Source of the DNA: Clostridia bacterium
GTDB lineage: Bacteria > Bacillota > Clostridia > Lachnospirales > Lachnospiraceae
DNA length: 64,000 nt
Assembly: GCA_910574835.1 (NCBI GenBank)
Contig: CAJTDE010000012.1
Span: 1 to 64,000 of the forward strand
Direction: 5' to 3'
Part shown: positions 1-64,000 of the stretch, one piece after another
Position numbering within the stretch: the first letter of the stretch is position 1
How the letters are laid out: every line of letters begins with the position of its first letter
Made by a program: the position numbers and the translations under genes
Notes under the pieces: generated by a model
The model's input: only the letters and a program-made list of their open reading frames with translations
The model's database searches: none
Told to the model about the DNA's origin: nothing

Positions 1-118
1 CTCTATTTTCGTACCAGATACAGAGAAATGTCCATTTCCTTGGCTCATTTATCTGAGAGTAACAATAAAAATTCCTTGAATTTTTAAGGAAAATCACTTG
101 ACAATATAGGGAGGAAAA

Positions 119-292
119 ATGATGTTAGGAACAGGGGGAAACGCAGTTACGGTTGTAATTGTTTTGGAGTTCATACTTGCAATTTACAGTGTGGCTCTTG
201 TGATGAGCACAAAGAAAAAATGGCTGAAGATCGTACATATTGTACTTGCTGTTTTTTGGGTAGTTTTGGCGTTGTTAAATATTTTCTTATGA
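119..292 (+). CDS. Small two-helix membrane protein, unknown function
   Basis: An open frame of 57 codons starts at ATG 119 behind a strong ribosome site (GGGAGG at 109-114) and ends with TGA at 290-292. The product has two hydrophobic stretches (about residues 9-29 and 38-57) separated by a short basic loop (KKKW), so it should be a helical hairpin in the membrane with no other domain. It lies just upstream of the glycosylation block, separated by a 9-bp hairpin. Small membrane proteins (Asp4/Asp5, SecE/SecG-like) occur in accessory Sec loci, but I see no sequence match that would support that name; this is only a positional idea. Confidence 0.55.
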   Translation: MMLGTGGNAVTVVIVLEFILAIYSVALVMSTKKKWLKIVHIVLAVFWVVLALLNIFL

Positions 293-298
293 CGCAGG

Positions 299-326
299 TA
301 GGGCTGTTTTATGTGAGACAGCCCTA
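299..326 (+). other. 9-bp hairpin between small membrane gene and glycosylation block
   Basis: TAGGGCTGT (299-307) is the perfect inverted copy of ACAGCCCTA (318-326) with a 10-base loop. No T-run follows, so it is not a typical intrinsic terminator; it may partly attenuate read-through or stabilise the upstream message. Confidence 0.45.
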
Positions 327-363
327 TAGTTAGATTATGAATCAATTTATGCGGGAGCGTGCC

Positions 364-2517
364 ATGAATGTGTATATTACAAAACTAAACGGGATGTCCT
401 TTACGAGCACGGAGCAGTATGCTCAGCATATGGCGGCAGATATTGCACATTCGTTAGGAATCAGGGAAATGGGTATCTATCGCTATTATGCGGAGGCAGA
501 GAGCGCAGAAAACCGTACAAGGCGGTTTGACGGGATTATTGCGGGAATCAATGCGGGAGATATTGTGATCTGCCAGTTCCCGACATGGAACGGTCTGTCA
601 TTTGAACGGGCGCTGGTGAGACATATCAAGGCCTATCATGGGCGTATTATCATCTTTATCCATGACGTTGAAGCTCTGATGTCGGACGCACACCACAAGG
701 ATTTGCAGGGCACAGTGGAATTGTATAATGAGGCGGAAGTATTGATCGTCCCGTCTCTCGGAATGCGGATGTTTTTGACAGAGCATGGCATTCGAACCGG
801 AATGAAGTTTGTCATCCAGGAGATGTGGGATTATACGGCACTGCCAGGAGCTTTGGGGGCTGGGACATGGAACAGAGAAATTCATTTTGCGGGAAATCCC
901 GACGGTATTCATTTTCCAAACGCATGGGAGTGCGAAGTTCCCCTGAAAGTATATTCTGATTCGGAATGTCATGGAACCTATGTGCGGAAAATGGGATGGC
1001 TGGCGCCGGAGCGCCTTTTGATGGAATTAGCAAAGGGCGGTTTCGGGTTGGTGTGGTATGGAAATGAGGAATGGCGACGGTATTTGTCGGTGAATAACAG
1101 TTTGAAACTTGGTGCGTATTTTGCCGCCGGAATACCGGTAATCGTACCTAGGGGAATTTCAAGCCAGAGCATAATTGAGAAAAATCATCTTGGTATCGCG
1201 GCGGACACGCCGGAGGAGGCGGCGGAAGCCATAAAAAACATGACAGAATCGGACTATCAGGTATATTCGGCAGCAGTAGCGCAGTTTGCCCCTTTGGTAA
1301 GGGAAGGATTTTTTACAAAGAAGTGTCTGTTAGACGCTATTCACATGTCCATGCGAAATGATATGTATACGTATTCTGAGTCGAATGAGGCTTACAGGAT
1401 GTCTGAATGTATATTTTCATATGTCTGCCTCAAGGAATCTTATAAAAATAATCTGGCGTTGTCATGGACTTTTCAGGGCGAGGCGGAAGGATTTTTGATC
1501 TATGATGCGGATTCCGGGAAAGCAGCGGGGGAGGTTTCCAATGTGCTGGAACATTATTTTCTTTTGGAAGATTATCCGAAAACAGCCCGGTTTATTGTGA
1601 AGGCTTATGTCAGGACACTAAAAGGAAAAATGATATTGGCGGAGTCCGGAGTGGCAGCCGTATCCGAAATGCTTCCGATAAAACCCGTTGTCAGTTTGAT
1701 CATGCCGGCATATAATGCGGAGAAATATATTGCCAGAAGCATTGATACTGCGCTGGCGCAGTCGTTTCCGGACATGGAGCTTATCATTGTGAACGACGGC
1801 AGCACGGATGGAACGCAGGCGGTGCTTGATTGGTATCGGGAGCGGTATCCGCAGGTGAAAACTTTTTATAAGGAAAACGGAGGGCAGGCCACTGCCAGGA
1901 ATATGGGAATCGAAAAGGCGGAGGGAAATTATATTGCTTTTATGGACAATGACGATACGCTCAGGCCGGATATGATAGAGAGATTATATATCTCAATTGT
2001 GAAAAATGACTGTGATATCGCCATGACATCGGTATACATGCTGACAGGAGAGAAATATGAGGATATGACAAGTTATCCCATGACTGAGGATACGGCTGTT
2101 TCCATAGAAGTGTTTTTTGAGTACTATATGAGAAGTCTTTCGCCGGTGCTTTGGAATAAATTGTATCGCGCTTCCCTTGTAAAGGAACATCCTTGTGCTG
2201 TCCGGGTTACGTTCGAGGATGATGCATGGACTCCTTATGTTTTATCATATGCCGATCGTGTGTGTTACATCAATGCACACCTGTATGAATATGACAGAAG
2301 CAGCAGAGGCAGCACGGCAATCCACGCTTCATGGAACAGGCCGATAGAAGAAAAGTTTCTTGATCACAGGGAATTGGTTTTATTTTTCCTTGAGAATGGA
2401 AATCAGGAGAGAAAAGACTTGCTGAAAAAGCTTGCTTTGGTTTATGTGTCGGCGTTTCCGTATTCTGGTTCCTATGTTGGATATAGTGAATTGAGAAAAG
2501 AGATAGAGCAAATGTGA
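364..2517 (+). CDS. Two-domain glycosyltransferase: Gtf3-like GT-B plus GT2, first copy
   Basis: A 717-residue fusion. Residues 1 to about 335 resemble Gtf3, the enzyme that adds the second sugar (glucose) to O-GlcNAc on serine-rich-repeat adhesins: an N-terminal ITKLNG segment, a QFPTWNGLSFE segment and IIIFIHDVEAL. Residues about 355-435 form a beta-rich module resembling an Fn3 domain (ALSWTF, GFLIYDADSG). From about residue 441 there is a GT2 GT-A domain with MPAYNAEKYIARS, NDGSTDG and a DNDD metal site near residue 527. I chose ATG 364 rather than ATG 337 because GGGAG precedes it and because it gives exactly the length of the next, paralogous gene. The acceptor is inferred, since no adhesin is visible. 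It is cytoplasmic by lack of a signal or membrane segment. Confidence 0.85.
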   Translation: MNVYITKLNGMSFTSTEQYAQHMAADIAHSLGIREMGIYRYYAEAESAENRTRRFDGIIAGINAGDIVICQFPTWNGLSFERALVRHIKAYHGRIIIFIHDVEALMSDAHHKDLQGTVELYNEAEVLIVPSLGMRMFLTEHGIRTGMKFVIQEMWDYTALPGALGAGTWNREIHFAGNPDGIHFPNAWECEVPLKVYSDSECHGTYVRKMGWLAPERLLMELAKGGFGLVWYGNEEWRRYLSVNNSLKLGAYFAAGIPVIVPRGISSQSIIEKNHLGIAADTPEEAAEAIKNMTESDYQVYSAAVAQFAPLVREGFFTKKCLLDAIHMSMRNDMYTYSESNEAYRMSECIFSYVCLKESYKNNLALSWTFQGEAEGFLIYDADSGKAAGEVSNVLEHYFLLEDYPKTARFIVKAYVRTLKGKMILAESGVAAVSEMLPIKPVVSLIMPAYNAEKYIARSIDTALAQSFPDMELIIVNDGSTDGTQAVLDWYRERYPQVKTFYKENGGQATARNMGIEKAEGNYIAFMDNDDTLRPDMIERLYISIVKNDCDIAMTSVYMLTGEKYEDMTSYPMTEDTAVSIEVFFEYYMRSLSPVLWNKLYRASLVKEHPCAVRVTFEDDAWTPYVLSYADRVCYINAHLYEYDRSSRGSTAIHASWNRPIEEKFLDHRELVLFFLENGNQERKDLLKKLALVYVSAFPYSGSYVGYSELRKEIEQM

Positions 2518-2554
2518 ATGTGGTACGCAGAAATCGTTTAATATGGAGGCGGAG

Positions 2555-4708
2555 ATGAATTTATACATTACTCGGTTAAATGGAATAGAAAACCAGCCAA
2601 AATTCTTGCAGTGTATGACTGCGGAAATAGCACATTGGCTTGGTTTTAGGGAAATGGGCATCTATTATTACAATGCAAATGCGGAAAGCGATGGAAATCG
2701 GTCGGTTCGGTATGACGGTATGATAGCGGGCATATCGGCAGGAGATGTCGTGGTTTTCCAATTCCATACATGGAATGGGCTGAAGTTTGAACGCGGCCTG
2801 GTAGATCGTGTCAAAGCGTATCACGGACGTGCTGTTATTTTCATTCATACCGTAGAGGCGCTGATGATTAGAAGCAGCGGTTTTATGCTGGGAGAAACGG
2901 TGGAACTCTTTAATCAGGCAGAGGTATTGATTGTGCCTTCCTATGCCATGAAACGGTTCCTGGTGGATTCGGGTATACGGCCTGATATGAAGTTTGTCGT
3001 TCAGGAGATGTGGGATTTTACGACGGGTATAAACTTTACGGGAGAGCCTGTATTCCGGAAGGAAATTCATTGTGCCGGAGGTTTTGCCCCGAATATGGTA
3101 CGGAACTGGAACAGTGATGTGGCGCTGAAACTATACAATTCTTCTATGGCTGTTCCGAACCGGAATGTCACTAACATGGGTACGTTAAAGGCAGAGGAAC
3201 TGCTGATTGCTTTATCCAAGGGCGGATTCGGCTTGGAATGGTATCATGATGAACAGGCGTACAAGTATATGAAATACGGCAATTCGTTATCCCTGAGCAG
3301 ATATCTCGCAGCCGGAATACCGGTGATTGTTCCTGCAGGGATTTCCTGCCGGAAATTGATAGAAGATAACCATCTCGGGCTTGTGGTGAATACTCCGGAT
3401 GAGGCTGTGAGAGCCATTGAAGCTATGAGTGAACCGGAATATCGGAAGTATGTTCAGCATGTGGGACAATTCGCCCTTGCTTTGCGAAATGGGTATTATA
3501 CGAAAAAATGTCTGATCGATTCCGTCCAGGCGCTTTTCAGGGAGGATCTGGGAAAGACCTTTTTACAGGAAAGTGATATTTATGATCTGGATGATTATAA
3601 GTTCGTATCGGCGGTATTAAAGAAATCTTACGGCGGAAAGCTTGTCTTGTCGTGGAACCTGGAAGGGGAAGGAGACGGCTTTTTCCTATATGATGCATCC
3701 GGAAGGATGATTGAGGAGACGGAAAACAGCCGTCAGCATTATTTTCTTGTAGGAGGCCGGGAGGAGACAGAGGGCTTTCAAGTCAAAGCTTATATCAATA
3801 CACCGAAAGGAAAAATGATCGTGGCAAAGTCCGCACTTGTCCAGCTGGGTGCAGGAGAGTATGAAAAACCCCTGGTCAGCATAGTGATTCCGGCATACAA
3901 TGCACAAGACGGTATTGCCAGGAGCATCGACACAGTATTGGCTCAGTCTTTTCCTGATGTGGAAATTATCGTTGTTGACGATGGAAGTACGGATAATACG
4001 CCGAATATCGTTGACTGGTATGCTTCAAACTATCAGAATGTCACGGCAATCCATCAGGAAAATGCGGGAGTTCAAGCGGCAAGAAACATGGGAATAGCAC
4101 ATGCAAGAGGTGAATTTACCGGTTTTATAGACAGTGATGATATGATTCGGCCTGATGTGGTGGAAAAGATGTATCATTCCGTGAAAAAGAATCATTGCGA
4201 TATCGCAGTTATGTCCGCATATAAGATAGATAATAGGGGGTATGAGGAATTCATGCGGTATCCGCTCAAAGAAGATGCGGCCATGCCGGTGGAAAATTTT
4301 CTTCAGATGTATGCTTCCGAAGCGTATGCACTGCCGGCGCTCTGGAATAAATTATACCGCACTTCCCTTGTGAAAGAACATCCGCTGCCTCAGATTGTGT
4401 ATGAAGATGAAGCTTGGACGCCTTACGTGTTGTCTTATGCAGAGACAGTTTGCTATCTGAATATTCATGGTTATGAATACGACAGAAGTACGTGCAGCGG
4501 TTCACTTGTAGATAAATGGGCGGGGAAATCAAGAGATGAAGTGCTTGAGGACCATAAACGGTCGATTATATTTTATTTGGAGCATGGAAATCCTAAAAGA
4601 AAGGAATTGCTGAAAAAACTGGCGGATAATGAGCTGGCCTATTTTGGAAGGGTAATGGCATATCCTAAATATGAGGAAGTGAGAAAGCAGATAGCAGAGC
4701 TGGTATGA
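2555..4708 (+). CDS. Two-domain glycosyltransferase: Gtf3-like GT-B plus GT2, second copy
   Basis: Paralog of the preceding gene over its whole length and also 717 residues when started at ATG 2555, which has GGAGG five bases upstream; the ATG at 2543 overlaps that site and is unlikely to be used. Domain order is the same: Gtf3-like domain (ITRLNG, FHTWNGLKFE, VIFIHTVEAL), a beta-rich linker module (LVLSWNLEGEGDGFFLYD), then GT2 from about residue 440 with IPAYNAQDGIARS, DDGSTDN and a DSDD metal motif near residue 526. The tandem pair probably arose by duplication and then diverged, so the two may add different sugars to the same glycan. Substrate inferred from neighbours, not seen. Confidence 0.85.
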   Translation: MNLYITRLNGIENQPKFLQCMTAEIAHWLGFREMGIYYYNANAESDGNRSVRYDGMIAGISAGDVVVFQFHTWNGLKFERGLVDRVKAYHGRAVIFIHTVEALMIRSSGFMLGETVELFNQAEVLIVPSYAMKRFLVDSGIRPDMKFVVQEMWDFTTGINFTGEPVFRKEIHCAGGFAPNMVRNWNSDVALKLYNSSMAVPNRNVTNMGTLKAEELLIALSKGGFGLEWYHDEQAYKYMKYGNSLSLSRYLAAGIPVIVPAGISCRKLIEDNHLGLVVNTPDEAVRAIEAMSEPEYRKYVQHVGQFALALRNGYYTKKCLIDSVQALFREDLGKTFLQESDIYDLDDYKFVSAVLKKSYGGKLVLSWNLEGEGDGFFLYDASGRMIEETENSRQHYFLVGGREETEGFQVKAYINTPKGKMIVAKSALVQLGAGEYEKPLVSIVIPAYNAQDGIARSIDTVLAQSFPDVEIIVVDDGSTDNTPNIVDWYASNYQNVTAIHQENAGVQAARNMGIAHARGEFTGFIDSDDMIRPDVVEKMYHSVKKNHCDIAVMSAYKIDNRGYEEFMRYPLKEDAAMPVENFLQMYASEAYALPALWNKLYRTSLVKEHPLPQIVYEDEAWTPYVLSYAETVCYLNIHGYEYDRSTCSGSLVDKWAGKSRDEVLEDHKRSIIFYLEHGNPKRKELLKKLADNELAYFGRVMAYPKYEEVRKQIAELV

Positions 4709-4739
4709 ATGGAATCCTATTGAAAGAAGAGGGGAAAAT

Positions 4740-5657
4740 ATGAATATTCTGATTGCTGCAAATACGAAATTTATGGGACCGACTTCTGTAATGGTGTATT
4801 CCCTTTGTTGCAGCCATAGAGATACGGAGGTAGATATATATCTTGCTTACCATGATTTGAGGGGACAAGATATTGAAAGACTGCAAAAGATTATGTCTTG
4901 TTTTGGGTTGAAAAAACTCCATTTGTTGGATGTGGGGGAAGAATTTAAATCAAAGGTCGTAGCAACACAGCGGTTTTCGTATGAAACATATTACCGTATT
5001 CTTGCAATAGATATGCTGCCAAAAGAAATGAAACGCATCCTGTATTTGGACGCAGACATGCTGGTAAAAAAAGACTTAACAGAAGTTTATGAAACGCCTA
5101 TGAATGAACGGTGTCCTTTTGTTGTTTGCGCTGATATGATGGGACCGACAAGAGGCGGAAATAATAGGGGAGTGATCCCGGAGGATTGCCTGTATTTTAA
5201 TGCGGGTTTCATGTTGATGAATTTAGAATATTTGAGAAAAAGGAACAGTGTAGGTTATATTTTGGATGCTTTTTGCAGAGAACAGAACCGGTATCCGTAT
5301 CTTGATCAGGATGTATTAAATCATATGTATTATGATAAGGTTCAGTTTGTGCCGTGGTCATTATATAACTTATTTCCGCAATGGTGGAAAGTGGATATGG
5401 AAGCACTATCGCATGGGGAAATTCGATATGCCAGCTATCCGGATATGAATAACTCATCTATCAATCAGGCGGAACGCTTTGTTGATGCAACGAGGCAGAT
5501 GCGGGATAATGCTTATATTATACATTATTTGGCTTTTTTTAAACCTTGGCTCTATCGAGATAAACCGATATACTCAGATCTGAAAATGTATGCAGGGCTT
5601 TGGTTTGACTGCGAACGGGAAATGTACGAAAACGTAGATGGATTAGAACGGCTGTAG
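4740..5657 (+). CDS. GT8 family glycosyltransferase, first copy
   Basis: 305 residues, the full length of a bacterial GT8 (retaining galactosyl/glucosyltransferase, LgtC/GspA type). The sequence shows MNILIAANTKF at the N terminus, the DxD metal site in ILYLDADMLV near residue 105, FNAGFMLMNL, and DQDVLNHMYY. The usual C-terminal HYxGxxKPW motif reads HYLAFFKPW here, with Ala in place of the Gly. GT8 enzymes in SRR-adhesin loci extend the glycan after Gtf3. The start at ATG 4740 follows AGAGGGG. It sits 31 bases after the Gtf3/GT2 fusion and 35 bases before its own paralog, so the genes are probably one transcript. Confidence 0.9.
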   Translation: MNILIAANTKFMGPTSVMVYSLCCSHRDTEVDIYLAYHDLRGQDIERLQKIMSCFGLKKLHLLDVGEEFKSKVVATQRFSYETYYRILAIDMLPKEMKRILYLDADMLVKKDLTEVYETPMNERCPFVVCADMMGPTRGGNNRGVIPEDCLYFNAGFMLMNLEYLRKRNSVGYILDAFCREQNRYPYLDQDVLNHMYYDKVQFVPWSLYNLFPQWWKVDMEALSHGEIRYASYPDMNNSSINQAERFVDATRQMRDNAYIIHYLAFFKPWLYRDKPIYSDLKMYAGLWFDCEREMYENVDGLERL

Positions 5658-5692
5658 CAGTAAAGCTATTTTGTTCAAAGGAGGAAATAAGG

Positions 5693-6619
5693 ATGAATAT
5701 ATTGATTGCTACAAATACAAAATTTATGGGGATAACTTCTGTGATGGTGTATTCTCTGTGCTGCAGTCATGAAGATGTAGAGGTGGATGTCTATCTTGCA
5801 TATCATGATTTGAGGGAAGAAGATATTGAAAGACTGCAAAAAATAGTTTCCGGGTTTAAACAAAAGAGGCTGCATCCGTTGGATGTGGGAGGGGAATTTG
5901 CAGAGAAAATGTCAATAAAGGATCGATTTTCGTGCGAAACATATTACCGTATTTTAGCAGTAGATATGCTGCCGAAAGATATGGATAGGATTTTATATTT
6001 AGATGCGGATATGTTGGTAAAAAAGGATTTGACAGAGGTATATGAGACCCCAATGGATGAGACATGTCCTTTTGTGGTTTGTGACGACATTGAAGGGCAT
6101 GCGAGAGGGAGTTATGAATCGACGTTGGATAGAGTTGCAATTCCTCATAACTTCAAATATTTTAATGCGGGTTTTATGTTGATGAATTTAAACTATCTAA
6201 GAAGGAGGAATAGCGTTGGCTATATAGTAGATGCGTTTTATAGAGAGAGATACCCATTTCATGATCAGGATATCTTAAATCATATGTATTATGATAAAGT
6301 TCAATTTGTGCCCTGGACCTTATATAATTTACCGCCGGAATGGTGGAAAATTGATATTGAAGCTTTGTCAAGGGGGAGCATTCGTTTTGCCAGTTATCCG
6401 GATATGAATAATCCGTCTATTAATCAGGCAGAGAGGTTTGTTGATGCGACAGCGCAGATTCGTGATAACGCTTGCATTATTCATTTTTTTGGAATTTTAA
6501 AACCTTGGCAGTACAGAAATCAACCGATGTATTCCGATCTCGCATTGTATGCAGGACTTTGGTTTGAATGCGAAAAAGAAATGTATGAAAATATTAAGGA
6601 CTTAGAGCGTTTGATATAG
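5693..6619 (+). CDS. GT8 family glycosyltransferase, second copy
   Basis: 308 residues, a close tandem paralog of the gene just upstream, with long identical runs by eye. It has the same ILYLDADMLV DxD site, FNAGFMLMNL and HDQDILNHMY segments, but keeps a canonical HFFGILKPW C-terminal motif, unlike the first copy. The start at ATG 5693 has a near-perfect AAAGGAGG site. The two copies differ most in the stretch around residues 130-150, which in GT8 enzymes lies near the acceptor or sugar pocket, so different specificity is plausible but not shown. Confidence 0.9.
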   Translation: MNILIATNTKFMGITSVMVYSLCCSHEDVEVDVYLAYHDLREEDIERLQKIVSGFKQKRLHPLDVGGEFAEKMSIKDRFSCETYYRILAVDMLPKDMDRILYLDADMLVKKDLTEVYETPMDETCPFVVCDDIEGHARGSYESTLDRVAIPHNFKYFNAGFMLMNLNYLRRRNSVGYIVDAFYRERYPFHDQDILNHMYYDKVQFVPWTLYNLPPEWWKIDIEALSRGSIRFASYPDMNNPSINQAERFVDATAQIRDNACIIHFFGILKPWQYRNQPMYSDLALYAGLWFECEKEMYENIKDLERLI

Positions 6620-6729
6620 AAGTGGATAAAATACCCAAAATGCAGGGTAGATATTTCACAAGAAGATTTCTGATAGAAACGGTTCATCAGATGCTCAGGG
6701 GCGACCTGGCTTGAGAAAAGGGGGATTAG

Positions 6730-8715
6730 ATGGCGGTTTATATGTTTGTGCAAACGATGAAACGCATGAGAGACAGCGTTGATGTTATTAAGAAGCAGCT
6801 ATTGGAAGAAACAGTTTCTCCGGTCAGGTATATTTTCACCACAATCACCGAGCTGAAAGATATCAGAGAATGTGAAAAGGTTGGAATAGAGGCTGAACAG
6901 ATAGTCAGTATGTATCAATGCTTTACAGATAATCATGGCTTGGATTGCTCCGTGAAGGCAGAAGATAAATTGAATGAATTAAAAAGTAATTTGCAATATA
7001 CATATGCAAACCGAATGGCTGGTTCGGTCAGCCTGGTAAAAGGCGTATATGAGATTGCCAGTATGATATTAGATGAAGAAAATGGAGAGTATTGCAGGGA
7101 AATTTCCTACTATAATTACACGAGACTTCTTCGTAAGGAAATTTATACAAACGGCATTGCGTATGTCGACTACTATATAACGGCAAAGGCGGAAGGCGGA
7201 TTGTATGCAAAGCTTACGAGACGCACGTTTTATAATGTGGATGGTTCGGCAGCATATGACCAGATATTTGAAGGAGAAAAGGAATGGTTCGTGTTTCCGG
7301 ATGGCGGTATATTTACGAAAGAACAATTGGCAATGGAGTTTATAAAAAGGCTGGACTTGTCGGAGCAAGATACAATTCTGCTGGATGATTCCGTGCCGGA
7401 TGAGTTTGTACAGGCTGTCTTCACATTTGGAAAAGCGGCGCAAATTGTGATATTAGCTCATTTTGAGCGAGATAGGAAGGATGATGCAAAGAAGTGTTTG
7501 TATGGATGGTTTCCATATGCAGAGGCTATTCACACCATAGTAGTGTCAACAGAAGGGCTAAAGAAGCTATTGCTAAAGGAATTAGAAAAATACCATTGTA
7601 AGGTTCCCGATATCATGGTGATACCAATGGAAAGTGAATTCGCTTCAATGGCTTTATATGAAGCGAATGAGGGAAATCTTGTCTTGTTATGGCATTACAA
7701 CGGAAACGCAGATGGATTTCGGGTATATGATGAGTTTGGTAAACGAATATGCGAAAGAAGGGATATTTATCAGCACTATTTTCTAATAAAAGGATGTGGG
7801 AAGAAAAAAGGAATTGTAATAAAGACGTTTGCCGATACATTAAAGGGGCCCGTGGTAACGGCGAAATCAGAAACGATATATGTTTCTGGCAATAAGAAGG
7901 TAAATGTTATGGGGATATTGGAGACGCTTGAATATGTAAGGGATAAACGGATTTCTGCTGCACGTTTTGGAGATGGCGAAATTAAGCAGATGTGTGGGGT
8001 ATCCATTGGATATCAGGAATACGATGAGGAATTGGCAAAAAGGCTGAAACAAGTTATTACCATGCCGGATAATAATAAGCTATTAGTGTGCTTGCCAGAT
8101 ATTTTTGAAAAAATGGACCGCTATAAGGCGATAGTTGATTTGACTTGGAAGCAACATTTAAAATGGCATCAGGATGTTTGGGCGGAGATTATTACAAGTG
8201 AAAAATATTATGGTAATGCATTTATATCCCGCCCGTATATGGATTTAGCAGATAAGTCAATGTGTGGAAAATATTTTCAAAGTATAAAAGAACTTTTTGC
8301 AAATGAAGATATTTTAATCGTGGAAGGTTTCTATTCACGGTCAGGGGTGGGAAATGATTTGTTTGAAGGGGCAAGGTCGGTAAAACGGATCATCTGCCCT
8401 TCACGCAATGCCTATAGCAAATATGAGGTGATTTTGGATACGGTCAGAAAGCACGGAATGGATAAGCTGATTTTAATTATGCTGGGTCCGACAGCGAAAG
8501 TATTGGCATATGATTTGGCTCTTGAAGGATATTGGGCTGTAGATATTGGGCATATTGATTCGGAATACGAGTGGTATAAGATGGGTGCTGTGGATAAAAT
8601 AAGGATTGGACATAAACATACAGCGGAATCGGAATTTGCTGATGAGCATATTACACTACAAAATGATGATACATATGCCAGGGAAATCGTGGCAATGTTG
8701 TCGGATGAATCATAA
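6730..8715 (+). CDS. Multidomain glycosyltransferase ending in a GT-D (DUF1792) domain
   Basis: 661 residues with an unusual architecture. Residues about 120-290 resemble the non-catalytic N-terminal half of the GtfA in this window: LTRRTFYNVDGSAAYDQ matches LRRFFNEDGTVAYEE, and the stretch after it (KRLDLSEQDTILLDD) matches SRLKLTRQDVVLIDG. Residues about 315-390 carry the same beta-rich module found in the two fusion enzymes upstream (LVLLWHYNGNADGFRVYD). From about residue 395 to the end is a GT-D domain (ARFGDGEI, RPYMDLADKS, IVEGFYSRSGVGNDLFEGA, HIDSEYEWYKMGA), the fold first described for the glycosyltransferase that adds the third sugar to Fap1. The catalytic GT-B half of GtfA is absent. 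Start at ATG 6730 behind AAAGGGGGA. Residues 1-90 match nothing I recognise. Confidence 0.85.
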   Translation: MAVYMFVQTMKRMRDSVDVIKKQLLEETVSPVRYIFTTITELKDIRECEKVGIEAEQIVSMYQCFTDNHGLDCSVKAEDKLNELKSNLQYTYANRMAGSVSLVKGVYEIASMILDEENGEYCREISYYNYTRLLRKEIYTNGIAYVDYYITAKAEGGLYAKLTRRTFYNVDGSAAYDQIFEGEKEWFVFPDGGIFTKEQLAMEFIKRLDLSEQDTILLDDSVPDEFVQAVFTFGKAAQIVILAHFERDRKDDAKKCLYGWFPYAEAIHTIVVSTEGLKKLLLKELEKYHCKVPDIMVIPMESEFASMALYEANEGNLVLLWHYNGNADGFRVYDEFGKRICERRDIYQHYFLIKGCGKKKGIVIKTFADTLKGPVVTAKSETIYVSGNKKVNVMGILETLEYVRDKRISAARFGDGEIKQMCGVSIGYQEYDEELAKRLKQVITMPDNNKLLVCLPDIFEKMDRYKAIVDLTWKQHLKWHQDVWAEIITSEKYYGNAFISRPYMDLADKSMCGKYFQSIKELFANEDILIVEGFYSRSGVGNDLFEGARSVKRIICPSRNAYSKYEVILDTVRKHGMDKLILIMLGPTAKVLAYDLALEGYWAVDIGHIDSEYEWYKMGAVDKIRIGHKHTAESEFADEHITLQNDDTYAREIVAMLSDES

Positions 8716-8741
8716 ATGGAACAGCTTGAGGAGATTGAAAA

Positions 8742-10028
8742 ATGATATGTATTTCTGGTAAATACAATGAAGGTGTAAAGAAGCTGAGGCAGACGCTGGA
8801 TTGCTTGGGGTCTGCGACAAAAATTATGGTTTTTGAGGATGATGGTTTTTTGCCAAAAGGAATTTCATCTCCTTATGAGTATTACGTTTCCAAACAGAAT
8901 TGTGAACAGCATGTAGAGAGAGGGCTGCATTATGATTCTCTGCAACTGCCGGAAGGCTGGAGTGTCTGGCCAGATGGCCTGGCTGTCTGGGAGAGGCATA
9001 TGGGAATTTACTATATGGGACGTGAGCGGGCGGCCATATATTTTCGTGCGATGCAATCAAGCTATGCGGAAAATCTTGCAGAACCACTAAAAAACAGAAT
9101 CGTCCAGCGCATTGAGTGGCGCATGGAAGATGGCCGGATATATAGAGTAGATTTTTACAATAAGTATGGTTTGAAATATGCGAGTGAATTTCGCAGTGCA
9201 GACGGAGCAGTGGAAACGAAAGTGTTTTATTCTGACACAAATCAGGAAGTTATCGTGGAATATCCGGAAAATGATGTGGTTACATTGTTGGAGCGCGGGG
9301 AGGTAAAAGCTTTTTTTAATTCATGGAAAGAGTTTATAGAGTATTTTATATCAGAAGTAACTGCGGATGAGAAGATGGCATTGCTCATTCAGGATCAAGA
9401 GATGCTGGAAACATTGGATATAAAGCCAGATGCGGAACAGATATGGGGACTCGCATTGTGTCCTGATGATGATTTATTGTTTCAATACGAAAATCTGGGA
9501 GGGAAGAACGGCTTTCGGTTTTATGAGATACCGGAGCATTATCCGGTAAATGCGGCAAAAAGTGAGGCGCTGATTCTGACGAGGTACGACAGAATTGAAA
9601 AGATAGAGGAACTGACGCAGGAATTACCGGAAGTGACATTCCATATCGGAGCAAACACGGCGATGTCAGACCGGCTTATGAATTTGGAAAAACAGGGAAA
9701 CGTGAAGCTTTATCCCGGTCTAAGTCAAGATGTTTTGGATGAGCTATGGGAAAAATGCGACTTTTATCTGGACATCAATCTTTATGGGGAAATCCGCGAT
9801 GCGGTAAACGTGGCGCAGCAGAAAAATTTGCTGGTGATTGGATTTGAAAATACCGTACATCACAAGGAACTCCTCATAAAAGAGTGTGTGTATCCGGCAG
9901 AAGAATATAAAAAAATGGTGCTGGATATCAGGCATATGTTGCAAAACCCTAAATGCGCGCAGGAATTGTTGGCGGTGCAACAAAGGAAGAAAAAAGAGTT
10001 TTATAAGAAGATGAGTATTCTGAAATGA
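8742..10028 (+). CDS. gtfB: GtfB-like accessory glycosyltransferase subunit, divergent copy
   Basis: 428 residues. The first part follows GtfB: EDDGFLPKGISSPYEYY, then IEWRMEDGRIYRVDFYNKYG and a YSDTNQEVIVEY segment; the C-terminal Rossmann-like part has ALILTRYDRIE, DFYLDINLYGE and LVIGFENTVHHKEL. GtfB is the substrate-recognising, catalytically inactive partner of GtfA in the enzyme that puts the first O-GlcNAc on Ser/Thr-rich adhesins. This copy differs from the gtfB at 11557: its N-terminal part is longer, and the central FWQGAIGDEIPGNMQ segment of the other copy is replaced by an unrelated stretch. Start at ATG 8742 after GAGGAG. Its stop overlaps an ATG of the next frame (ATGATG at 10025), so translation is probably coupled. 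Confidence 0.75.
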   Translation: MICISGKYNEGVKKLRQTLDCLGSATKIMVFEDDGFLPKGISSPYEYYVSKQNCEQHVERGLHYDSLQLPEGWSVWPDGLAVWERHMGIYYMGRERAAIYFRAMQSSYAENLAEPLKNRIVQRIEWRMEDGRIYRVDFYNKYGLKYASEFRSADGAVETKVFYSDTNQEVIVEYPENDVVTLLERGEVKAFFNSWKEFIEYFISEVTADEKMALLIQDQEMLETLDIKPDAEQIWGLALCPDDDLLFQYENLGGKNGFRFYEIPEHYPVNAAKSEALILTRYDRIEKIEELTQELPEVTFHIGANTAMSDRLMNLEKQGNVKLYPGLSQDVLDELWEKCDFYLDINLYGEIRDAVNVAQQKNLLVIGFENTVHHKELLIKECVYPAEEYKKMVLDIRHMLQNPKCAQELLAVQQRKKKEFYKKMSILK

Positions 10029-10063
10029 TGAAAAAAATCCGAGTGGGGAGAGGAAAAAAGAAT

Positions 10064-11560
10064 ATGATATACAGCTTTCATCATTTTTATTATTGGTCAA
10101 AAGGCGGTGTGGAGTCAGGGATGGCATATCGGGCGAAGATATTCCGCACCCTGGGGTTGGAAGCCAAATTTGTTTTTGCAACTACGTTCCCAAACGCCAA
10201 CATATGGCATGAAATGCAAATGCTGGGCTTTTTGGATTCAGAAGTTATATGGATGTACGGTTTTTTTTCAGATTGCAGGATTTCACCGGTAACTTATGGG
10301 CTGAAGCAGCTGGAAAATACGTTTGGCGGAAAAGAGTATGCCATTTCCGGAAATGGCGATGTGGTAAAATATGTCTTTCCGGGAGAGCGCTATTATTATC
10401 AGGCATATCTGGCGCCCGGTACGGACGATGCCGTACACAGGGTGGAAATCATTTCGAACGATCGGCTTATCCGAAAAGATTATTATACATACTGTAAAAT
10501 TTATTCGGAATACTATACGCCGATGGAAAATTATTCCCATCTGTATCTGAGAAGGTTTTTTAACGAGGATGGAACGGTTGCCTACGAGGAAGTGATGGGA
10601 AATGAAGCGATGGTAGATGATGTGGTTTTATATAAGTTTCCGGATCGTCTGATTTATTCACGGGAAGAGTTGGTGGGCTACATGATGTCCCGCTTGAAGC
10701 TTACCAGGCAAGATGTCGTCCTGATAGACGGGGAACCGGGAAAAATACATCGTTCAGCTTTTATCTTGAATGCATTTCCGGCAAAAGTTGGTTTTATTCT
10801 TCATGCGAATCATTATATATGCAGCGATGAAGACCATGTTTTTTGGTACCGGATTTATGAATATGCGTTGTCCCATCCTGAAAAAATTGATTTTTATGTG
10901 ACTAATACAGAGGCGCAAAGCGCCCTGTTAAGAGAGCAGTTTAAGCGGTACAAAGAGGTAGAACCTTTAGTAGTGACATTGCCGGCAGCAGGTTTGGATA
11001 AATTAAAATATCCGAAAAACGGCAGGCGCAAACATGCTCTGATTTCTGCAGGACGTCTGGCACCGGGGGAAAAGAATATGAACTGGGTTATCGAGGCGGC
11101 GGTAGAAGCGAGGAAGAGCGTGCCGGATTTGACGCTCGATATTTACGGCGAAGGGGAAGAAGAGGGTAGGTTAAGAGACTTGATACGGCAGTTAGAGTGT
11201 GGGGATTATGTACATCTCTGCGGTTTTCAAAAGCTGGACGAGGTGTATCAGGAGTACGAAGCTTATGTGTCTGCATCCTGGTCAGAAACGTTCGGCGTGA
11301 CGTTATTGGAAGCGGTTGGATCCGGGCTTCCTATTGTTGGGTTTGATTCACCATATGGAATGCAGACGTTTGTCGATGAAGGAGAAAACGGATATAGAGT
11401 TCCGGTGGGGGACGTAGACGGGTTGGGGAAAGGAATCATCAGGTTATTCACGGAAGCGGACATGGAAGGGTTTCGTCAGCATTCTTATGAAAAGGCCAGT
11501 GGTTATCTTATGGAGGCGATGGAAAAGAAATGGGAGAATGTGCTTGGGAAAATGAAATGA
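10064..11560 (+). CDS. gtfA: Accessory Sec system O-GlcNAc transferase GtfA
   Basis: 498 residues when started at ATG 10064 (MIYSFHHFYYW, the usual GtfA N terminus, with AGAGG 10 bases upstream); an in-frame ATG at 10025 overlapping the previous stop would add 13 residues. GtfA is the catalytic GT4 subunit that moves GlcNAc from UDP-GlcNAc to Ser/Thr of SRR proteins. The sequence shows GGVESGMAYRAKIFR, the beta-sheet insertion (RKDYYTYCKIYSEYY, LRRFFNEDGTVAYEE), VGFILHANHY, the donor-site RLAPGEKNMNW, and the retaining E-x7-E motif ETFGVTLLEAVGSGLP. The neighbours on both sides are GtfB-like partners. All family landmarks are intact, so it should be active. Confidence 0.93.
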   Translation: MIYSFHHFYYWSKGGVESGMAYRAKIFRTLGLEAKFVFATTFPNANIWHEMQMLGFLDSEVIWMYGFFSDCRISPVTYGLKQLENTFGGKEYAISGNGDVVKYVFPGERYYYQAYLAPGTDDAVHRVEIISNDRLIRKDYYTYCKIYSEYYTPMENYSHLYLRRFFNEDGTVAYEEVMGNEAMVDDVVLYKFPDRLIYSREELVGYMMSRLKLTRQDVVLIDGEPGKIHRSAFILNAFPAKVGFILHANHYICSDEDHVFWYRIYEYALSHPEKIDFYVTNTEAQSALLREQFKRYKEVEPLVVTLPAAGLDKLKYPKNGRRKHALISAGRLAPGEKNMNWVIEAAVEARKSVPDLTLDIYGEGEEEGRLRDLIRQLECGDYVHLCGFQKLDEVYQEYEAYVSASWSETFGVTLLEAVGSGLPIVGFDSPYGMQTFVDEGENGYRVPVGDVDGLGKGIIRLFTEADMEGFRQHSYEKASGYLMEAMEKKWENVLGKMK

Positions 11561-12879
11561 TTTTGCTGTTTGACAGTTATGACGAAGAAAGCCGGTTTTG
11601 GCATGAGTCCATAAAGCGGGCGGGATACGACCACGTGGCAATTGTCGTACAGGAGGATGATTTTTTACCGGATGGGATTTTCCCGGCGTATGACCTGATT
11701 CTTGGAAATTGTCGTGATAAGGTGAGGAAGGAAAGATATTTCAACGAGATTGCGGTGCCGGATTCCTGGGACATTCATGTCGGGAGTGATGAATCGGGGA
11801 GCGTTTCTTTTCGGCGGGAAGAAAAAGGGACGATTTATTATGTGGAGGCGGAAAAAAAGCGTCTGGTAAAGGCGGTGGATTGGTATGACAGGAAAGGAGT
11901 CGTCCGTTTCCGGGATCATTACAATCGGTATGGAGATCTCTGCGCCCGGACGGTATATGATAATCAGGGGAAACCCATGAGTAAGACATGGTTTTCTTCA
12001 CTGGGACAGGAAATTATTGTGGAAAACCTTGTCAGCGGAGATATCATTCTAAACGATGAAGGCCGGGAGATGTTATTCCAAAAGAAACGAGATGTCATTA
12101 TTTACTATTTTAAAAAGCTTGGTTTTGCAGAAAAAAGGTTTTTGATCAATTCCTTGTCTACGCCGCTCTTTATCTTAACCGGGCTTCCCGGAACAGAAGA
12201 AAAGCGAGATTTGCTGTTCTGGCAAGGGGCGATTGGTGATGAAATTCCGGGAAACATGCAATGGATTCTCAATGGAGGTTCCGGCCGCATAGGAAAAATC
12301 ATTGTGCAAAGGGCAGATACCTATGACAAGCTGATTCAATTAGGCGCTAAGAAGGAAATGTTGTATAAACTGGGATTCATTTATCCGTTTCAGAAAGAAA
12401 ATCGACACAAACTCAAAGCGCTCATCTGCACCCGATTTGATAAAATAGAGCATAGCAGGGAATTGATTGAAGCGCTTCCTGATATGCATTTTCATATCGC
12501 AGCGCCCACCGTGATGTCGCCGTTGCTGACAGATTTGGAGAAATACGGAAATGTAAGTTTATATCCGGCAGTGGCCGCAGATGTTTTGGAGCAATTGTTC
12601 CAGGATTGTGATTATTATTTTGACATCAATTATTATGGAGAGTTTGCATCTGCGAACTATAGGGCATTTCTTCATAACCAGTTGATTTTTGCATTTGAGG
12701 AAACCGTGCATGAAAAAGATTATGTGGCAGAGGAGCATATTTACCCCATAACGGAATTTGAAGTGATGAAAGCGGATGTCAAGTCAATTATGAGCGATGA
12801 CGCTTTGATGGAATGGCATTTGGACAGGCAGCATAAGCGAGCCGCGGCAGAAGACCAGGAAAGATATAGAAGGATTTAA
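11557..12879 (+). CDS. gtfB: Accessory Sec system glycosylation chaperone GtfB
   Basis: 440 residues from ATG 11557, whose ATGA overlaps the gtfA stop, the standard gtfA-gtfB coupling; the in-frame ATG at 11530 lies inside gtfA and is rejected. Family landmarks are MILLFDSYDEES, VQEDDFLPDGI, VKAVDWYDRKGVVRFRDHYN, SLGQEIIVENLVSGDIIL, DLLFWQGAIGDEIPGNMQ, ALICTRFDKIEHSRELIEAL and YYFDINYYGEF. GtfB binds the adhesin acceptor and stabilises GtfA, and together they form the first glycosyltransferase. This is the canonical copy; the gene at 8742 is a second, divergent one. It is the last gene of the glycosylation block, and no obvious terminator follows. Confidence 0.92.
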   Translation: MILLFDSYDEESRFWHESIKRAGYDHVAIVVQEDDFLPDGIFPAYDLILGNCRDKVRKERYFNEIAVPDSWDIHVGSDESGSVSFRREEKGTIYYVEAEKKRLVKAVDWYDRKGVVRFRDHYNRYGDLCARTVYDNQGKPMSKTWFSSLGQEIIVENLVSGDIILNDEGREMLFQKKRDVIIYYFKKLGFAEKRFLINSLSTPLFILTGLPGTEEKRDLLFWQGAIGDEIPGNMQWILNGGSGRIGKIIVQRADTYDKLIQLGAKKEMLYKLGFIYPFQKENRHKLKALICTRFDKIEHSRELIEALPDMHFHIAAPTVMSPLLTDLEKYGNVSLYPAVAADVLEQLFQDCDYYFDINYYGEFASANYRAFLHNQLIFAFEETVHEKDYVAEEHIYPITEFEVMKADVKSIMSDDALMEWHLDRQHKRAAAEDQERYRRI

Positions 12880-12999
12880 CAGAAGTCCATGCGTCCCCGA
12901 TAGGAGGTTGCTTTTCTTTCATAGAGGAATATACTCTTCTGTACACATGGAACTGACTGGTCGGCAGGCAGTATTGAGGATAGAGAAGAGGCTTCTAAT

Positions 13000-13326
13000 A
13001 TGGCAGATGGTGAAAGAAAACTGCAAATGATTGTAGATGGACAGGAAATCGCAATTACTCTTTATAATACGCCGGCAGCAAACGCATTATATATTCTGTT
13101 TCCTTTGGAATTGTCTTTTGGAGATTTCAAATGGATTGAGAAAGTCAGTTATCTTTCGGAAGAACTGCCAGCGGAAGGCGAACCGGACAGCTGTGCTTCG
13201 GATGTGGGAAATCTATGCCTATATGCTCCGTGGGGGAATCTTTCGATTTTTTATCAAGATTTTCAGTTTGAACAGAAAACGCTAATAATTTTATTAAGAT
13301 ACATTGAATCAGTTGGATGTTTATGA
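13000..13326 (+). CDS. Cyclophilin-like fold protein, C terminus altered
   Basis: 108 residues resembling the small cyclophilin-like family (COG2164): LYNTPAANALYILFPLELSFGD, KVSYLSEELPAEGEP and LCLYAPWGNLSIFYQDF are its typical segments. No catalytic assignment is possible. The last 20 residues (QFEQKTLIILLRYIESVGCL) do not fit the usual ending; in another frame the same bases read ENANNFIKI, which looks like the expected GLIxLGxI region. A pair of small indels may therefore have scrambled the end. The start at ATG 13000 has AGAGG about ten bases upstream. It stands apart from the glycosylation genes. Confidence 0.65.
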   Translation: MADGERKLQMIVDGQEIAITLYNTPAANALYILFPLELSFGDFKWIEKVSYLSEELPAEGEPDSCASDVGNLCLYAPWGNLSIFYQDFQFEQKTLIILLRYIESVGCL

Positions 13327-13627
13327 TAATATTTAGAACAACAAATCCCAATTTGGAGCATGATACGCAGTGGACATTATCGAATAGTTCAGTACAGATA
13401 ACAAAGAATATTGGCTCTTAAAAATAAAACAGCCTTAACTGCTGAAACCCGCATAGTTACTGTATTTTAATTGAATACTGCTTTTCACTTACAAAGATGC
13501 TTGCGGGAGCTCTGGAAAAGCTGAATGGAAAGCCGCACGGAAAGGGCGATATAAGCTTTCGGATTCCGATGTTCCGGTCTCTGGACGTGATATTTTTTTT
13601 GGAATTAAAAATTTTGAATATGATAAA
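13327..13627. other. Gap of about 300 bases without a clear gene
   Basis: Short frames on both strands here have no recognisable domain. The plus-strand frame feeding into the zinc-ribbon gene is open from 13475, and a T8 run lies at 13593-13600 just before that gene. The stretch may hold remains of a decayed gene; I see no promoter or terminator that I trust. Confidence 0.4.
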
Positions 13628-13945
13628 TTGGTTATCTGTGGTCATTGCGGCTCTTATGGACGGTATCAGGTATATATGATTTATATGTGCCTGTCTTTAT
13701 TCTTTATACCATGTGTTAAATGGAACAGGCAGTATTATGTGAAGGCTACGTGCTGCAATATCATCTATTCCCTTGATCCCGAGGTTGGAAAACGAATTGC
13801 AAGGGGAGAAAATCCGGAGATACTGCCTCAGAATCTCACACAGGTACAGGCGGGATATAAAAGCAGAATCAAAAGCTGTGAGAACTGCGGATTAGAGACA
13901 CGGGAGGATTTTGGATTCTGCCCAAAATGCGGAAAGAGATTTTAG
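13628..13945 (+). CDS. Zinc-ribbon protein with unclear or damaged start
   Basis: The frame encodes two zinc-ribbon-like Cys pairs, CGHC near the N terminus and CENCG...CPKCG at the C terminus, around a hydrophobic stretch (YMIYMCLSLFFIPC) and LDPEVGKRIARGENPEILP. This is the pattern of a small, uncharacterised Clostridial zinc-ribbon family. The coordinate given is a TTG codon with no convincing ribosome site. The frame is open further upstream and reads FFGIKNFEYDKLVICGHCG, which looks like the real N terminus but has no start codon. A GTG at 13587 would supply it if the T8 run at 13593-13600 had one more T. It may be a pseudogene, slippage-dependent, or affected by a sequencing error. Confidence 0.5.
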   Translation: MVICGHCGSYGRYQVYMIYMCLSLFFIPCVKWNRQYYVKATCCNIIYSLDPEVGKRIARGENPEILPQNLTQVQAGYKSRIKSCENCGLETREDFGFCPKCGKRF

Positions 13946-13950
13946 CATAT

Positions 13951-15132
13951 ATGAAAAAGAAGAAAATATGTGCCTTTATAGGGCTTCTGCTTTTATGCCT
14001 TGGATTTTTCGGCGGCTGTGGCAGCCCTCCGGATGATAAGGCGGAAAATGAAAGCGCAAAGGATAATATCCCATACACCTATGCAGGGGATAGCAGGCTG
14101 AAATTCATGAATCATGAGACCTGTGAGTATGACAGAGACGCCTCTTTTTCTGAAAACAGCTTTAATTATGTACAGATGAACAAAAGCTATGATGAGGAAG
14201 AGAGGGCGGATATTTCCCATGCATATTTTGATGAACACCATCGCCTATTGTATGTCTTGGGGTATTCGCCTGCCATATTGAGCGGCAGCAGAAGCTATTG
14301 CGAAGAAAATATTTACCAGAGGAATGATACGGAAAATACATGCAGATACATATATTTTAAGTCAAATAGTATGCCCTACGAGGACGGCTTTTATGTGGCG
14401 TTCCGCTATATGTTTGAGGTTTCCGATTATCAGTTCGATGAAGAGGGCAGGCTGCACCATAGCCTGACCTATCGGCGTGATGTAGGTTCCGATCCAAACG
14501 GCTACAGTGAGGAGCTTTTCTTCAGCCGTGGATATGAGGCGTACTATGACGGAGATTGTCTTATGGGAGAGCTTAACTACTATGATTACTGGGGGACAAA
14601 TGAAGTAGGTGCATGGGAATATCGGATCTACCAGTACGATGAGCAGGGAAAACGTATTCTGGAGGTGGCTACGACAGAAGATGAGATCACTCTCTGCACA
14701 TATGAATATCAGGAGGATGCAGGTTTGGTAGATGTGTATACATATCTGGTCACAGAGGATTGGGAGCTTACCTGTGATGATGGAAGGATCTGCTATTTTC
14801 GTCCCCAATGGGGAGCGCCTGCAGTCAAAATTGTGGCAGAAGACGGGACCGTTGAAAAAGAACTTTTTTACGGAAAAGCTATGGACCTGGGACAGCAGCA
14901 CTATCTGATTCCGGATGAGGTGGAGAAGACGGTGGATGATCACATGTATATGGTGAGTCCCGGTGACTGCCTTTGGAATATAGCGTACAAACGCTATGGG
15001 CATGGTGAATATTATGATCTGATTTACCGCATGAACCGGAATATTATCGGCGGGGATGAAGAATTGCTTCTGCCGGGGATGCGCTTGTATGTACCGGAGG
15101 TTGGAAATGCACAGGATACGAAAGTAAATTAG
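13951..15132 (+). CDS. LysM-domain lipoprotein
   Basis: 393 residues from ATG 13951. The N terminus is a lipoprotein signal (MKKKK, hydrophobic run, lipobox GFFGGC with Cys23), so the protein should be lipidated and held on the outer face of the membrane. The middle is acidic and Tyr-rich with no domain I recognise. Residues about 332-385 form a LysM peptidoglycan-binding domain (MVSPGDCLWNIAYKRYG ... LLLPGMRLYVPE). An in-frame ATG at 13927 overlapping the zinc-ribbon gene is possible; neither start has a strong ribosome site. Likely a cell-wall-attached surface protein of unknown role. Confidence 0.8.
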   Translation: MKKKKICAFIGLLLLCLGFFGGCGSPPDDKAENESAKDNIPYTYAGDSRLKFMNHETCEYDRDASFSENSFNYVQMNKSYDEEERADISHAYFDEHHRLLYVLGYSPAILSGSRSYCEENIYQRNDTENTCRYIYFKSNSMPYEDGFYVAFRYMFEVSDYQFDEEGRLHHSLTYRRDVGSDPNGYSEELFFSRGYEAYYDGDCLMGELNYYDYWGTNEVGAWEYRIYQYDEQGKRILEVATTEDEITLCTYEYQEDAGLVDVYTYLVTEDWELTCDDGRICYFRPQWGAPAVKIVAEDGTVEKELFYGKAMDLGQQHYLIPDEVEKTVDDHMYMVSPGDCLWNIAYKRYGHGEYYDLIYRMNRNIIGGDEELLLPGMRLYVPEVGNAQDTKVN

Positions 15133-15176
15133 AAAAAGGAGAAGTATTTTCAGAAATAGGGATGGAAAAAGATTCG

Positions 15177-15351
15177 GTTACAATTCACACCCACGCCAGT
15201 TTTTGAAAAGTTTTTATTTGATAAGGGTGCGAATTGTAACAGGGACTGCCCATTTAAAGTCGCCTTCGGCGAGGGGCAGTCCCTTCGGCCCCATAACTGT
15301 ATCGGCTCCACGCCAATCAGCGGAGTGATTGGCGTGGGTGTGAAAAGTAAC
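15177..15351. mobile_element. MITE-like palindromic element with 8-bp target duplication
   Basis: The element is 175 bp and non-coding. Its ends are near-perfect 22-bp terminal inverted repeats (15177-15198 and 15330-15351, 20 of 22 matching), starting GTTAC and containing CACACCCACGCCA. It is flanked on both sides by the same eight bases, AAGATTCG (15169-15176 and 15352-15359), the footprint of a transposition event. Inside are further hairpins: GTTACAATTC/GAATTGTAAC (15177-15186 with 15231-15240), GGGACTGCCC with its complement (15242-15251 with 15274-15283), TCGCC/GGCGA, and a perfect 12-bp pair at 15308-15319 with 15326-15337. It carries no transposase and would need one in trans. Confidence 0.85.
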
Positions 15352-15454
15352 AAGATTCGTGCATATGTCGTGCGAAATTATAGTAGAAGGTTTACAAAAA
15401 CAGACAAATGCGTTAAAATAAAAAAAAGGCTGTCGTGAAAGGAGTAATTGGAGG

Positions 15455-15814
15455 ATGCAGGAGAAAAGAAACAGCAGGCGTATGAGCCTGTCCGCTAAAT
15501 TATTGATTAAAAATATGCATGATACTTCCGATAAGCCGGAAGAGATTGAAATTGAAGTGCTGGATGTATCAAAGACAGGCGTAGGGTTTATTTGCAATAC
15601 GCCCCTAACCATCGGGGCGGTATATGAGACTCTTTTAAAGATTTGGAATGATGATGAGATCCACGCATTTTTAAAGGTTGTTCGGATAGAACAGACCGAG
15701 GACGAAAAGTATATGTGTGGAACAATTTTCATAGGGCTGCCGGAGATGAACGCTGCGCGTATAGAGGTTTATGAGCTTATGACCCGGATACAGGGAGAAG
15801 AAGGAGCACAATAA
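15455..15814 (+). CDS. PilZ-domain protein, predicted c-di-GMP binder
   Basis: 119 residues forming little more than one PilZ domain. The two c-di-GMP signature elements are present: RNSRR (RxxxR, residues 5-9) and DVSKTGVGF (D/NxSxxG, about residue 40). No output domain is attached, so it would act by binding a partner after sensing cyclic di-GMP, as PilZ proteins controlling motility or surface polysaccharide do; the partner is unknown. The start at ATG 15455 has AAAGGAG and TTGGAGG upstream. It stands alone between the MITE-like element and the first tRNA cluster. Confidence 0.85.
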   Translation: MQEKRNSRRMSLSAKLLIKNMHDTSDKPEEIEIEVLDVSKTGVGFICNTPLTIGAVYETLLKIWNDDEIHAFLKVVRIEQTEDEKYMCGTIFIGLPEMNAARIEVYELMTRIQGEEGAQ

Positions 15815-16138
15815 CAGATATGGATATCAGATCCAAGTCAGTTACAATTCGCGCCGTACAGTCAAACAGATGTCTCAGCTTGACTTGCTGCCTGCAAAAA
15901 GAAAAGCTATCCGGAATGCGGCACGGTGGGAATTGTGGCTGGCTTGAGTTATTGGTACCTTATAAATGGCAATCTGCCTTAATGAAAAGTTTCATATAAT
16001 TGCTGAATATAAAGCTGAATAAATGCTGAATATGATTGCAAAAAATGCTTGCCAAAACAAAGGATTTGTGGTAACATCTAAGATGTCGCTAAGCTGGTAA
16101 GGTAAAAGAGACATGCCCCAAGGGGCAGAAAAGAACAA
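15815..16138. other. Intergenic stretch before the first tRNA cluster
   Basis: No gene seen. At 15841 the bases GTTACAATTCGC repeat the start of the MITE-like element 660 bp upstream (its internal arm), without a partner end, so this may be a decayed copy. The right part holds the probable tRNA promoter at 16049-16077. Confidence 0.5.
16049..16077 (+). promoter_or_regulatory. Probable sigma-A promoter of the first tRNA cluster
   Basis: TTGCCA (16049-16054), a 17-base spacer and TAACAT (16072-16077), about 60 bases before the first tRNA. The -35 element is good and the -10 only fair. Confidence 0.5.
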
Positions 16139-16210
16139 GGCTCCTTGGTCAAGCGGTTAAGACATCGCCCTTTCACGGCGGTAACACGGGTTCGATTCCC
16201 GTAGGAGTCA
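16139..16210 (+). tRNA. tRNA-Glu (TTC)
   Basis: Complete cloverleaf. The acceptor arm GGCTCCT pairs with AGGAGTC, the anticodon loop reads TTC, and the T-arm has GGTTCGATTCC. No CCA is encoded. First of five closely spaced tRNA genes. Confidence 0.95.
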
Positions 16211-16224
16211 TTTAGCGATAGCTT

Positions 16225-16298
16225 GGACCCATAGCTCAGTTGGTTAGAGCAACCGGCTCATAACCGGTCGGTCCTGGGTTCGAGTCCCCGTGGGTCCA
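16225..16298 (+). tRNA. tRNA-Met (CAT)
   Basis: Acceptor GGACCCA pairs with TGGGTCC; the anticodon loop in CCGGCTCATAACCGG gives CAT. The first base pair is a normal G-C pair and the anticodon stem lacks the three G-C pairs of the initiator, so elongator Met is most likely, although a lysidine-modified Ile tRNA cannot be excluded. No CCA encoded. Confidence 0.92.
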
Positions 16299-16327
16299 CT
16301 TTTTAAGTAAATAGTAACATATAATCT

Positions 16328-16401
16328 GGCCCGATGGCTCAGTTGGTTAGAGCGCCGCCCTGTCACGGCGGAGGTCGTGGGTTCGAGTCCCATTCGGGTC
16401 G
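16328..16401 (+). tRNA. tRNA-Asp (GTC)
   Basis: Acceptor GGCCCGA pairs with TCGGGTC, discriminator G; the anticodon loop in CCGCCCTGTCACGGCGG gives GTC. No CCA encoded. Confidence 0.95.
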
Positions 16402-16427
16402 TTTAAGCTGTATAAGGCTTATAAGTC

Positions 16428-16500
16428 GGGATCTTAGCTCAGCTGGGAGAGCATCTGCCTTACAAGCAGAGGGTCATAGGTTCGAGCCCTATAGGTCCCA
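16428..16500 (+). tRNA. tRNA-Val (TAC)
   Basis: Acceptor GGGATCT pairs with AGGTCCC; the anticodon arm TCTGC CTTACAA GCAGA gives TAC. No CCA encoded. Confidence 0.95.
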
Positions 16501-16524
16501 TTTTACAGAGTAATCTGTAGAAAT

Positions 16525-16610
16525 GCCGGCATGGCGGAACTGGCAGACGCACAGGACTTAAAATCCTGCGGGACTAATCTCCCGTACCGGTTCGATTCCG
16601 GTTGCCGGCA
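16525..16610 (+). tRNA. tRNA-Leu (TAA)
   Basis: Acceptor GCCGGCA pairs with TGCCGGC; the anticodon arm CAGGA CTTAAAA TCCTG gives TAA, and a long variable arm typical of class II tRNAs is present. No CCA encoded. Confidence 0.95.
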
Positions 16611-16622
16611 TTAGCGGAGATG

Positions 16623-16661
16623 GAGGAGATGTTGTATTACGGCATTTCCTCGTTTCATTTT
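16623..16661 (+). terminator. Weak terminator after the first five tRNAs
   Basis: GAGGAGATG (16623-16631) pairs with CATTTCCTC (16643-16651) and is followed by a T-rich GTTTCATTTT. The loop is long and the T-run broken, so efficiency should be modest. Confidence 0.45.
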
Positions 16662-16766
16662 ACAAAAAAGATTTATATGTTTGTGAGCGGCGCAGGTGAG
16701 GTTACTGGTCATAGAGTGAACAGCAACTAGGTGAGAATAACAACGGAAAAAATTTTATAAAAAAGG

Positions 16767-16795
16767 TTGATTTCTTATTCGCTTTGTGCTATGAT
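16767..16795 (+). promoter_or_regulatory. Sigma-A promoter of tRNA-Arg
   Basis: TTGATT (16767-16772), exactly 17 bases, TATGAT (16790-16795), 50 bases before the tRNA-Arg gene. Confidence 0.7.
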
Positions 16796-16844
16796 AATCA
16801 GGCAGTCAAGGAGCAGACATGCCGGGCTGTAAGGGATTAGATAT

Positions 16845-16918
16845 GTGGGCGTAGCTCAGCTGGATAGAGCGTTTGGCTACGGACCAAAAGGTCGGGGGTT
16901 CGAATCCTCTCGCCCACG
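16845..16918 (+). tRNA. tRNA-Arg (ACG)
   Basis: Acceptor GTGGGCG pairs with CGCCCAC, discriminator G; the anticodon arm TTTGG CTACGGA CCAAA gives ACG, with A34 expected to become inosine. It has its own promoter and terminator. No CCA encoded. Confidence 0.95.
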
Positions 16919-16932
16919 TTTATATGGAGAAT

Positions 16933-16969
16933 GCAGGAAGCCTTAAGACAGGTATTCCTGCTTTTTTTT
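16933..16969 (+). terminator. Intrinsic terminator after tRNA-Arg
   Basis: GCAGGAA (16933-16939) pairs with TTCCTGC (16955-16961), followed by eight T. Confidence 0.85.
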
Positions 16970-16975
16970 CGCCCA

Positions 16976-17004
16976 TTGACAGGAGAAGGGAAACAGCGTA
17001 AAAT
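16976..17004 (+). promoter_or_regulatory. Sigma-A promoter of the DUF1700 gene
   Basis: A perfect TTGACA (16976-16981), 17 bases, TAAAAT (16999-17004), with the start codon 48 bases further on. Confidence 0.75.
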
Positions 17005-17051
17005 CAATACAACTAGTAAGACGTGTTTGAGCAGATGACAGAGGAGATATC

Positions 17052-17528
17052 ATGGATAGAAATGAATTTGTAAGTACATTGCGGGCAGTGCTGACCGGAG
17101 AGGTGCCGGCTTCCGTGGTAGAAGATAATGTACATTATTACAATTCTTATATTTCTCAGGAGATTGCAGGCGGAAAGACCGAGAGGGAGGTTTTGGAGGC
17201 ATTGGGAGATCCCCGGCTGATTGCAAAAACGATTATTGATACAAACAGTCCCCAGGGGAGCAGGGAAGCTTATGGAAGCGCTTATACCCAAAGCGAGCCG
17301 GATAAGGGATTTCATGCGGAGTTTAATGAGGATGGCGGCGTAGATTTAAAATATCGTCAGTTTAATTTGAACACCTGGTATGGACGCCTTCTGATGATGA
17401 TACTTGTGATCCTGGTTTTAACCCTTGTTTTCACGATTGTGGGCGGAATTTTATCATGGCTTCTGCCAATTCTGCTTCCGATTCTTTTGGTGCTGTGGGT
17501 TGTGCGGCTTTTTTCCAATCGCCGGTAG
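17052..17528 (+). CDS. DUF1700/HAAS-domain membrane protein
   Basis: 158 residues. The N-terminal 60 residues fit the HAAS (DUF1700) helical domain: MDRNEFVSTLRAVL, YYNSYISQEIAGGKTEREVLEALGDPRLIAKTII. The C-terminal part is two hydrophobic helices (about residues 113-133 and 135-152) ending in a basic RRLFSNRR-like tail, so it is a small integral membrane protein. HAAS proteins are often paired with PadR regulators or act as anti-sigma-like or membrane-stress proteins; no PadR gene is beside this one. The start at ATG 17052 follows GGAG and an excellent promoter. Exact role unknown. Confidence 0.8.
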   Translation: MDRNEFVSTLRAVLTGEVPASVVEDNVHYYNSYISQEIAGGKTEREVLEALGDPRLIAKTIIDTNSPQGSREAYGSAYTQSEPDKGFHAEFNEDGGVDLKYRQFNLNTWYGRLLMMILVILVLTLVFTIVGGILSWLLPILLPILLVLWVVRLFSNRR

Positions 17529-17628
17529 TATTTTTTAGATTCAGGCACATGTATTTGCGATGAGCAATCCTTTATAGCTGAGTGCATGGAATGGGATGCT
17601 GCGTAACTTAAAATAGAAAAAAATGGAA

Positions 17629-17657
17629 AAATAATTTTCGCCATAAATGCCATAATA
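17629..17657 (+). promoter_or_regulatory. Possible sigma-G-like promoter of the Asn/Ser-rich gene
   Basis: CATAATA (17651-17657) fits the forespore sigma-G -10 consensus CATnHTA, and AAATA (17629-17633) 17 bases upstream fits the -35 in four of five positions. No sigma-A promoter of equal quality is visible before the gene. Weak evidence. Confidence 0.35.
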
Positions 17658-17697
17658 AGAGTGTAAAGCCTATTAAAAATATTAGGAGGAAACAATT

Positions 17698-17844
17698 ATG
17701 GCAAACAATGCAAACAACAGCAGCAATGCGAACAATGCCAACAACGCAAACAATTCTAGCAAGAATTCTTCTAACAGCTCCAAGAATACCAGCTCTAAGA
17801 ATTCCAGCAAGAATACCAGCAACGCAGACAACTGCAATTACTAA
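17698..17844 (+). CDS. 48-residue Asn/Ser-rich low-complexity protein
   Basis: The frame runs from ATG 17698, behind an excellent TTAGGAGGA site, to TAA 17844, and a strong terminator follows. The product is almost entirely Asn, Ser, Ala, Lys and Thr in short repeats (ANN, SSK, KNS/KNT) with one Cys near the end (ADNCNY). There is no signal peptide, membrane segment or fold. The translation signals and terminator argue it is real. Asn-rich tiny proteins occur in spores, and the sigma-G-like upstream sequence would agree, but I cannot name a family. Codons vary within the repeats (AAC/AAT, AGC/TCT/TCC), which means selection acts on the peptide rather than the DNA. Confidence 0.7.
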   Translation: MANNANNSSNANNANNANNSSKNSSNSSKNTSSKNSSKNTSNADNCNY

Positions 17845-17912
17845 ATGCATGGCAGCATGAAACTTTGAAATAATCAAACTTCATGTGTCAATGTATCAAG
17901 TATGATTAAGAG

Positions 17913-17955
17913 AGAAGGCGGGCACCTGGCGAAAAGGGTGTCCGTCTTCTTTTTC
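17913..17955 (+). terminator. Strong intrinsic terminator after the Asn/Ser-rich gene
   Basis: A 14-bp stem, AGAAGGCGGGCACC (17913-17926) with GGTGTCCGTCTTCT (17937-17950), then TTTT. Confidence 0.88.
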
Positions 17956-18052
17956 CCCGGCAGTCCGCGATTGGAGAGAGGATATCGGTCGTAACTTTTT
18001 CAAAAGGAACGCATAATATATTTTATATTACAATAGAATAAAAGGTGAAGAT

Positions 18053-18370
18053 ATGGAATTTGAAACAATCTCCCCACGAGAAATCGATTCCTATCTGTTT
18101 CGGGACGGTTACGTGGTAATTGATCTGAGAGAACCAAAGGAATTTAGAAGGCTTCATCTAAAGGGAGCTGTCTGTATTCCTTATGAACAACTGGAAGAAA
18201 GGGTCCGTTTTCTCCGCAATCAGATTTTGATTCTCTACTGTGAGAGAGGCGGAACAAGTCTTATGGCGGCGCGGGAATTGAGTGCAAAGGGATATCAGGT
18301 TAAGACCATGATTGGAGGCATACAAGCCTACGAGGGCAGAAACAGTGAAAGCTATACCGGAAGAGATTAA
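18053..18370 (+). CDS. Rhodanese-like domain protein
   Basis: 105 residues, a single rhodanese domain: VVIDLREPKEFRRLHLKGAV, then the active-site loop LYCERGGTS with the predicted persulfide-carrying Cys63, and VKTMIGGIQAYEG. Rhodaneses move sulfane sulfur, but single-domain forms also serve as sulfur carriers for tRNA thiolation or other pathways, and the sequence does not tell which. The start at ATG 18053 follows AAAGGTG. Monocistronic: a strong terminator follows within five bases. Confidence 0.85.
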   Translation: MEFETISPREIDSYLFRDGYVVIDLREPKEFRRLHLKGAVCIPYEQLEERVRFLRNQILILYCERGGTSLMAARELSAKGYQVKTMIGGIQAYEGRNSESYTGRD

Positions 18371-18374
18371 GATT

Positions 18375-18405
18375 GGCCGCAGGCTTTGGAGCTTGCGGTC
18401 TTTTT
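18375..18405 (+). terminator. Intrinsic terminator after the rhodanese gene
   Basis: GGCCGCAGGCT pairs with AGCTTGCGGTC across a 4-base loop, followed by TTTTT. Confidence 0.88.
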
Positions 18406-18442
18406 AAATCGTAATTCACCTCCATTTCCACTAATATAAAGA

Positions 18443-18471
18443 TTGACAGCCAGAAGGGGGCATATTATGAT
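18443..18471 (+). promoter_or_regulatory. Sigma-A promoter of the rRNA methyltransferase operon
   Basis: A perfect TTGACA (18443-18448), 17 bases, TATGAT (18466-18471). A 15-codon frame at 18467-18514 overlaps the -10 element, so it is not a leader peptide. Confidence 0.75.
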
Positions 18472-18555
18472 AATAGAATACACAAAAACAATGAGCAGTG
18501 CCGAAAGCTGTTAGTTTCTCAAATATGCACTGCAGATAGGGTAAATGGAATATAT

Positions 18556-19710
18556 ATGGAAGTATTTGAATTGATTGCCCCTTGTCATTTCGGGCTGGAA
18601 GCAGTATTAAAAAGAGAGATATCAGACTTAGGGTATGAGGTCAGCCGGGTGGAGGATGGTAAAGTAACCTTTCTTGGAGACGCACAGGCCATTTGCGAGG
18701 CAAATATTTTTTTGCGCACGGCGGAACGGGTGTTGTTAAAGGTGGGAAGATTTCAGGCCGCAACCTTTGATGAGCTGTTTGAGGCGGTAAAGGCCCTTCC
18801 CTGGGAACATTATCTGCCGGAGGACGGAAGGTTTTGGGTGACAAAGGCGGCCTCTGTGAAGAGTAAGCTGTTTAGCCCTTCGGACATTCAGTCTATTGTG
18901 AAAAAGGCAATCGTGGAACGCATGAAAGAGTATTATCATGTGAGCTGGTTTTCGGAGGATGGGGCGGAGTATCCTCTGCGAATTAACTTTTTGAAGGATG
19001 AGGCGGTAATTGCTCTGGATACCTCCGGGATTTCTTTACATAAACGCGGCTACAGAAGGCTTTCCAGCAAGGCACCTATTACAGAGACCCTTGCGGCGGC
19101 TCTGCTTATGCTGACGCCCTGGAAGGGAGAACGGATTCTGGTAGATCCGTTTTGCGGCTGCGGGACATTTCCGATTGAGGCGGCTATGATGGCGGCCAAT
19201 ATGGCGCCGGGAATGAACCGGAGCTTTATGGCAGAGGCATGGGCCAATCTGATTGCAAAAAAATATTGGTACGAAGCTGTTACGGAGGCAAATGATCTGT
19301 TGGATGATACGGTAAAGACGGATATTCAGGGCTACGATATTGACCCGGCGATGGTAAAAGCAGCCAGGGAAAATGCAAAAGAAGCAGGCGTGGAACATCT
19401 GATTCACTTTCAGGCAAGACCGGTGAGCGAACTGAATCATCCGAAGAAATACGGCTTTCTTTTTGCAAATCCTCCATATGGGGAGAGGTTGGAGGAAAAA
19501 GCGGCTCTTCCGGCCCTTTACCGGCAAATCGGTGAGGCTATGGAACGGCTTGACTGCTGGTCTGCCTATCTAATCACAGGATATGAAGATGCGGAGCAGT
19601 ATATTGGGAGAAAAGCGGCAAAGAACCGGAAGATATACAATGGGATGCTGAAAACATATTTTTATCAATATCCGGGACCAAAACCACCGGCAAGGCGGCA
19701 GGGCATATGA
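18556..19710 (+). CDS. rlmL: THUMP-domain 23S rRNA guanine-N2 methyltransferase (RlmL/YpsC type)
   Basis: 384 residues, the single-function form found in Firmicutes. The N-terminal third is a ferredoxin-like/THUMP RNA-binding region (FELIAPCHFGLEAVLKREI, FWVTKAASVKSKLFSPSDIQ); the C-terminal part is a Rossmann methyltransferase with DPFCGCGTFPIEAA for SAM binding and the catalytic NPPYGERL, the N-P-P-Y of N2-guanine methylases. It should methylate a guanosine of 23S rRNA (G2445 in E. coli numbering), inferred from the family. Start at ATG 18556, about 85 bases after its -10 element. Its stop overlaps the start of the protease gene (ATGA at 19707), so the two are co-translated. Confidence 0.88.
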   Translation: MEVFELIAPCHFGLEAVLKREISDLGYEVSRVEDGKVTFLGDAQAICEANIFLRTAERVLLKVGRFQAATFDELFEAVKALPWEHYLPEDGRFWVTKAASVKSKLFSPSDIQSIVKKAIVERMKEYYHVSWFSEDGAEYPLRINFLKDEAVIALDTSGISLHKRGYRRLSSKAPITETLAAALLMLTPWKGERILVDPFCGCGTFPIEAAMMAANMAPGMNRSFMAEAWANLIAKKYWYEAVTEANDLLDDTVKTDIQGYDIDPAMVKAARENAKEAGVEHLIHFQARPVSELNHPKKYGFLFANPPYGERLEEKAALPALYRQIGEAMERLDCWSAYLITGYEDAEQYIGRKAAKNRKIYNGMLKTYFYQYPGPKPPARRQGI

Positions 19711-21080
19711 AAAAGTTTTTGAAAATAGTTTTTTGGGTGCTTTTCGCAGCCATTCTATGTTTGGTTAAGTTTGAAAGACACAGGCAGCAGACAGAGGCAG
19801 AGGGGGTCCGGGCAGTTGTAAAAATTGTAATACCGAATGAGGTAGAGCAGGAGATAAACTTGATTGCCATTGATCGGACAAAGGAGGAGGTAAAGCTTCC
19901 GGCAGCCTTTGACTATCGTCAGGAGGGGCGTGCATCTTTGGTGCGGGATCAGTCGATCTTTGAAACCTGCTGGGCTTTTGCGTCTTTAACTGCTTTGGAG
20001 ACTACTCTGCTTCCGGAGGAAGAATTGGATTTTTCCAGAGATCATCTCAGTTTTCATAACAGTTTTGAAATGGCGCCTGAGGAGGGCGGGTCCTATATTA
20101 TGTCAGTGGCCTATTTGACCGCATGGCAGGGGCCGGTTTTGGAGGAGCAGGACCCATACGGAGATCAGATATCTCCGGAAGGGCTTGAGGCAGTTAAGCA
20201 TGTACAAGAGGTGCGGATGCCGGCGGATAAGGATTATGAGTCTATAAAGCAGACCATTTATCTTCATGGAGGGGTGGAAAGCTCGCTCTATGTGGACTTT
20301 TCAGATCCCCGAGAGGAATCGGAATTTTTTAACCGCAGAAATTCCAGCTATTGTTATGAGGGGGAAGAGTTACCCAACCATGACGTGGTGATTATTGGAT
20401 GGGATGACGCGTATCCTGCGGAGAATTTTAATACGGCAGCCCCTGGGAACGGAGCCTTTATCTGTCAGAACAGCTGGGGAACAGCCTTTGGCGACGGAGG
20501 AATTTTCTATGTGTCCTACTTTGACACCAATATTGGTAAATACAATGCGGCGTTTACCAGGGTGGAGGATGCGGATAACTATGATACCATATACCAGTCG
20601 GACTTGTGCGGCTGGTGCGGCCAGGTGGGCTACAATTCGGACCAAGCCAGCTTTGCCAATATTTATGAAGCCGAGGGTGATGAAGAGCTTAAGGCATTGG
20701 GATTTTATGCAACCGGCAAAGATACGGAATATCGCCTGGCGGTGAAAACGGGCTTTACGGATAGGAAGGAGCTTTGGAATGTGGAGTATGTACAGTCAGG
20801 ATATTTACAGTATCCGGGCTTTTACACTATTGAGCTGGAGACGCCGGTAACTGTGAAGGAAGGGGAAAGATTCGCAGCAGTGGTAGAGATTACCACTCCG
20901 GATGCCGCCTGTCCCATAGCAGTAGAATATGCTTCGGATGAAATTGGGAAGGCGGTCGATTTGGAAGACGGAGAGGGCTATATCAGCGCGGACAATAAGC
21001 ACTGGGAGCGGGTGGAGGAGGATCAGTCCAGCAACTTGTGCTTGAAGGTATATGCGGATATTACGGAACCGGAACAGTAA
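19707..21080 (+). CDS. Exported papain-like (C1) cysteine protease with C-terminal lectin-like domain
   Basis: 457 residues. A short basic N terminus and one hydrophobic helix (about residues 4-22) act as a signal or anchor, so the protein works outside the membrane. The C1 catalytic set is complete: Cys88 in FETCWAFAS, His225 in NHDVVIIGWDD and Asn255 in QNSWGT. After about residue 290 comes a beta-rich region typical of the lectin-like domain fused to bacterial C1 proteases (ALGFYATGKDTEYRLAVKT, VTVKEGERFAAVVEI). Translationally coupled to the rRNA methyltransferase, an unexpected partner. Substrate unknown. Confidence 0.87.
   Translation: MKKFLKIVFWVLFAAILCLVKFERHRQQTEAEGVRAVVKIVIPNEVEQEINLIAIDRTKEEVKLPAAFDYRQEGRASLVRDQSIFETCWAFASLTALETTLLPEEELDFSRDHLSFHNSFEMAPEEGGSYIMSVAYLTAWQGPVLEEQDPYGDQISPEGLEAVKHVQEVRMPADKDYESIKQTIYLHGGVESSLYVDFSDPREESEFFNRRNSSYCYEGEELPNHDVVIIGWDDAYPAENFNTAAPGNGAFICQNSWGTAFGDGGIFYVSYFDTNIGKYNAAFTRVEDADNYDTIYQSDLCGWCGQVGYNSDQASFANIYEAEGDEELKALGFYATGKDTEYRLAVKTGFTDRKELWNVEYVQSGYLQYPGFYTIELETPVTVKEGERFAAVVEITTPDAACPIAVEYASDEIGKAVDLEDGEGYISADNKHWERVEEDQSSNLCLKVYADITEPEQ
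21058..21077 (+). repeat. Short dispersed repeat, copy 1
   Basis: ATATTACGGAACCGGAACAG forms the last codons of the protease gene. It matches copy 2 at 19 of 20 positions. Confidence 0.6.
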
Positions 21081-21156
21081 TATTTATTACAATGCACAAA
21101 TCAGTTTTCAGACACGGGTGGCTGGAAAATGATTTAGGATAGGTGTATTGTAGGAA

Positions 21157-21176
21157 ATATTACGGAACCGGAATAG
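21157..21176 (+). repeat. Short dispersed repeat, copy 2
   Basis: ATATTACGGAACCGGAATAG, 99 bases after copy 1 and just upstream of the rdgB start. The surrounding bases are not duplicated. Confidence 0.6.
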
Positions 21177-21184
21177 AGGGACAA

Positions 21185-21802
21185 ATGATAGATAAAATTA
21201 TTTTTGCAACGGGAAATGAAGGTAAGATGAAAGAAATACGCTTAATACTGGAGGATTTAGGCGTTGAGATTCTCTCTTTAAAGGATACCGGGATTGCTTT
21301 TGACATTGAGGAGAACGGGGAGACCTTTGAGGAAAATGCAGTGATCAAGGCGAAGGCCGTGATGCAGGCGACCGGCGCTTTGGTGCTGGCCGATGATTCG
21401 GGACTGGAGATTGATTATTTACATGGAGAGCCTGGGGTATACTCCGCCCGCTATCTCGGAGAGGACACTTCCTACCGGATTAAAAATCAAAATTTAATAG
21501 AGCGTTTAGAGGGTGTACCTGACGAAAAAAGGACGGCTCGCTTTGTGTGCGTGATAGCAGCGGCATTTCCGGACGGAAGAGTTTTGACAGCAAGAGGGAC
21601 AATAGAGGGAATGATTGGATATGAGGAGCGGGGAAAGGGCGGTTTTGGCTACGATCCTATTTTTTGGCTTCCCGAGTGCGGCTGCTCAACAGCAGAGCTG
21701 ACTATGGAGAAAAAGAACGAACTCAGTCACAGAGGAAAAGCTTTGCGGGCAATGAAGGAAGAAATTAAAAAGCTTTGGAAGTTGGAAGAGAGGAAAAAAT
21801 GA
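21185..21802 (+). CDS. rdgB: XTP/dITP diphosphatase (RdgB/HAM1)
   Basis: 205 residues from ATG 21185, which gives the family N terminus MIDKIIFATGNEGKMKEI; the longer frame from 21143 adds 14 unrelated residues. The enzyme hydrolyses dITP, dXTP and XTP to monophosphates and keeps deaminated purines out of DNA and RNA. Landmarks are the substrate-binding TGNEGK, ADDSGLEIDYL, GEPGVYSARYLG and GFGYDPIFWLPE, and SHRGKALRAM near the end. The next gene follows after a single base, so this pair (rdgB plus phosphodiesterase) is the common Clostridial operon. Confidence 0.95.
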   Translation: MIDKIIFATGNEGKMKEIRLILEDLGVEILSLKDTGIAFDIEENGETFEENAVIKAKAVMQATGALVLADDSGLEIDYLHGEPGVYSARYLGEDTSYRIKNQNLIERLEGVPDEKRTARFVCVIAAAFPDGRVLTARGTIEGMIGYEERGKGGFGYDPIFWLPECGCSTAELTMEKKNELSHRGKALRAMKEEIKKLWKLEERKK

Positions 21803-21803
21803 G

Positions 21804-22289
21804 ATGAAGGTGTTGATTGTCAGCGATACGCATGGTAGGGACACGGTGCTTAAGCGTCTGTTGGAGCAGGTGAAGCCTATAGATATGTTGATTCATTGCG
21901 GAGATGTGGAGGGAAGTGAGGAGTATATCCGCTCTATGGCAGGATGTCCGGTGCATATTGTGGCGGGGAATAATGACTTTTTTTGCGATTTGCCAAAGGA
22001 GGATGAGTTCCTGATCGGAAAGTACCGGGTGCTGCTGACGCATGGCCACTATTACTATATTACGATGGGAACCCAGATGATTAAAGAGGACGCTAAGGCC
22101 AGAGGCTTTGATATAGTGATGTTTGGCCACACACACAGACCTTATCTGGAACAGGATAAGGGGATTGTAGTTTTAAATCCGGGAAGCCTTTCCTATCCGC
22201 GGCAGGATGGCAGAAAACCCAGTTATATTATGATGGATTTGGATCGGGAAGGCCAAGCTCATTTTACAATAAATTATATAAAAAAATGA
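21804..22289 (+). CDS. YfcE/MJ0936-type metallophosphoesterase
   Basis: 161 residues, a minimal calcineurin-like phosphodiesterase. The metal-binding motifs appear in order: SDTHG, HCGDVEG, AGNND, LTHGHYY and FGHTHRP. Family members hydrolyse phosphodiester bonds, but the natural substrate is generally not known. It begins one base after rdgB ends, with GAGAGGAAAAAATGAG giving the ribosome site, so the two are co-transcribed. Confidence 0.92.
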   Translation: MKVLIVSDTHGRDTVLKRLLEQVKPIDMLIHCGDVEGSEEYIRSMAGCPVHIVAGNNDFFCDLPKEDEFLIGKYRVLLTHGHYYYITMGTQMIKEDAKARGFDIVMFGHTHRPYLEQDKGIVVLNPGSLSYPRQDGRKPSYIMMDLDREGQAHFTINYIKK

Positions 22290-22318
22290 TTGACAATTAA
22301 AAAATCATATAGTACAAT
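22290..22318 (+). promoter_or_regulatory. Strong sigma-A promoter of the second tRNA cluster
   Basis: Consensus TTGACA (22290-22295), 17 bases, TACAAT (22313-22318), 39 bases before tRNA-Pro. The -35 element abuts the stop codon of the phosphodiesterase gene. Confidence 0.85.
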
Positions 22319-22357
22319 ATAACATGCGTCACGAAAGGATGTAGTGGTGAATGGCTT

Positions 22358-22432
22358 CGGGGTGTGGCTCAGCTTGGCTAGAGCGCCTGGTTTGGGACCA
22401 GGAGGTCGCAGGTTCGAATCCTGTCACCCCGA
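22358..22432 (+). tRNA. tRNA-Pro (TGG)
   Basis: Acceptor CGGGGTG pairs with CACCCCG; the anticodon arm CCTGG TTTGGGA CCAGG gives TGG. First of seven tRNAs behind one promoter. No CCA encoded. Confidence 0.95.
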
Positions 22433-22437
22433 CTGAT

Positions 22438-22508
22438 GCGGGTGTAGTTCAATGGTAGAACACCAGCCTTCCAAGCTGGACACGTGGGTTCGATTCCCAT
22501 CACCCGCT
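22438..22508 (+). tRNA. tRNA-Gly (TCC)
   Basis: Acceptor GCGGGTG pairs with CACCCGC; the anticodon arm CCAGC CTTCCAA GCTGG gives TCC. It starts five bases after tRNA-Pro. Confidence 0.95.
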
Positions 22509-22552
22509 CTTTTTCCGGCAGCTGCATCGCATAGAGTGATACATACTATCTT

Positions 22553-22626
<74 letters not shown>

Positions 22627-22649
22627 TTGCCGGTTTTCTTGGCATTATG

Positions 22650-22723
22650 GTGGGTATAGCGCAGTTGGTTAGCGCGCCAGATTGTGGCTCTGGAGGCCAA
22701 GGGTTCGAATCCCTTTATCCACC
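22650..22723 (+). tRNA. tRNA-His (GTG)
   Basis: Acceptor GTGGGTA pairs with TATCCAC; the anticodon arm CCAGA TTGTGGC TCTGG gives GTG. The preceding G at 22649 can serve as the G-1 that histidyl-tRNA synthetase needs, opposite C22723. Confidence 0.95.
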
Positions 22724-22739
22724 CTTGCGAAAGCAATTT

Positions 22740-22811
22740 TGGGCTATCGCCAAGCGGTAAGGCACAGGACTTTGACTCCTGCAGTCGCTGGTTCAAATCC
22801 AGCTAGCCCAG
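22740..22811 (+). tRNA. tRNA-Gln (TTG)
   Basis: Acceptor TGGGCTA pairs with TAGCCCA, discriminator G; the anticodon arm CAGGA CTTTGAC TCCTG gives TTG. Confidence 0.95.
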
Positions 22812-22852
22812 TCAGGGCAGCATAAGACAAGTCCTGTATTTCATTAAAGTAT

Positions 22853-22925
22853 GGAGCATTAGCTCAGTCGGTAGAGCACTTGACTTTTAATCAAGTTGTC
22901 CGGGGTTCGAATCCCCGATGCTTCA
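22853..22925 (+). tRNA. tRNA-Lys (TTT)
   Basis: Acceptor GGAGCAT pairs with ATGCTTC (one G-T pair); the anticodon arm CTTGA CTTTTAA TCAAG gives TTT. Confidence 0.95.
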
Positions 22926-22928
22926 TGG

Positions 22929-22966
22929 ACAAGACCGTAAGCAATGACAATTGTTTACGGTCTTGT
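22929..22966 (+). other. 17-bp hairpin between tRNA-Lys and tRNA-Leu
   Basis: ACAAGACCGTAAGCAAT (22929-22945) pairs with ATTGTTTACGGTCTTGT (22950-22966) around a GACA loop, with a single G-T pair. No T-run follows, so the transcript probably continues into tRNA-Leu; the hairpin may guide processing or attenuate the last gene. Confidence 0.7.
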
Positions 22967-22985
22967 GGTATCAATTTTCAATTGT

Positions 22986-23065
<80 letters not shown>

Positions 23066-23070
23066 GAAAA

Positions 23071-23111
23071 AAAGGGATTTCAAAGCTATGAAGGCTTTGA
23101 GATCCCTTTTT
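23071..23111 (+). terminator. Intrinsic terminator of the second tRNA cluster
   Basis: AAAGGGATTTCAAAGC (23071-23086) pairs with GCTTTGAGATCCCTTT (23094-23109), with T-richness continuing after it; the flanking A-run could let it work on both strands. Confidence 0.85.
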
Positions 23112-23148
23112 ATACACATGCGCTTTATAGAAGATCCGTTGCCGTGAT

Positions 23149-24066
23149 TTAACGGCGCCGATCAATTTTGTCATGAATAACTTCCTTTGGACGTTCCAGA
23201 AGCTGTTCCGGCCGACTGATACCGCTTTTGATATGCTTAAAGCCAATAGCATAGACAAAGCCGTCGCATATCCGCTCATCTACCACAAATTTCATATTCA
23301 GATAGGTTTTTCGATGCGGATTGCCTACCCGGTCTGTTTCATAAACCGTTTCCTTGCTGCCGATGGCGCCAAAGATAGAGATAGTGCCAAATTCATAAAT
23401 ATGGTGATACACGGGCTGCATGCCGATGGAACCCATATTCGTGATAAAAAAGCTGGCGTGGAAAGGGCTTAAATCCGTAATTTTTTTTGGAATCCATCCA
23501 TAATGGTCCAAGAGCTTTAACAAAGAGAAAACAGAGCTGATAAGCCAGCCGGGAATCAGACCAAGGGCGATCTCGAGCTTGTCAAAATCATTTTTATTCT
23601 CATCTTCCATGACTTTCTTGGTACGGTCAATCGGATTAGCCAAAGCTTCAATTTCCGCAACAACCTCTTTTAATGTGGCGTCCATCTCAAAGCGTGGCAT
23701 AATGGTGGTGCGCTCGCTGTCTCTTTGCATCCCTTTCATAACAACCATAGAGCCTTTCATTTCGTTACGGGCGTAAATATGACTGCGCTGAATGAAGCGG
23801 TTTAATTCAGGGACCTGGGAGTAGGTACGCACGATAGCGGCAAAGATAATGTGATACAGAGTAAGACCGGGAATCTCGCTTTTGCGCATACTGCGCAGAA
23901 ATTCCTGCGTGTGGGTGATATCGATGCGATCTTCAAATAATACCCAGCTGTCAGATTTGCTTCTCATAATATATGGAATCAATTTCCCCATAGGATCCAG
24001 ATTCCGCACAAGAAAACCGTCGTACCGATCGCCGATACGGCGTTTTCTTCCCTCTAATGGTTTCAT
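23149..24066 (-). CDS. E2-like (CoA-dependent acyltransferase fold) protein lacking the catalytic His
   Basis: 305 residues of the catalytic domain of 2-oxoacid dehydrogenase E2 / chloramphenicol acetyltransferase type, without lipoyl or E1-binding domains: SWVLFEDRIDIT, LYHIIFAAIVRTYSQVPELNRF, FFITNMGSIGM, MKFVVDERICDGFVYA. The active-site motif of the family is HRxxDG; here it reads E264-R-I-C-D-G, so the catalytic histidine is glutamate while Arg, Asp and Gly remain. It is either an altered enzyme or a binding protein. No E1 or E3 genes are nearby (the E1 pair at 46.8 kb is far away). It reads leftwards toward the tRNA terminator and has its own strong promoter. Confidence 0.8.
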   Translation of the reverse strand: MKPLEGRKRRIGDRYDGFLVRNLDPMGKLIPYIMRSKSDSWVLFEDRIDITHTQEFLRSMRKSEIPGLTLYHIIFAAIVRTYSQVPELNRFIQRSHIYARNEMKGSMVVMKGMQRDSERTTIMPRFEMDATLKEVVAEIEALANPIDRTKKVMEDENKNDFDKLEIALGLIPGWLISSVFSLLKLLDHYGWIPKKITDLSPFHASFFITNMGSIGMQPVYHHIYEFGTISIFGAIGSKETVYETDRVGNPHRKTYLNMKFVVDERICDGFVYAIGFKHIKSGISRPEQLLERPKEVIHDKIDRRR

Positions 24067-24095
24067 TCAATTATCCCCCTCTTTTGTATGGCCCT

Positions 24096-24125
24096 ATTGT
24101 ACACGAAACAGGAAATGCTTGTCAA
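24096..24125 (-). promoter_or_regulatory. Sigma-A promoter of the E2-like gene
   Basis: On the minus strand: TTGACA (24125-24120), 18 bases, TACAAT (24101-24096), about 30 bases before the start codon. Divergent from the promoter at 24140. Confidence 0.8.
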
Positions 24126-24139
24126 CCGGAAAGCCGGTA

Positions 24140-24169
24140 TTGAAAAGAGACACCGGTTTATGATATAGT
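24140..24169 (+). promoter_or_regulatory. Sigma-A promoter of the sugar-binding lipoprotein operon
   Basis: TTGAAA (24140-24145), 18 bases ending in an extended TGA, TATAGT (24164-24169), about 22 bases before the start codon. Confidence 0.7.
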
Positions 24170-24191
24170 AGGAAAGTCAGGAGGCTAAAGG

Positions 24192-25595
24192 ATGAAGATT
24201 TGGAAGAAAATCATGGCACTTGCTATGGGAACTGTACTTGTTTTTGGTATAAGCGGCTGTAAGGAAAAAGAACCGGAGAGCGATGAGATAGAGATAGAGG
24301 CGGTAGAGGAAGAACCGGAGGAAGCGGAGCCGGAGGAGACGGCAGAGGTGGTTTCCGATTTGGAGGCAAACATTACTTGGTGGACTTATCCCGTATTTGT
24401 CCAGGATGAGGGTCAGGAGGATGGGGCCTATGAGCAGACTCTTATTCAGGAGTTTAATAAAAAATACCCCAATATTCAGGTGAATGTTCGTGTGTTGGAT
24501 TATACACAGGGACCGGATGAAATTCAGGGATTGATAGATGCGGAAGGGCAGGAGCTGCCGGATGTATTGTTGGACGAGCCTGGCCGTATCGGAGGCTATG
24601 CTAAGGCGGGAGTTCTTGTGAATCTGGATTCCATGTTTACGGAGGAAATGATTTCTGATATTGCAAGTCCCGGGCTTTTAAGCGCTTGCAAGAGCGGCGG
24701 GGACTATGTGATGTATCCTTTAAGCGGTTCTAATTATGTGATGGCATTTAATCGCTCTATGATAGAAGCTTCCGGTGCCATAGAGTTTATGAACCGGGAG
24801 GGAGCCTGCACCTGGACGACAGAAAGCTTTGAGCAGGCAATGGAACGTCTTGGGGAATCCGGATATAACGGAGGAATGTTGTATTGCTCCGGCATAGCCG
24901 GGGACTATGCAACCCGCTCGCTTCTCACCAATCTCTATGACGGCAGTCTTATGAACGAGGATGGGACAGCCTATACGATGAACAGCGAGGCGAATCAGCA
25001 GGCGCTTACGAAGGTAAAGGAGTGGATGGAGAAAGGCTGGTTCTTAAACGGATCCGGCTCTTCCGGTGCGGATGCGGTAGCATCCTTTGTAAGCGGGGAA
25101 AACTCCTTTTGTCTCCTTTGGAGCCTGCCCCAGGCATTGAGTAATGCTCAGACTTTGGCAGACAATGGGGTGGAGGTTGTAGTTATGCCTTATCCTTCCG
25201 CTGACGGGATTCCCAGCCTTGAATATATTCTGAATGGTTTCTGTATATTTAAGTCAGGTGATGAAAAGCGGGAAGAGGCCGCACGTTATCTGGTAGATTT
25301 CCTGTGCAACGATGAGAAGGCAGCTGCTGAAAATGTGGCCCGCAGCGGTGCATTTCCGATCAGGGCATCGATGGGGGATGTGTATGGGGGCAATGAGGAG
25401 GCATTGCTTTATGAGGCGCTTCTACCCTACAGCGGAACTTATTATAATCAGGTGGAAGGCTTTGAGGAGATGCGTGTCTACTGGTATCAGATGCTGACAG
25501 AGATTTTGAATGGGGAATATAGCGTCAAGGATGCTACGGACAGCTTTGTAGAATACGCCAATAAGACTTTGGAGCCAAAAGAGGAAGAAGAATGA
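24192..25595 (+). CDS. ABC transporter solute-binding lipoprotein, family 1
   Basis: 467 residues. A lipoprotein signal ends at the lipobox GISGC (Cys23), followed by a very acidic linker (about residues 26-57, mostly Glu). The rest is a family 1 (sugar or oligosaccharide) binding protein: NITWWTYPVF, IQEFNKKYPNIQVNV, LPDVLLDEPGRIGGYAKAG, YPLSGSNYVMAFNRSM, FCLLWSLPQALSN. No permease or ATPase gene lies beside it, so it must work with a transporter encoded elsewhere or have another role. Start at ATG 24192 after CAGGAGG. Its stop overlaps the pyrC start by four bases. Confidence 0.88.
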   Translation: MKIWKKIMALAMGTVLVFGISGCKEKEPESDEIEIEAVEEEPEEAEPEETAEVVSDLEANITWWTYPVFVQDEGQEDGAYEQTLIQEFNKKYPNIQVNVRVLDYTQGPDEIQGLIDAEGQELPDVLLDEPGRIGGYAKAGVLVNLDSMFTEEMISDIASPGLLSACKSGGDYVMYPLSGSNYVMAFNRSMIEASGAIEFMNREGACTWTTESFEQAMERLGESGYNGGMLYCSGIAGDYATRSLLTNLYDGSLMNEDGTAYTMNSEANQQALTKVKEWMEKGWFLNGSGSSGADAVASFVSGENSFCLLWSLPQALSNAQTLADNGVEVVVMPYPSADGIPSLEYILNGFCIFKSGDEKREEAARYLVDFLCNDEKAAAENVARSGAFPIRASMGDVYGGNEEALLYEALLPYSGTYYNQVEGFEEMRVYWYQMLTEILNGEYSVKDATDSFVEYANKTLEPKEEEE

Positions 25596-26875
25596 TAGGG
25601 ATTCGTGATATTCGGGTTTTGGACCCGGCAAACGGCAGAGATGATAAGAGGAATCTTTTGATTGCTGAGGGGAAAATCGTATCCGCGGATGCTAAATTGG
25701 AGGATATGAAGGATGCACGGATTTTGGATGGAGCAGGTTTAATTGCCGCACCGGGATTTGTGGACGTACATGTGCATTTCCGCGATCCGGGGCTGACCTA
25801 TAAAGAGGATATTGAGACAGGCGCAAAGGCAGCGGCCCGCGGCGGTTTTACGACGGTAGTCTGTATGGCGAATACCAGGCCGGCTGTGGATAATCCGGAG
25901 ACGTTATCCTATATACTGGAGAAGGGAAAAAAGACCGGGATTCATGTGCGGTCCTGCGCATGCGTTACAAAGGGAATGCAGGGAAGAGAGCTGACGGATA
26001 TGGAGGCCCTGCGTAGGCTTGGGGCGGCGGGATTTACAGACGACGGGATTCCGATTTTGGACCAGGCGCTGCTGCAAAAAGCGATGGAGGAAGCTGCGCG
26101 GCTGGGAGTCCCGATTAGTCTCCACGAGGAGGATCCGGCTTTTATTGAAAATAACGGAATTAATCAGGGTAAGGTGTCTGCCGAGCTTGGTATTGGCGGT
26201 TCTCCCGACAGGGCTGAGATCGATCTGGTGGAACGCGACTGCCTTCTGGCACAGGAGATAGGAGCAAAAGTCAATATTCAGCATATCAGTGCGGCGGGGG
26301 CAGTGGAAGCCGTTCGGCGTGCCAAGGCAAGAGGGGCTAATGTGACGGCTGAGGTGACGCCGCATCATTTTACTCTGACGGAGGAAGCGGTTTTGACCTT
26401 CGGAACATGTGCCAAGATGAATCCGCCGCTTCGGACAGAGGCTGACAGAAGAGCGCTTATAGAGGGATTGAAGGATGGTACCATTGATATGATAGCCACG
26501 GATCATGCGCCTCACAGTCAGGAGGAGAAGGGGCGGCCGCTCACTGAGGCGCCCAGCGGAATTATTGGTCTTGAGACTGCTTTGGCTCTTGGGATTACTG
26601 AGCTGGTGAAGCCGGGGTATCTGACTTTGATGGAGCTGATGGAGAAGATGAGCAGGAATCCGGCTCTTTTATATGGCTTTGAGTATCCGGGAATAGTACC
26701 GGGAGCTCCGGCAGATCTGGTGATCTTTGATGAGAATGAATCCTGGACCGTAGAAGATTTTTCGTCTAAGGCCGTAAATTCCCCTTTCCGGGGAAGAACG
26801 CTGCAGGGAAAGGTGCGGTATACGATTTGTGACGGCAAGATCGTGTATGAGTCTGAAAAAGAAGATGTAAGATAA
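25592..26875 (+). CDS. pyrC: Dihydroorotase
   Basis: 427 residues, a class I dihydroorotase that closes the ring in pyrimidine biosynthesis (carbamoyl-aspartate to dihydroorotate) in the cytoplasm. The zinc-binding HVHFRDPG, the ARGGFTTVVCMANTRP segment, FTDDGIP, SLHEEDP, QHISAAGAVEAVR, VTPHHFTLTEE, ATDHAPHSQEEK and the C-terminal FRGRTLQGKV are all present, so it should be active. It overlaps the stop of the lipoprotein gene (ATGA at 25592), which couples an unlikely pair; no other pyr genes are in view and no PyrR or carAB leader is visible. A bidirectional terminator follows. Confidence 0.94.
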   Translation: MIGIRDIRVLDPANGRDDKRNLLIAEGKIVSADAKLEDMKDARILDGAGLIAAPGFVDVHVHFRDPGLTYKEDIETGAKAAARGGFTTVVCMANTRPAVDNPETLSYILEKGKKTGIHVRSCACVTKGMQGRELTDMEALRRLGAAGFTDDGIPILDQALLQKAMEEAARLGVPISLHEEDPAFIENNGINQGKVSAELGIGGSPDRAEIDLVERDCLLAQEIGAKVNIQHISAAGAVEAVRRAKARGANVTAEVTPHHFTLTEEAVLTFGTCAKMNPPLRTEADRRALIEGLKDGTIDMIATDHAPHSQEEKGRPLTEAPSGIIGLETALALGITELVKPGYLTLMELMEKMSRNPALLYGFEYPGIVPGAPADLVIFDENESWTVEDFSSKAVNSPFRGRTLQGKVRYTICDGKIVYESEKEDVR

Positions 26876-26896
26876 TCGAGATTGTGGAAAAGAAAT

Positions 26897-26938
26897 ATAG
26901 GGCTTTCGCAAAGCTGTAAGCTTTTGCGAAAGCCCTAT
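26897..26938. terminator. Bidirectional terminator between pyrC and the XRE gene
   Basis: ATAGGGCTTTCGCAAAGCT (26897-26915) pairs with AGCTTTTGCGAAAGCCCTAT (26919-26938). It lies between convergent genes and serves both. Confidence 0.8.
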
Positions 26939-26942
26939 GCTA

Positions 26943-27374
26943 TTATTTGTGCAAGGCCGTACTTGCTTCAAGCCTTCTCTTTTTAAATAACACATATTCC
27001 CGAATCTCCTGCTGAGTTTCAGGAGGAAGAGCCTTGTAATTTGTCAGCATTCTGGCATCTGTTCCATTTAAGGGAATCGCGCTGTTTTCCGGTGTGATGG
27101 CCAGATGTTCATATGCAGGAGAATCAGCAATTTGTTCCACATCCACAGACAGATCCGTATAAAGTAAAAGATCGATAGAGATATGATACAGATCCGCCAG
27201 ATCACAGACAGTCTTTAAATCGGGAAGTCTTCTTCCGGTCTCATAAAGGGAGTAGGTTTGCCGTGCAATATGGATGTAATTGCTGACAAACTTTTGAGAA
27301 TATTCATTTGTAATGCGCAGTTCACGCATATTGTCAGCAAGCTTCAGATCACGCAACCCATCGTTCCTCCCCAA
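26943..27374 (-). CDS. XRE-family helix-turn-helix regulator
   Basis: 143 residues. Residues about 12-70 are a Cro/C1-type HTH: LADNMRELRITNEYSQKFVSNYI, ARQTYSLYETGRRLPDLKTVCDLADLYHISIDLLL. The remaining half is a helical tail (LPPETQQEIREYVLFKKRRLE) with no known ligand-binding domain. It may be a local repressor of unknown targets. Convergent with pyrC and divergent from nothing obvious, so its neighbours give no clue. Confidence 0.85.
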   Translation of the reverse strand: MGRNDGLRDLKLADNMRELRITNEYSQKFVSNYIHIARQTYSLYETGRRLPDLKTVCDLADLYHISIDLLLYTDLSVDVEQIADSPAYEHLAITPENSAIPLNGTDARMLTNYKALPPETQQEIREYVLFKKRRLEASTALHK

Positions 27375-27487
27375 AATGATGGGTTTATTATATCAGCTTT
27401 TGCCGGTTCTTATTCCGAATGGAAGAAAATGAAGCACGGACGCGCCTGTATGTCGTCGAATAATGACATATGCTGATGATTGCTGTA

Positions 27488-27937
27488 TTATATGGCCCGC
27501 CGGCTTAAGGCGCTGTTGTGGTATTCTGTTGACCAGGTAACTTCCTCGCCAAACCAGTCAGGAGGAAGAAAGGCCAGAGCCTGCTCCTGGGTGGCAAATT
27601 CAACCTCGGCTAAAAAGAGTCCTTCAAACGGGGCGTCAAAGAGATCAAGTTCAATAGTAAGCTCATCCGGAAGAGGGATGCAAAAGCGTTTTTTGCGGAT
27701 GATATTGCCATCGGCCTTTTGCTTTAAGTGTTCATAGCTTTCGGCAGTCAGAGGGAGATTATACTCCTCTCGGCTCATAAGTCCTTTGGATTTGTAGGTC
27801 AGTGTGTAGGTGTCATTGCTTCGCCGGACGCGAACGACCGGTTCGGTGCATAGGTATGCCTGTTCCAGAAGCTGAAAAGGGTAGGAGTCCAGATTTTCCG
27901 GAAGGGTGTGAATTAAGAATTTGCGTTCAATTTCCAT
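27488..27937 (-). CDS. CYTH-domain phosphohydrolase/adenylate cyclase-like protein
   Basis: 149 residues when started at the ATG ending at 27937, giving the CYTH signature MEIERKFLI at the very N terminus (the longer frame adds 11 residues). Alternating charged strands typical of the triphosphate tunnel fold follow: VVRVRRSNDTYTLTYKSKG, REEYNLPL, RKKRFCIPL, ELDLFDAPFEGLFLAEVEF. CYTH enzymes bind triphosphates with a metal; bacterial ones are often inorganic triphosphatases. Activity here is inferred. Confidence 0.9.
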   Translation of the reverse strand: MEIERKFLIHTLPENLDSYPFQLLEQAYLCTEPVVRVRRSNDTYTLTYKSKGLMSREEYNLPLTAESYEHLKQKADGNIIRKKRFCIPLPDELTIELDLFDAPFEGLFLAEVEFATQEQALAFLPPDWFGEEVTWSTEYHNSALSRRAI

Positions 27938-28061
27938 AGTTAGATATCCTTTCTTTTGACAGATGTGCATAACGGCAAATCCGCAAAGCTTATAACGCTA
28001 TTATACCGCGGCTGCATTTTATAAGCTATAGAAAAAGCGGCGAAATGTATCGGCATATTTG

Positions 28062-28090
28062 TGGATAATTTGCGAAACATCTGATATAAT
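28062..28090 (+). promoter_or_regulatory. Probable promoter of the DJ-1 gene
   Basis: TGGATA (28062-28067), 17 bases, consensus TATAAT (28085-28090), about 49 bases before the start. Confidence 0.55.
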
Positions 28091-28138
28091 GGACGATAAC
28101 AGAAAAAAGAGATAATACGGAACTAGGAGGTATAAGCA

Positions 28139-28690
28139 GTGAAAAAAGTAAGTATTTTTCTGGCCCCGGGCTTTGAAGAGGTAGAAGCATTGACTCCCAT
28201 TGATCTGCTGCGCAGGGCAGGAGCGCAGGTGACGATTGTGTCCATTGGGGAAGAAAGGACGGTTACCGGTTCTCATCAGATATCCATAGGAGCAGACGCG
28301 CTGTTTGAGGAAATGGATTTCTCTGATCAGGATTTATTGATTTTACCGGGCGGGCAGCCAGGGACGGACAACCTGAAGGCATGCAAGAAGCTCCGCGCTC
28401 TTTTGGAGGATGCAAATAAAAAGGGAACCTTGCTGGCGGCAATCTGCGCGGCGCCCACGGTATTTGGAGATATGGGACTTTTGGAGGGAAAAAAGGCCAC
28501 CTGCTATCCGAGCTGCAAAGAGGGGCTTGCCGGAGCGGAATATCTGCCGGAGCGGGTAGTTACGGACGGCAGTCTGACTACGAGCCGGGGAGTGGGAACG
28601 GCGATTCCCTTTGCGCTTTCTCTGATTGAACAATTATTTGGAAAAGAAAAATCTGAGGAAATTCGAACAAGCATTATCTATGGACATTGA
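28139..28690 (+). CDS. DJ-1/PfpI family protein (YajL/ThiJ type)
   Basis: 183 residues with the DJ-1 fold: MKKVSIFLAPGFEEVEALTPIDLLRRAG (Glu of the acid pair in FEEVE), DLLILPGGQPG, and the nucleophile elbow AAICAAPT with Cys103. Members are proposed deglycases/glyoxalases or oxidative-stress chaperones; the name thiazole monophosphate biosynthesis protein is historical. It uses a GTG start at 28139, behind AGGAGG. Monocistronic, with a short CCTGCA/TGCAGG hairpin after the stop. Confidence 0.9.
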   Translation: MKKVSIFLAPGFEEVEALTPIDLLRRAGAQVTIVSIGEERTVTGSHQISIGADALFEEMDFSDQDLLILPGGQPGTDNLKACKKLRALLEDANKKGTLLAAICAAPTVFGDMGLLEGKKATCYPSCKEGLAGAEYLPERVVTDGSLTTSRGVGTAIPFALSLIEQLFGKEKSEEIRTSIIYGH

Positions 28691-28757
28691 TGTTCCTGCA
28701 TTTTTGCAGGCATTATTTACTTCCATATGGACAAGAAAAGCCTTCCTTTCATTTCCA

Positions 28758-28787
28758 GTATGTTAAAAGCCTTATCCGTACACAATA
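28758..28787 (+). promoter_or_regulatory. Forespore sigma-G-type promoter of the spore protein gene
   Basis: GTATG (28758-28762), exactly 18 bases, CACAATA (28781-28787). The Bacillus sigma-G consensus is GHATR-N18-CATnHTA, so only one base differs. It is about 90 bases before the SASP start codon. Confidence 0.6.
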
Positions 28788-28813
28788 GCTAACAGTGATA
28801 CCGGTGAAGAGGG

Positions 28814-28832
28814 TATTACGGAATTGGAAAAG
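28814..28832 (+). repeat. Short dispersed repeat, copy 3
   Basis: TATTACGGAATTGGAAAAG, a degenerate copy of the motif seen at 21058 and 21157. Confidence 0.5.
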
Positions 28833-28849
28833 TAATACTGATAAAAAGT

Positions 28850-28867
28850 GTTACGGAACTGGAATAG
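28850..28867 (+). repeat. Short dispersed repeat, copy 4
   Basis: GTTACGGAACTGGAATAG, immediately before the ribosome site of the SASP gene, as copy 2 lies before rdgB. Confidence 0.55.
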
Positions 28868-28879
28868 GAGGTGAAACAG

Positions 28880-29089
28880 ATGGCAGATCAGTCTAAGACA
28901 AACCAGATGGCAGTTCCGGAAGCTAAGGCAGCTATGAACCGCTTTAAGGAGGAAGTAGCCAGCGAGCTGGGTGTGCCTTTAAAGGAGGGCTACAACGGTG
29001 ACTTGACTTCTGCTCAGGCAGGTTCCATCGGCGGCGAAATGGTTAAGAAAATGATCATGAAGCAGGAACAGCAGATGAGCGGCAAATAA
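28880..29089 (+). CDS. Alpha/beta-type small acid-soluble spore protein
   Basis: 69 residues from ATG 28880 with GGAGG 9 bases upstream. It carries both conserved family blocks: RFKEEVASELGVPL, which includes the GPR protease cleavage region (E-V-A-S), and YNGDLTSAQAGSIGGEMVKKMI. These proteins coat and protect DNA in the spore core and are degraded at germination. The sigma-G-like promoter upstream agrees with forespore expression. It is direct evidence that the organism forms spores. Confidence 0.95.
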   Translation: MADQSKTNQMAVPEAKAAMNRFKEEVASELGVPLKEGYNGDLTSAQAGSIGGEMVKKMIMKQEQQMSGK

Positions 29090-29103
29090 AAAAGAAGTGG
29101 ATG

Positions 29104-29137
29104 GCCCCTTGTATACTCAGAGGAGTGTATGAGGGGC
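29104..29137 (+). terminator. Long hairpin after the spore protein gene
   Basis: GCCCCTTGTATACTC (29104-29118) pairs fully with GAGTGTATGAGGGGC (29123-29137), with three G-T pairs and a 4-base loop. The following TGTCGTG is a poor T-run, so it is a weak terminator or an RNA-stabilising hairpin. Confidence 0.6.
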
Positions 29138-29229
29138 TGTCGTGTTACATAGATTCTGACATTGCTGCGGTTCACTCCAGGACCGGCAACTATTTCCTTG
29201 ATTTTTCTTGTATAATGGCTACTTTGGGC

Positions 29230-29259
29230 TTGATTTCCACTAAAAACTTGTGTTATACT
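29230..29259 (+). promoter_or_regulatory. Sigma-A promoter of tig
   Basis: TTGATT (29230-29235), 18 bases ending in an extended TGT, TATACT (29254-29259), about 107 bases before the start. The leader contains a hairpin, AACAGGTC with GGACCTGTT. Confidence 0.7.
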
Positions 29260-29365
29260 ACTACAATGACTGCGAGTATGTAAAGATTTGTGTAGAGATA
29301 ACAGGTCGTACCTGCACGGACCTGTTGAATGTTTTGTAAATATACAATTTAAGGAGGAAATAAAA

Positions 29366-30652
29366 ATGAGTTTACAGGTAGAAAAACTGGAGAAGAATAT
29401 GGCTAAGCTTACAATTGAGGTGTCTGCGGAGGAGTTGGAGCAGGCGCTTCAGAAAGCATACCAGAAGAATAAAAACAGGATCAATGTTCCCGGCTTCCGT
29501 AAGGGCAAGGTACCGCGCCAGATGATTGAGAAGATGTATGGACCGGAGATTTTTTATGAGGATGCGGCGAATGTATTGATCCCCGAAGCTTATGCGGCTG
29601 CTTTGGAGGAGTGTGAACTGGAGCTGGTGTCCCGTCCTTCCATTGATATTGTCAAGATTGAAAAGGGAGAGCCGTTTGTATTCACCGCCGAGGTTGCGGT
29701 AAAGCCGGAGGTGACCTTAGGCGCATACAAGGGAATTGAAGTGGAGAAAATTGATACTGCAGCCACCGAGGAGGAGATTACCGCAGAGGTGGATAAGGAG
29801 AGAGAGAATAATTCCCGGACAATTACGGTAGAGGATCGGAGCGTTCAGGACGGCGACATGACCGTGATTGATTTTGAAGGGTTTGTGGACGGAGACGCCT
29901 TTGAGGGCGGAAAGGGAACCGATTATCCGCTGACCATTGGTTCCGGCGCTTTTATTCCCGGTTTTGAGGAGCAGCTGGTGGGAGCAGAGATTGGCAAGGA
30001 AGCAGAAATAAATGTAACCTTCCCGGAGGAATACCATGCAAAAGAGCTTGCAGGAAAACCGGCTGTGTTTAAGTGCACTGTGAAAGAGATTAAGGTGAAG
30101 GAGCTTCCTGATGCGGATGATGAGTTTGTAAAGGATGTATCTGAGTTTGATACGATGGAGGAGTACCGTGCGGATCTGAAGAAGAAGATCGAGGATCGCA
30201 AAGCGGCAGATGCCAAAGCAAAGAAAGAGGACGCTGTGATCGAGAAGATTATCGAGGGCGCTCAGATGGAGATTCCGGAGGCTATGATTGAGACACAGGC
30301 GGAGAATCTGGTGGATGATTTCGCGCAGAGACTGCAGATGCAGGGCATGTCCTTTGACCAGTACATGCAGTATACGGGAGCGACTCCGGAGGCTATGGTG
30401 AATCAGATGAAGCCTCAGGCAAAGAAGCGCATTGAGAGCCGCCTTGTTTTGGAAGCCGTAGCAGCTGCTGAGAATATTGAGATTGGCGAGGATGCAATTG
30501 AGGAAGAGATGAGCCATATGGCAGAAGCCTACAAGATGGAGCTTGACAAGCTGAAGGAGCTTATCAGCGAAGAGGAAAAGAAGAATATGAGAGGCGATCT
30601 GTCTATTCGGAAAGCGATTGAGCTTGTGACAGAGGCGGCTGTTGAGAAGTAA
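29366..30652 (+). CDS. tig: Trigger factor
   Basis: 428 residues from ATG 29366, preceded by AAGGAGG; the longer frame from 29288 lies in the leader. It has the ribosome-binding N-terminal domain with the signature GFRKGKVPRQMIEKMYG, a PPIase (FKBP-like) middle domain (DGDMTVIDFEGFVDG, PGFEEQLVGAEIG) and a helical C-terminal chaperone domain. It binds nascent chains at the ribosome exit. tig-clpP-clpX-lon is a classic Clostridial proteostasis order. Confidence 0.96.
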   Translation: MSLQVEKLEKNMAKLTIEVSAEELEQALQKAYQKNKNRINVPGFRKGKVPRQMIEKMYGPEIFYEDAANVLIPEAYAAALEECELELVSRPSIDIVKIEKGEPFVFTAEVAVKPEVTLGAYKGIEVEKIDTAATEEEITAEVDKERENNSRTITVEDRSVQDGDMTVIDFEGFVDGDAFEGGKGTDYPLTIGSGAFIPGFEEQLVGAEIGKEAEINVTFPEEYHAKELAGKPAVFKCTVKEIKVKELPDADDEFVKDVSEFDTMEEYRADLKKKIEDRKAADAKAKKEDAVIEKIIEGAQMEIPEAMIETQAENLVDDFAQRLQMQGMSFDQYMQYTGATPEAMVNQMKPQAKKRIESRLVLEAVAAAENIEIGEDAIEEEMSHMAEAYKMELDKLKELISEEEKKNMRGDLSIRKAIELVTEAAVEK

Positions 30653-30726
30653 AGAGCTATTGCTTATGTAATAAACGGCAATAGGGAAGAACAGCGGCGT
30701 TCATTTTAGAAAGGAAATGATAGGTA

Positions 30727-31320
30727 ATGATGAATATGAGTTTGGTACCTTATGTAGTAGAACAGACCAGCAGGGGCGAGCGCTCCTATGACATTTACTC
30801 CAGACTTTTGAAGGATCGGATCATTATTTTAGGAGAGGAAGTCAATGATGTAACTGCAAGCCTGGTAACGGCTCAGCTTTTGTTTTTGGAATCTGAGGAC
30901 CCGGGAAAGGATATCAACCTGTACATCAACAGTCCCGGCGGTTCCGTTACGGCAGGTATGGCAATCTATGATACCATGCGGTATATTAAATGCGACGTGT
31001 CCACGATTTGTATGGGTATGGCAGCCAGCATGGGGGCATTTCTGCTGGCAGGAGGTACGAAGGGGAAGAGGATGGCTCTTCCCAATGCCGAGATTATGAT
31101 TCATCAGCCCTCCGGAGGCGCCAAGGGGCAGGCTACGGACATCAAGATTGTAGCAGACCATATCCTGCGCACCAAGAAGAAGCTGAACGAGATTTTGGCA
31201 GTGAACACCGGCCAGCCTCTGGAGGTTATTGAGGTGGATACGGAACGGGATAATTATATGAGCGCTGAGGAAGCTATGAAGTATGGCCTGATTGACAGCG
31301 TGATTGAAAATCGTAAGTAA
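30727..31320 (+). CDS. clpP: ATP-dependent Clp protease proteolytic subunit
   Basis: 197 residues, full length. The catalytic Ser101 is in [13 protein letters not shown], His126 in IMIHQPSGG, and the family [15 protein letters not shown] and [18 protein letters not shown] are present. It forms the 14-subunit barrel that degrades proteins fed by ClpX. Start at ATG 30727, with AAAGGAAATGATAGG before it; Met4 is an alternative. clpX follows 16 bases after the stop. Confidence 0.96.
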
Positions 31321-31336
31321 AGGGACGAGAACAACT

Positions 31337-32596
31337 ATGCCTAGAAACAATGAAAATAATGTAAGATGTTCCTTTTGCGGGAAGTCCGGAGAACAGGTAA
31401 GAAAGATGATTTCCGGACCCAGCGGAACCTATATCTGCGACGAGTGTATTGAACTTTGCGCAGAGCTTATCGAAGAAGAGCTGGAGCTGGATGAGCAAGA
31501 GCTGGGTGATGAGGAGATCAACCTTTTAAAGCCAAAGGAAATTAAGGAATTTCTGGATGAATATGTGATTGGCCAGGAGGAAGCAAAGAAAGTGCTCTCT
31601 GTGGCAGTTTACAATCACTATAAGAGAATCCTGGCAGTTCGGGATAAGAATCTGGATGTGGAACTGCAAAAAAGCAATATTTTAATGCTTGGGCCTACCG
31701 GTTCGGGCAAGACGCTGCTGGCTCAGACATTGGCAAGGCTTTTGAATGTGCCCTTTGCCATTGCGGATGCCACCTCACTTACAGAGGCCGGTTACGTGGG
31801 AGAAGATGTAGAGAATATTCTTCTTAAGATTATCCAGGCAGCTGATTATGACGTAGAACGTGCGCAGCACGGAATCATTTACATTGACGAGATTGACAAA
31901 ATTACCAGAAAGTCGGAGAATCCCTCAATTACCAGGGATGTATCCGGCGAAGGTGTGCAGCAGGCCCTTCTGAAGATTTTGGAGGGAACAATTGCTTCCG
32001 TACCTCCCCAGGGAGGAAGAAAGCATCCGCATCAGGAGCTGATACAGATTGACACCACCAATATTCTCTTTATCTGCGGCGGAGCCTTTGAGGGGCTTGA
32101 CAAGGTGATTGAGCGGAGGATGGATCGCAGGTCCATCGGCTTTAACGCAGAGGTAACCAAACCAAATGAGGAGGAGAATGTGGGCAAGCTGCTGCGGCAG
32201 GTATTGCCGGAGGACCTTGTGAAGTTCGGTATGATACCGGAATTTGTAGGCCGTGTTCCGGTGACAGTGGCGCTGGATGCATTGACGAAGGATGATATGG
32301 TCCGTATTCTTGTGGAGCCAAAAAATTCAATTGTAAAGCAGTATAAGAAAATGCTTGAATTGGATGGAGTGAAATTATCCTTTGATCAAGAAGCTATCGA
32401 GTCCATAGCAGCACAGACGGTAAAGAGGAAAACAGGAGCCAGAGGTTTGCGGGCGATCATGGAGCACATTATGATGGATACTATGTATGAGATTCCATCG
32501 GACGAGAGTATTACCAAGTGTGTGATCACCAAGGAAGTCGTGGACGGAACGGGAAAACCTGTAACTGCAAGCAATGATATGAGATTCCGGGCATAG
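31337..32596 (+). CDS. clpX: ATP-dependent Clp protease ATP-binding subunit ClpX
   Basis: 419 residues from ATG 31337 ([17 protein letters not shown]); the longer frame begins inside clpP and is rejected. The N-terminal zinc domain has CSFC and CDEC; the AAA+ module has Walker A GPTGSGKT, Walker [11 protein letters not shown], the [19 protein letters not shown] pore/sensor region and the GFNAE segment. It unfolds substrates for ClpP, the gene immediately upstream. Confidence 0.97.
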
Positions 32597-32649
32597 CCTG
32601 GAATCTCTTTATTATAAAACAGGAATAAAGATGAAAAGGTGATACAATC

Positions 32650-34968
32650 ATGAGTGAATTGATTCAGATTTTGCCGGTAGTTGCCCTTCGGGGGATGACG
32701 ATATTGCCGGATATGGTAATCCACTTTGACGTGAGCAGAGAGCGTTCCGTTCGGGCAATTGAGCAGGCGATGCTTCGTGAGCAGCGGCTGTTTTTGGTTA
32801 CTCAGAAGAATACGCAGGCAGAGAATCCTGGAATGGAGGATTTGTACCGCATTGGGACGATTGCCGTGGTAAAACAGGTGATTAAGCTTCCGCACAATAT
32901 TATGCGGGTTCTGGCGGAAGGCCTGGAGCGGGGAGAGATGTGCCAGCTGGATTTGGAGGGCGACTACCCGGAGGCGGAGGTGGTCCGTTTTGAGGAGGAG
33001 CCGGAAGTGCTTAAGGAAGATGTACGGGAGGCTATGGTTCGGAGCCTTAAGGATATCTTTCATTCCTATTGTCAGGAAAGCGGCAAGACGGGAAAAGAGC
33101 TGGAGCGTCAGATCGGCGAGGTATCAGAGCTTTCAAAGCTTATGGGACAGCTGATGATCCATCTTCCGCTTCACTATGAGGAAAAGCAAAAGCTGCTGGA
33201 GGCAGTCAGCCTGTCGGAGCGTTTTGAGCTTCTTGGGGGCCTTATGAATAAAGAGCTTGAAATCATGCGCTTTAAGAGAGAACTCCAGGAGAAGATTAAG
33301 GCAAAGGTGGATAAAAACCAGAGGGAATATCTCCTGCGGGAGCAGATGAAGGTGATTCGTGAAGAACTGGGGGAGGATACCTCCGGAACGGATGCGGATC
33401 ATTTCAGGGAAGCTTTGGAGAAGCTTCGGGCTTCAAAAGAAGTAAAAGAAAAAATAAACAAAGAAATCAATCGGTTTCAAAATATCGGAAATAATTCCTC
33501 CGAAAGCGCAGTACTGCGCGGATATATCGAAACCCTGCTGGAACTTCCGTGGGAAAAGACCTCCCGGGACAGTATGGATCTCAAGCGTGCCGAGGAGATT
33601 CTAAATGCCGATCATTATGGACTGGAAAAGGTAAAGGAGCGGGTGCTGGAATTTCTGGCCGTGCGCACTTTAACCAAGAAGGGCAGCAGCCCTATTCTGT
33701 GCCTGGTGGGACCGCCGGGGACAGGAAAGACCTCCATTGCGCGATCAGTAGCCCGGGCGCTGAATAAAAAATATGTGCGCATCTGCCTGGGAGGCGTCCG
33801 GGACGAGGCGGAGATTCGGGGGCATCGGAGGACCTATGTCGGGGCTATGCCGGGAAGAATTGCAGCAGGTATGCGCCAGGCTGGCGTGAGGAATCCATTG
33901 ATGCTTTTGGATGAGATTGATAAAGTGAGCAGCGATTACAAAGGAGATACCTCCTCGGCGCTTTTGGAAGTTCTGGATTCGGAGCAAAACAACCGTTTTC
34001 AGGATCACTATGTGGAAATTCCCTTGGATTTATCCGAAGTGCTTTTTATCGCAACGGCCAATGATGTTCAGACCATTCCCCGTCCGCTGCTGGATCGGAT
34101 GGAGATAATTGAAGTCAGCAGCTATACGGAGAACGAGAAGGTACATATTGCAAAGGAGCATTTGATTGGAAAACAGATGGTTAAGAACGGCCTTAAGGAA
34201 GGGCAGCTTTCCATTAGCTCAGCCGCCCTGGAAACATTGATTCACAGCTACACCAGAGAGGCCGGCGTCCGGCAGTTGGAGCGTAAGCTTGGGGAGGTTT
34301 GCAGAAAGGCGGCCAGAGAAATCTTAGAGCAGGATAAAAAGTCCGTCCGGCTGACGGAAAATAATCTGAGCCGTTACCTGGGAAAGCCGAAGTTTGTATT
34401 TGACATGGCAAATGAAACGGACGAGATTGGGATTGTCCGGGGACTGGCCTGGACAAGCGTAGGCGGAGATACCCTGCAGATAGAGGTGAACATTATGCCG
34501 GGGAAGGGTGAGATATCTTTGACAGGCATGATGGGAGACGTGATGAAGGAGTCTGCGCGGACCGGTCTTAGCTATATCCGTTCCATCAGCGGTAATTATG
34601 GGATTGACAAAGAATTTTTTCAGGAGCATGATATTCATATCCACATACCTGAGGGAGCGGTGCCAAAGGATGGTCCGTCAGCCGGAATCACGATGGCCAC
34701 TGCCATGCTTTCGGCTATTACGGAGATTCCGGTGTATGCCAGCGTAGCAATGACAGGCGAAATTACACTTCGGGGCAGGGTATTGCCCATTGGAGGATTG
34801 AAGGAGAAGATTTTGGCGGCAAAAAGCGCCGGAATCAAGACAGTTTTAGTGCCTTCAAAGAATAAGAGGGATGTGGAGGAGATCTCAGGAGAGATACGAA
34901 AAGGCATCCAGATTGTTTATGTGGAGCAAATGAAAGAGGTATTGGAGGCGGCGTTTCATGATCATTAA
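32650..34968 (+). CDS. lon: ATP-dependent Lon protease
   Basis: 772 residues, a LonA with all three parts: an N-terminal substrate-binding domain (LPVVALRGMTILPDMVIHFDV), an AAA+ domain with GPPGTGKTS and LLLDEIDKV, and the C-terminal Ser-Lys protease with PKDGPSAGITMATAM (catalytic Ser) and GGLKEKILAAKSAG (catalytic Lys). A soluble cytoplasmic protease for damaged and regulatory proteins. Start at ATG 32650 after AAAAGGTGA. The end overlaps engB by 11 bases. Confidence 0.97.
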   Translation: MSELIQILPVVALRGMTILPDMVIHFDVSRERSVRAIEQAMLREQRLFLVTQKNTQAENPGMEDLYRIGTIAVVKQVIKLPHNIMRVLAEGLERGEMCQLDLEGDYPEAEVVRFEEEPEVLKEDVREAMVRSLKDIFHSYCQESGKTGKELERQIGEVSELSKLMGQLMIHLPLHYEEKQKLLEAVSLSERFELLGGLMNKELEIMRFKRELQEKIKAKVDKNQREYLLREQMKVIREELGEDTSGTDADHFREALEKLRASKEVKEKINKEINRFQNIGNNSSESAVLRGYIETLLELPWEKTSRDSMDLKRAEEILNADHYGLEKVKERVLEFLAVRTLTKKGSSPILCLVGPPGTGKTSIARSVARALNKKYVRICLGGVRDEAEIRGHRRTYVGAMPGRIAAGMRQAGVRNPLMLLDEIDKVSSDYKGDTSSALLEVLDSEQNNRFQDHYVEIPLDLSEVLFIATANDVQTIPRPLLDRMEIIEVSSYTENEKVHIAKEHLIGKQMVKNGLKEGQLSISSAALETLIHSYTREAGVRQLERKLGEVCRKAAREILEQDKKSVRLTENNLSRYLGKPKFVFDMANETDEIGIVRGLAWTSVGGDTLQIEVNIMPGKGEISLTGMMGDVMKESARTGLSYIRSISGNYGIDKEFFQEHDIHIHIPEGAVPKDGPSAGITMATAMLSAITEIPVYASVAMTGEITLRGRVLPIGGLKEKILAAKSAGIKTVLVPSKNKRDVEEISGEIRKGIQIVYVEQMKEVLEAAFHDH

Positions 34969-35548
34969 AAATGTAAGCTTGGAAACTGTGTGCGGCATTA
35001 CCAGTAAGCTTCCGGAGAATACGATGCCGGAGATTGCGTTTGCCGGGAAATCCAATGTAGGAAAGTCTTCCCTGATCAATGCGCTGATGAATCGGAAGTC
35101 CCTGGCCCGAACCTCCGCACAGCCGGGAAAGACTCAGACAATTAACTTTTATAATATCAATGATGCCATGTACCTGGTGGATCTGCCGGGGTATGGCTAT
35201 GCAAAGGTGACTCAGGAGGTCAAGGAGCAGTGGGGCAGGCTGATTGAACGGTATCTTCACGGCTCTAAGCAGCTTCGTGCGGTATTCCTTCTGATTGACA
35301 TTCGCCACGAGCCTTCTGCAAATGACAAGCGCATGTATGAGTGGATTGTTTACAATGGTTACGATCCCATTATCATAGCTACAAAGTTAGATAAAATCAA
35401 TCGAAGTCAGATACAAAAGCATTTAAAAATGGTGCGGGCCGGTTTAAATGTGAAGCCCGGAACGGCAGTATTACCCTTCTCCGCACTCACAAAGCAGGGC
35501 AGGGAAGAAATTTGGGAACAGATGGAAGAGCTTCTTGTAAAGTTGTAG
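34958..35548 (+). CDS. engB: Ribosome biogenesis GTP-binding protein EngB/YsxC
   Basis: 196 residues, a TrmE-Era-Obg-type GTPase needed for 50S subunit assembly. G motifs: AGKSNVGKSSLINALM (G1), DLPGYGYA (G3), ATKLDKI (G4) and the late FSALTKQG (G5). Overlaps the end of lon in another frame, an arrangement conserved in many Firmicutes (lon-ysxC). Confidence 0.96.
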   Translation: MIIKNVSLETVCGITSKLPENTMPEIAFAGKSNVGKSSLINALMNRKSLARTSAQPGKTQTINFYNINDAMYLVDLPGYGYAKVTQEVKEQWGRLIERYLHGSKQLRAVFLLIDIRHEPSANDKRMYEWIVYNGYDPIIIATKLDKINRSQIQKHLKMVRAGLNVKPGTAVLPFSALTKQGREEIWEQMEELLVKL

Positions 35549-35566
35549 AAATCGGAGGTGGAATGG

Positions 35567-36685
35567 ATGCCCGGAAGATATCTGCGCTGTATCGTAAATA
35601 TTTTGTTATATCTGGCAGGGGTTGTACTGGTGTTTGTGCTGACGCCGAAGCTGCTGGTATTCTTTATGCCCTTTGTGGTAGGATGGCTGATTGCGCTGCT
35701 GGCCAATCCATTGGTGCGGTTTATGGAGCGGCGTCTTAAGATGGTGCGCAAGCATAGTTCTATGCTGATTATTATTACGGCGATTGCACTGGTGGTAATC
35801 GGAGGATATTTTGCCATTACTGCTATTGTGCGGGAGTTATATGGATTTTGGGCGATACTTCCCACGATTTATGGTTCTTTTTTACAGGATCTGGAGGAGA
35901 TTCGGGAGAATCTTCAGGGCTTTTCCATGCGGTTTCCGCCTCAGGTACGGGAGGGAGCGGCCTCGCTTACAAATTCCCTTACGGAATCCCTGGGAGATTT
36001 GATAGGAGCTATTGGAAAACCTACCGTAGAGGCGGCCGGTACGGTAGCAAAAAATATTCCGAATGCATTGATTCATATAATTTTTGCCATCTTGTCCGCT
36101 TACTTTTTTATTGCGGAACGTGATCGGATCGTGCAGACTCTTCAGGAGAAGATACCTGTATGGATTCGGGAAAAATGGCGCTTTATTACAGAGAAGTTTA
36201 AGAGAGCCATAGGGGGATATTTCAAGGCCCAGTTTAAGATTATGGGTGTGGTAGCTTTGATTCTATTTGTCGGTTTCCTGATTTTGAAGATTCATTATGC
36301 TGTTTTGCTGGCGATTTTGATTGCATTTCTGGACTTTCTGCCATTTTTCGGGACAGGGACGGCTTTGATTCCCTGGGCGATTCTGAAGGTCTTAAGTGCG
36401 GACTATCAGTTTGCTGTCGGATTGATTATTATTTACTTGATAAGTCAGCTGGTACGGCAGCTGATACAGCCGAAGATTGTAGGGGACAGTATTGGATTAA
36501 AGCCCCTGCCTACGCTTATTTTTATGTTCATTGGCTACAAGGTCAGCAGCATCTTCGGCATGATCCTTGCGGTGCCCATCGGTATGATTCTGGTAAGCCT
36601 GTATCAGGCGGGCGCTTTTGCGGATGTGATTGCGGATGTGAAGGAGCTGGCAAGTGGATTGAATGACCTTCGAAGAAGACATTAG
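35567..36685 (+). CDS. ytvI: AI-2E-type transporter, sporulation membrane protein YtvI family
   Basis: 372 residues from ATG 35567, which lies 8 bases after GGAGG; a GTG at 35558 overlaps that site. It is a polytopic membrane protein with about eight helices: two N-terminal (LYLAGVVLVFVLTPKLL, LLANPLV region), one near IIITAIALVVIGGYF, then a soluble loop rich in amphipathic helices, then the conserved AI-2E transporter core (LIAFLDFLPFFGTGTALIPWAI, QPKIVGDSIGLKPLP). In Clostridia this subfamily is annotated YtvI, a sporulation integral membrane protein; the AI-2 export name is historical. Confidence 0.85.
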   Translation: MPGRYLRCIVNILLYLAGVVLVFVLTPKLLVFFMPFVVGWLIALLANPLVRFMERRLKMVRKHSSMLIIITAIALVVIGGYFAITAIVRELYGFWAILPTIYGSFLQDLEEIRENLQGFSMRFPPQVREGAASLTNSLTESLGDLIGAIGKPTVEAAGTVAKNIPNALIHIIFAILSAYFFIAERDRIVQTLQEKIPVWIREKWRFITEKFKRAIGGYFKAQFKIMGVVALILFVGFLILKIHYAVLLAILIAFLDFLPFFGTGTALIPWAILKVLSADYQFAVGLIIIYLISQLVRQLIQPKIVGDSIGLKPLPTLIFMFIGYKVSSIFGMILAVPIGMILVSLYQAGAFADVIADVKELASGLNDLRRRH

Positions 36686-36761
36686 AAAGAGAGATACGAG
36701 ATTAGAATTAGTTTGGCTAAGAAATGTCAAGTATTTATAAAAAATATTTTTGCTGGCCGGT

Positions 36762-36849
36762 AAAGTCGCAAAGGCGCACGAGAGGAACTTTTATGAGTGC
36801 CCTTTCGAATAAAAGTTTCTCTCATCACAGGTGTGTCGAAGCGACTTTT
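36762..36849 (+). promoter_or_regulatory. Long structured leader of the MATE gene
   Basis: Three nested stems form one long hairpin: AAAGTCGC/GCGACTTT (36762-36769 with 36841-36848), GGCGCAC/GTGTGTC (36773-36779 with 36831-36837) and GAGAGGAACTTTTAT/ATAAAAGTTTCTCTC (36780-36794 with 36809-36823). There is an internal ATCACAG bulge on one side only and a 14-base loop. It ends three bases before the AGGAGGAG ribosome site, so folding could control translation. It matches no riboswitch class I can name. Confidence 0.65.
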
Positions 36850-36864
36850 AGTAGGAGGAGAATT

Positions 36865-38229
36865 ATGACTGAAGTACAAAACGAGAACAAAATGGGCTAT
36901 ATGCCTATTCCCAAATTATTATTTACCATGTCTATGCCTATGATCATTTCTATGCTGGTACAGGCCCTTTACAATGTGGTGGACAGCGCTTTTGTGGCCA
37001 AGGTCAGTGAGAATGCGCTGACGGCCGTGTCTATGGCCTTTCCTGTGCAGAATTTGATGATTGCAGTGTCAGTGGGAACCGGCGTGGGAATCAATGCGCT
37101 GCTTTCCAGATCTTTGGGAGAAAAGCAGTTTGAGCAGGCAAACCTGGCGGCCAGAAACGGATTGTTTCTGGGGATTGTAAGCTATCTGATATTTGCGGTG
37201 CTGGGATTAATCGGTTCCCGGCAGTTTTATTTGGCTCAGACAGACGACCCGGAGCGGGTACTCTACGGAACTCAGTATGTGTTTGTGGTGACGGTTTTTT
37301 CCTTTGGACTGTTCCTGGCAGTGATTAGCGAGCGGCTTTTACAGTCTACAGGGCTGACCATTTATAATATGTATACCCAGGGCCTGGGAGCAATCATTAA
37401 TATTATTATGGACCCCATTCTGATTTTCGGATTGTTTGGTTTTCCGCGTTTGGAGGTTCTAGGAGCCGCAGTTGCTACGGTAGTGGGACAGATCTGCGGG
37501 ATGCTTCTGGGAGTGTTTTTTAATTTGCGTAAAAATAAGGAAATTAATATTAATATGAAGGGCTTTCGGCCAAGTATGCCTACGATCAAACGCATTTATC
37601 AGGTGGGTATTCCTTCTATTATTATGCAGTCTATCGGTTCGGTGATGGTGTTCGGTATCAATAAGATTCTGATGATGTTTACCTCCACTGCAGTTTCGGT
37701 ATTCGGCGTTTACTTTAAGCTTCAAAGCTTTATTTTTATGCCGGTGTTTGGACTGAACAATGGTATGGTGCCAATCATTGCTTATAATTATGGCGCCAGG
37801 GAGAAAAAGCGGATCATGCAGACGGCTTGGCTGAGCATCGGGGCAGCCGTGACGATTATGCTGGTGGGACTGAGCATCTTCCATATCTTTACGGAGGAGC
37901 TGCTGGGAATCTTTGAGGCGTCCCCGGATATGCTTGCCATCGGCGTTCCGGCTCTGCGCATTATTTCTTTAAGCTTTTCCTTTGCCGGATATGGGATTGT
38001 AGTGGGATCGGTGTTCCAGGCTTTGGGAAACGGAGTATACAGTCTTATGGTATCCGTGGCCCGTCAGCTTTTAGTGATTCTTCCGGTGGCCTTTGTACTT
38101 GCAAGGCTCGGAGGCTTGTCGGCAGTGTGGTGGTCATTTCCCATCGCGGAGATTGTAGCGGTGATTATGAGTACGGTATTGTTTCGGAGAATTTACCGCA
38201 AAAAAATACAGCCACTGTCCATTTCGTAA
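36865..38229 (+). CDS. MATE family efflux transporter
   Basis: 454 residues from ATG 36865, behind AGGAGGAG; the frame continues upstream through the structured leader to 36724 but that part is not coding. About 12 transmembrane helices in two halves. Family features include FTMSMPMIISMLVQALYNVVD, AVSVGTGVGINALLSRSLGE near the start, and GLNNGMVPIIAYNYGAR in the second half. It would export cationic compounds with Na+ or H+ antiport; the substrate is unknown. The long hairpin just before the start suggests control of translation or transcription by a signal. Confidence 0.92.
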   Translation: MTEVQNENKMGYMPIPKLLFTMSMPMIISMLVQALYNVVDSAFVAKVSENALTAVSMAFPVQNLMIAVSVGTGVGINALLSRSLGEKQFEQANLAARNGLFLGIVSYLIFAVLGLIGSRQFYLAQTDDPERVLYGTQYVFVVTVFSFGLFLAVISERLLQSTGLTIYNMYTQGLGAIINIIMDPILIFGLFGFPRLEVLGAAVATVVGQICGMLLGVFFNLRKNKEININMKGFRPSMPTIKRIYQVGIPSIIMQSIGSVMVFGINKILMMFTSTAVSVFGVYFKLQSFIFMPVFGLNNGMVPIIAYNYGAREKKRIMQTAWLSIGAAVTIMLVGLSIFHIFTEELLGIFEASPDMLAIGVPALRIISLSFSFAGYGIVVGSVFQALGNGVYSLMVSVARQLLVILPVAFVLARLGGLSAVWWSFPIAEIVAVIMSTVLFRRIYRKKIQPLSIS

Positions 38230-38259
38230 ACAGCGGCTTGCAATACAAAAGAGCTGCAT

Positions 38260-38772
38260 TTATAAAAGAGACTGTATCAGTCCGGCATAGATTTCCTGGC
38301 TTTTGTCCCGCCAATGGCTGCAGATGGCTTTTGCTTGCTCTTCCACAGGGACAGTAAGGGTCAGGTCAATGAGGGTGGAATCCCTCTCCAGGACACGGCA
38401 ATGAGCGGCAAACTCTCCGGTGGCAGTACGATAGTAATTTGCGGGAGTGGAGTGCTCATTGCGGAGCTTGTATTTGTGTTCGGACAGAAAGGTGTCAATA
38501 TCCTCCCGGATGGCGGAGGATATTTTTTTTTCAAAGTAGATAAGAGTAGTGCGTCCTTCCTCCGTAATATGGCAGAGGGTAGTATTGCGCACGGTTTCCA
38601 GGCGGATCAGGCCGGAGCTGTCCAGCTCGAATATGGCTTGCTGAAGCGTAAAGTAGTCGGTATATTCTTTTTCCAGGATAAATTCTGAGAGCTGGGCGTT
38701 GCTGAGGGGAAAGGTGACACGGTTCAGCATGTATAAAATGATTAGCTTGTATAGGGTTTGAGTTTCGGACAT
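38260..38772 (-). CDS. DUF4364 winged-helix protein
   Basis: 170 residues matching the Clostridial DUF4364 family: YKLIILYMLNRVTFPLSNAQLSEFIL, YFTLQQAIFELDSSGLI, and HITEEGRTTLIYFEKKI form a winged helix like those of PadR/MarR proteins, followed by a beta-rich dimerisation-type part. A transcriptional regulator is likely; targets unknown. Its start overlaps the end of the radical SAM gene by 31 bases, so the two are one minus-strand operon, convergent with the MATE gene. Confidence 0.85.
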   Translation of the reverse strand: MSETQTLYKLIILYMLNRVTFPLSNAQLSEFILEKEYTDYFTLQQAIFELDSSGLIRLETVRNTTLCHITEEGRTTLIYFEKKISSAIREDIDTFLSEHKYKLRNEHSTPANYYRTATGEFAAHCRVLERDSTLIDLTLTVPVEEQAKAICSHWRDKSQEIYAGLIQSLL

Positions 38773-39740
38773 TGTGGGACTCCTTTCTTTTTGTCCTGCT
38801 TGCCGGGGGTGTAAGGTATGCCTTTTTTGGTTGGGAAATATAGCCTGCCCTGCCAGGTATTTCTTTGCTTTAGTTCTTTGTGAATGGTGTTGAGGACCAT
38901 GCGCTTTTTTTCACTCCAAGCGGGAGCTATAAGAAGATCCTTTGGTCCGTCTCCGGTCAGGCGGTGAATGATGATATCCGGGCGGCAGATCTCCAGGCAT
39001 GAGATGACAAGGTCCGCATATTCTTCCAGGGTAAGGACGCGGAAGCTTGTCTCTTCGTAGTATTCGGCCAAGTCGGTATTCTTTAATATATGCAGAAGCT
39101 GAAGCTTTATGCCGCTGATTGGTAAGGTATTCAGATAGCGTATGGTGTCCAGCATCATGTCAGCTGTCTCTCCCGGAAGCCCGAGGATTACATGGGTGAC
39201 GATCTCCAGATTCCGGGCATGTAAAGCTTCTGCGGCCTGGTGAAAGACAGGGAGCGTGTAGCCTCTTCGGATAAAGGAGGCGGTGCTCTCGTGGATTGTC
39301 TGCAGGCCCAGCTCTATCCAAACGGGTTTTTGCTTGTTCAGGTCCGAAAGAAGCTCCAGAACATCAGACGGCAGGCAGTCGGGGCGGGTAGCGATGGCCA
39401 GGGCTGCGACTTTCGGATGCGCCAGGGCTTCCGTATAGGCTTTTTTTAGATGGTCTACGGGGGCATAGGTGTTGGTGTAGGCTTGAAAGTAAGCGATGTA
39501 ACGGGTTGCAGGGCGCTTCTTTGAGAGGGAGCGTATACCTGCTTCTATCTGCTCCGTAACGGTACGGCGCGGATCGCCTGCAAATTCGCCGGAACCCCCT
39601 GCGCTGCAGAAGATGCATCCCCGTGTTCCTAAGGTTCCGTCCCGGTTGGGACAGGTACAGCCGATATTTAAAGTAAGCTTATATAATTTTTCTCCGAAGC
39701 GCTGCTGCAGAGCTTCGCTTAGATTATTGTAAGGTTTCAT
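38742..39740 (-). CDS. Radical SAM protein, TIGR01212 (YhcC/YtqA) family
   Basis: 332 residues when started at the ATG ending at 39740, giving the family N terminus MKPYNNLSEALQQRFGEK; a longer frame would add 41 hydrophobic residues and is rejected. The radical SAM cluster follows the spacing of this family (CTCPNRDGTLGTRGCIFC). Other landmarks are RYIAYFQAYTNTYAP, ATRPDCLPSDVLELL and ELGLQTIHEST. The family is widespread and its reaction is not established with certainty; homologs have been proposed to act in tRNA modification. Upstream partner of DUF4364. Confidence 0.9.
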   Translation of the reverse strand: MKPYNNLSEALQQRFGEKLYKLTLNIGCTCPNRDGTLGTRGCIFCSAGGSGEFAGDPRRTVTEQIEAGIRSLSKKRPATRYIAYFQAYTNTYAPVDHLKKAYTEALAHPKVAALAIATRPDCLPSDVLELLSDLNKQKPVWIELGLQTIHESTASFIRRGYTLPVFHQAAEALHARNLEIVTHVILGLPGETADMMLDTIRYLNTLPISGIKLQLLHILKNTDLAEYYEETSFRVLTLEEYADLVISCLEICRPDIIIHRLTGDGPKDLLIAPAWSEKKRMVLNTIHKELKQRNTWQGRLYFPTKKGIPYTPGKQDKKKGVPQCPKLKPYTS

Positions 39741-39793
39741 GGTAATTAATTTAGCATAGGAGGTGAAAAAAAGCAACAAAACAAGAGAAATGT

Positions 39794-39861
39794 AAAAAGA
39801 GAGGAAGAAACCGGCGCAGCCCAGCGGGAAAAGCATTGGGCATTGTGCCGGTTTCTTCCTC
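39794..39861 (-). terminator. Terminator of the first Spo0A-C gene
   Basis: GAGGAAGAAACCGGCGC (39801-39817) pairs with GTGCCGGTTTCTTCCTC (39845-39861), with an inner GCCCA/TGGGC stem. Reading leftwards it is followed by TTTTT (39798-39794). The other side has TTTT too, so it may act on both strands. Confidence 0.8.
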
Positions 39862-39894
39862 ATTTTAAAGATAAGTTTTTGATCCGTATGCTGT

Positions 39895-40227
39895 TTAATA
39901 TTCGCTTAGATAGTCTGCAAAAATACAGATCAGGTCTTTCGGATATGGTTTCTTGTTGTAGGGAAGAGGACATCCAGTCAAGGACTCTATGGTTTCTAAG
40001 CCGCCATTTTTGACAAGAGCATCCCGAACGGTGCGGAGATTTCGTTCAATGTTCGGAATGGTAGTGTTGTACTTTTTGGCTATAGGGAAATAAATTTCTT
40101 TTCGAATACTTTGCAGGCGATTCGGTTCTTCTAAGGCCAAAAGGATAGCTTCTTGGAAGTAGTTATAGCCATAATAATGCTGAAAGACGCCAGCAGAATG
40201 TAAAACTGTTTGAATCTTCCTGATCAT
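39895..40227 (-). CDS. Stand-alone Spo0A C-terminal DNA-binding domain, copy 1
   Basis: 110 residues equal to the Spo0A effector domain without a receiver: GVFQHYYGYNYFQEAILLALEEP, KEIYFPIAKKYNTTIPNIERNLRTVRDALVKNG, with the recognition helix in NIERNLRTVRD. Spo0A binds TGTCGAA boxes as a phosphorylated dimer; without a receiver this protein must be controlled by its amount or by pairing with another partner. Start at the ATG ending at 40227, after AAAGGAGAAGG. Paralog of the gene at 40361 and with the same upstream inverted repeat. Targets unknown; the neighbouring exopolysaccharide locus is an obvious candidate. Confidence 0.88.
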   Translation of the reverse strand: MIRKIQTVLHSAGVFQHYYGYNYFQEAILLALEEPNRLQSIRKEIYFPIAKKYNTTIPNIERNLRTVRDALVKNGGLETIESLTGCPLPYNKKPYPKDLICIFADYLSEY

Positions 40228-40306
40228 ATCAACCTTCTCCTTTGCAAAATTGAAATGGTGATGAAGTGGGCATCACCATGCCACCATTTATTATGGTGTA
40301 TCATAT

Positions 40307-40333
40307 ATACGATCAAGGAAGAGAAAATCGTAT
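40307..40333 (-). promoter_or_regulatory. Inverted-repeat operator candidate upstream of Spo0A-C copy 1
   Basis: ATACGAT (40307-40313) and ATCGTAT (40327-40333) are perfect inverted 7-mers offset by 20 bases. They lie 80-106 bases upstream of the start, and the same site occurs before copy 2 at the same distance. Confidence 0.7.
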
Positions 40334-40360
40334 GGTTTTGCAAAAAAATTAAAAATTTTT

Positions 40361-40690
40361 TTATTCGCTTAGGTAGCTGACAAAAATGCAGATCAAATCC
40401 TTTGGATAGAGCTTTTTATCGAATGAAAGGGAACGGCCCATCATGCTTTCCAGTATTTTCAGCCCGCCATTTTTGATAACAGCATCCCGAACCGTGCGAA
40501 GATTTTTCTCAACATTAGCAATGCTGGTGTGATATTTTTGGGCAATGGGAAAATAGATTTCCTTTCGGATACTCTGCAGACGTTCCGGTTCTTTCAAAGC
40601 CAGAAGAACAGCATCCTGGAAATAATTGTAACCGTAGTAATGTTGATAGATACCAGCGCATTGTAAAACGTTCTGAATCTTCTTAGTCAT
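40361..40690 (-). CDS. Stand-alone Spo0A C-terminal DNA-binding domain, copy 2
   Basis: 109 residues from the ATG ending at 40690, behind AAGGAGAAGGG; the longer frame upstream is AT-rich non-coding sequence. It is a paralog of the gene at 39895 (GIYQHYYGYNYFQDAVLLALKEP, KEIYFPIAQKYHTSIANVEKNLRTVRDAVIKNG) and likewise lacks the receiver domain. The recognition helix region NVEKNLRTVRD is nearly the same, so both probably see similar DNA. The C-terminal third differs most. Confidence 0.88.
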   Translation of the reverse strand: MTKKIQNVLQCAGIYQHYYGYNYFQDAVLLALKEPERLQSIRKEIYFPIAQKYHTSIANVEKNLRTVRDAVIKNGGLKILESMMGRSLSFDKKLYPKDLICIFVSYLSE

Positions 40691-40770
40691 ATAACCCTTC
40701 TCCTTTGTAATATTAAATGGCGAGAAAATGGGAGATGCCCTTTCCTCTGTTTGTTTAGGTGTATTAATAT

Positions 40771-40797
40771 ATACGATTGAGAACGGGAAAATCGTAT
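40771..40797 (-). promoter_or_regulatory. Inverted-repeat operator candidate upstream of Spo0A-C copy 2
   Basis: ATACGAT (40771-40777) and ATCGTAT (40791-40797), with the same 20-base offset and 81 bases from the start codon, as for copy 1. Confidence 0.7.
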
Positions 40798-40888
40798 GGT
40801 TTTGAGAAAAATATTTAAAAAATTTAAAAAAAATGCGGAGAGGGGGAAAGATTTTGCAGGAATTTGACGTGTGTGGAATAAATAAAGT

Positions 40889-40917
40889 TTGCCAGAAAGG
40901 CAATAGTAGTGTATAAT
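40889..40917 (+). promoter_or_regulatory. Strong sigma-A promoter of the exopolysaccharide locus
   Basis: TTGCCA (40889-40894), 17 bases, consensus TATAAT (40912-40917), about 36 bases before the first gene. A small palindrome TTGCC/GGCAA (40889-40903) overlaps the -35 and could be an operator. Confidence 0.8.
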
Positions 40918-40952
40918 TGTCCGTATATGTGTAGATGCAGAAGAGGGATATT

Positions 40953-42818
40953 ATGAATCTGGAAAGTCTAATTGAAAAAAATGCCCCCAGGAATCGGATA
41001 GCATTGTTAACGATTTTAGATATTTTAATTATCATGGTGTCAGGTTTCCTGGCCTTATATATTCGTTTTGATTTTGCATTTGGCAAAATGGATATGAAAT
41101 ATGTGGATTACGAACTGTACTATCTGCCGGTAAACCTGGTCGTTACAATTATCATATTTATTTTGTTTAAGCTGTACCGCAGTGTTTGGCGCTTTGCCAG
41201 CACTACGGAATTTCTCAATGTAATTGGGGCATGTTCCGGAAGTATTCTGTCCCAAATTATATTGATGGCGCTGCTGAAGATGCGTATGCCGGTTTCCTAT
41301 TATTTAATGAAGTATATAATTTTAATTTTAGGAATCGGAAGCTTGCGTTTTGCTTACAGAATCTTAAGGATGTTTCAGGAAAAGAGGCTGGGAAGCCGGC
41401 AGGATGCGAGAAAGAATACGATGGTGATCGGCGCGGGAGAAGCCGGCGCTATGATTATTAAAGAGTTTCAGAACAGCCGCTATCTGGATCAGAAGGTCTG
41501 TTGTGTAGTTGATGATAATGCGGCAAAGCACGGAAAGTACCTGCGCGGCGTCAAAATCATGGGAGGAAGAGAGGAGATTCGCTTCCTGGCTCATGAAATG
41601 AATGTGGATGAGATTGTTGTCGCACTGCCTTCAGCCCCGCAGTCTGAGGTCAGAGAGATTCTTCAGATTTGTCAGGAAACCGGCTGTGAGCTTAAGGTTC
41701 TTCCCGGTTTGTATCAGATGATTACAGGAGAGGTAAGCGTTTCCAAGCTTCGCAGGGTGGAAATAGAGGACCTGTTGGGACGGGAGCCGATTCAGCTTCA
41801 GGTGGAAGCTGTGATGGACTATGTAGAGGGGAAGCGAATCCTTGTAACCGGTGGAGGCGGCTCTATCGGAAGCGAGCTGTGCAGGCAGGTTGCGGCCCAT
41901 AAACCAAAGCAGCTGATTCTTGTTGACATCTATGAAAATAATGCTTATGATATCCAACAGGAGCTGAAATATAAGTACCCGGAATTGGATTTAGTAGTTC
42001 TGATCGCATCTGTGCGGAATACACATCGGATGAATACCATATTTGAGACCTATAGGCCGCAGATTGTATATCATGCGGCGGCTCATAAGCACGTACCGCT
42101 GATGGAGGACAGCCCCAACGAAGCAATTAAGAATAATGTGTTCGGGACCTATAAGACAGCTCAGGCGGCGGACAAGTACGGTGTTCAGAGATTTGTATTG
42201 ATCTCAACAGATAAAGCAGTGAATCCTACGAATATTATGGGAGCTTCCAAGCGCATCTGTGAGATGGTAATCCAAATGATGAACAAACATTCAAAGACGG
42301 ACTTTGTAGCGGTGCGCTTTGGAAATGTATTGGGAAGTAATGGCAGTGTAATCCCTCTATTTAAGAAGCAGATTGAGCAGGGAGGGCCCGTAACAGTTAC
42401 GCATCCGGAGATTATCCGCTATTTTATGACTATACCGGAGGCGGTATCCCTGGTGCTTCAGGCCGGAGCGCTGGCAAAGGGCGGCGAGATCTTCGTGCTG
42501 GATATGGGAGAGCCGGTGAAGATCCTGGATTTGGCGAAGAATTTGATACGTTTGTCAGGATACAAGCCTTTTGAGGACATTCCCATAGAGTTTACAGGAC
42601 TTCGGCCCGGAGAAAAGCTTTATGAGGAGCTTTTGATGGGCGAGGAGGGCTTACAGGAAACGAGCAACAGGCTGATTCATATAGGGAAGCCGATTGAATT
42701 TGATGAAGAGCGGTTTTTGGAGCAGCTGGACGAGCTGAAAAAAATCGCGGACAAGGATTCCGGAAAGGTTCGGCAGAAAGTACAGGAGATTGTGCCGACT
42801 TATGTGATAAAGAAATAA
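40953..42818 (+). CDS. Membrane-bound nucleotide-sugar 4,6-dehydratase (CapD/PglF type)
   Basis: 621 residues from ATG 40953, with AGAGGG six bases upstream. Four N-terminal transmembrane helices are followed by a Rossmann domain with NTMVIGAGEAGAMII and a second, catalytic SDR domain with VTGGGGSIGSELCRQ, YHAAAHKHVPLME and NIMGASKRICEM, where Met replaces the usual Tyr of the YxxxK motif as in PglF-type dehydratases. It should convert UDP-GlcNAc (or a related UDP-sugar) to the 4-keto-6-deoxy form, a first step to sugars such as bacillosamine, QuiNAc or FucNAc. First gene of the locus. Confidence 0.9.
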   Translation: MNLESLIEKNAPRNRIALLTILDILIIMVSGFLALYIRFDFAFGKMDMKYVDYELYYLPVNLVVTIIIFILFKLYRSVWRFASTTEFLNVIGACSGSILSQIILMALLKMRMPVSYYLMKYIILILGIGSLRFAYRILRMFQEKRLGSRQDARKNTMVIGAGEAGAMIIKEFQNSRYLDQKVCCVVDDNAAKHGKYLRGVKIMGGREEIRFLAHEMNVDEIVVALPSAPQSEVREILQICQETGCELKVLPGLYQMITGEVSVSKLRRVEIEDLLGREPIQLQVEAVMDYVEGKRILVTGGGGSIGSELCRQVAAHKPKQLILVDIYENNAYDIQQELKYKYPELDLVVLIASVRNTHRMNTIFETYRPQIVYHAAAHKHVPLMEDSPNEAIKNNVFGTYKTAQAADKYGVQRFVLISTDKAVNPTNIMGASKRICEMVIQMMNKHSKTDFVAVRFGNVLGSNGSVIPLFKKQIEQGGPVTVTHPEIIRYFMTIPEAVSLVLQAGALAKGGEIFVLDMGEPVKILDLAKNLIRLSGYKPFEDIPIEFTGLRPGEKLYEELLMGEEGLQETSNRLIHIGKPIEFDEERFLEQLDELKKIADKDSGKVRQKVQEIVPTYVIKK

Positions 42819-42866
42819 TTAAATTACTCACAGGAATAAAGAGAAGAAAAGGGGAGATGATAACCA

Positions 42867-44351
42867 ATGAATGAGTATTCGGAAAGCTATGAAAAGGAAA
42901 TCAGTCTGGTAGAACTGCTGTTTTACTGTTTGAAAAAGTGGAGATGGATTGTATGCTCCATGATTGTGATTGCAGCGGCAGCAGGTGGATATAAGTACTT
43001 GTCCACAGTAAAGAGCAATCAGATTCAGCAAGAAGCCCAGGCGCTTCTGGAAGAGAATGGAGAGACAGAGCCGGTAGAGGTTGTGGAGAATCCGCGTGTT
43101 CGATATTATGAGCAGGCGATTGCCAGCAATGAGCTGGAGCTGGAGCAGCAGGAAGCTTATTTGAAGGATTCCGTCGTAATGCAGATGGATGCATACCATC
43201 TTTGGGCAGGGACATTGAGCTTTTATGTGGATGTTCCGGATGGAGAGGATGGAAATTCTTTAAGGAGTTTAATTGCGGCATATAAAGCATATGCAACAGA
43301 TGGAAGACTTGCAAAGCAGCTCTTTGATGCAGATGACAGTATTCCGGTTGTGGATTTGGACTACTTACTTTCCTTTAACAGGGGGAAGGAAACAATAGAG
43401 ATTATGTATTCAAACGGTTCTAACAAGAATTTGGATATCGAATCTGAGATTCCTTTTTCAGAATCAGAGCAAAATCTCTTTCAGATACAGATTATTGCTT
43501 CGAGTGAGGAGCTTTGCGCTGCCTATTTGGAAAAAGCAGAAGAAACCATTATGGACTATGGTAAGGAGCTTGCAGGAAGTATCACAGTTCATGACTTGAA
43601 GCTTCTGGCTGCAGTGCAGACGGAGAAGATGGATAACGACATGGCATCATATCAATCATCCGTATTGTCTTCCTATGGAGTCCTTTTAAATAACCTGAAA
43701 ACATTGAAGACAGATCTGAAGACCGTACGTGATGAGGAAGGTGATACGATTACTCTTGGACAGACATTTGCTCTGGCTAATCCGGTTTCCGCAGCAGTGA
43801 AATACGGCATTGTAGGCTTAGTATTGGGAGCGTTTTTAGCCGGTTTTGTATTGATTCTGGTATATCTGATGAGCGGAAAGCTGCAGAGCACCGAAATGTT
43901 CCGGGAAGAGTTTGGTATGCAGTTGATTGGTGAGGTAAAGGCTCCGGTCGGCAAGAAGAAGCTTTTCGGCTTTATTGATAATTGGCTTTATCATCTGGAG
44001 GAGGGAGCATATGCAAATATTCCCCGCGAAGAGCAGATAAGAATTGCAGCCGCCAGCTTGAAGGGAGCAGTAAATCAAAAAGAGGGCTTGAAAAAGCTCA
44101 TGCTTGCTGGTACAATAGCCAAGGAAGATGTTGAAGAGTTTTGCGGCTGCCTGAAAGAGCATGTACAGGAAGCGGAATTTTCTTCCTATAAGCAAATTGT
44201 ATTTGATGCGGCTGCGCTGGAAGAAGTCAGTGATTATGATGCGGTTGTATTTCTTGAGCGGAAGCGAGTTTCTTATTCCAAATTGATTAAGAAGGAACGG
44301 GAGATGGTTTCCGGAAGAGAGATTCCGGTGCTGGGCACCATTGTAGTTTAA
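42867..44351 (+). CDS. Wzz/CpsC-like chain-length protein with degenerate kinase-like C terminus
   Basis: 494 residues. The N-terminal Wzz domain begins EISLVELLFYCLKKWRWIVCSMIVIAAAAG (first helix about 30-48); the second helix is near residues 312-335 (YGIVGLVLGAFLAGFVLILVYLM). Between them is the external coiled-coil-rich part. The C-terminal cytoplasmic part (about 370-494) has DYDAVVFLERKRVSYSKL and GREIPVLGTIVV, patterns of the ATPase domain of BY-kinases such as CpsD, but with no Walker A P-loop. It should set polysaccharide chain length together with Wzy. A terminator follows directly. Confidence 0.8.
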   Translation: MNEYSESYEKEISLVELLFYCLKKWRWIVCSMIVIAAAAGGYKYLSTVKSNQIQQEAQALLEENGETEPVEVVENPRVRYYEQAIASNELELEQQEAYLKDSVVMQMDAYHLWAGTLSFYVDVPDGEDGNSLRSLIAAYKAYATDGRLAKQLFDADDSIPVVDLDYLLSFNRGKETIEIMYSNGSNKNLDIESEIPFSESEQNLFQIQIIASSEELCAAYLEKAEETIMDYGKELAGSITVHDLKLLAAVQTEKMDNDMASYQSSVLSSYGVLLNNLKTLKTDLKTVRDEEGDTITLGQTFALANPVSAAVKYGIVGLVLGAFLAGFVLILVYLMSGKLQSTEMFREEFGMQLIGEVKAPVGKKKLFGFIDNWLYHLEEGAYANIPREEQIRIAAASLKGAVNQKEGLKKLMLAGTIAKEDVEEFCGCLKEHVQEAEFSSYKQIVFDAAALEEVSDYDAVVFLERKRVSYSKLIKKEREMVSGREIPVLGTIVV

Positions 44352-44355
44352 AAGT

Positions 44356-44390
44356 AAATAGGTCCACCACAAATGGACCTATTTGTTTTT
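44356..44390 (+). terminator. Intrinsic terminator between the Wzz gene and loaP
   Basis: AAATAGGTCCA (44356-44366) pairs with TGGACCTATTT (44374-44384), then GTTTTT. Confidence 0.9.
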
Positions 44391-44546
44391 GTAATAAAAA
44401 TTAACTATAGAATATTTAAAAGCCGAATTTCAAAATCGTCGCTTCGCCGCGTTTTGAAGGAGGGCGGATATAGCAGCACAGCAAAAAGGGTCCGGACGAA
44501 AGTGCGGAGTGGCGAAGCATACTCATTTTTAGGAAAGAGTACGCGT
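44383..44546 (+). promoter_or_regulatory. Promoter and structured leader of loaP and the downstream operon
   Basis: A candidate promoter is TTGTTT (44383-44388), 17 bases, TATAGA (44406-44411). The leader contains TTCAAAA/TTTTGAA (44429-44435 with 44452-44458) whose loop holds GCTTCGCC (44441-44448), which can pair instead with GGCGAAGC (44511-44518). The two pairings compete, as in attenuators. LoaP-type antiterminators act on paired hairpins in leaders, so this may be its target. Confidence 0.5.
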
Positions 44547-45053
44547 ATGTGGTATGTAATACAGGTGATTTCAGGAAAAGAAGAAGCAACATTGAATATG
44601 ATAAAAAAATATGGGGCGCAGAAATATGTAAAGGAGTGTTTTTCTCCAAAGTATGAGCGCAGGAGAAAGTACCTGGGACAATGGCATCAGGAAAAGGCCA
44701 TTTTGTTCCCGGGCTATATTTTTGTCATCAGCAATCAGGTGGAGGAATTGTACCAAGCGCTGAAGAAGATTCCGGAATTGACAAAGCTTCTTGGGGTGGG
44801 TGAAAAATGGACGCCTATGACGAAGGAGGATGTTGAGATTGTGGAATTGCTGTCCGGGAAGGAGAGAGTGGTCAAGTTCTCGGAAGGGTATATTGCGGGG
44901 GATAAAGTGGTTGTGGTCAAAGGTCCTCTTAAGGGGATGGAAGGAACGATTCGGAAGGTGGATAGGCATAAGCGGAAAGCTTACTTGGAGATTCCGATGT
45001 TTGGGAGAGTGTTGAACGCACAGGTAGGGTTGGAGATTGTGGAGAAGAGTTGA
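44547..45053 (+). CDS. loaP: NusG-paralog transcription antiterminator (LoaP/UpxY type)
   Basis: 168 residues from ATG 44547, which gives the NGN-domain start MWYVIQVISGKEEATLNMI; the longer frame from 44373 runs through the leader. It continues with ECFSPKYERRRKYLGQWHQE, LFPGYIFVI and ends with a KOW domain (AGDKVVVVKGPLKGMEGTIRK). Specialised NusG paralogs of this type bind RNA polymerase on long surface-polysaccharide or secondary-metabolite operons and suppress termination. It heads a nearly gap-free run of some 19 same-strand genes to the end of the window, as expected of its target operon. Confidence 0.88.
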   Translation: MWYVIQVISGKEEATLNMIKKYGAQKYVKECFSPKYERRRKYLGQWHQEKAILFPGYIFVISNQVEELYQALKKIPELTKLLGVGEKWTPMTKEDVEIVELLSGKERVVKFSEGYIAGDKVVVVKGPLKGMEGTIRKVDRHKRKAYLEIPMFGRVLNAQVGLEIVEKS

Positions 45054-45082
45054 GAGGGAAGAAAACAGACGGGTGAGTTAAT

Positions 45083-45760
45083 ATGGAAGATAAATTTGAG
45101 GTTATTCAATATACGGATGAACAACTGGGGAAAAAAGTAAATGGGATATATAATCGTTGTATAAAAAGAGGAATTGACCTTTGTTTGGCCATTCCTTTTT
45201 TTGTGATTTTAATACCTGTTTATGTTGCAGTCTCTGTTGCGATCATTATAGAAGATGGAGCGCCGGTTCTTTACCGGGCAGACAGGGGAGGATATAAAAA
45301 TAAAACCTTTCGTATCTGCAAATTCCGCTCTATGGTAAAGAACGCAGATAAAATCGGAGGTTATACGACAGCATTTCATGATCCGCGCGTTACAAAAACA
45401 GGTGCCTTTCTACGGAAAACAAAGCTGGATGAGATCCCTCAGCTAATAAATATAATAAAAGGAGAAATGAGCTTTATCGGACCTCGTCCGGAGGTATTGG
45501 AATATGTGAATCGATTTCAAGGTCAGGAAAAATATATTTTAGAGGTAAGACCAGGAATTACAGATTTTAGTTCTATAAAGTTTATTAATCTCGATGAACT
45601 TGTTGGAAGAGAGAACGCAGATGAATTTTTTCAGAAAGAAATATTATGGAAGAAAAATGCTCTTCGCGTAAGATATGTAGCAGAGATATCCTTTCAAACA
45701 GATATGAAAATATTTTTTATTACAGTTGGAAAAGTGCTAAAAAAATTTATTGAAAAATAG
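45083..45760 (+). CDS. Initiating phosphoglycosyltransferase (WcaJ/PglC-like)
   Basis: 225 residues, the short polyprenyl-phosphate hexose-1-phosphate transferase type. It has one N-terminal membrane segment (IDLCLAIPFFVILIPVYVAVSVAIII) and the catalytic core: PVLYRADRGGYKNKTFRICKFRSM, DPRVTKTGAFLRKTKLDEIPQL (the D-E catalytic dyad) and GEMSFIGPRPE. It loads the first sugar phosphate, probably the product of the upstream dehydratase pathway, onto undecaprenyl phosphate. Start at ATG 45083. Confidence 0.92.
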   Translation: MEDKFEVIQYTDEQLGKKVNGIYNRCIKRGIDLCLAIPFFVILIPVYVAVSVAIIIEDGAPVLYRADRGGYKNKTFRICKFRSMVKNADKIGGYTTAFHDPRVTKTGAFLRKTKLDEIPQLINIIKGEMSFIGPRPEVLEYVNRFQGQEKYILEVRPGITDFSSIKFINLDELVGRENADEFFQKEILWKKNALRVRYVAEISFQTDMKIFFITVGKVLKKFIEK

Positions 45761-45771
45761 AGGAGAAGAAA

Positions 45772-46734
45772 TTGGAATATATTGTACTGAAAAATTCAGA
45801 TCTGAAGGTTTCTCGTATCTGTATTGGCGGCGATCCGATGGGGGGGCATGCATGGGGGAATACGGATGATAAAGAACTAATAGATGCTGTTCATGCCGGA
45901 ATAGATATGGGAATTAATTTTTTTGATACGGCAGATGTATATGGTTTAGGAAAAGCGGAAGAAATTCTTGGACAAGCGCTTAAAGGCAAAAGAGAGAAAG
46001 CTATTATTGCGTCCAAGTTTGGCGTTAGGCGTACCAAAGATAATACAAGAACTTATTTTGACAATTCCCCTAAATGGATTCGGCAGGCTATAGAAGGAAG
46101 TTTAAGGAGACTGCAGACAGATTATATAGATATTTATCAGATCCATGACTTGGACGGAGTGACTCCGATTGAGAGCATTGTGGAAACGTTAGATAACCTG
46201 AAAAAGGAAGGAAAAATCAAGTATTATGGATTGTCAAATATTTTGGAGAAAGATATTTCAATACTACTTCCATTCAAAGGGAAATTCGTATCCTTTCAAA
46301 ATCAATATAGCTTAGCATGCAGAGACTATGAAGATGATATAAAGAATATATCACATACTCTTGAAGTGAATCCATTTACATGGGGGAGCTTGGGGCAGGG
46401 AATTTTGACAGGAAAGTATGGGAGAAATGTAAAATTTCCGGAGAGCGACAGAAGATCCCGTGCTACATATCCGAATTTTCATGGTGAAAAGCTTCAAAAG
46501 AATATGGACATTGTAGATCGCATGAGAGAGATAGGACAAAATTATGGCAGACAGCCTGCCGCAGTGGCGATTCGCTATATTCTGGATTATCTTTCAGATT
46601 CCATAGCTATTGTCGGTGTAAAGAGAAGGGAACAGGTACTTTCAAATTGTGAGGCATGTGATTGGATGTTAGGGATACAGGATATTGAGATTCTCGAAAA
46701 AGTATCAAGGGACAATAAAGTCATAGGAAAATAA
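45772..46734 (+). CDS. Aldo-keto reductase
   Basis: 320 residues beginning at TTG 45772 behind AGAGGAGAAG. Family features: GGDPMGGHAWG, FFDTADVYGLGKAEEILG (with the catalytic Asp and Tyr), IASKFGV (Lys), YIDIYQIHDLD (His in place), YYGLSNI, and the cofactor loop AIVGVKRREQV near the C terminus. It should reduce a carbonyl with NAD(P)H. Its place between the initiating transferase and a TPP-dependent E1 pair suggests that it acts on an unusual sugar or small-molecule precursor of the polysaccharide; this is inference. Confidence 0.88.
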   Translation: MEYIVLKNSDLKVSRICIGGDPMGGHAWGNTDDKELIDAVHAGIDMGINFFDTADVYGLGKAEEILGQALKGKREKAIIASKFGVRRTKDNTRTYFDNSPKWIRQAIEGSLRRLQTDYIDIYQIHDLDGVTPIESIVETLDNLKKEGKIKYYGLSNILEKDISILLPFKGKFVSFQNQYSLACRDYEDDIKNISHTLEVNPFTWGSLGQGILTGKYGRNVKFPESDRRSRATYPNFHGEKLQKNMDIVDRMREIGQNYGRQPAAVAIRYILDYLSDSIAIVGVKRREQVLSNCEACDWMLGIQDIEILEKVSRDNKVIGK

Positions 46735-46768
46735 ATTATTGGATATTTTAACTCAAGGGAGAATGAAA

Positions 46769-47806
46769 ATGACTATGAATACATTTGCAGTTCCAGAATT
46801 ACCATTATTAAAGAATGATTTAAGCCTGAATAAAATTAGGATTATGGCAATGCTGGAGCGTATGCTTATTATCAGATATACGGAACAGAGAATAGCAAAG
46901 AGAGTGGAGCAAAGAGAAATAGGTACGCCCTGTCATTTGTATGTAGGGCAAGAGGCGAGTGCGGTGGGAATTTGTTTTGCTTTAAGAGATACGGATTATG
47001 TATTTAGTACACATCGTTCACATGGGCACTTTTTGGCAAAAGGCGGTAAATTAGATGAACTGTTTGGCGAGATTTATTGCCGTAAAACAGGGTGTTCTGG
47101 CGGGCGGGGAGGTTCTATGCATTTGTGCGATCCATCTGTCGGTCTGCTGGGGTCATCTTCTATTGTAGCAGGCTGCCTTGGAATAGGCTTGGGACCGGCA
47201 TTTAAAAGTAAAGTGCTTGGAGAAGAGCATATCAGCGTAATATTTCATGGTGATTGTGTACCGGAAGAGGGAATTTGGCATGAATCATTGAATTTTGCTG
47301 CTATTAAAAAACTGCCGGTTCTCTATGTATGTGAGAATAATCTATATGCTGCTTCTGCGCCGTTAGCGGACAGGAGATTAAATGACAATATTTCAGAGGC
47401 GGCAAAGGTTCATGGCTTGCATACGGAGATTGTAGATGGAAATGATGTTTTTGCTGTGAATAAGGCTGCGGTGGAAGCCATTGAAAGGATTCATAATGGA
47501 GAGGGACCGCAATTCATTGAAGCACGCACCTATCGTTGGCTCGGACATGTCGGATATAGGGATGATATTGATGTTGGATTGCGGGATGCAAAAGAGTTAG
47601 AGTATTGGAAAGAGCGATGCCCAATTAAGAATCTTGAAAAAAACTTGCTTTTTAATACGGTGTGTACGGAGAAAGAGCTATGTGAGCTGCACGAAAAGGT
47701 AAAAGAAATGGTAGATAATGCAGAAAAATTGGCAATATCTGCGGCAGAGCCGGATTCAGAGACATTATTAAAAAATGTTTATAGTAAGGGAGTAATCAGC
47801 CAATGA
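46769..47806 (+). CDS. TPP-dependent dehydrogenase E1 component, alpha subunit-like
   Basis: 345 residues from ATG 46769 (eight bases after AAGGGAG; upstream in-frame TTG 46739 and ATG 46763 are less well placed). It resembles the alpha subunit of pyruvate/acetoin dehydrogenase: LERMLIIRYTEQRIAKR, CHLYVGQEASAVGICFAL, YVFSTHRSHGHFLAKGG, GGRGGSMHLCDP and the TPP/Mg site HGDCVPEEGIWHESLNFAA...CENN, where the usual GDG is GDC. No E2 or E3 gene is nearby, so a complete dehydrogenase complex is not expected; it more likely moves a two-carbon unit or decarboxylates a 2-keto acid for polysaccharide synthesis. Confidence 0.87.
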   Translation: MTMNTFAVPELPLLKNDLSLNKIRIMAMLERMLIIRYTEQRIAKRVEQREIGTPCHLYVGQEASAVGICFALRDTDYVFSTHRSHGHFLAKGGKLDELFGEIYCRKTGCSGGRGGSMHLCDPSVGLLGSSSIVAGCLGIGLGPAFKSKVLGEEHISVIFHGDCVPEEGIWHESLNFAAIKKLPVLYVCENNLYAASAPLADRRLNDNISEAAKVHGLHTEIVDGNDVFAVNKAAVEAIERIHNGEGPQFIEARTYRWLGHVGYRDDIDVGLRDAKELEYWKERCPIKNLEKNLLFNTVCTEKELCELHEKVKEMVDNAEKLAISAAEPDSETLLKNVYSKGVISQ

Positions 47807-48783
47807 GTATAGTAAGAAAGATTAGTTATGGAGATGCAATCAATGAGGCTCATAGAATAGCGCTGGCGAATGATTCCAAGTGTTTTGTGATAGGGCAGGG
47901 AGTCAATAATCCTTGGTTTGTAGGACGTACAACAGTAGGATTGATGGAGGAGTTTGGTTCAGAGCGGATCATGGATTCGCCTATCAGCGAGGCGGCAATG
48001 ACAGGAGCTTGTATAGGCGCTGCGATGGCGGGAGCACATCCGATTGCGTTTCATCCACGGATGGATTTCATGTATCTTACGCTTGATCAGGTAGTTAATC
48101 ATTGTGCTTCATGGAACTATATGTTTGATGGTAAAGTGAACGTCCCTATAGTAATCCGCGGAATCGTGAATCGGGGAGGGGAGCAGGGAGCACAACATTC
48201 CCAAAGCCCTTTTGGTATTTATGCAAATATTCCGGGGCTAAAGGTTGTAACTCCTGCAACAGCCCGGGATGCAAAAGGTCTATTTTTGGCAGCAGTAAAT
48301 GATCCTGATCCCGTTATCTATATAGATGACAGATGGCTTTATGAAGTAGAAGATGAAGTGCCGGAAGGCCATTATGAGACTCCAATCGGAAAAGCTAATG
48401 TCTTGATGGAGGGAAAAGATGTAAGTATTATAGCCGCATCCTTTATGGTTAAGGAGGCGCAGAAGGCAGCAGAGGAGATGCAAAAAGAAGGGATCTCCTG
48501 TGAGGTTGTTGATCTGCGGAGCCTTAAGCCGGTAGATATGGAAACCGTGAATAAGAGTGTAAAGAAAACAGGAAAAGCAGTTGTGGCAATTGCGGAATGG
48601 GCATTTGCAAGTGTTGCCGCGTCTGTTGCAGAGGCGGTTTATCAAGAAAATTTTGGGAGATTAAAGGCTCCGGTACAGATGGTGACACTTCCGGATAGTC
48701 CGGCGCCAGCGAGCAGGATACTGGAGGAAAGCTATTATATAAAAGCAGAGGATATAAAAAGAGCCGTAAAAAGAATTGTGTAG
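47803..48783 (+). CDS. TPP-dependent dehydrogenase E1 component, beta subunit-like
   Basis: 326 residues. It overlaps the alpha gene by four bases (ATGA at 47803), so the two subunits are made together. Transketolase-like pyrimidine-binding domain: RKISYGDAINEAHRIALAND, RIMDSPISEAAMTGACIGAAMAG (with the conserved Glu that activates TPP), FHPRMDFMYLTLDQVVNHC, QHSQSPFGIYANIPGLKVVTPAT; C-terminal domain with CEVVDLRSLKPVDMETV. It pairs with the alpha subunit to make the active site. Function as proposed for alpha. Confidence 0.88.
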   Translation: MSIVRKISYGDAINEAHRIALANDSKCFVIGQGVNNPWFVGRTTVGLMEEFGSERIMDSPISEAAMTGACIGAAMAGAHPIAFHPRMDFMYLTLDQVVNHCASWNYMFDGKVNVPIVIRGIVNRGGEQGAQHSQSPFGIYANIPGLKVVTPATARDAKGLFLAAVNDPDPVIYIDDRWLYEVEDEVPEGHYETPIGKANVLMEGKDVSIIAASFMVKEAQKAAEEMQKEGISCEVVDLRSLKPVDMETVNKSVKKTGKAVVAIAEWAFASVAASVAEAVYQENFGRLKAPVQMVTLPDSPAPASRILEESYYIKAEDIKRAVKRIV

Positions 48784-48852
48784 GATAGTTTTAAAGAGTT
48801 CTTCTAAAGTTTCGCAATAAGAGGTGTTTAGATAGATTAAGGAGGGAAAAGA

Positions 48853-49095
48853 GTGCTTTTCAATTCCATTAACTTTTTAGTCTTTTTTCCCATAGTAGTT
48901 CTTATTTATTTTATGATTCCGAGAAAGCTTCGTTATATATGGCTTTTAACAGCGAGCTATTATTTCTATATGAGCTGGAATCCTAAATATGCCATATTAA
49001 TTGCTGTATCTACTGCGATTACATATGGAACAGGAAGATTTATTGGATACAGCAAAAAAGAGCAAATAAAAAAATGTGGATATTTATTTGTTTAG
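48853..49095 (+). pseudogene. MBOAT O-acyltransferase, N-terminal fragment (frameshifted)
   Basis: 80 residues from GTG 48853 (GGAGGG upstream), matching the start of AlgI/DltB-like MBOAT proteins: LFNSINFLVFFPIVVLIYFMIPRK, LLTASYYFYMSWNPKYAIL. It ends at a stop 21 bases after an A7 run (49068-49074), where the next frame continues the same protein. One extra A would join the two pieces. Either a disrupted gene, a homopolymer switch, or a sequencing error; re-initiation at the ATG directly after the run (49074) is also possible. Confidence 0.8.
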
Positions 49096-50312
49096 CCAGC
49101 AATATAGGTATTCTTGGATTATTTAAATATGCTAATTTCTTATTAACTAATTTTTTTGCTTTGGCACAAAGATTTGGACTTCGATGTATAGAGTACAGAT
49201 TAGATTTATTACTTCCGGTAGGCATTTCGTTTTACACATTTCAAGCAATAAGCTACACAATTGATGTTTATCGCGGAGAAGTGTCAGCTGAGAAAAACAT
49301 ATTGAAATATGCATTGTTTGTGTCATTTTTTCCCCAACTTGTTGCCGGTCCAATTGAACGTTCCGGAAATTTAATGACACAGATACGTAATATAGAAAGT
49401 ATTGAATTAAAAAATCTTCAAAATATAAAGGAAGGCTTCATGCTTATGTTATGGGGATTTTTTCAAAAGCTTGTTATCGCAGATAGAATTTCTATATTTG
49501 TCAATGCAATTTATAATGATTATCATAAATATGGTTTTATGGAAATAGGGTTAGCAACCACATTGTTTGCATTTCAGATATATTGCGACTTTGGAGGATA
49601 TTCAGATATTGCAAGAGGGGCAGCGAGAATTATGGGCTTTACATTAATGCATAATTTTAGGCAGCCATATCTGGCAACATCCATAAGGGATTTTTGGTCA
49701 AGATGGCATATTTCTCTTACTTCATGGTTTACAGACTATCTATATATTCCTTTAGGTGGAAACAGAAGAGGAAAAGGGCGCCAAGTGCTAAATAATTTTA
49801 TTGTATTTTTGGTTAGTGGATTTTGGCATGGGGCACAATGGAATTATGTGATGTGGGGATTTCTGCATGCTGCATTTCAAACATTCGGGTGTATTAAGAA
49901 AGCGCTTTTTGTAAAGTGGGGAATTTTTCAGACAAAAGCTACATTTAGTACAAGAATACGAAAGATAATAAGTACATTTATTTTGGTTGACTTTGCATGG
50001 ATTTTTTTTGCGGGAAATGGACTTCAAAATGCTTTAAAATTGTTAAGGCAGATGACAAAAGCTTTTATGATATATGGAATTACCGATTTAAACTTTGGTG
50101 TTTTTGACTGGACGGCTTTGATTTTAGGAATTTTTATTTTGAGTGTGGTAGATGTGCTTCATGAGAAAGGGATCTCAATAAACCGTTTTTTTGAAAAACA
50201 GGAAAATTGGTTCAGGGGGGGGGTAATGGCAGCACTTCTTTGGTCTATTATCCTGCTAGGCGTATTTGGTGAGGATTATACGGTAAGAGAATTTATCTAT
50301 TTCCAGTTTTAG
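49074..50312 (+). CDS. MBOAT O-acyltransferase, main part (frameshifted from N-terminal fragment)
   Basis: 412 residues continuing the MBOAT gene after the A7 run. Typical features: LLLPVGISFYTFQAISYTIDVYRGE, FFPQLVAGPIERSGNLM, YCDFGGYSDIARGAARIMGF, FWSRWHISLTSWFTDYLYIPLGG and SGFWHGAQWNYVMWG with the conserved His252. Such proteins pass acyl (usually acetyl) groups across the membrane to a partner that acylates the polysaccharide; the SGNH protein next to it is that partner. A G9 run at 50215-50223 lies in the coding sequence near the end (NWFRGGVMAAL), a second possible switch. Confidence 0.88.
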   Translation: MWIFICLASNIGILGLFKYANFLLTNFFALAQRFGLRCIEYRLDLLLPVGISFYTFQAISYTIDVYRGEVSAEKNILKYALFVSFFPQLVAGPIERSGNLMTQIRNIESIELKNLQNIKEGFMLMLWGFFQKLVIADRISIFVNAIYNDYHKYGFMEIGLATTLFAFQIYCDFGGYSDIARGAARIMGFTLMHNFRQPYLATSIRDFWSRWHISLTSWFTDYLYIPLGGNRRGKGRQVLNNFIVFLVSGFWHGAQWNYVMWGFLHAAFQTFGCIKKALFVKWGIFQTKATFSTRIRKIISTFILVDFAWIFFAGNGLQNALKLLRQMTKAFMIYGITDLNFGVFDWTALILGIFILSVVDVLHEKGISINRFFEKQENWFRGGVMAALLWSIILLGVFGEDYTVREFIYFQF

Positions 50313-50331
50313 AGAGGATAGAGATTAGAGA

Positions 50332-51633
50332 ATGAAAAGTATAAATAAAGTAATGCCGATTGTTTACTTTTTTCTTTTTCTAATAGGGGTTGAGGTAATT
50401 ACTTCCTATTTAGCTATAGATGATGCTGCAATTCCAAGCAGGTATATATTGCACAACTTTTATAATAGAAATGAAAATATAGATACATTATTCCTTGGAA
50501 CATCTCATACAATGTACGGAATAGACCCTGAAGTATACGAGAGGATAACAGGCAATAAAGCGTATAATTGCGGGACAAATTGGCAGTATCTGGATGGCAG
50601 CCTGGCATTGATTAAAGAAGCAGACAGGCTGTATGATTTAAAACAAGTATATGTGGATTTATACTTTTATGTATGCAGGCAGCCTAATAGAAAAGAGCGG
50701 ACAAGCAGCGATCTGGTATCTGCATATTATATATCGGATTATATGAAACCATCAAGTAATAAGTATATGTATATTTTTTCTGCTAGTAATTCGGAGCATT
50801 ATGTGGAGGCGCTAATTCCCCAGAGAAGGTATATAAAGAATCTGGCGGATTTTAGATATATAAGATCGAACTTAAGTAAAAAAAGTACTGAAAATTATCA
50901 GAATTATATTTTGGAAAGTGAATATGAGAAAATTTTGAAGAATGGACAGACCACCTGTATAACCTCTCTGGAAAATCAAGGATTTTATTATGAAGGAATA
51001 GGATATTCATTGTATGATTCAAAGGAGGAGTGGAATGACTGGAAAGAAGTGCTTAATGAAATGATTAACTATTGCAAGGAACATGATATTTCGATAACAT
51101 TTATGGCTTTGCCGATGTCCGATTTCTATATAATGCAGGCAGGCGGTTTGAAATATGATGAATTTATTGAGGAAGTTCTGAATGTTATTGAGACGAGTGG
51201 TATTGAAATTGATTATTGGGATTTTAATCTGACAAAAACAAGATATTTAGATTTGCAAGAAAAAGATTTTAAAGATATTTCTCATTTAAATTCGGAAGGT
51301 GCAAAGCAAGTGACAGCGCTTTTGGCTGATTTAGAGGTGAAAAATAATAAGGAAGATATATTTCACAATAATTATCAGCAAAAATTAGACAGTGAAGTGA
51401 AGATATTTGGAATTAATTTGATGGTTGATGAAGAAAAGAATGTTATCACAATTATGCCGGCAACAAATGCAGATGACAAAGAGATAACTTATAAGATTAC
51501 CCATTTGGATAGCGAAATTAAAATAAACTATCAGAAAAACGCATCATTTCAATATGAAACAGGGGAAAAATATAAAATTTGTTCATATATAAATGATAAA
51601 TTGTGCAATACAGTTTGGTATACGGGGAAATAA
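50332..51633 (+). CDS. SGNH-type polysaccharide acyltransferase partner (DltD/AlgX-like)
   Basis: 433 residues. One N-terminal membrane anchor (about residues 8-28) places the rest outside the cell. The SGNH catalytic residues are visible: Ser58 in LFLGTSHTMYG and the Asp315/His318 dyad in KDISHLN, with an Asn-containing AYNCGTNWQYLDG block between. About 80 residues after the catalytic part form a beta-rich tail (EVKIFGINLMVDEEKNVITIMP). It follows the MBOAT gene by 19 bases, the arrangement of acyl-transfer pairs that O-acylate exported glycans. Confidence 0.82.
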   Translation: MKSINKVMPIVYFFLFLIGVEVITSYLAIDDAAIPSRYILHNFYNRNENIDTLFLGTSHTMYGIDPEVYERITGNKAYNCGTNWQYLDGSLALIKEADRLYDLKQVYVDLYFYVCRQPNRKERTSSDLVSAYYISDYMKPSSNKYMYIFSASNSEHYVEALIPQRRYIKNLADFRYIRSNLSKKSTENYQNYILESEYEKILKNGQTTCITSLENQGFYYEGIGYSLYDSKEEWNDWKEVLNEMINYCKEHDISITFMALPMSDFYIMQAGGLKYDEFIEEVLNVIETSGIEIDYWDFNLTKTRYLDLQEKDFKDISHLNSEGAKQVTALLADLEVKNNKEDIFHNNYQQKLDSEVKIFGINLMVDEEKNVITIMPATNADDKEITYKITHLDSEIKINYQKNASFQYETGEKYKICSYINDKLCNTVWYTGK

Positions 51634-51639
51634 TAAAAT

Positions 51640-52917
51640 ATGGCTAATGAATATAATAAGAAGAGTTTAAATGTATGGCTGATAAAAGAGGGAGAGGCGC
51701 TGCCGATAGATGAAGATGTAAGACTTATGCGTATGGGGTCACTTGCAAAGCACCTAGCAGAGCATGGGCATAAGGTTACTTGGTGGACATCAACATTTAT
51801 TCATGGAGAAAAAAAATATATATGTCATAACTACAAAGAAATAGATATGAATAAGAATGAGCGATTAGTGCTGCTACATTCCCCAATTGCATATAGGAAA
51901 AACATTTCTGCCAAGAGGATTATATATCATAAACTCTTGGCATTTGAATTTTTAAAAAAAAGCAAAGTATATAAAAAGCCCGATATTATTCTTTGTGCAT
52001 GGCCCACACCTCAATTTGCCGGGGCTGCAGTCAAATATGGGAAAAAACATGGAGTTCCGGTCATTGTTGATATAAGAGATCTGTGGCCTGATATTTTTGA
52101 AAGGATTTTTCCAAAAGACTTTAAACTTCTCAGTAAAGCAGTATTATTTCCCCTTAAAAATACTACAAGAAAAATTATGTCTGCAGCAACCGGAATCGTT
52201 GGTAAAGAAGATAAATCCTTACAATGGGGATGTAATTATGCTGACAGAGCTGTAACTGATACGGATAAAAGGATTTTTATTGGGGGAAACCGTCCTATTA
52301 TGAGTAAGGACAAGCTTGATGAAAGCTTGAAATGGTGGGGGACACTTGGCATAGTGAAGGATAACTGGAATATATGTTTTTTTAGTACATTGAGTACAAA
52401 AAGCCTCGATCTGGAGACGGTTATACGGGCAGTTCACATTTTATCCGAAAAATATCCAAAGATAAATCTAATTATCGGTGGAAAGGGCGACGGAGAAAAC
52501 TATTATAGAGTGTTGGCAGCAGATATGCCCAATATTCATTTTGTAGGCTGGCTTAACCAGGAACAGATGAACAGCCTTATGGTTATTTCAAAGTGCGGTG
52601 TGTATTGTCTTAAAAATACTGAAGATTTTAAAGATACTTTTACAAATAAGGCGGTTCAATATCTTTCGGGCGGTCTTCCTTTGGTTAATTCCCTTTCCGG
52701 GTTTTCCAAAGGATTCATTGAGTCAAATAAAATAGGAATGAATTATAAAGAAGGCAGTGAAAATAGCTGTGCACAGGTTATAGAGACCATGTATTTAGAT
52801 GAAATGTATAGAAAAAAGATGGCGGAAGCAGCTATTGATGTGTTCGAAAGTTATTTTGAAGAGTCAGTTGTAAATTCGCAATTTGAGGATTACCTTTGTA
52901 TGATGGCAGAAAACTAA
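51640..52917 (+). CDS. GT4 family glycosyltransferase
   Basis: 425 residues of GT-B fold. N-terminal half: VWLIKEGEALPIDEDVRLMRMGSLAKHLAEHGHKVTWWTS, CAWPTPQFAGAAVKYGKKHGVPVIVDIRDLWPD. C-terminal half: FFSTLSTKSLDLETVIRAVHIL, IGGKGDGENYYRVLA, VGWLNQEQMNSLM and KAVQYLSGGLPLVNSLSG, the GT4 donor-site region. It resembles WbuB-like transferases. It would add a sugar to the lipid-linked repeat unit on the cytoplasmic face. The E-x7-E motif is not clear, so donor specificity is open. Confidence 0.87.
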   Translation: MANEYNKKSLNVWLIKEGEALPIDEDVRLMRMGSLAKHLAEHGHKVTWWTSTFIHGEKKYICHNYKEIDMNKNERLVLLHSPIAYRKNISAKRIIYHKLLAFEFLKKSKVYKKPDIILCAWPTPQFAGAAVKYGKKHGVPVIVDIRDLWPDIFERIFPKDFKLLSKAVLFPLKNTTRKIMSAATGIVGKEDKSLQWGCNYADRAVTDTDKRIFIGGNRPIMSKDKLDESLKWWGTLGIVKDNWNICFFSTLSTKSLDLETVIRAVHILSEKYPKINLIIGGKGDGENYYRVLAADMPNIHFVGWLNQEQMNSLMVISKCGVYCLKNTEDFKDTFTNKAVQYLSGGLPLVNSLSGFSKGFIESNKIGMNYKEGSENSCAQVIETMYLDEMYRKKMAEAAIDVFESYFEESVVNSQFEDYLCMMAEN

Positions 52918-52941
52918 AGAAATATGAGGAGAAACATAACA

Positions 52942-54267
52942 ATGAGTTTGGCAGAAAAGATATGCGGTGGAAAAGATATCTTAGCAGTTGTTGGGCTAGG
53001 ATATGTCGGGATGCCGATCGCCGTTGAATTTGCAAAAAAAGGGGTTAAGGTTTTGGGATATGACCTTAATGAAAATAAAATTGAATTGTACAAAGCAGGC
53101 ATAGATCCTACAAAGGAAGTAGGAAACAAGGGAATACGTGAAACGACAGTAGAGTTTACTTCAGATGAAAAAAATCTAAAAAAAGCAAAATTTTTTATCG
53201 TTGCAGTTCCTACACCTGTGAGCAATGATCATGTTCCGGATTTATCGCCGGTTATAGAAGCCAGTAAGCTAATAGGAAGAAATTTATCTCGTGATGCAAT
53301 TGTTGTCTATGAGTCTACAGTGTATCCGGGCGTTACAGAAGATGTATGCATGCCTATTTTAGAAAAGGAATCTGGCTTAAAGTGTGGAAAAGAATTTAAG
53401 GTGGGATATAGCCCGGAACGGATCAATCCGGGGGATAAAGAGCATAGACTGGAAAACATTTGTAAAATTGTTTCAGGAATGGACGAGGAGGCTTTAAAAG
53501 AGATAAAAGATATATATGATATTATAATAGAAGCTGGAACATATCCTGTGTCCAATATTAAAACGGCTGAGGCAATAAAGGTTGCAGAAAATTCACAGCG
53601 TGATATTAACATTGCTTTTATGAATGAATTGGCGATGGTTTTTGATAAGATGCAGATTGATACAAATGAAGTTGTGGATGGAATGAATACAAAATGGAAT
53701 GCGCTTGGTTTTCGCCCTGGTCTTGTAGGAGGGCATTGTATTGGTGTAGATCCATATTATTTTACGTATGAAGCTGAGAAACTTGGATATCATAGCCAGA
53801 TCATTTTAAATGGACGTATTGTCAATGATGGTATGGGGAAATTTGTCGCAGATGCGGCAATTAAAATGATGATAGAGGCAGGACAGGCACCCAAAAAATC
53901 CAAGGTATTAATTCTAGGGCTTACATTTAAAGAGAATTGTCCGGATATTAGAAATAGTAAGGTATATGATATCATTAAAAGGCTCTTGGAATACGGGATA
54001 CAGCCTGCAGTTGCAGATTCCTGGGCGGATAAACAAGAAGCGGAGAAAGAGTATCATGTAGAAGTTGTTTCATTACAGGATATTGTTGATGCTGACTGTA
54101 TTATTGCAGCAGTAGCGCATGATGATATAAAAAAATTATCAATGGAAAAAATTCTAGAAATGTATAAAAAAAGAGAAGATGATAAAAAGAATGTTCTTAT
54201 AGATGTCAAAGGAATGTTTGATTTAAAGACTTTTTCAGCATCTGAATTGTTGTATTGGAGACTGTAA
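52942..54267 (+). CDS. UDP-sugar 6-dehydrogenase (WbpA/TviB/WbpO type)
   Basis: 441 residues from ATG 52942, ten bases after GAGGAG; an ATG at 52924 adds six residues. NAD-binding LAVVGLGYVGMPIAVEFAKKG; VVYESTVYPGVTED; SPERINPGDKEHRL; the KTAEAIKVAENSQRDINIAFMNELA block; and the catalytic Cys in GLVGGHCIGVDPYY. The C-terminal domain includes ILGLTFKENCPDIRNSKV. The SPERINPG form is typical of N-acetylhexosamine dehydrogenases that make GalNAcA or ManNAcA. The product would be a uronic acid, making the polysaccharide acidic. Confidence 0.92.
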   Translation: MSLAEKICGGKDILAVVGLGYVGMPIAVEFAKKGVKVLGYDLNENKIELYKAGIDPTKEVGNKGIRETTVEFTSDEKNLKKAKFFIVAVPTPVSNDHVPDLSPVIEASKLIGRNLSRDAIVVYESTVYPGVTEDVCMPILEKESGLKCGKEFKVGYSPERINPGDKEHRLENICKIVSGMDEEALKEIKDIYDIIIEAGTYPVSNIKTAEAIKVAENSQRDINIAFMNELAMVFDKMQIDTNEVVDGMNTKWNALGFRPGLVGGHCIGVDPYYFTYEAEKLGYHSQIILNGRIVNDGMGKFVADAAIKMMIEAGQAPKKSKVLILGLTFKENCPDIRNSKVYDIIKRLLEYGIQPAVADSWADKQEAEKEYHVEVVSLQDIVDADCIIAAVAHDDIKKLSMEKILEMYKKREDDKKNVLIDVKGMFDLKTFSASELLYWRL

Positions 54268-54268
54268 T

Positions 54269-55075
54269 ATGAAATCTAGCAATGTTCAAACATTAATAGT
54301 AACAATGGATTTGAAGAATGTTAACAAATTGTTAGCAGAAATGAATATCCAAACAGAATTTATTATAGGCAATCAAACAACTTATTCACAGGATGAGGAG
54401 ATAGTTTTTGATGGCAAAAAAGGAAAAATTCTTGCAAGATGTGAGCGGGGAGTAGGAAAGAACAGAAATACGGTTGTGTCTGCAGCAACAGCAGATATAT
54501 GTGTATTTGCGGATGATGATATGAGGTTTAAAGAAGGGTATGAAGATGTCGTAAGAGAGGTTTTTAGTGTAAATAAAAATGCTGATGTAATCATATTTAA
54601 TATCGATAATGCATCAAACAGGCGCAGGCATAATAAAAAAAATAAAACAGTAAACATATTTAATTATATGAATTACGGTGCGGCACGCATAGCCTTCAGA
54701 AGAAAAGCTGTTAGTTATCATAATATTACTTTTAATTGCAATTTTGGCGGTGGAACGCCGCATCATAGTGGTGAAGATTCCCTCTTTTTACGTGATTGCT
54801 TGGCAGCAGGGTTAAAGATTGTTGCAGTACCGGTATCCATAGCAGAACTTAGTGATAACAGAGAATCGACATGGTTTCATGGGTATAATGACAAGTATCT
54901 TTATGATAAAGGCGCTTTTTTGGAGCTTGCCCATCCTGTGTTGGCGCTTCCATTTGCAGCATATTTGATTGTAAAGCATCCAAATTATATACCAGAGAAT
55001 AAGAGCGGCTTGTATGCTTTTAATAAGATTTGTGAAGGAATAAAATTTATCAAAAATAAGGGATATTATAAATGA
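54269..55075 (+). CDS. GT-A type glycosyltransferase
   Basis: 268 residues. It starts one base after the dehydrogenase. The N-terminal part is an unusual nucleotide-binding half (VQTLIVTMDLKNVNKLLAEMNIQTEFIIGNQ), then RGVGKNRNTVVSAATADICVFADDDMRF with the DDD metal motif, and GGGTPHHSGEDSLFLRDCLAAGL, a typical acceptor-side ED motif of GT2 enzymes. The last 60 residues are weakly hydrophobic. Family level only; sugar and linkage unknown. Confidence 0.78.
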   Translation: MKSSNVQTLIVTMDLKNVNKLLAEMNIQTEFIIGNQTTYSQDEEIVFDGKKGKILARCERGVGKNRNTVVSAATADICVFADDDMRFKEGYEDVVREVFSVNKNADVIIFNIDNASNRRRHNKKNKTVNIFNYMNYGAARIAFRRKAVSYHNITFNCNFGGGTPHHSGEDSLFLRDCLAAGLKIVAVPVSIAELSDNRESTWFHGYNDKYLYDKGAFLELAHPVLALPFAAYLIVKHPNYIPENKSGLYAFNKICEGIKFIKNKGYYK

Positions 55076-56358
55076 TTAAGCCGAAAACCTTAGAAATAAT
55101 ATTAGTATTAATTTATAAGATATTTTTGGATGTATCCTATGTGTTTACAGAATATCCGCTATGGGAATATACCGGTTTTGAATTTACCTTTGACATCAAT
55201 AGATTGTTAATTGGGTGGGGGATATTTATAATTACATACTTACTGATAAAAGATGAGCATAATGATATCTGTACATTATTCTGTTATGTGATTTTTTTAG
55301 TTAGTATTACTCCATTTTTTGTACTTTATCAATTCTGCTCATTTATTTGTTTGTGGATGCTGTTATTGCAGTCGGCTTGTATTATCTATATGAAGTTGTT
55401 GTTTAACGTTACAAGAAGGCTGTCTGTTATCAGAATAAAAGGATTTTCATACAGAAGTGTAAAGGTTCGCTATATCATTGTAATAGGGCTATTAGCTTAT
55501 CTTGTATTAACAATAAGAAAGTTAGGTATACCCAATATAAGCGCTCTGTCTTTTTTTAATTCTTATGATACCAGAGCAGCTGTGAATTTAACTACACTTG
55601 AGGCAATTGTACAAAATATTATATGTAAAGTGGTGGGACCTGTATGTTTATTAATCGCTATAAAAGAAAAGCGCTGGGGATTTGCAGGCTTTATTATGTT
55701 AATACAAGTGTACACATATGCGGTGACCGGATTTAAGACGTATTTATTTGTTTTAGCCGTACTTCTGGGGATTCAAATTTTGAAAAGGAATTATCTAAAG
55801 GAAATAATATTAATCGGTCTTCCTCTGGCTGTTTTTGCAGCAGATATTGGTTATCGCCTGACAGACAGTATAATGATATATGCATTAATAGGAAATAGAG
55901 TATTCTTTATGCCGGCGTTAATTAAGTATTGTTACTTTGATTACTTTAGCCGGCATGAGTTAGTTAGATTTTCCCAGAATACAATATCCAAATTTTTCGG
56001 AATAACGAGCAATTATACGAAGCCTGTTCCAAATTTAATTGGGGCCACATATTTCGGAAAACCGAATCAATGGACAAGCACCGGTTTTATGTCAGATGCA
56101 TATGCCAATGGCGGAATTTGGGGAGTATTCTTGATTGCAACTGTTCTTTCCCTTGTATTAATTGTCCTCCGATTTGGAGTAAAATATGTTTCAAAGGACC
56201 TGCAATTGTGTATTCAATCTATATTTTTAATATTTTTTATTACGCTTAATGATGGGACAGCTATTTCTGTTTTATTTTCAGGAGGAATGATTCTTACAGT
56301 TATTTTGATATATTTAGTAGATTTTGGAAGAAGGAAAAGTTGTTGTGAATTTAATTGA
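55072..56358 (+). CDS. O-antigen/oligosaccharide polymerase (Wzy-like)
   Basis: 428 residues, strongly hydrophobic with about 10-12 predicted helices and an external loop between the later ones (ISKFFGITSNYTKPVPNLIGATYFGKPNQWTSTGFMSDAYANGGIWGVF). The pattern (GFMSDAYANGGIWGVFLIATVL near the end) is that of Wzy-type polymerases. It would join repeat units on the outer face of the membrane, with chain length set by the Wzz-like protein. It overlaps the GT by four bases and the flippase by 14. Wzy proteins share little sequence, so the assignment rests on topology and position. Confidence 0.75.
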   Translation: MIKPKTLEIILVLIYKIFLDVSYVFTEYPLWEYTGFEFTFDINRLLIGWGIFIITYLLIKDEHNDICTLFCYVIFLVSITPFFVLYQFCSFICLWMLLLQSACIIYMKLLFNVTRRLSVIRIKGFSYRSVKVRYIIVIGLLAYLVLTIRKLGIPNISALSFFNSYDTRAAVNLTTLEAIVQNIICKVVGPVCLLIAIKEKRWGFAGFIMLIQVYTYAVTGFKTYLFVLAVLLGIQILKRNYLKEIILIGLPLAVFAADIGYRLTDSIMIYALIGNRVFFMPALIKYCYFDYFSRHELVRFSQNTISKFFGITSNYTKPVPNLIGATYFGKPNQWTSTGFMSDAYANGGIWGVFLIATVLSLVLIVLRFGVKYVSKDLQLCIQSIFLIFFITLNDGTAISVLFSGGMILTVILIYLVDFGRRKSCCEFN

Positions 56359-57748
56359 GAGATTTGTAAAAACATCTGCGGTGTATTTATTAGGAAAGAT
56401 TGCTACGTATATTGTTTCTTTTCTTATGCTTAGGTATTATACTTCTAATATTTTACCGGCAGAATATGGACAATATGAATATATATTATCAATTGTTGAT
56501 GTTGTGATTCCGGTTCTGTTTATTGAACTTTGGTCTGGGATATTACGTTTTGGGATGGAAGGTGATAGTGAGAATAAGACAGAAGTTATTTCAACAGCGC
56601 TTTTTATGCTGATACCGGCGGCAGTATTATACTCTCTATTCTATTATCTGGCGATTATTGTTTTTCACTTAAAAGCTTATTCTCTTGCATATATATATGC
56701 AGGACTTGTGATGCTGGTGAATGTGTTCATGCGGATTTCACGTATACTGGGTAAGAATAAGCTATTTGCAATGTCAGGAATAATCGGCAGCTTGTTTAAT
56801 GCTTTTGTTGGTTATATTTGCGTGCATTTTTTTAATATGCAATGTGATGCATTGATGCTTGCTATGATTGCAAGCTATACCATACAGATAGCGTTTTTAT
56901 GTATAGGAACAAAAGTATGGAGCTATATACGTATAACGAAATATAACAAGACACGGGCAAAGCGTATGGTAATATATTGTTTTCCGTTTGCGCTTAATAC
57001 AATTCTATATTATATCAATACAAACTACTATAAGAGTGTGGTTAAAATACATTTAGGAAGTGATGTACTGGGAGTCTTTTCGGTAAGTACAAAATTTTGC
57101 GTGCTGATTACATTTGTTGTTTCCGTGTTTCATATGTCGTGGCAGGAGATGACATATTCCCTTTCTGAGGATACGGAAAGGGTAAAGATATATGGCAAAG
57201 GTCTGAGTGTACTGACGGAAATTGTGTTGGTGGGGACTTTGCTGCTACTGCCAATCTTAAAAATTATTTTTCCAATTTTTATAGGCAGCCAGTATAGTGA
57301 AGCAGCCATATATATTCCGGCTTATTACAGTACGGTTTACTTTTCTTCAATAGCAGGTTTTATATATAATACTTTGACGGCAGAAAACATTACTATTTTT
57401 CATCCCATTACAAAACTAATTACTGCAATTGTAAATTTATTTTTAATCTATTCTTTGATAAACAGCCTGGGGATTTTTGCAATTATAATTGCGGCTGTTG
57501 TTTCCGGAACAGTGGAAATGTTAGTTCTTATGATTGTGGCAGCAAAGAAGATACATGTGCCGGTGGATTTCATCCATACAGCATTGTTTGTTGTATTTTA
57601 TTTGATTGAAAGTTTTCTGTATCTTATGTTTGGTACTTTAGTAAATACACTGTTGTTATTTGTGATTATAATAGCCAGTGTACTGTTTTTGGGATATAAA
57701 TATAAAAATATATTAATAGCTTTTAAGGAGAAATACGGTAGCAGATGA
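56345..57748 (+). CDS. Polysaccharide flippase (Wzx-like, MOP superfamily)
   Basis: 467 residues, with a GTG start at 56345 (AAGGA upstream), giving MNLIERFVKTSAVYLLGKIATYIVSF; a TTG at 56324 would add seven residues. About 14 hydrophobic helices in the MOP-flippase arrangement, with the typical N-terminal YTSNILPAEYGQYEYILSIVDVVIPV. It should move the finished undecaprenyl-linked repeat unit across the membrane. Overlaps the end of the polymerase gene and the start of the acyltransferase. Confidence 0.88.
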   Translation: MNLIERFVKTSAVYLLGKIATYIVSFLMLRYYTSNILPAEYGQYEYILSIVDVVIPVLFIELWSGILRFGMEGDSENKTEVISTALFMLIPAAVLYSLFYYLAIIVFHLKAYSLAYIYAGLVMLVNVFMRISRILGKNKLFAMSGIIGSLFNAFVGYICVHFFNMQCDALMLAMIASYTIQIAFLCIGTKVWSYIRITKYNKTRAKRMVIYCFPFALNTILYYINTNYYKSVVKIHLGSDVLGVFSVSTKFCVLITFVVSVFHMSWQEMTYSLSEDTERVKIYGKGLSVLTEIVLVGTLLLLPILKIIFPIFIGSQYSEAAIYIPAYYSTVYFSSIAGFIYNTLTAENITIFHPITKLITAIVNLFLIYSLINSLGIFAIIIAAVVSGTVEMLVLMIVAAKKIHVPVDFIHTALFVVFYLIESFLYLMFGTLVNTLLLFVIIIASVLFLGYKYKNILIAFKEKYGSR

Positions 57749-58755
57749 GTTCGAATAATACAGGTTACAATGTAGCAGTGTCTGTAAGCAGGGTGCTTGC
57801 TATGTTCATGATTATTATATGTCATATAGGATCGGCAACTGGTAATTCAGCCATAGGGCAGTTATTTCAAATGGGAGTCCAGGTGTTTCTTTTTATTTCT
57901 GGTTATCTTTATAGCAATAAAGATATAAATAATACTAATAGATGGCTTTGGGGAAGATTTGTTAAGATTTGTATTCCTTGCTATCTGTTTATTTTGGGGG
58001 CTGCTGCTGTAAATACTTTTTTGGGTAATCATTTTTCATGGGTTATGTTGATACTGGGAGTATTTAATCTTGAGGGTTATCATCATATTTTTAATAAGAT
58101 GTATTATATTCCTGCAATTCCCGGAACGGCACATCTTTGGTTTATAACAGCATTGATGATATGTTATTTGCTTACAATATTTGTAAAAAGAAAACCGGTA
58201 AGCTTAAAGTATTTGATGATATTTTTGTCAGTTGGAATTGTATTGGGATTTTTTGGAATAAGATTGGATTATTTTTGGATATATTTTGTTGGATATCTAT
58301 ATGGAAAGAGCTGTAAGAAAATAAGCGGAAAAAAATATGCACTTGTGTGTTTAGCAGCTATAGGAGCAGGGATTCTGCGAATGATTGTAAAGGGCTATTG
58401 TGATATAAATGGAGAAAACAATTTTTATCTGTTTGTTGTGATACCATTTGTATACAATGTTTTAGCAATATGGATTTTTACAACCATAGAACTTTTGGTA
58501 AATATTAGGATAATATCAGAAGTAATTGTAAATACACCTATTAGTAAAGTGATAGTATGGATAGATGGAATTTCTTTTTATGTGTTTATTACACATTATA
58601 TATTTATAGATGAACCATTGAGGATATTGGGCTTGACTCAATATTCTTTTTTAAATGCCATACTGCTTACTATAGCAATTATATCAGTTAGTATCCTACT
58701 TAAGAAGATATCATCAGATATAGGAAAGAAGATTTATATAAGGCTTGGAGGATGA
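57745..58755 (+). CDS. Acyltransferase family 3 (OafA/YrhL-like) membrane protein
   Basis: 336 residues, about ten membrane helices: SVSRVLAMFMIIICHIGSATG (with the catalytic-type His at the end of helix 1), MGVQVFLFISGYLY, PGTAHLWFITALMICYLL, FYVFITHYIFIDEP. The domain transfers acyl groups, usually acetate, to sugars. It overlaps the flippase stop by four bases. With the MBOAT/SGNH pair it gives the locus two separate acylation routes. Confidence 0.85.
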   Translation: MSSNNTGYNVAVSVSRVLAMFMIIICHIGSATGNSAIGQLFQMGVQVFLFISGYLYSNKDINNTNRWLWGRFVKICIPCYLFILGAAAVNTFLGNHFSWVMLILGVFNLEGYHHIFNKMYYIPAIPGTAHLWFITALMICYLLTIFVKRKPVSLKYLMIFLSVGIVLGFFGIRLDYFWIYFVGYLYGKSCKKISGKKYALVCLAAIGAGILRMIVKGYCDINGENNFYLFVVIPFVYNVLAIWIFTTIELLVNIRIISEVIVNTPISKVIVWIDGISFYVFITHYIFIDEPLRILGLTQYSFLNAILLTIAIISVSILLKKISSDIGKKIYIRLGG

Positions 58756-58756
58756 A

Positions 58757-59551
58757 ATGAATATTGATGAACTTACACAGAAACTGCAAAAAAAAGAATT
58801 GCAGATGCTGAAAGAATTATCAAAGATATTGAAACAGAACCAAATTCCTTTTTTCCTGGCATATGGATCAGCGCTGGGGTGTGCAAGGCACAGCGGTTTT
58901 ATCCCGTGGGATGATGATATAGATATTTTTATTAAGGGGACAGATTACGCAAAATTAAAGGAAGTGTTTCGAACACAGAATACAGGAAATCTAATATTGC
59001 ATGATTATGATACGGTTAATGCTTATCCGTTTATTTTTCCGAAGATTGTTGCAAGTGATACTCTGTTGATAGAAAAATCCTTAAAACATACAAATTATAA
59101 GGGGGGAATATATATTGATGTATTCCCGCTGGCAGAGGTATCGAATAATAAATTTGCGCAGAAGGCAATGAAAATACGTAGATATATATATTACAGTATG
59201 ATTCGTGGATATTATTATAATTTTGATTCGATTCCAAGGAAATTGTTTAGCGGAATTGTAAGAAAAGTCATAGATCCTTTAAAGATCCAGGCAAAGATTT
59301 TTAAAGAATATACACAACGGGTAAGAGACTGTAAATTTTATTCAGGCAGCATAGATTCAGGTGAACTATATAAAAAACAATATTTTGAAGAAATGATTGA
59401 TATGCCGTTTGAAGACACTGTGATGCCTATGGCAGCAGAATATAAAGATATGTTGGAAGTGTATTATGGTGATTATATGATCTTTCCAAAAGAAGAAGAC
59501 AGAGTTTCAAACCATAATTTTGAGATAATAAAATTTTATGATGAGATATAA
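58757..59551 (+). CDS. LicD-family phosphotransferase
   Basis: 264 residues from ATG 58757, five bases after GGAGG. LicD signature: FFLAYGSALGCARHSGFIPWDDDIDIFI with the DDDID metal cluster, later GGIYIDVFPL. LicD proteins transfer a phospho-alcohol such as phosphocholine from a CDP donor to a glycan. The PLP enzyme and nucleotidyltransferase downstream could make such a donor. Confidence 0.9.
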   Translation: MNIDELTQKLQKKELQMLKELSKILKQNQIPFFLAYGSALGCARHSGFIPWDDDIDIFIKGTDYAKLKEVFRTQNTGNLILHDYDTVNAYPFIFPKIVASDTLLIEKSLKHTNYKGGIYIDVFPLAEVSNNKFAQKAMKIRRYIYYSMIRGYYYNFDSIPRKLFSGIVRKVIDPLKIQAKIFKEYTQRVRDCKFYSGSIDSGELYKKQYFEEMIDMPFEDTVMPMAAEYKDMLEVYYGDYMIFPKEEDRVSNHNFEIIKFYDEI

Positions 59552-59610
59552 AAATTTTTAGACAGAACTGGAACATTAACAGTATAATAATCAGGCTTGG
59601 AGGAAAAGAA

Positions 59611-60690
59611 ATGTATTTTGTAAATGAGTCAGCAGTTAATCTTGAGCGTATTGTATATCAAAATAATAGAAAAGATTATTTAAGACTAGATTTAAATGAA
59701 AATCCGGGTGGTCTGCCGGAAGAGTTTATTTCAGATGTACTTTCGGAGATAACTCCGGGATTTATATCACAATATCCGGAAACATATGATTTTACAGAAG
59801 CACTGGCAAAGTTTTTAAATGTAACTTCTAATAATATATGCCTTGTAAATGGTTCATCAGAAGGAATCCGCCATATTATAGAAGCGTTTACTTCCATAAA
59901 TGGAAGAATTGTAGGAGTATCACCATCTTATGCCATGTATGAGGTTTATGCAAAAATGTACGATAGGAATTTCGTTCCAATAAAATACACAGATGATCTG
60001 CAGATGCCTGTAGAAAGAATAATAGAACAGCTTACGCCGGATACACAGCTTCTCATTTTGCTAAATCCAAATAATCCGATTGGAAATGCTTATACGGAAG
60101 ATGAATTTGAACAAATATTAAAAAGATCAATCGAGAATGAGATAACAATTCTTATAGATGAGGCATACATGTACTTTTATAATAATACTTTTATAGATAC
60201 TGCGTTAAAAAATGCTCATGTATTTGTTACAAGAACATTTTCAAAACTGTTTTCTTTGGGAGGGCTTAGGCTTGGCTATATTGTGGGACAAGAAAAAGAT
60301 GTGAAGGTAATTCAAAATCTCTGTACCCCACATAATACGAATGCGGTGGCTATGCTTTTTGCACAGCGAATTATAGAAAAAGAAGGGCTGCTTGACAGTA
60401 TTATCAGCAAACAATTAGATGGGAAGGAGTATCTTATTGCTGATTTAAGAGCAAACGGATACGAGGTAAATGCTCAAGAGGGCAATTTCATATTTATAAA
60501 GCCCCAATATAAAGATGCTGATGAGCTAGTAGTTTTGCTGAGAGAAAAAGAGCGTATACTTGTTAAAGCTTACGATAAGGTGGGGTGTTTAGGCAAGTGC
60601 CTTAGAGTAACTACGGGAGAAAGGAAATATATGGATCAGTTTTTAACTGCATTATACAGCCTTGATAAAGTTAATTTTTTTAGCATGTAA
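59611..60690 (+). CDS. PLP-dependent class I/II aminotransferase-fold enzyme (HisC/CobD-like)
   Basis: 359 residues: LRLDLNENPGGLP, YPETYDFTEALAKFLNV, VNGSSEGIRHIIEAF, SPSYAMYEVYAKMY, LLNPNNPIGN, IDEAYMYFY and the PLP lysine in TRTFSKLFSLGGLRLGY. The HisC-like family includes histidinol-phosphate aminotransferases and CobD, a threonine-phosphate decarboxylase that makes aminopropanol phosphate. In a surface-sugar locus with LicD and a nucleotidyltransferase, a role in making an amino-alcohol phosphate or phosphonate is plausible. No his genes are near. Start at ATG 59611 after TTGGAGG. Confidence 0.88.
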   Translation: MYFVNESAVNLERIVYQNNRKDYLRLDLNENPGGLPEEFISDVLSEITPGFISQYPETYDFTEALAKFLNVTSNNICLVNGSSEGIRHIIEAFTSINGRIVGVSPSYAMYEVYAKMYDRNFVPIKYTDDLQMPVERIIEQLTPDTQLLILLNPNNPIGNAYTEDEFEQILKRSIENEITILIDEAYMYFYNNTFIDTALKNAHVFVTRTFSKLFSLGGLRLGYIVGQEKDVKVIQNLCTPHNTNAVAMLFAQRIIEKEGLLDSIISKQLDGKEYLIADLRANGYEVNAQEGNFIFIKPQYKDADELVVLLREKERILVKAYDKVGCLGKCLRVTTGERKYMDQFLTALYSLDKVNFFSM

Positions 60691-60714
60691 TAAATTATAT
60701 GTGGAGGAAAATTA

Positions 60715-61260
60715 ATGATAGAAAATGAAGAACTTATACAGTATTTTAATTCAATAAACAGTGATGCAAAGTATATATTTATAAATCCGTCAGAATTGAT
60801 TTTCGAAGAAAATGTTAAAATGAACTGCTATTATTGCGGTAGATATAATAATAACTGGCGCTGCCCTCCAAATCTCCCGGATATAGATTATAAACAAATG
60901 ATGAAGGAGTATGACAGGGGATGCTTTGTCATATTATCTTTTCATATACATGATAAAAAAATGTATTCCGAGATACGTAACGAGTCAAGTGTAGTACTCC
61001 ATAAATTATTGCTTGAATTGGAGAAATTAATGTGGAAGAATAATAGCTCCAATTCAATATCATTTATAGGAGGCTCCTGTAAACTGTGCCGCGGCGGCTG
61101 CGGAAAAGAAAAATGTAATAATCCATACTTGTCACGCAGTCCATTGGAGGCAATTGGAGTAAATATAGTAAAAAGTGCAAAAAAATATGGGGTAGATATA
61201 AAATTTCCCACGGATAAACATTTGATACGTATCGGATTATTACTTTGGCAGGAGGAGTAA
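60715..61260 (+). CDS. DUF2284 metal-binding protein
   Basis: 181 residues with the Cys pattern of DUF2284: CYYCGRYNNNWRCPPN near the start and GGSCKLCRGGCGKEKCNNPYLSRSP later, likely an iron-sulfur or zinc centre. The C-terminal part LEAIGVNIVKSAKKYGVDI is typical. The family has no assigned reaction. Its place between a PLP enzyme and a nucleotidyltransferase in this cluster is unexpected and could mean an extra redox step in the precursor pathway. Confidence 0.85.
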   Translation: MIENEELIQYFNSINSDAKYIFINPSELIFEENVKMNCYYCGRYNNNWRCPPNLPDIDYKQMMKEYDRGCFVILSFHIHDKKMYSEIRNESSVVLHKLLLELEKLMWKNNSSNSISFIGGSCKLCRGGCGKEKCNNPYLSRSPLEAIGVNIVKSAKKYGVDIKFPTDKHLIRIGLLLWQEE

Positions 61261-61264
61261 ATTT

Positions 61265-61975
61265 ATGAAATATATATTTTTAGTAGCCGGAAAAGGAACA
61301 AGATTGAATCCGTTGACCCTGAGTCATCCAAAATCAATGTTTAAACTGGATAATAATACAACATTGATACAAAGAATGGTAAGGCTGATACAAAAAAATG
61401 ACAGCAAAGCAGATATTATTATAGTGACGGGGCATATGCATAAAAGTATAGAAGAAGAGCTGAAAGATGTTCGGTTTGTCTATAATCCATTTTATAAGGT
61501 TACAAATTCTATCGCATCTCTGTGGTTTGCTAAGGAGACTTTTGTTGATAATGATGTTGTAATCATAGATGGCGACATTGTTATGTCTGAAAGACTGGTA
61601 AAAGAAGTGGTGTGCAGGCCGATAGATAAGCCGATGGTACTTGTGGACAGCTCAATTAGGACAGATGGGGATTACAATGTGGAAGTATCAGGAGATAAGG
61701 TCCTTGTTATGAGTAAAGAGCTGGAAACATATTATGGGGAATATGCAGGAATTACGAAACTTGATAAAAAGAGTGCAGCAAAGATGTGTAGAGAGATGGA
61801 GCTTATGATTGAAGAGGGATATTATGATCAATGGTATGAAAATTCTCTGGTACAATTGATTTTTAAAGAAGATTTCCATCTATATTATGAGGATATATCA
61901 GATTATGAATGGACAGAAGTGGATAGTGTCAATGATCTTATCGTGGCAAAAAATATCCATATGAAGGAGCAATAG
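61265..61975 (+). CDS. Sugar/phosphocholine-type nucleotidyltransferase (LicC-like)
   Basis: 236 residues. MKYIFLVAGKGTRLNPLTLSHPKSMFKL is the nucleotidyltransferase glycine-rich loop, followed by VTGHMHKSIEEEL, NPFYKVTNSIASLWFAKE, VVIIDGDIVM and DYEWTEVDSVNDL, as in LicC and related cytidylyltransferases. It would activate a phospho-alcohol or phosphonate as the CDP compound for LicD. Starts four bases after the DUF2284 gene. Confidence 0.88.
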   Translation: MKYIFLVAGKGTRLNPLTLSHPKSMFKLDNNTTLIQRMVRLIQKNDSKADIIIVTGHMHKSIEEELKDVRFVYNPFYKVTNSIASLWFAKETFVDNDVVIIDGDIVMSERLVKEVVCRPIDKPMVLVDSSIRTDGDYNVEVSGDKVLVMSKELETYYGEYAGITKLDKKSAAKMCREMELMIEEGYYDQWYENSLVQLIFKEDFHLYYEDISDYEWTEVDSVNDLIVAKNIHMKEQ

Positions 61976-61985
61976 CAGGGCAGAA

Positions 61986-63764
61986 ATGAAAAATATTTTA
62001 TTATTTGTAGTAGATTCTTTAAACTACAGCCATATAAAAAAGTCAAATTTGGATCTTATGCCTTTTATGGAAAAGCTGAAGAAGGACGCTGTTTATTGCG
62101 AACATATATATTCACAGGCCCCATACACAGAGGCAGCATTAATGGGACTGTATTGTGGGCAGGATGTGCTGGAAAATGGAGGATATATATTACGCTTCAA
62201 GGATGCCCCACAGACAATTTTTGATGTAATGCAGCAGAAAGGATATGTCACTTTTTGCAATTTTTATGAACCGCAATGCCACCCATCGTCTGTACGAAGG
62301 GGTGTAGATTGTTTGTATAATAATGTAGGCTATGATCCGGCAGCATTGTGGCCATATAGGTTAAAGCACTTTTCGGAACAATTGTCACAAGGGACGTTAG
62401 AAGAAAAGGATTATGAGTTATTGTATGAGATAATAAACGATAACCTTACAGAGTGGATAAAGTTTACAGATTGTATGCTTGATAATGACGAATCGGTTCA
62501 GATGATTCGGGACAATAGCTCAAATTATAATACAAAAACTGTAAAAAATGCTGTGGAAGCAGAATATAAGGATTTTATCAAAAACAGAAAGGATTATGTT
62601 AATAATATACTTACGAGAGGAACGAAGCATCCCTTCTTTCATATCCCTGCATATGTACAAAATAATAAAGTAAAAAACCGCGAGATAATGGGGCATGTAA
62701 GAAAAGAATTTACGCCTTTGTTCAAGCGAATACGAAGAATGAATTTTAAATTAAATATGCGTAATTGCAGAGGCATATTAAAAGGGCCAATTAAAAAAAT
62801 TTGGATTTTTATTAAACATCCAAGCGCAATAAGATTTAAAGAGTTTGTTAAAAGTTCTTATTTAGCGGTAAATCAATTGTTTGATCTGGATTTGTTTAAA
62901 AGAATAGGAAAAGATTATGATATCTTCAAAAATGCACCAAGCGCCAGAAAGCATGTGGAGTTCTATATCAATTGGGCAGAAGAACATAAAAATGCTCAAC
63001 CGCACTTTGCCTGTTTACATGTGATGGATGCACATAACCCGGAGACTTTTTTTACATTTGATTCAGATGATCAGAAGCTGCTTGATTTTGAAAAAAAAGA
63101 AGCAGAGAGTATCTTAAGCCAGATTCCTAAAAACTATTATGGAAGCCTTACACATGAGCTTTCTTTAAGATATATAGACAATACAATAAAATATATGTAT
63201 GACGAATTGGAACGAATCGGCATTCTGAAGGATACCTGTGTGATTTTAACTGCTGATCATGGTTTTTCTTTTAGTGGCAATCCACTGCGCGACAGCTTTG
63301 TCACGAATTTATATTTAGAAAATTATAATATTCCATGTGTGATGACCGGAACAGGATATTCGGCTAGAAAAGTGGAATCTTTGAGGATGAGTAAAGATAT
63401 ACCGGCGACTATTTGTACGATTGCTGATGGGAAAATTGTGAAAGAATTTTCGGGGCACAGTATTTTAGAGGATTTTGAATATGAGTATAATATCATTGAA
63501 TATTGCGGCGGAGGATGCCCGGATTTAGCAAGACGTGAATTGAAGATGGCAGTATATGATAAAGAACTTTTTGTTGGAATATTATGTAAACTGGATGAAG
63601 CTTTGTCAGATAAGGTAATTACGGAAGTATATGATCTGAAAAGTGATCCTTTACAATTAAGAAATCTTGTAAAAGATAAATATGACAAAGAGAAAGCAAG
63701 AAAAATGCTGACAATGATTGAAGATAGAAGGAGAAGTATCATTGCTACAAATCCACGGAAATAA
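61986..63764 (+). CDS. Alkaline-phosphatase/sulfatase-fold enzyme, phosphoglycerol-transferase type
   Basis: 592 residues, soluble by appearance with no membrane helix or signal. Metal and nucleophile regions: NILLFVVDSLNYSHI (first Asp), SQAPYTEAALMGLYCGQD (predicted Thr nucleophile), CLHVMDAHNPETFF and LTADHGFSFSGNP (Asp-His metal pair). Such enzymes hydrolyse or transfer sulfate or phosphate esters. A large insertion of basic helices (about 170-320) is not seen in usual sulfatases. It could transfer or remove a phospho group on the precursor; without a membrane anchor it would act inside the cell. Overlaps the last gene by 23 bases. Confidence 0.78.
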   Translation: MKNILLFVVDSLNYSHIKKSNLDLMPFMEKLKKDAVYCEHIYSQAPYTEAALMGLYCGQDVLENGGYILRFKDAPQTIFDVMQQKGYVTFCNFYEPQCHPSSVRRGVDCLYNNVGYDPAALWPYRLKHFSEQLSQGTLEEKDYELLYEIINDNLTEWIKFTDCMLDNDESVQMIRDNSSNYNTKTVKNAVEAEYKDFIKNRKDYVNNILTRGTKHPFFHIPAYVQNNKVKNREIMGHVRKEFTPLFKRIRRMNFKLNMRNCRGILKGPIKKIWIFIKHPSAIRFKEFVKSSYLAVNQLFDLDLFKRIGKDYDIFKNAPSARKHVEFYINWAEEHKNAQPHFACLHVMDAHNPETFFTFDSDDQKLLDFEKKEAESILSQIPKNYYGSLTHELSLRYIDNTIKYMYDELERIGILKDTCVILTADHGFSFSGNPLRDSFVTNLYLENYNIPCVMTGTGYSARKVESLRMSKDIPATICTIADGKIVKEFSGHSILEDFEYEYNIIEYCGGGCPDLARRELKMAVYDKELFVGILCKLDEALSDKVITEVYDLKSDPLQLRNLVKDKYDKEKARKMLTMIEDRRRSIIATNPRK

Positions 63765-64000
63765 TGTATTAAAGAGAAAAAAAATCATAATTATTGGTTT
63801 TGAGAGCTTCCTTCTTTTATTTGGGATATTTATTTTGGTCAATCGCGTTATTCGAGGTGTTTGCTATACAGATGAGATGTGGTATATAGCTGAGCCATAT
63901 ATTGTATCACAGGGAGGAGCGGTTCCATATGTAAATAACTGGACACAGGCAGCTGGATTCACAATACCATTATCAATTGCTTTTAAAATTTTTTGTGCTG
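63742..64000 (+). CDS. GT-C-like integral membrane glycosyltransferase, partial
   Basis: The frame from TTG 63742 (AAGGAG upstream) runs off the window end after 86 codons. It starts with a basic segment and a hydrophobic helix (IIIIGFESFLLLFGIFILVN), followed by CYTDEMWYIAEPYIVSQGG, which looks like the first outer loop of GT39/ArnT-type enzymes, with a DE pair. It would use a lipid-linked sugar on the outside. The start is provisional and the rest of the gene is not seen. Confidence 0.6.
   Translation, partial: MLQIHGNNVLKRKKIIIIGFESFLLLFGIFILVNRVIRGVCYTDEMWYIAEPYIVSQGGAVPYVNNWTQAAGFTIPLSIAFKIFCA

Follow-up and report, generated by a model that had tools for sequence, protein, structure and literature searches.

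The analysed stretch of DNA (64,000 nucleotides, hereafter the window) is, judging from its sequence, the downstream half of a Lachnospiraceae serine-rich-repeat (SRR) adhesin/accessory-Sec (aSec) locus, namely the part that extends the glycans. Several of the encoded enzymes appear to consist of degraded versions of the enzymes that start the pathway, fused to exchangeable sugar-adding domains. The features of the window considered here are as follows:

1..106 (right boundary approximate), no strand assigned: end of a repeat, probably a mobile element, repeated in the same genome
119..292, plus strand: small ORF (57 aa) that has two hydrophobic stretches and is conserved immediately 3' of gtfB1
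337..2517, plus strand: ORF1, with a Gtf3a head (10–340), an FN3-like linker (~370–447) and a GT2 tail (450–726)
2543..4708, plus strand: ORF2, with a Gtf3b head, an FN3-like linker and a GT2 tail
4740..5657, plus strand: GT8 glycosyltransferase (PF01501, 118 bits)
5693..6619, plus strand: GT8 glycosyltransferase (PF01501, 119.7 bits)
6730..8715, plus strand: ORF5, with a GtfA acceptor half (~1–302) including the EBD, an FN3-like linker (~310–388) and a GT-D/DUF1792 tail (389–660)
8742..10028, plus strand: ORF6, or GtfB3 (TIGR02919, 252.6 bits, below the cut-off of 338.3; match to the PDB GtfB structure 5e9u)
10025..11560, plus strand: GtfA2, a full-length second GtfA with E-x7-E present (TIGR02918, 511 bits, below the cut-off of 574.6)
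11530..12879, plus strand: GtfB2, adjoining GtfA2 (TIGR02919, 424 bits, above the cut-off)

All eight genes called in the first-pass annotation lie where it had placed them, on the plus strand, and each of the families it named (Gtf3-like, GT8, GT-D and GtfA/GtfB) gave strong matches; the fusion builds of ORF1, ORF2 and ORF5, two GtfB genes and the 57-aa ORF had escaped it. Its interpretation of the region as an SRR-glycosylation locus is borne out by homology and gene order. ORF1 is more likely to start at 364 than at 337, since GGGAG is found upstream of 364 and homology starts there.

None of the ten window ORFs scanned (up to 15.1 kb) could be identified as an SRR, secA2/secY2 or asp gene, and the first-pass annotation had reported the adhesin and accessory Sec genes as missing. 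At the level of the genome this is wrong: contig C45 of the same assembly carries the adhesin, SecY2, Asp1-3, SecA2, GtfA1 and GtfB1, which rules out an orphan glycosylation locus without an adhesin. The first base of the window is also the first base of its contig (C12), an edge that falls inside repeated sequence. Among the matches listed, bases 1–105 occur at 12 places in the genome, a number that counts the window copy and one partial match, and the C45 end likewise at 12 (its own position included). A direct overlap of the two contigs was rejected, as their ends, both repeats, have no sequence in common. In genome G400, which belongs to the same genus and is 96–99% identical in DNA over the five genes compared, both halves of the locus form one contiguous operon, in which the 57-aa ORF follows gtfB1 after just 24 bp. 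The order gtfB1, 57-aa ORF, Gtf3::GT2 gene is consecutive in G400, G342, G283 and G1122. Based on this order, gtfB1 of C45 is likely to lie upstream of the 57-aa ORF of C12, between which the assembly is broken by a repeated element. Thus, because C45 holds the adhesin and aSec genes and the G400 operon is contiguous, their apparent absence is most likely an assembly effect. The evidence favours the alternative offered at first pass, that they lie just upstream of position 1, with the join itself taken from the relatives.

The adhesin on C45 is 1937 aa long, with 693 Ser, 332 Thr and 139 STSESL units. The LPXTG-type motif expected of it was searched for in that protein and is absent. Its C-terminus has an EVPLA...WWSWIP tail, resembling the tails in G400, G283 and L094. 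SecA2 (945 bits; cut-off, 930), Asp1-3, GtfA1 (732 bits) and GtfB1 (482 bits) all score above their cut-offs. For SecY2, the two SecY2 models rank first, but neither reaches its cut-off (218 bits against 353, and 187.6 bits against 249.6). Of 25 genomes or records retrieved for the locus, 23 contain secA2 or asp3; all 25 were picked by GtfA-type matches and belong, by kinship or title, to the same family. The aSec system is best known in streptococci, staphylococci and lactobacilli. Among the papers listed by a literature search on aSec in Clostridia or Lachnospiraceae, none was relevant, and in the available text of one microbiome paper Asp1-3 are termed Streptococcus-specific (PMC7676259).

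Homologs of the 57-aa ORF were found by tblastn 3' of gtfB1 in G400, G342, G283, G304, L093, L095, L096 and G1122. The protein has no Pfam family above threshold and no NCBIfam hit, and was rejected as a Pfam-recognisable Asp4/Asp5. By inspection only, its position and two-helix layout fit a SecG-like (Asp5-like) protein.

Over almost their whole length, the heads of ORF1 and ORF2 can be aligned with Gtf3 structures (for ORF1, E-value of 1.6e-78 to PDB 4w6q), and the window GT2 matches PDB 5hea (GalT1), which we take to be the GT2 half of dGT1. In Gtf3/GtfC, Asp101 is catalytic and Lys251 binds phosphate, according to the accessible text of PMC12809243. One possibility, which we regard as unlikely, is that such genes are ordinary bifunctional fusions, in which every head still catalyses its own step and the fusion merely channels successive steps. 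The Gtf3a head of ORF1, which keeps the equivalents of both residues, agrees with this, and streptococcal dGT1 is a known bifunctional fusion whose GT-D and GT2 parts act in turn (available text of PMC5063993 and PMC5207161). Against it, the Gtf3b head of ORF2 has Thr in place of the catalytic Asp and Ser in place of the phosphate-binding Lys, and both residues are missing from Gtf3b in six of six loci; furthermore, the head of ORF5 is without a donor half, so it cannot alone be a GtfA-type transferase. The Asp is also replaced in some Gtf3a heads (by Asn in both G342 copies and by Glu in L094). An obligatory live/dead pair of Gtf3a and Gtf3b is ruled out by G1122, where the Gtf3b fusion is present and no Gtf3a was found in the 24 kb examined.

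The layout of ORF5 was examined in an AlphaFold2 model and by Foldseek. TIGR02918 is matched at profile positions 24–306 of 500 only, and the head matches the acceptor half of GtfA over 20–302 in GtfA-GtfB structures; in place of the donor half (E-x7-E) that would complete a GT-B enzyme, the GT-D comes next. This tail scores 341 bits with TIGR03728 (cut-off, 290.75), has an E-value of ~1e-86 to DUF1792 structures and a Foldseek target TM of 0.95 to 4phr. The resemblance of the linker to FN3 is weak (best Foldseek E-value, 0.008). No full-length ORF5 homolog was found in G400. The G–C content is 0.39 for ORF5, 0.42 for ORF6 and 0.37–0.39 for the flanking GT8 genes, values that do not distinguish a gain in the window lineage from a loss in G400.

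ORF6 belongs to a clade comprising 9 of the 46 GtfB rows in the tree; the GtfA-head and GtfB trees were built by a quick method, with SH-aLRT values only. A GtfB3 gene is present in all 11 GtfA3-head loci (10 if the near-identical L095 and L096 are merged; the ambiguous G722, locus L069, is omitted) and in none of the 13 other aSec genomes examined at length, among which the contigs of G342 and G006 span only ~6 kb and the loci of G150 and others are truncated by contig ends, so that GtfB3 could lie beyond. These counts cover neither the genomes of genus code g154 besides G153 nor G727 and G1016, all represented by pieces of a few kb, and duplicates were counted once (L092 is G262, on the same contig as L038; L121 is L093; L127 is L091). 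Counting was done by tblastn on DNA, because the ORF filter discards any gene with more than 60 bases of overlap with a longer gene; the filter hid, e.g., the GtfA of G264, and the counts held under tblastn. G722 has a divergent GtfA3-like gene, and its GtfB has GtfB3 as best hit, yet no clear clade placement. The GtfB3 of L094 is truncated.

All four combinations of the two heads (Gtf3 and half-GtfA) with the two tails (GT2 and GT-D) occur among the relatives and the window: Gtf3::GT2 in window ORF1, ORF2 and relatives, Gtf3::GT-D in G1125 and also in G292, GtfA-N::GT2 in L089, L090, L091 and G262, and GtfA-N::GT-D in window ORF5. The nearest relative of the window GT-D (67%) is carried by the Gtf3 head of G1125 (bootstrap/SH-aLRT, 100/98), followed by that of G292, also on a Gtf3 head (99/97; 29 rows in both cases). 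These two Gtf3::GT-D genes are without the FN3-like linker; the G1125 head has Glu for Asp and might, from its sequence, keep some activity. In a tree that includes 11 outside GT2 rows, the 13 GT2 tails of linker-bearing genes form a single clade (95/98); L089 (short tail) and window ORF2 (near-identical to the G400 copy) were left out of this tree. The tails carried by the GtfA heads of G262 and L090 cluster with the one on the Gtf3 head of G1125 (87/88). In this phylogeny, the tails of both head types thus share one clade and mix at that support. A sister relation of GtfA-head tails to Gtf3b tails was suggested by an unrooted tree only and is weakened, since the outside rows, used as root, do not settle the order of the groups.

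The linkage of GtfA3-clade heads and GtfB3 genes, which remain together, would also suit a second alternative, in which ORF5 and ORF6 form a GtfA/GtfB-type priming complex that puts the first sugar on Ser/Thr via GT-D chemistry; SRR Ser/Thr residues are glycosylated by GtfA/GtfB complexes (available text of PMC6973325). We consider this improbable: the DUF1792 enzyme that has been characterised transfers the third sugar, with Glc-GlcNAc as acceptor (PMC5207161, in the part available), the nearest GT-D sits on a Gtf3 head, and GtfA1/B1 and GtfA2/B2 are encoded as well. Another protein or a cell-wall polymer as target instead of an SRR adhesin is highly improbable, for although the GT-D part has matches in many genomes at sites where no aSec reference gene was found alongside (on short flanks), and no aSec genes are present in the 20 kb around a Gtf3::GT-D gene of G292, such fusion genes stand in a single operon together with SRR and aSec genes in G400, G262, G283 and G1125.

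We return to the extension half of an aSec locus with docking heads and swappable tails, an explanation that, taken as a whole, seems fairly probable. By homology, the first GlcNAc would be placed on adhesin Ser/Thr by GtfA1/GtfB1, and probably by GtfA2/GtfB2 too, the second sugar would be added by Gtf3a, and the chain would be extended by the GT2, GT-D and GT8 domains prior to export via SecA2/SecY2/Asp1-3. The heads may have been copied from two enzymes that grip the adhesin, namely Gtf3 (dead in ORF2) and the GtfA acceptor half next to its own GtfB (ORF5 and ORF6). A head would dock on the SRR glycopeptide, the FN3-like linker would give the tail reach to neighbouring glycans, and a swap of the tail would alter the glycan; the docking, the ORF5–ORF6 complex and the identity of the tail-added sugars are proposals. 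There is about an even chance that Lachnospiraceae adhesin glycans evolve by such a plug-in system, in which catalytically silent docking heads, derived from a dead Gtf3 or from one half of a GtfA held by the GtfB that belongs to it, offer interchangeable GT2 or GT-D tails to the adhesin. If so, a GT-B enzyme would have been halved, and its protein-binding half kept to target a glycosyltransferase domain of unrelated fold. The natural sets offer a ready-made experiment on how extension enzymes find and hold the long SRR polypeptide and on how the glycans of different strains diverge: a given head occurs with several tails, related tails sit on unlike heads, and some heads would be able only to bind. 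The modules are also possible parts for targeted protein glycosylation.

Compared with known systems, the window shares GtfA/GtfB, Gtf3, GT-D (DUF1792) and GT2 with the Fap1 cluster of Streptococcus parasanguinis (Gtf1/2, Gtf3, dGT1, GalT2, Gly). In that cluster, GT-D and GT2 are fused together (available text of PMC5063993), whereas in the window each is joined to a Gtf3 or half-GtfA head via an FN3-like linker, and the further GtfB beside the half-GtfA is a feature of the window. With respect to the GtfA-GtfB priming complex (PDB 5e9t/5e9u, 4pqg), the ORF5 head resembles the GtfA acceptor half and ORF6 resembles GtfB, but the donor-binding half is replaced in ORF5 by linker and GT-D. The heads of ORF1 and ORF2 are like GtfC/Gtf3 (GT113) of Limosilactobacillus reuteri and streptococci, but are fused to GT2, and that of ORF2 is without the Asp101 and Lys251 equivalents. 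A GtfA/GtfB-type pair additional to the standard one is also found in Streptococcus salivarius, where GtfE/GtfF are a second priming pair; that pair is encoded outside the secA2/Y2 locus, with no fusions described in the available text (PMC6973325), whereas the pairs of the window probably belong to the aSec locus.

The window begins with the first base of C12, a 124-kb contig in a 5.0 Mb genome of 133 contigs. Eight genes, all on the forward strand, follow a 57-aa ORF that the first-pass annotation had left out of its inventory:

119–292, + strand, 57-aa ORF, upstream of the eight genes
337–12879, + strand, eight genes: two Gtf3::GT2 fusions (ORF1 and ORF2), two GT8, GtfA-N::GT-D (ORF5), GtfB (ORF6, GtfB3-type), full GtfA, second GtfB

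The same annotation had regarded the locus as devoid of a serine-rich-repeat (SRR) adhesin and accessory Sec (aSec) genes. These are in fact encoded elsewhere in the own genome. A search with the TIGR02918 profile for GtfA gave an above-cut-off hit on contig C45, which carries, in this order, genes for an SRR protein (1937 aa, 139 STSESL units), SecY2, Asp1, Asp2, Asp3, SecA2, GtfA1 and GtfB1, and stops 132 bp past gtfB1. As to the suggestion that such genes lie just upstream of position 1, it is very likely that C45 adjoins C12, yet we infer this from relatives: a single contig (L064) of the same-genus genome G400 encodes SRR, SecY2, Asp1–3, SecA2, GtfA1, GtfB1, the 57-aa ORF, both Gtf3::GT2, both GT8, GtfA2 and GtfB2, and the 57-aa ORF follows gtfB1 in other relatives. 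DNA identity between G400 and the own genome is 96–99% across the five genes compared.

The last 112 bases of C45 (L007:19262–19373) have at least 12 matching places in the own genome, self included; at least 11 of the 12 matches listed are at, or no more than 4 bases from, a contig end, and the twelfth is on contig C83. The first 105 bases of C12 likewise have at least 12 matching places (self and one partial included), four among the matches listed being at base 1 of a contig. These multiple matches therefore indicate a repeated element at that point. The element (window 1–106; L007:19262–19373) is inserted just 5' of the 57-aa ORF and could split the operon transcript in two. The SRR gene is directly preceded by genes for a GGDEF protein and for a regulator of BTAD type (L007:930–3161); G400 has two ORFs of comparable size at this position (L064:1–2184).

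The 57-aa ORF, located directly after gtfB1 (window 119–292; L064:18187–18360; L040 about 2324–2491), is also found 3' of gtfB1 in G342, G283, G304, L093, L095, L096 and G1122. It has two hydrophobic stretches flanking a KKK-containing loop, and no family match was found for it. According to the gene numbers in the available part of PMC5076819, asp4/asp5 of S. gordonii occupy the corresponding place, and the 57-aa protein is a candidate SecG-like subunit. Four SRR proteins (L007:3358–9171, L064:2381–8092, L066:1917–6407, L094:11643–15965) have in common a signal-like stretch at the N-terminus (KAN..LKAAG.AG) and, at the C-terminal end, an EV(P/A)LA motif and a membrane-type WWSWIP tail, which may be an unusual surface anchor; no LPXTG was found in the own SRR protein.

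ORF5 and ORF6 are missing from G400, where GT8-2 and GtfA2 are 2 bp apart (ORF calls) versus 3.4 kb in the window; a search of G400 for a further full-length ORF5 homolog found none. ORF5 matches only the acceptor half of GtfA (20–302, PDB 5e9t), and its residues 389–660 give a DUF1792 structure match (E about 1e-86). In the AlphaFold2 model (mean pLDDT 85, pTM 0.56), the head (about 32–300) and the GT-D domain (from 389) are mostly confident, and the linker between them is stranded with low confidence. The ORF1 linker, modelled alone with 15 relatives, has seven strands (pLDDT 87.5). Its best Foldseek matches are mostly fibronectin type III and are weak (best E 0.008, TM about 0.5), and the linker is therefore named FN3-like; no Pfam model scored above threshold.

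In LrGtfC, Asp101 is a conserved catalytic residue and Lys251 touches the donor phosphates (available part of PMC12809243). Alignment to 9hu9, in which Leu1 of that paper is residue 3 of the chain, showed that ORF1 has Asp and Lys at these positions and that ORF2 has Thr and Ser there. Both residues are missing from 6/6 Gtf3b-type heads (window, G400, G283, L093, L094, G1122), that of G283 being a free-standing Gtf3 and that of G1122, assigned by best match rather than tree, having been added after the rule was noticed. Gtf3a-type heads have Asp and Lys in 4/6 loci, Asp being replaced in G342 (Asn) and L094 (Glu). In G1125, Glu and Asp occupy the two positions in the Gtf3::GT-D head, and the Gtf3::GT2 head keeps Asp with Lys replaced by Glu.

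Relatives were collected by genome searches and by a contig scan with two short peptide patterns, the latter yielding 8 loci with record titles Lachnospiraceae, Dorea, Roseburia or Acetatifactor. All four head/tail combinations are present among them and the window:

Gtf3::GT2: window ORF1 and ORF2, G400, G342, G283, L093, L094, G1122, G1125
Gtf3::GT-D: G1125 (inside an aSec locus); G292 (L053:9327–10985; the surrounding 20-kb stretch has no aSec genes)
GtfA-N::GT2: L089 (short C-terminus), L090, L091, G262
GtfA-N::GT-D: window

Two aSec loci also encode chimeras, one with a C-terminal portion of GtfB behind Gtf3 (L095:13175–14734, 519 aa) and one of the form GtfB::Gtf3 (L043:9478–11928, 816 aa).

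Among 29 GT-D rows, the window GT-D groups with the Gtf3-headed GT-D of G1125 (67% identity; support 100/98), followed by that of G292 (99/97). The GT2 tails of linker-bearing genes, one being the partial tail end of the G400 ORF1 homolog, form one clade of 13 against 11 GT2 rows from outside (95/98). Within it, Gtf3a tails form a clade (99/94), and GtfA-head tails of G262 and L090 group with a Gtf3-head tail of G1125 (87/88), the order of the remaining groups being unsettled. An unrooted tree of 14 tails separates GtfA-head and Gtf3b tails from Gtf3a tails (100/100), and the ORF5 linker falls on the GtfA-head/Gtf3b side among 16 linkers (100/99, unrooted). The five GtfA heads that are fused form a single clade (SH-aLRT 99) inside the GtfA3 clade (12 of 44 rows; 99), other members of which retain a complete GtfA (E-x7-E in L093, L094, L095 and G358; L096 is near-identical to L095); G1125 has two additional full-length GtfA3-clade GtfAs. 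The simplest reading is that the donor half was lost once and that tails were swapped. A GtfA head running into the linker was found in 2/397 genomes of a family draw (own and G262), 1/392 of an order draw and 1/391 of a class draw (own in both), and 2/12 in the genus of G262 (G262 and G1128), and PF22145 (GtfA EBD) in 2/398 of a phylum draw; these draws overlap.

By tblastn on DNA, with GtfB3 called by best GtfB match, a GtfB3-type gene was present in 11/11 loci having a GtfA3-clade head (window, G262, L089, L090, L091, L093, L094, L095, L096, G358, G1125), a count that measures pairing, not frequency, since the loci were picked through GtfA-type queries. The gene is truncated in L094 and close to a contig end in G358; G722, with GtfB3 also the best match (166 bits), was kept outside the 11 as ambiguous. 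tblastn found GtfB3 in 0/13 other aSec genomes fetched at length (G400, G342, G006, G264, G150, G283, G292, G312, G153, G304, G185, G252, G1122). Of 46 GtfB rows placed in a tree, 9 make up the GtfB3 clade (98).

ORF5 and its G262 counterpart (L038) are 45% identical across about 390 residues of head plus linker. Docking would be the simplest reason for this conservation, and oligomerisation alone is another. Retention for the old catalysis is unlikely, the ORF5 head having no donor half and the ORF2 head no active-site residues.

No paper describing these fusions was found by title or abstract start among the open-licence papers listed, which does not prove novelty. In streptococci, according to the available part of PMC5207161, GtfA/B add GlcNAc, Gtf3 Glc, DUF1792 Glc, and the GT2 of dGT1 GlcNAc. 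Following that order of steps, GtfA1/B1 would prime the adhesin, Gtf3a would attach sugar two, and GT2, GT-D and GT8 domains would extend the chain. The new point lies in the carriers of the GT2 and GT-D domains, which are copies of adhesin-binding enzymes.
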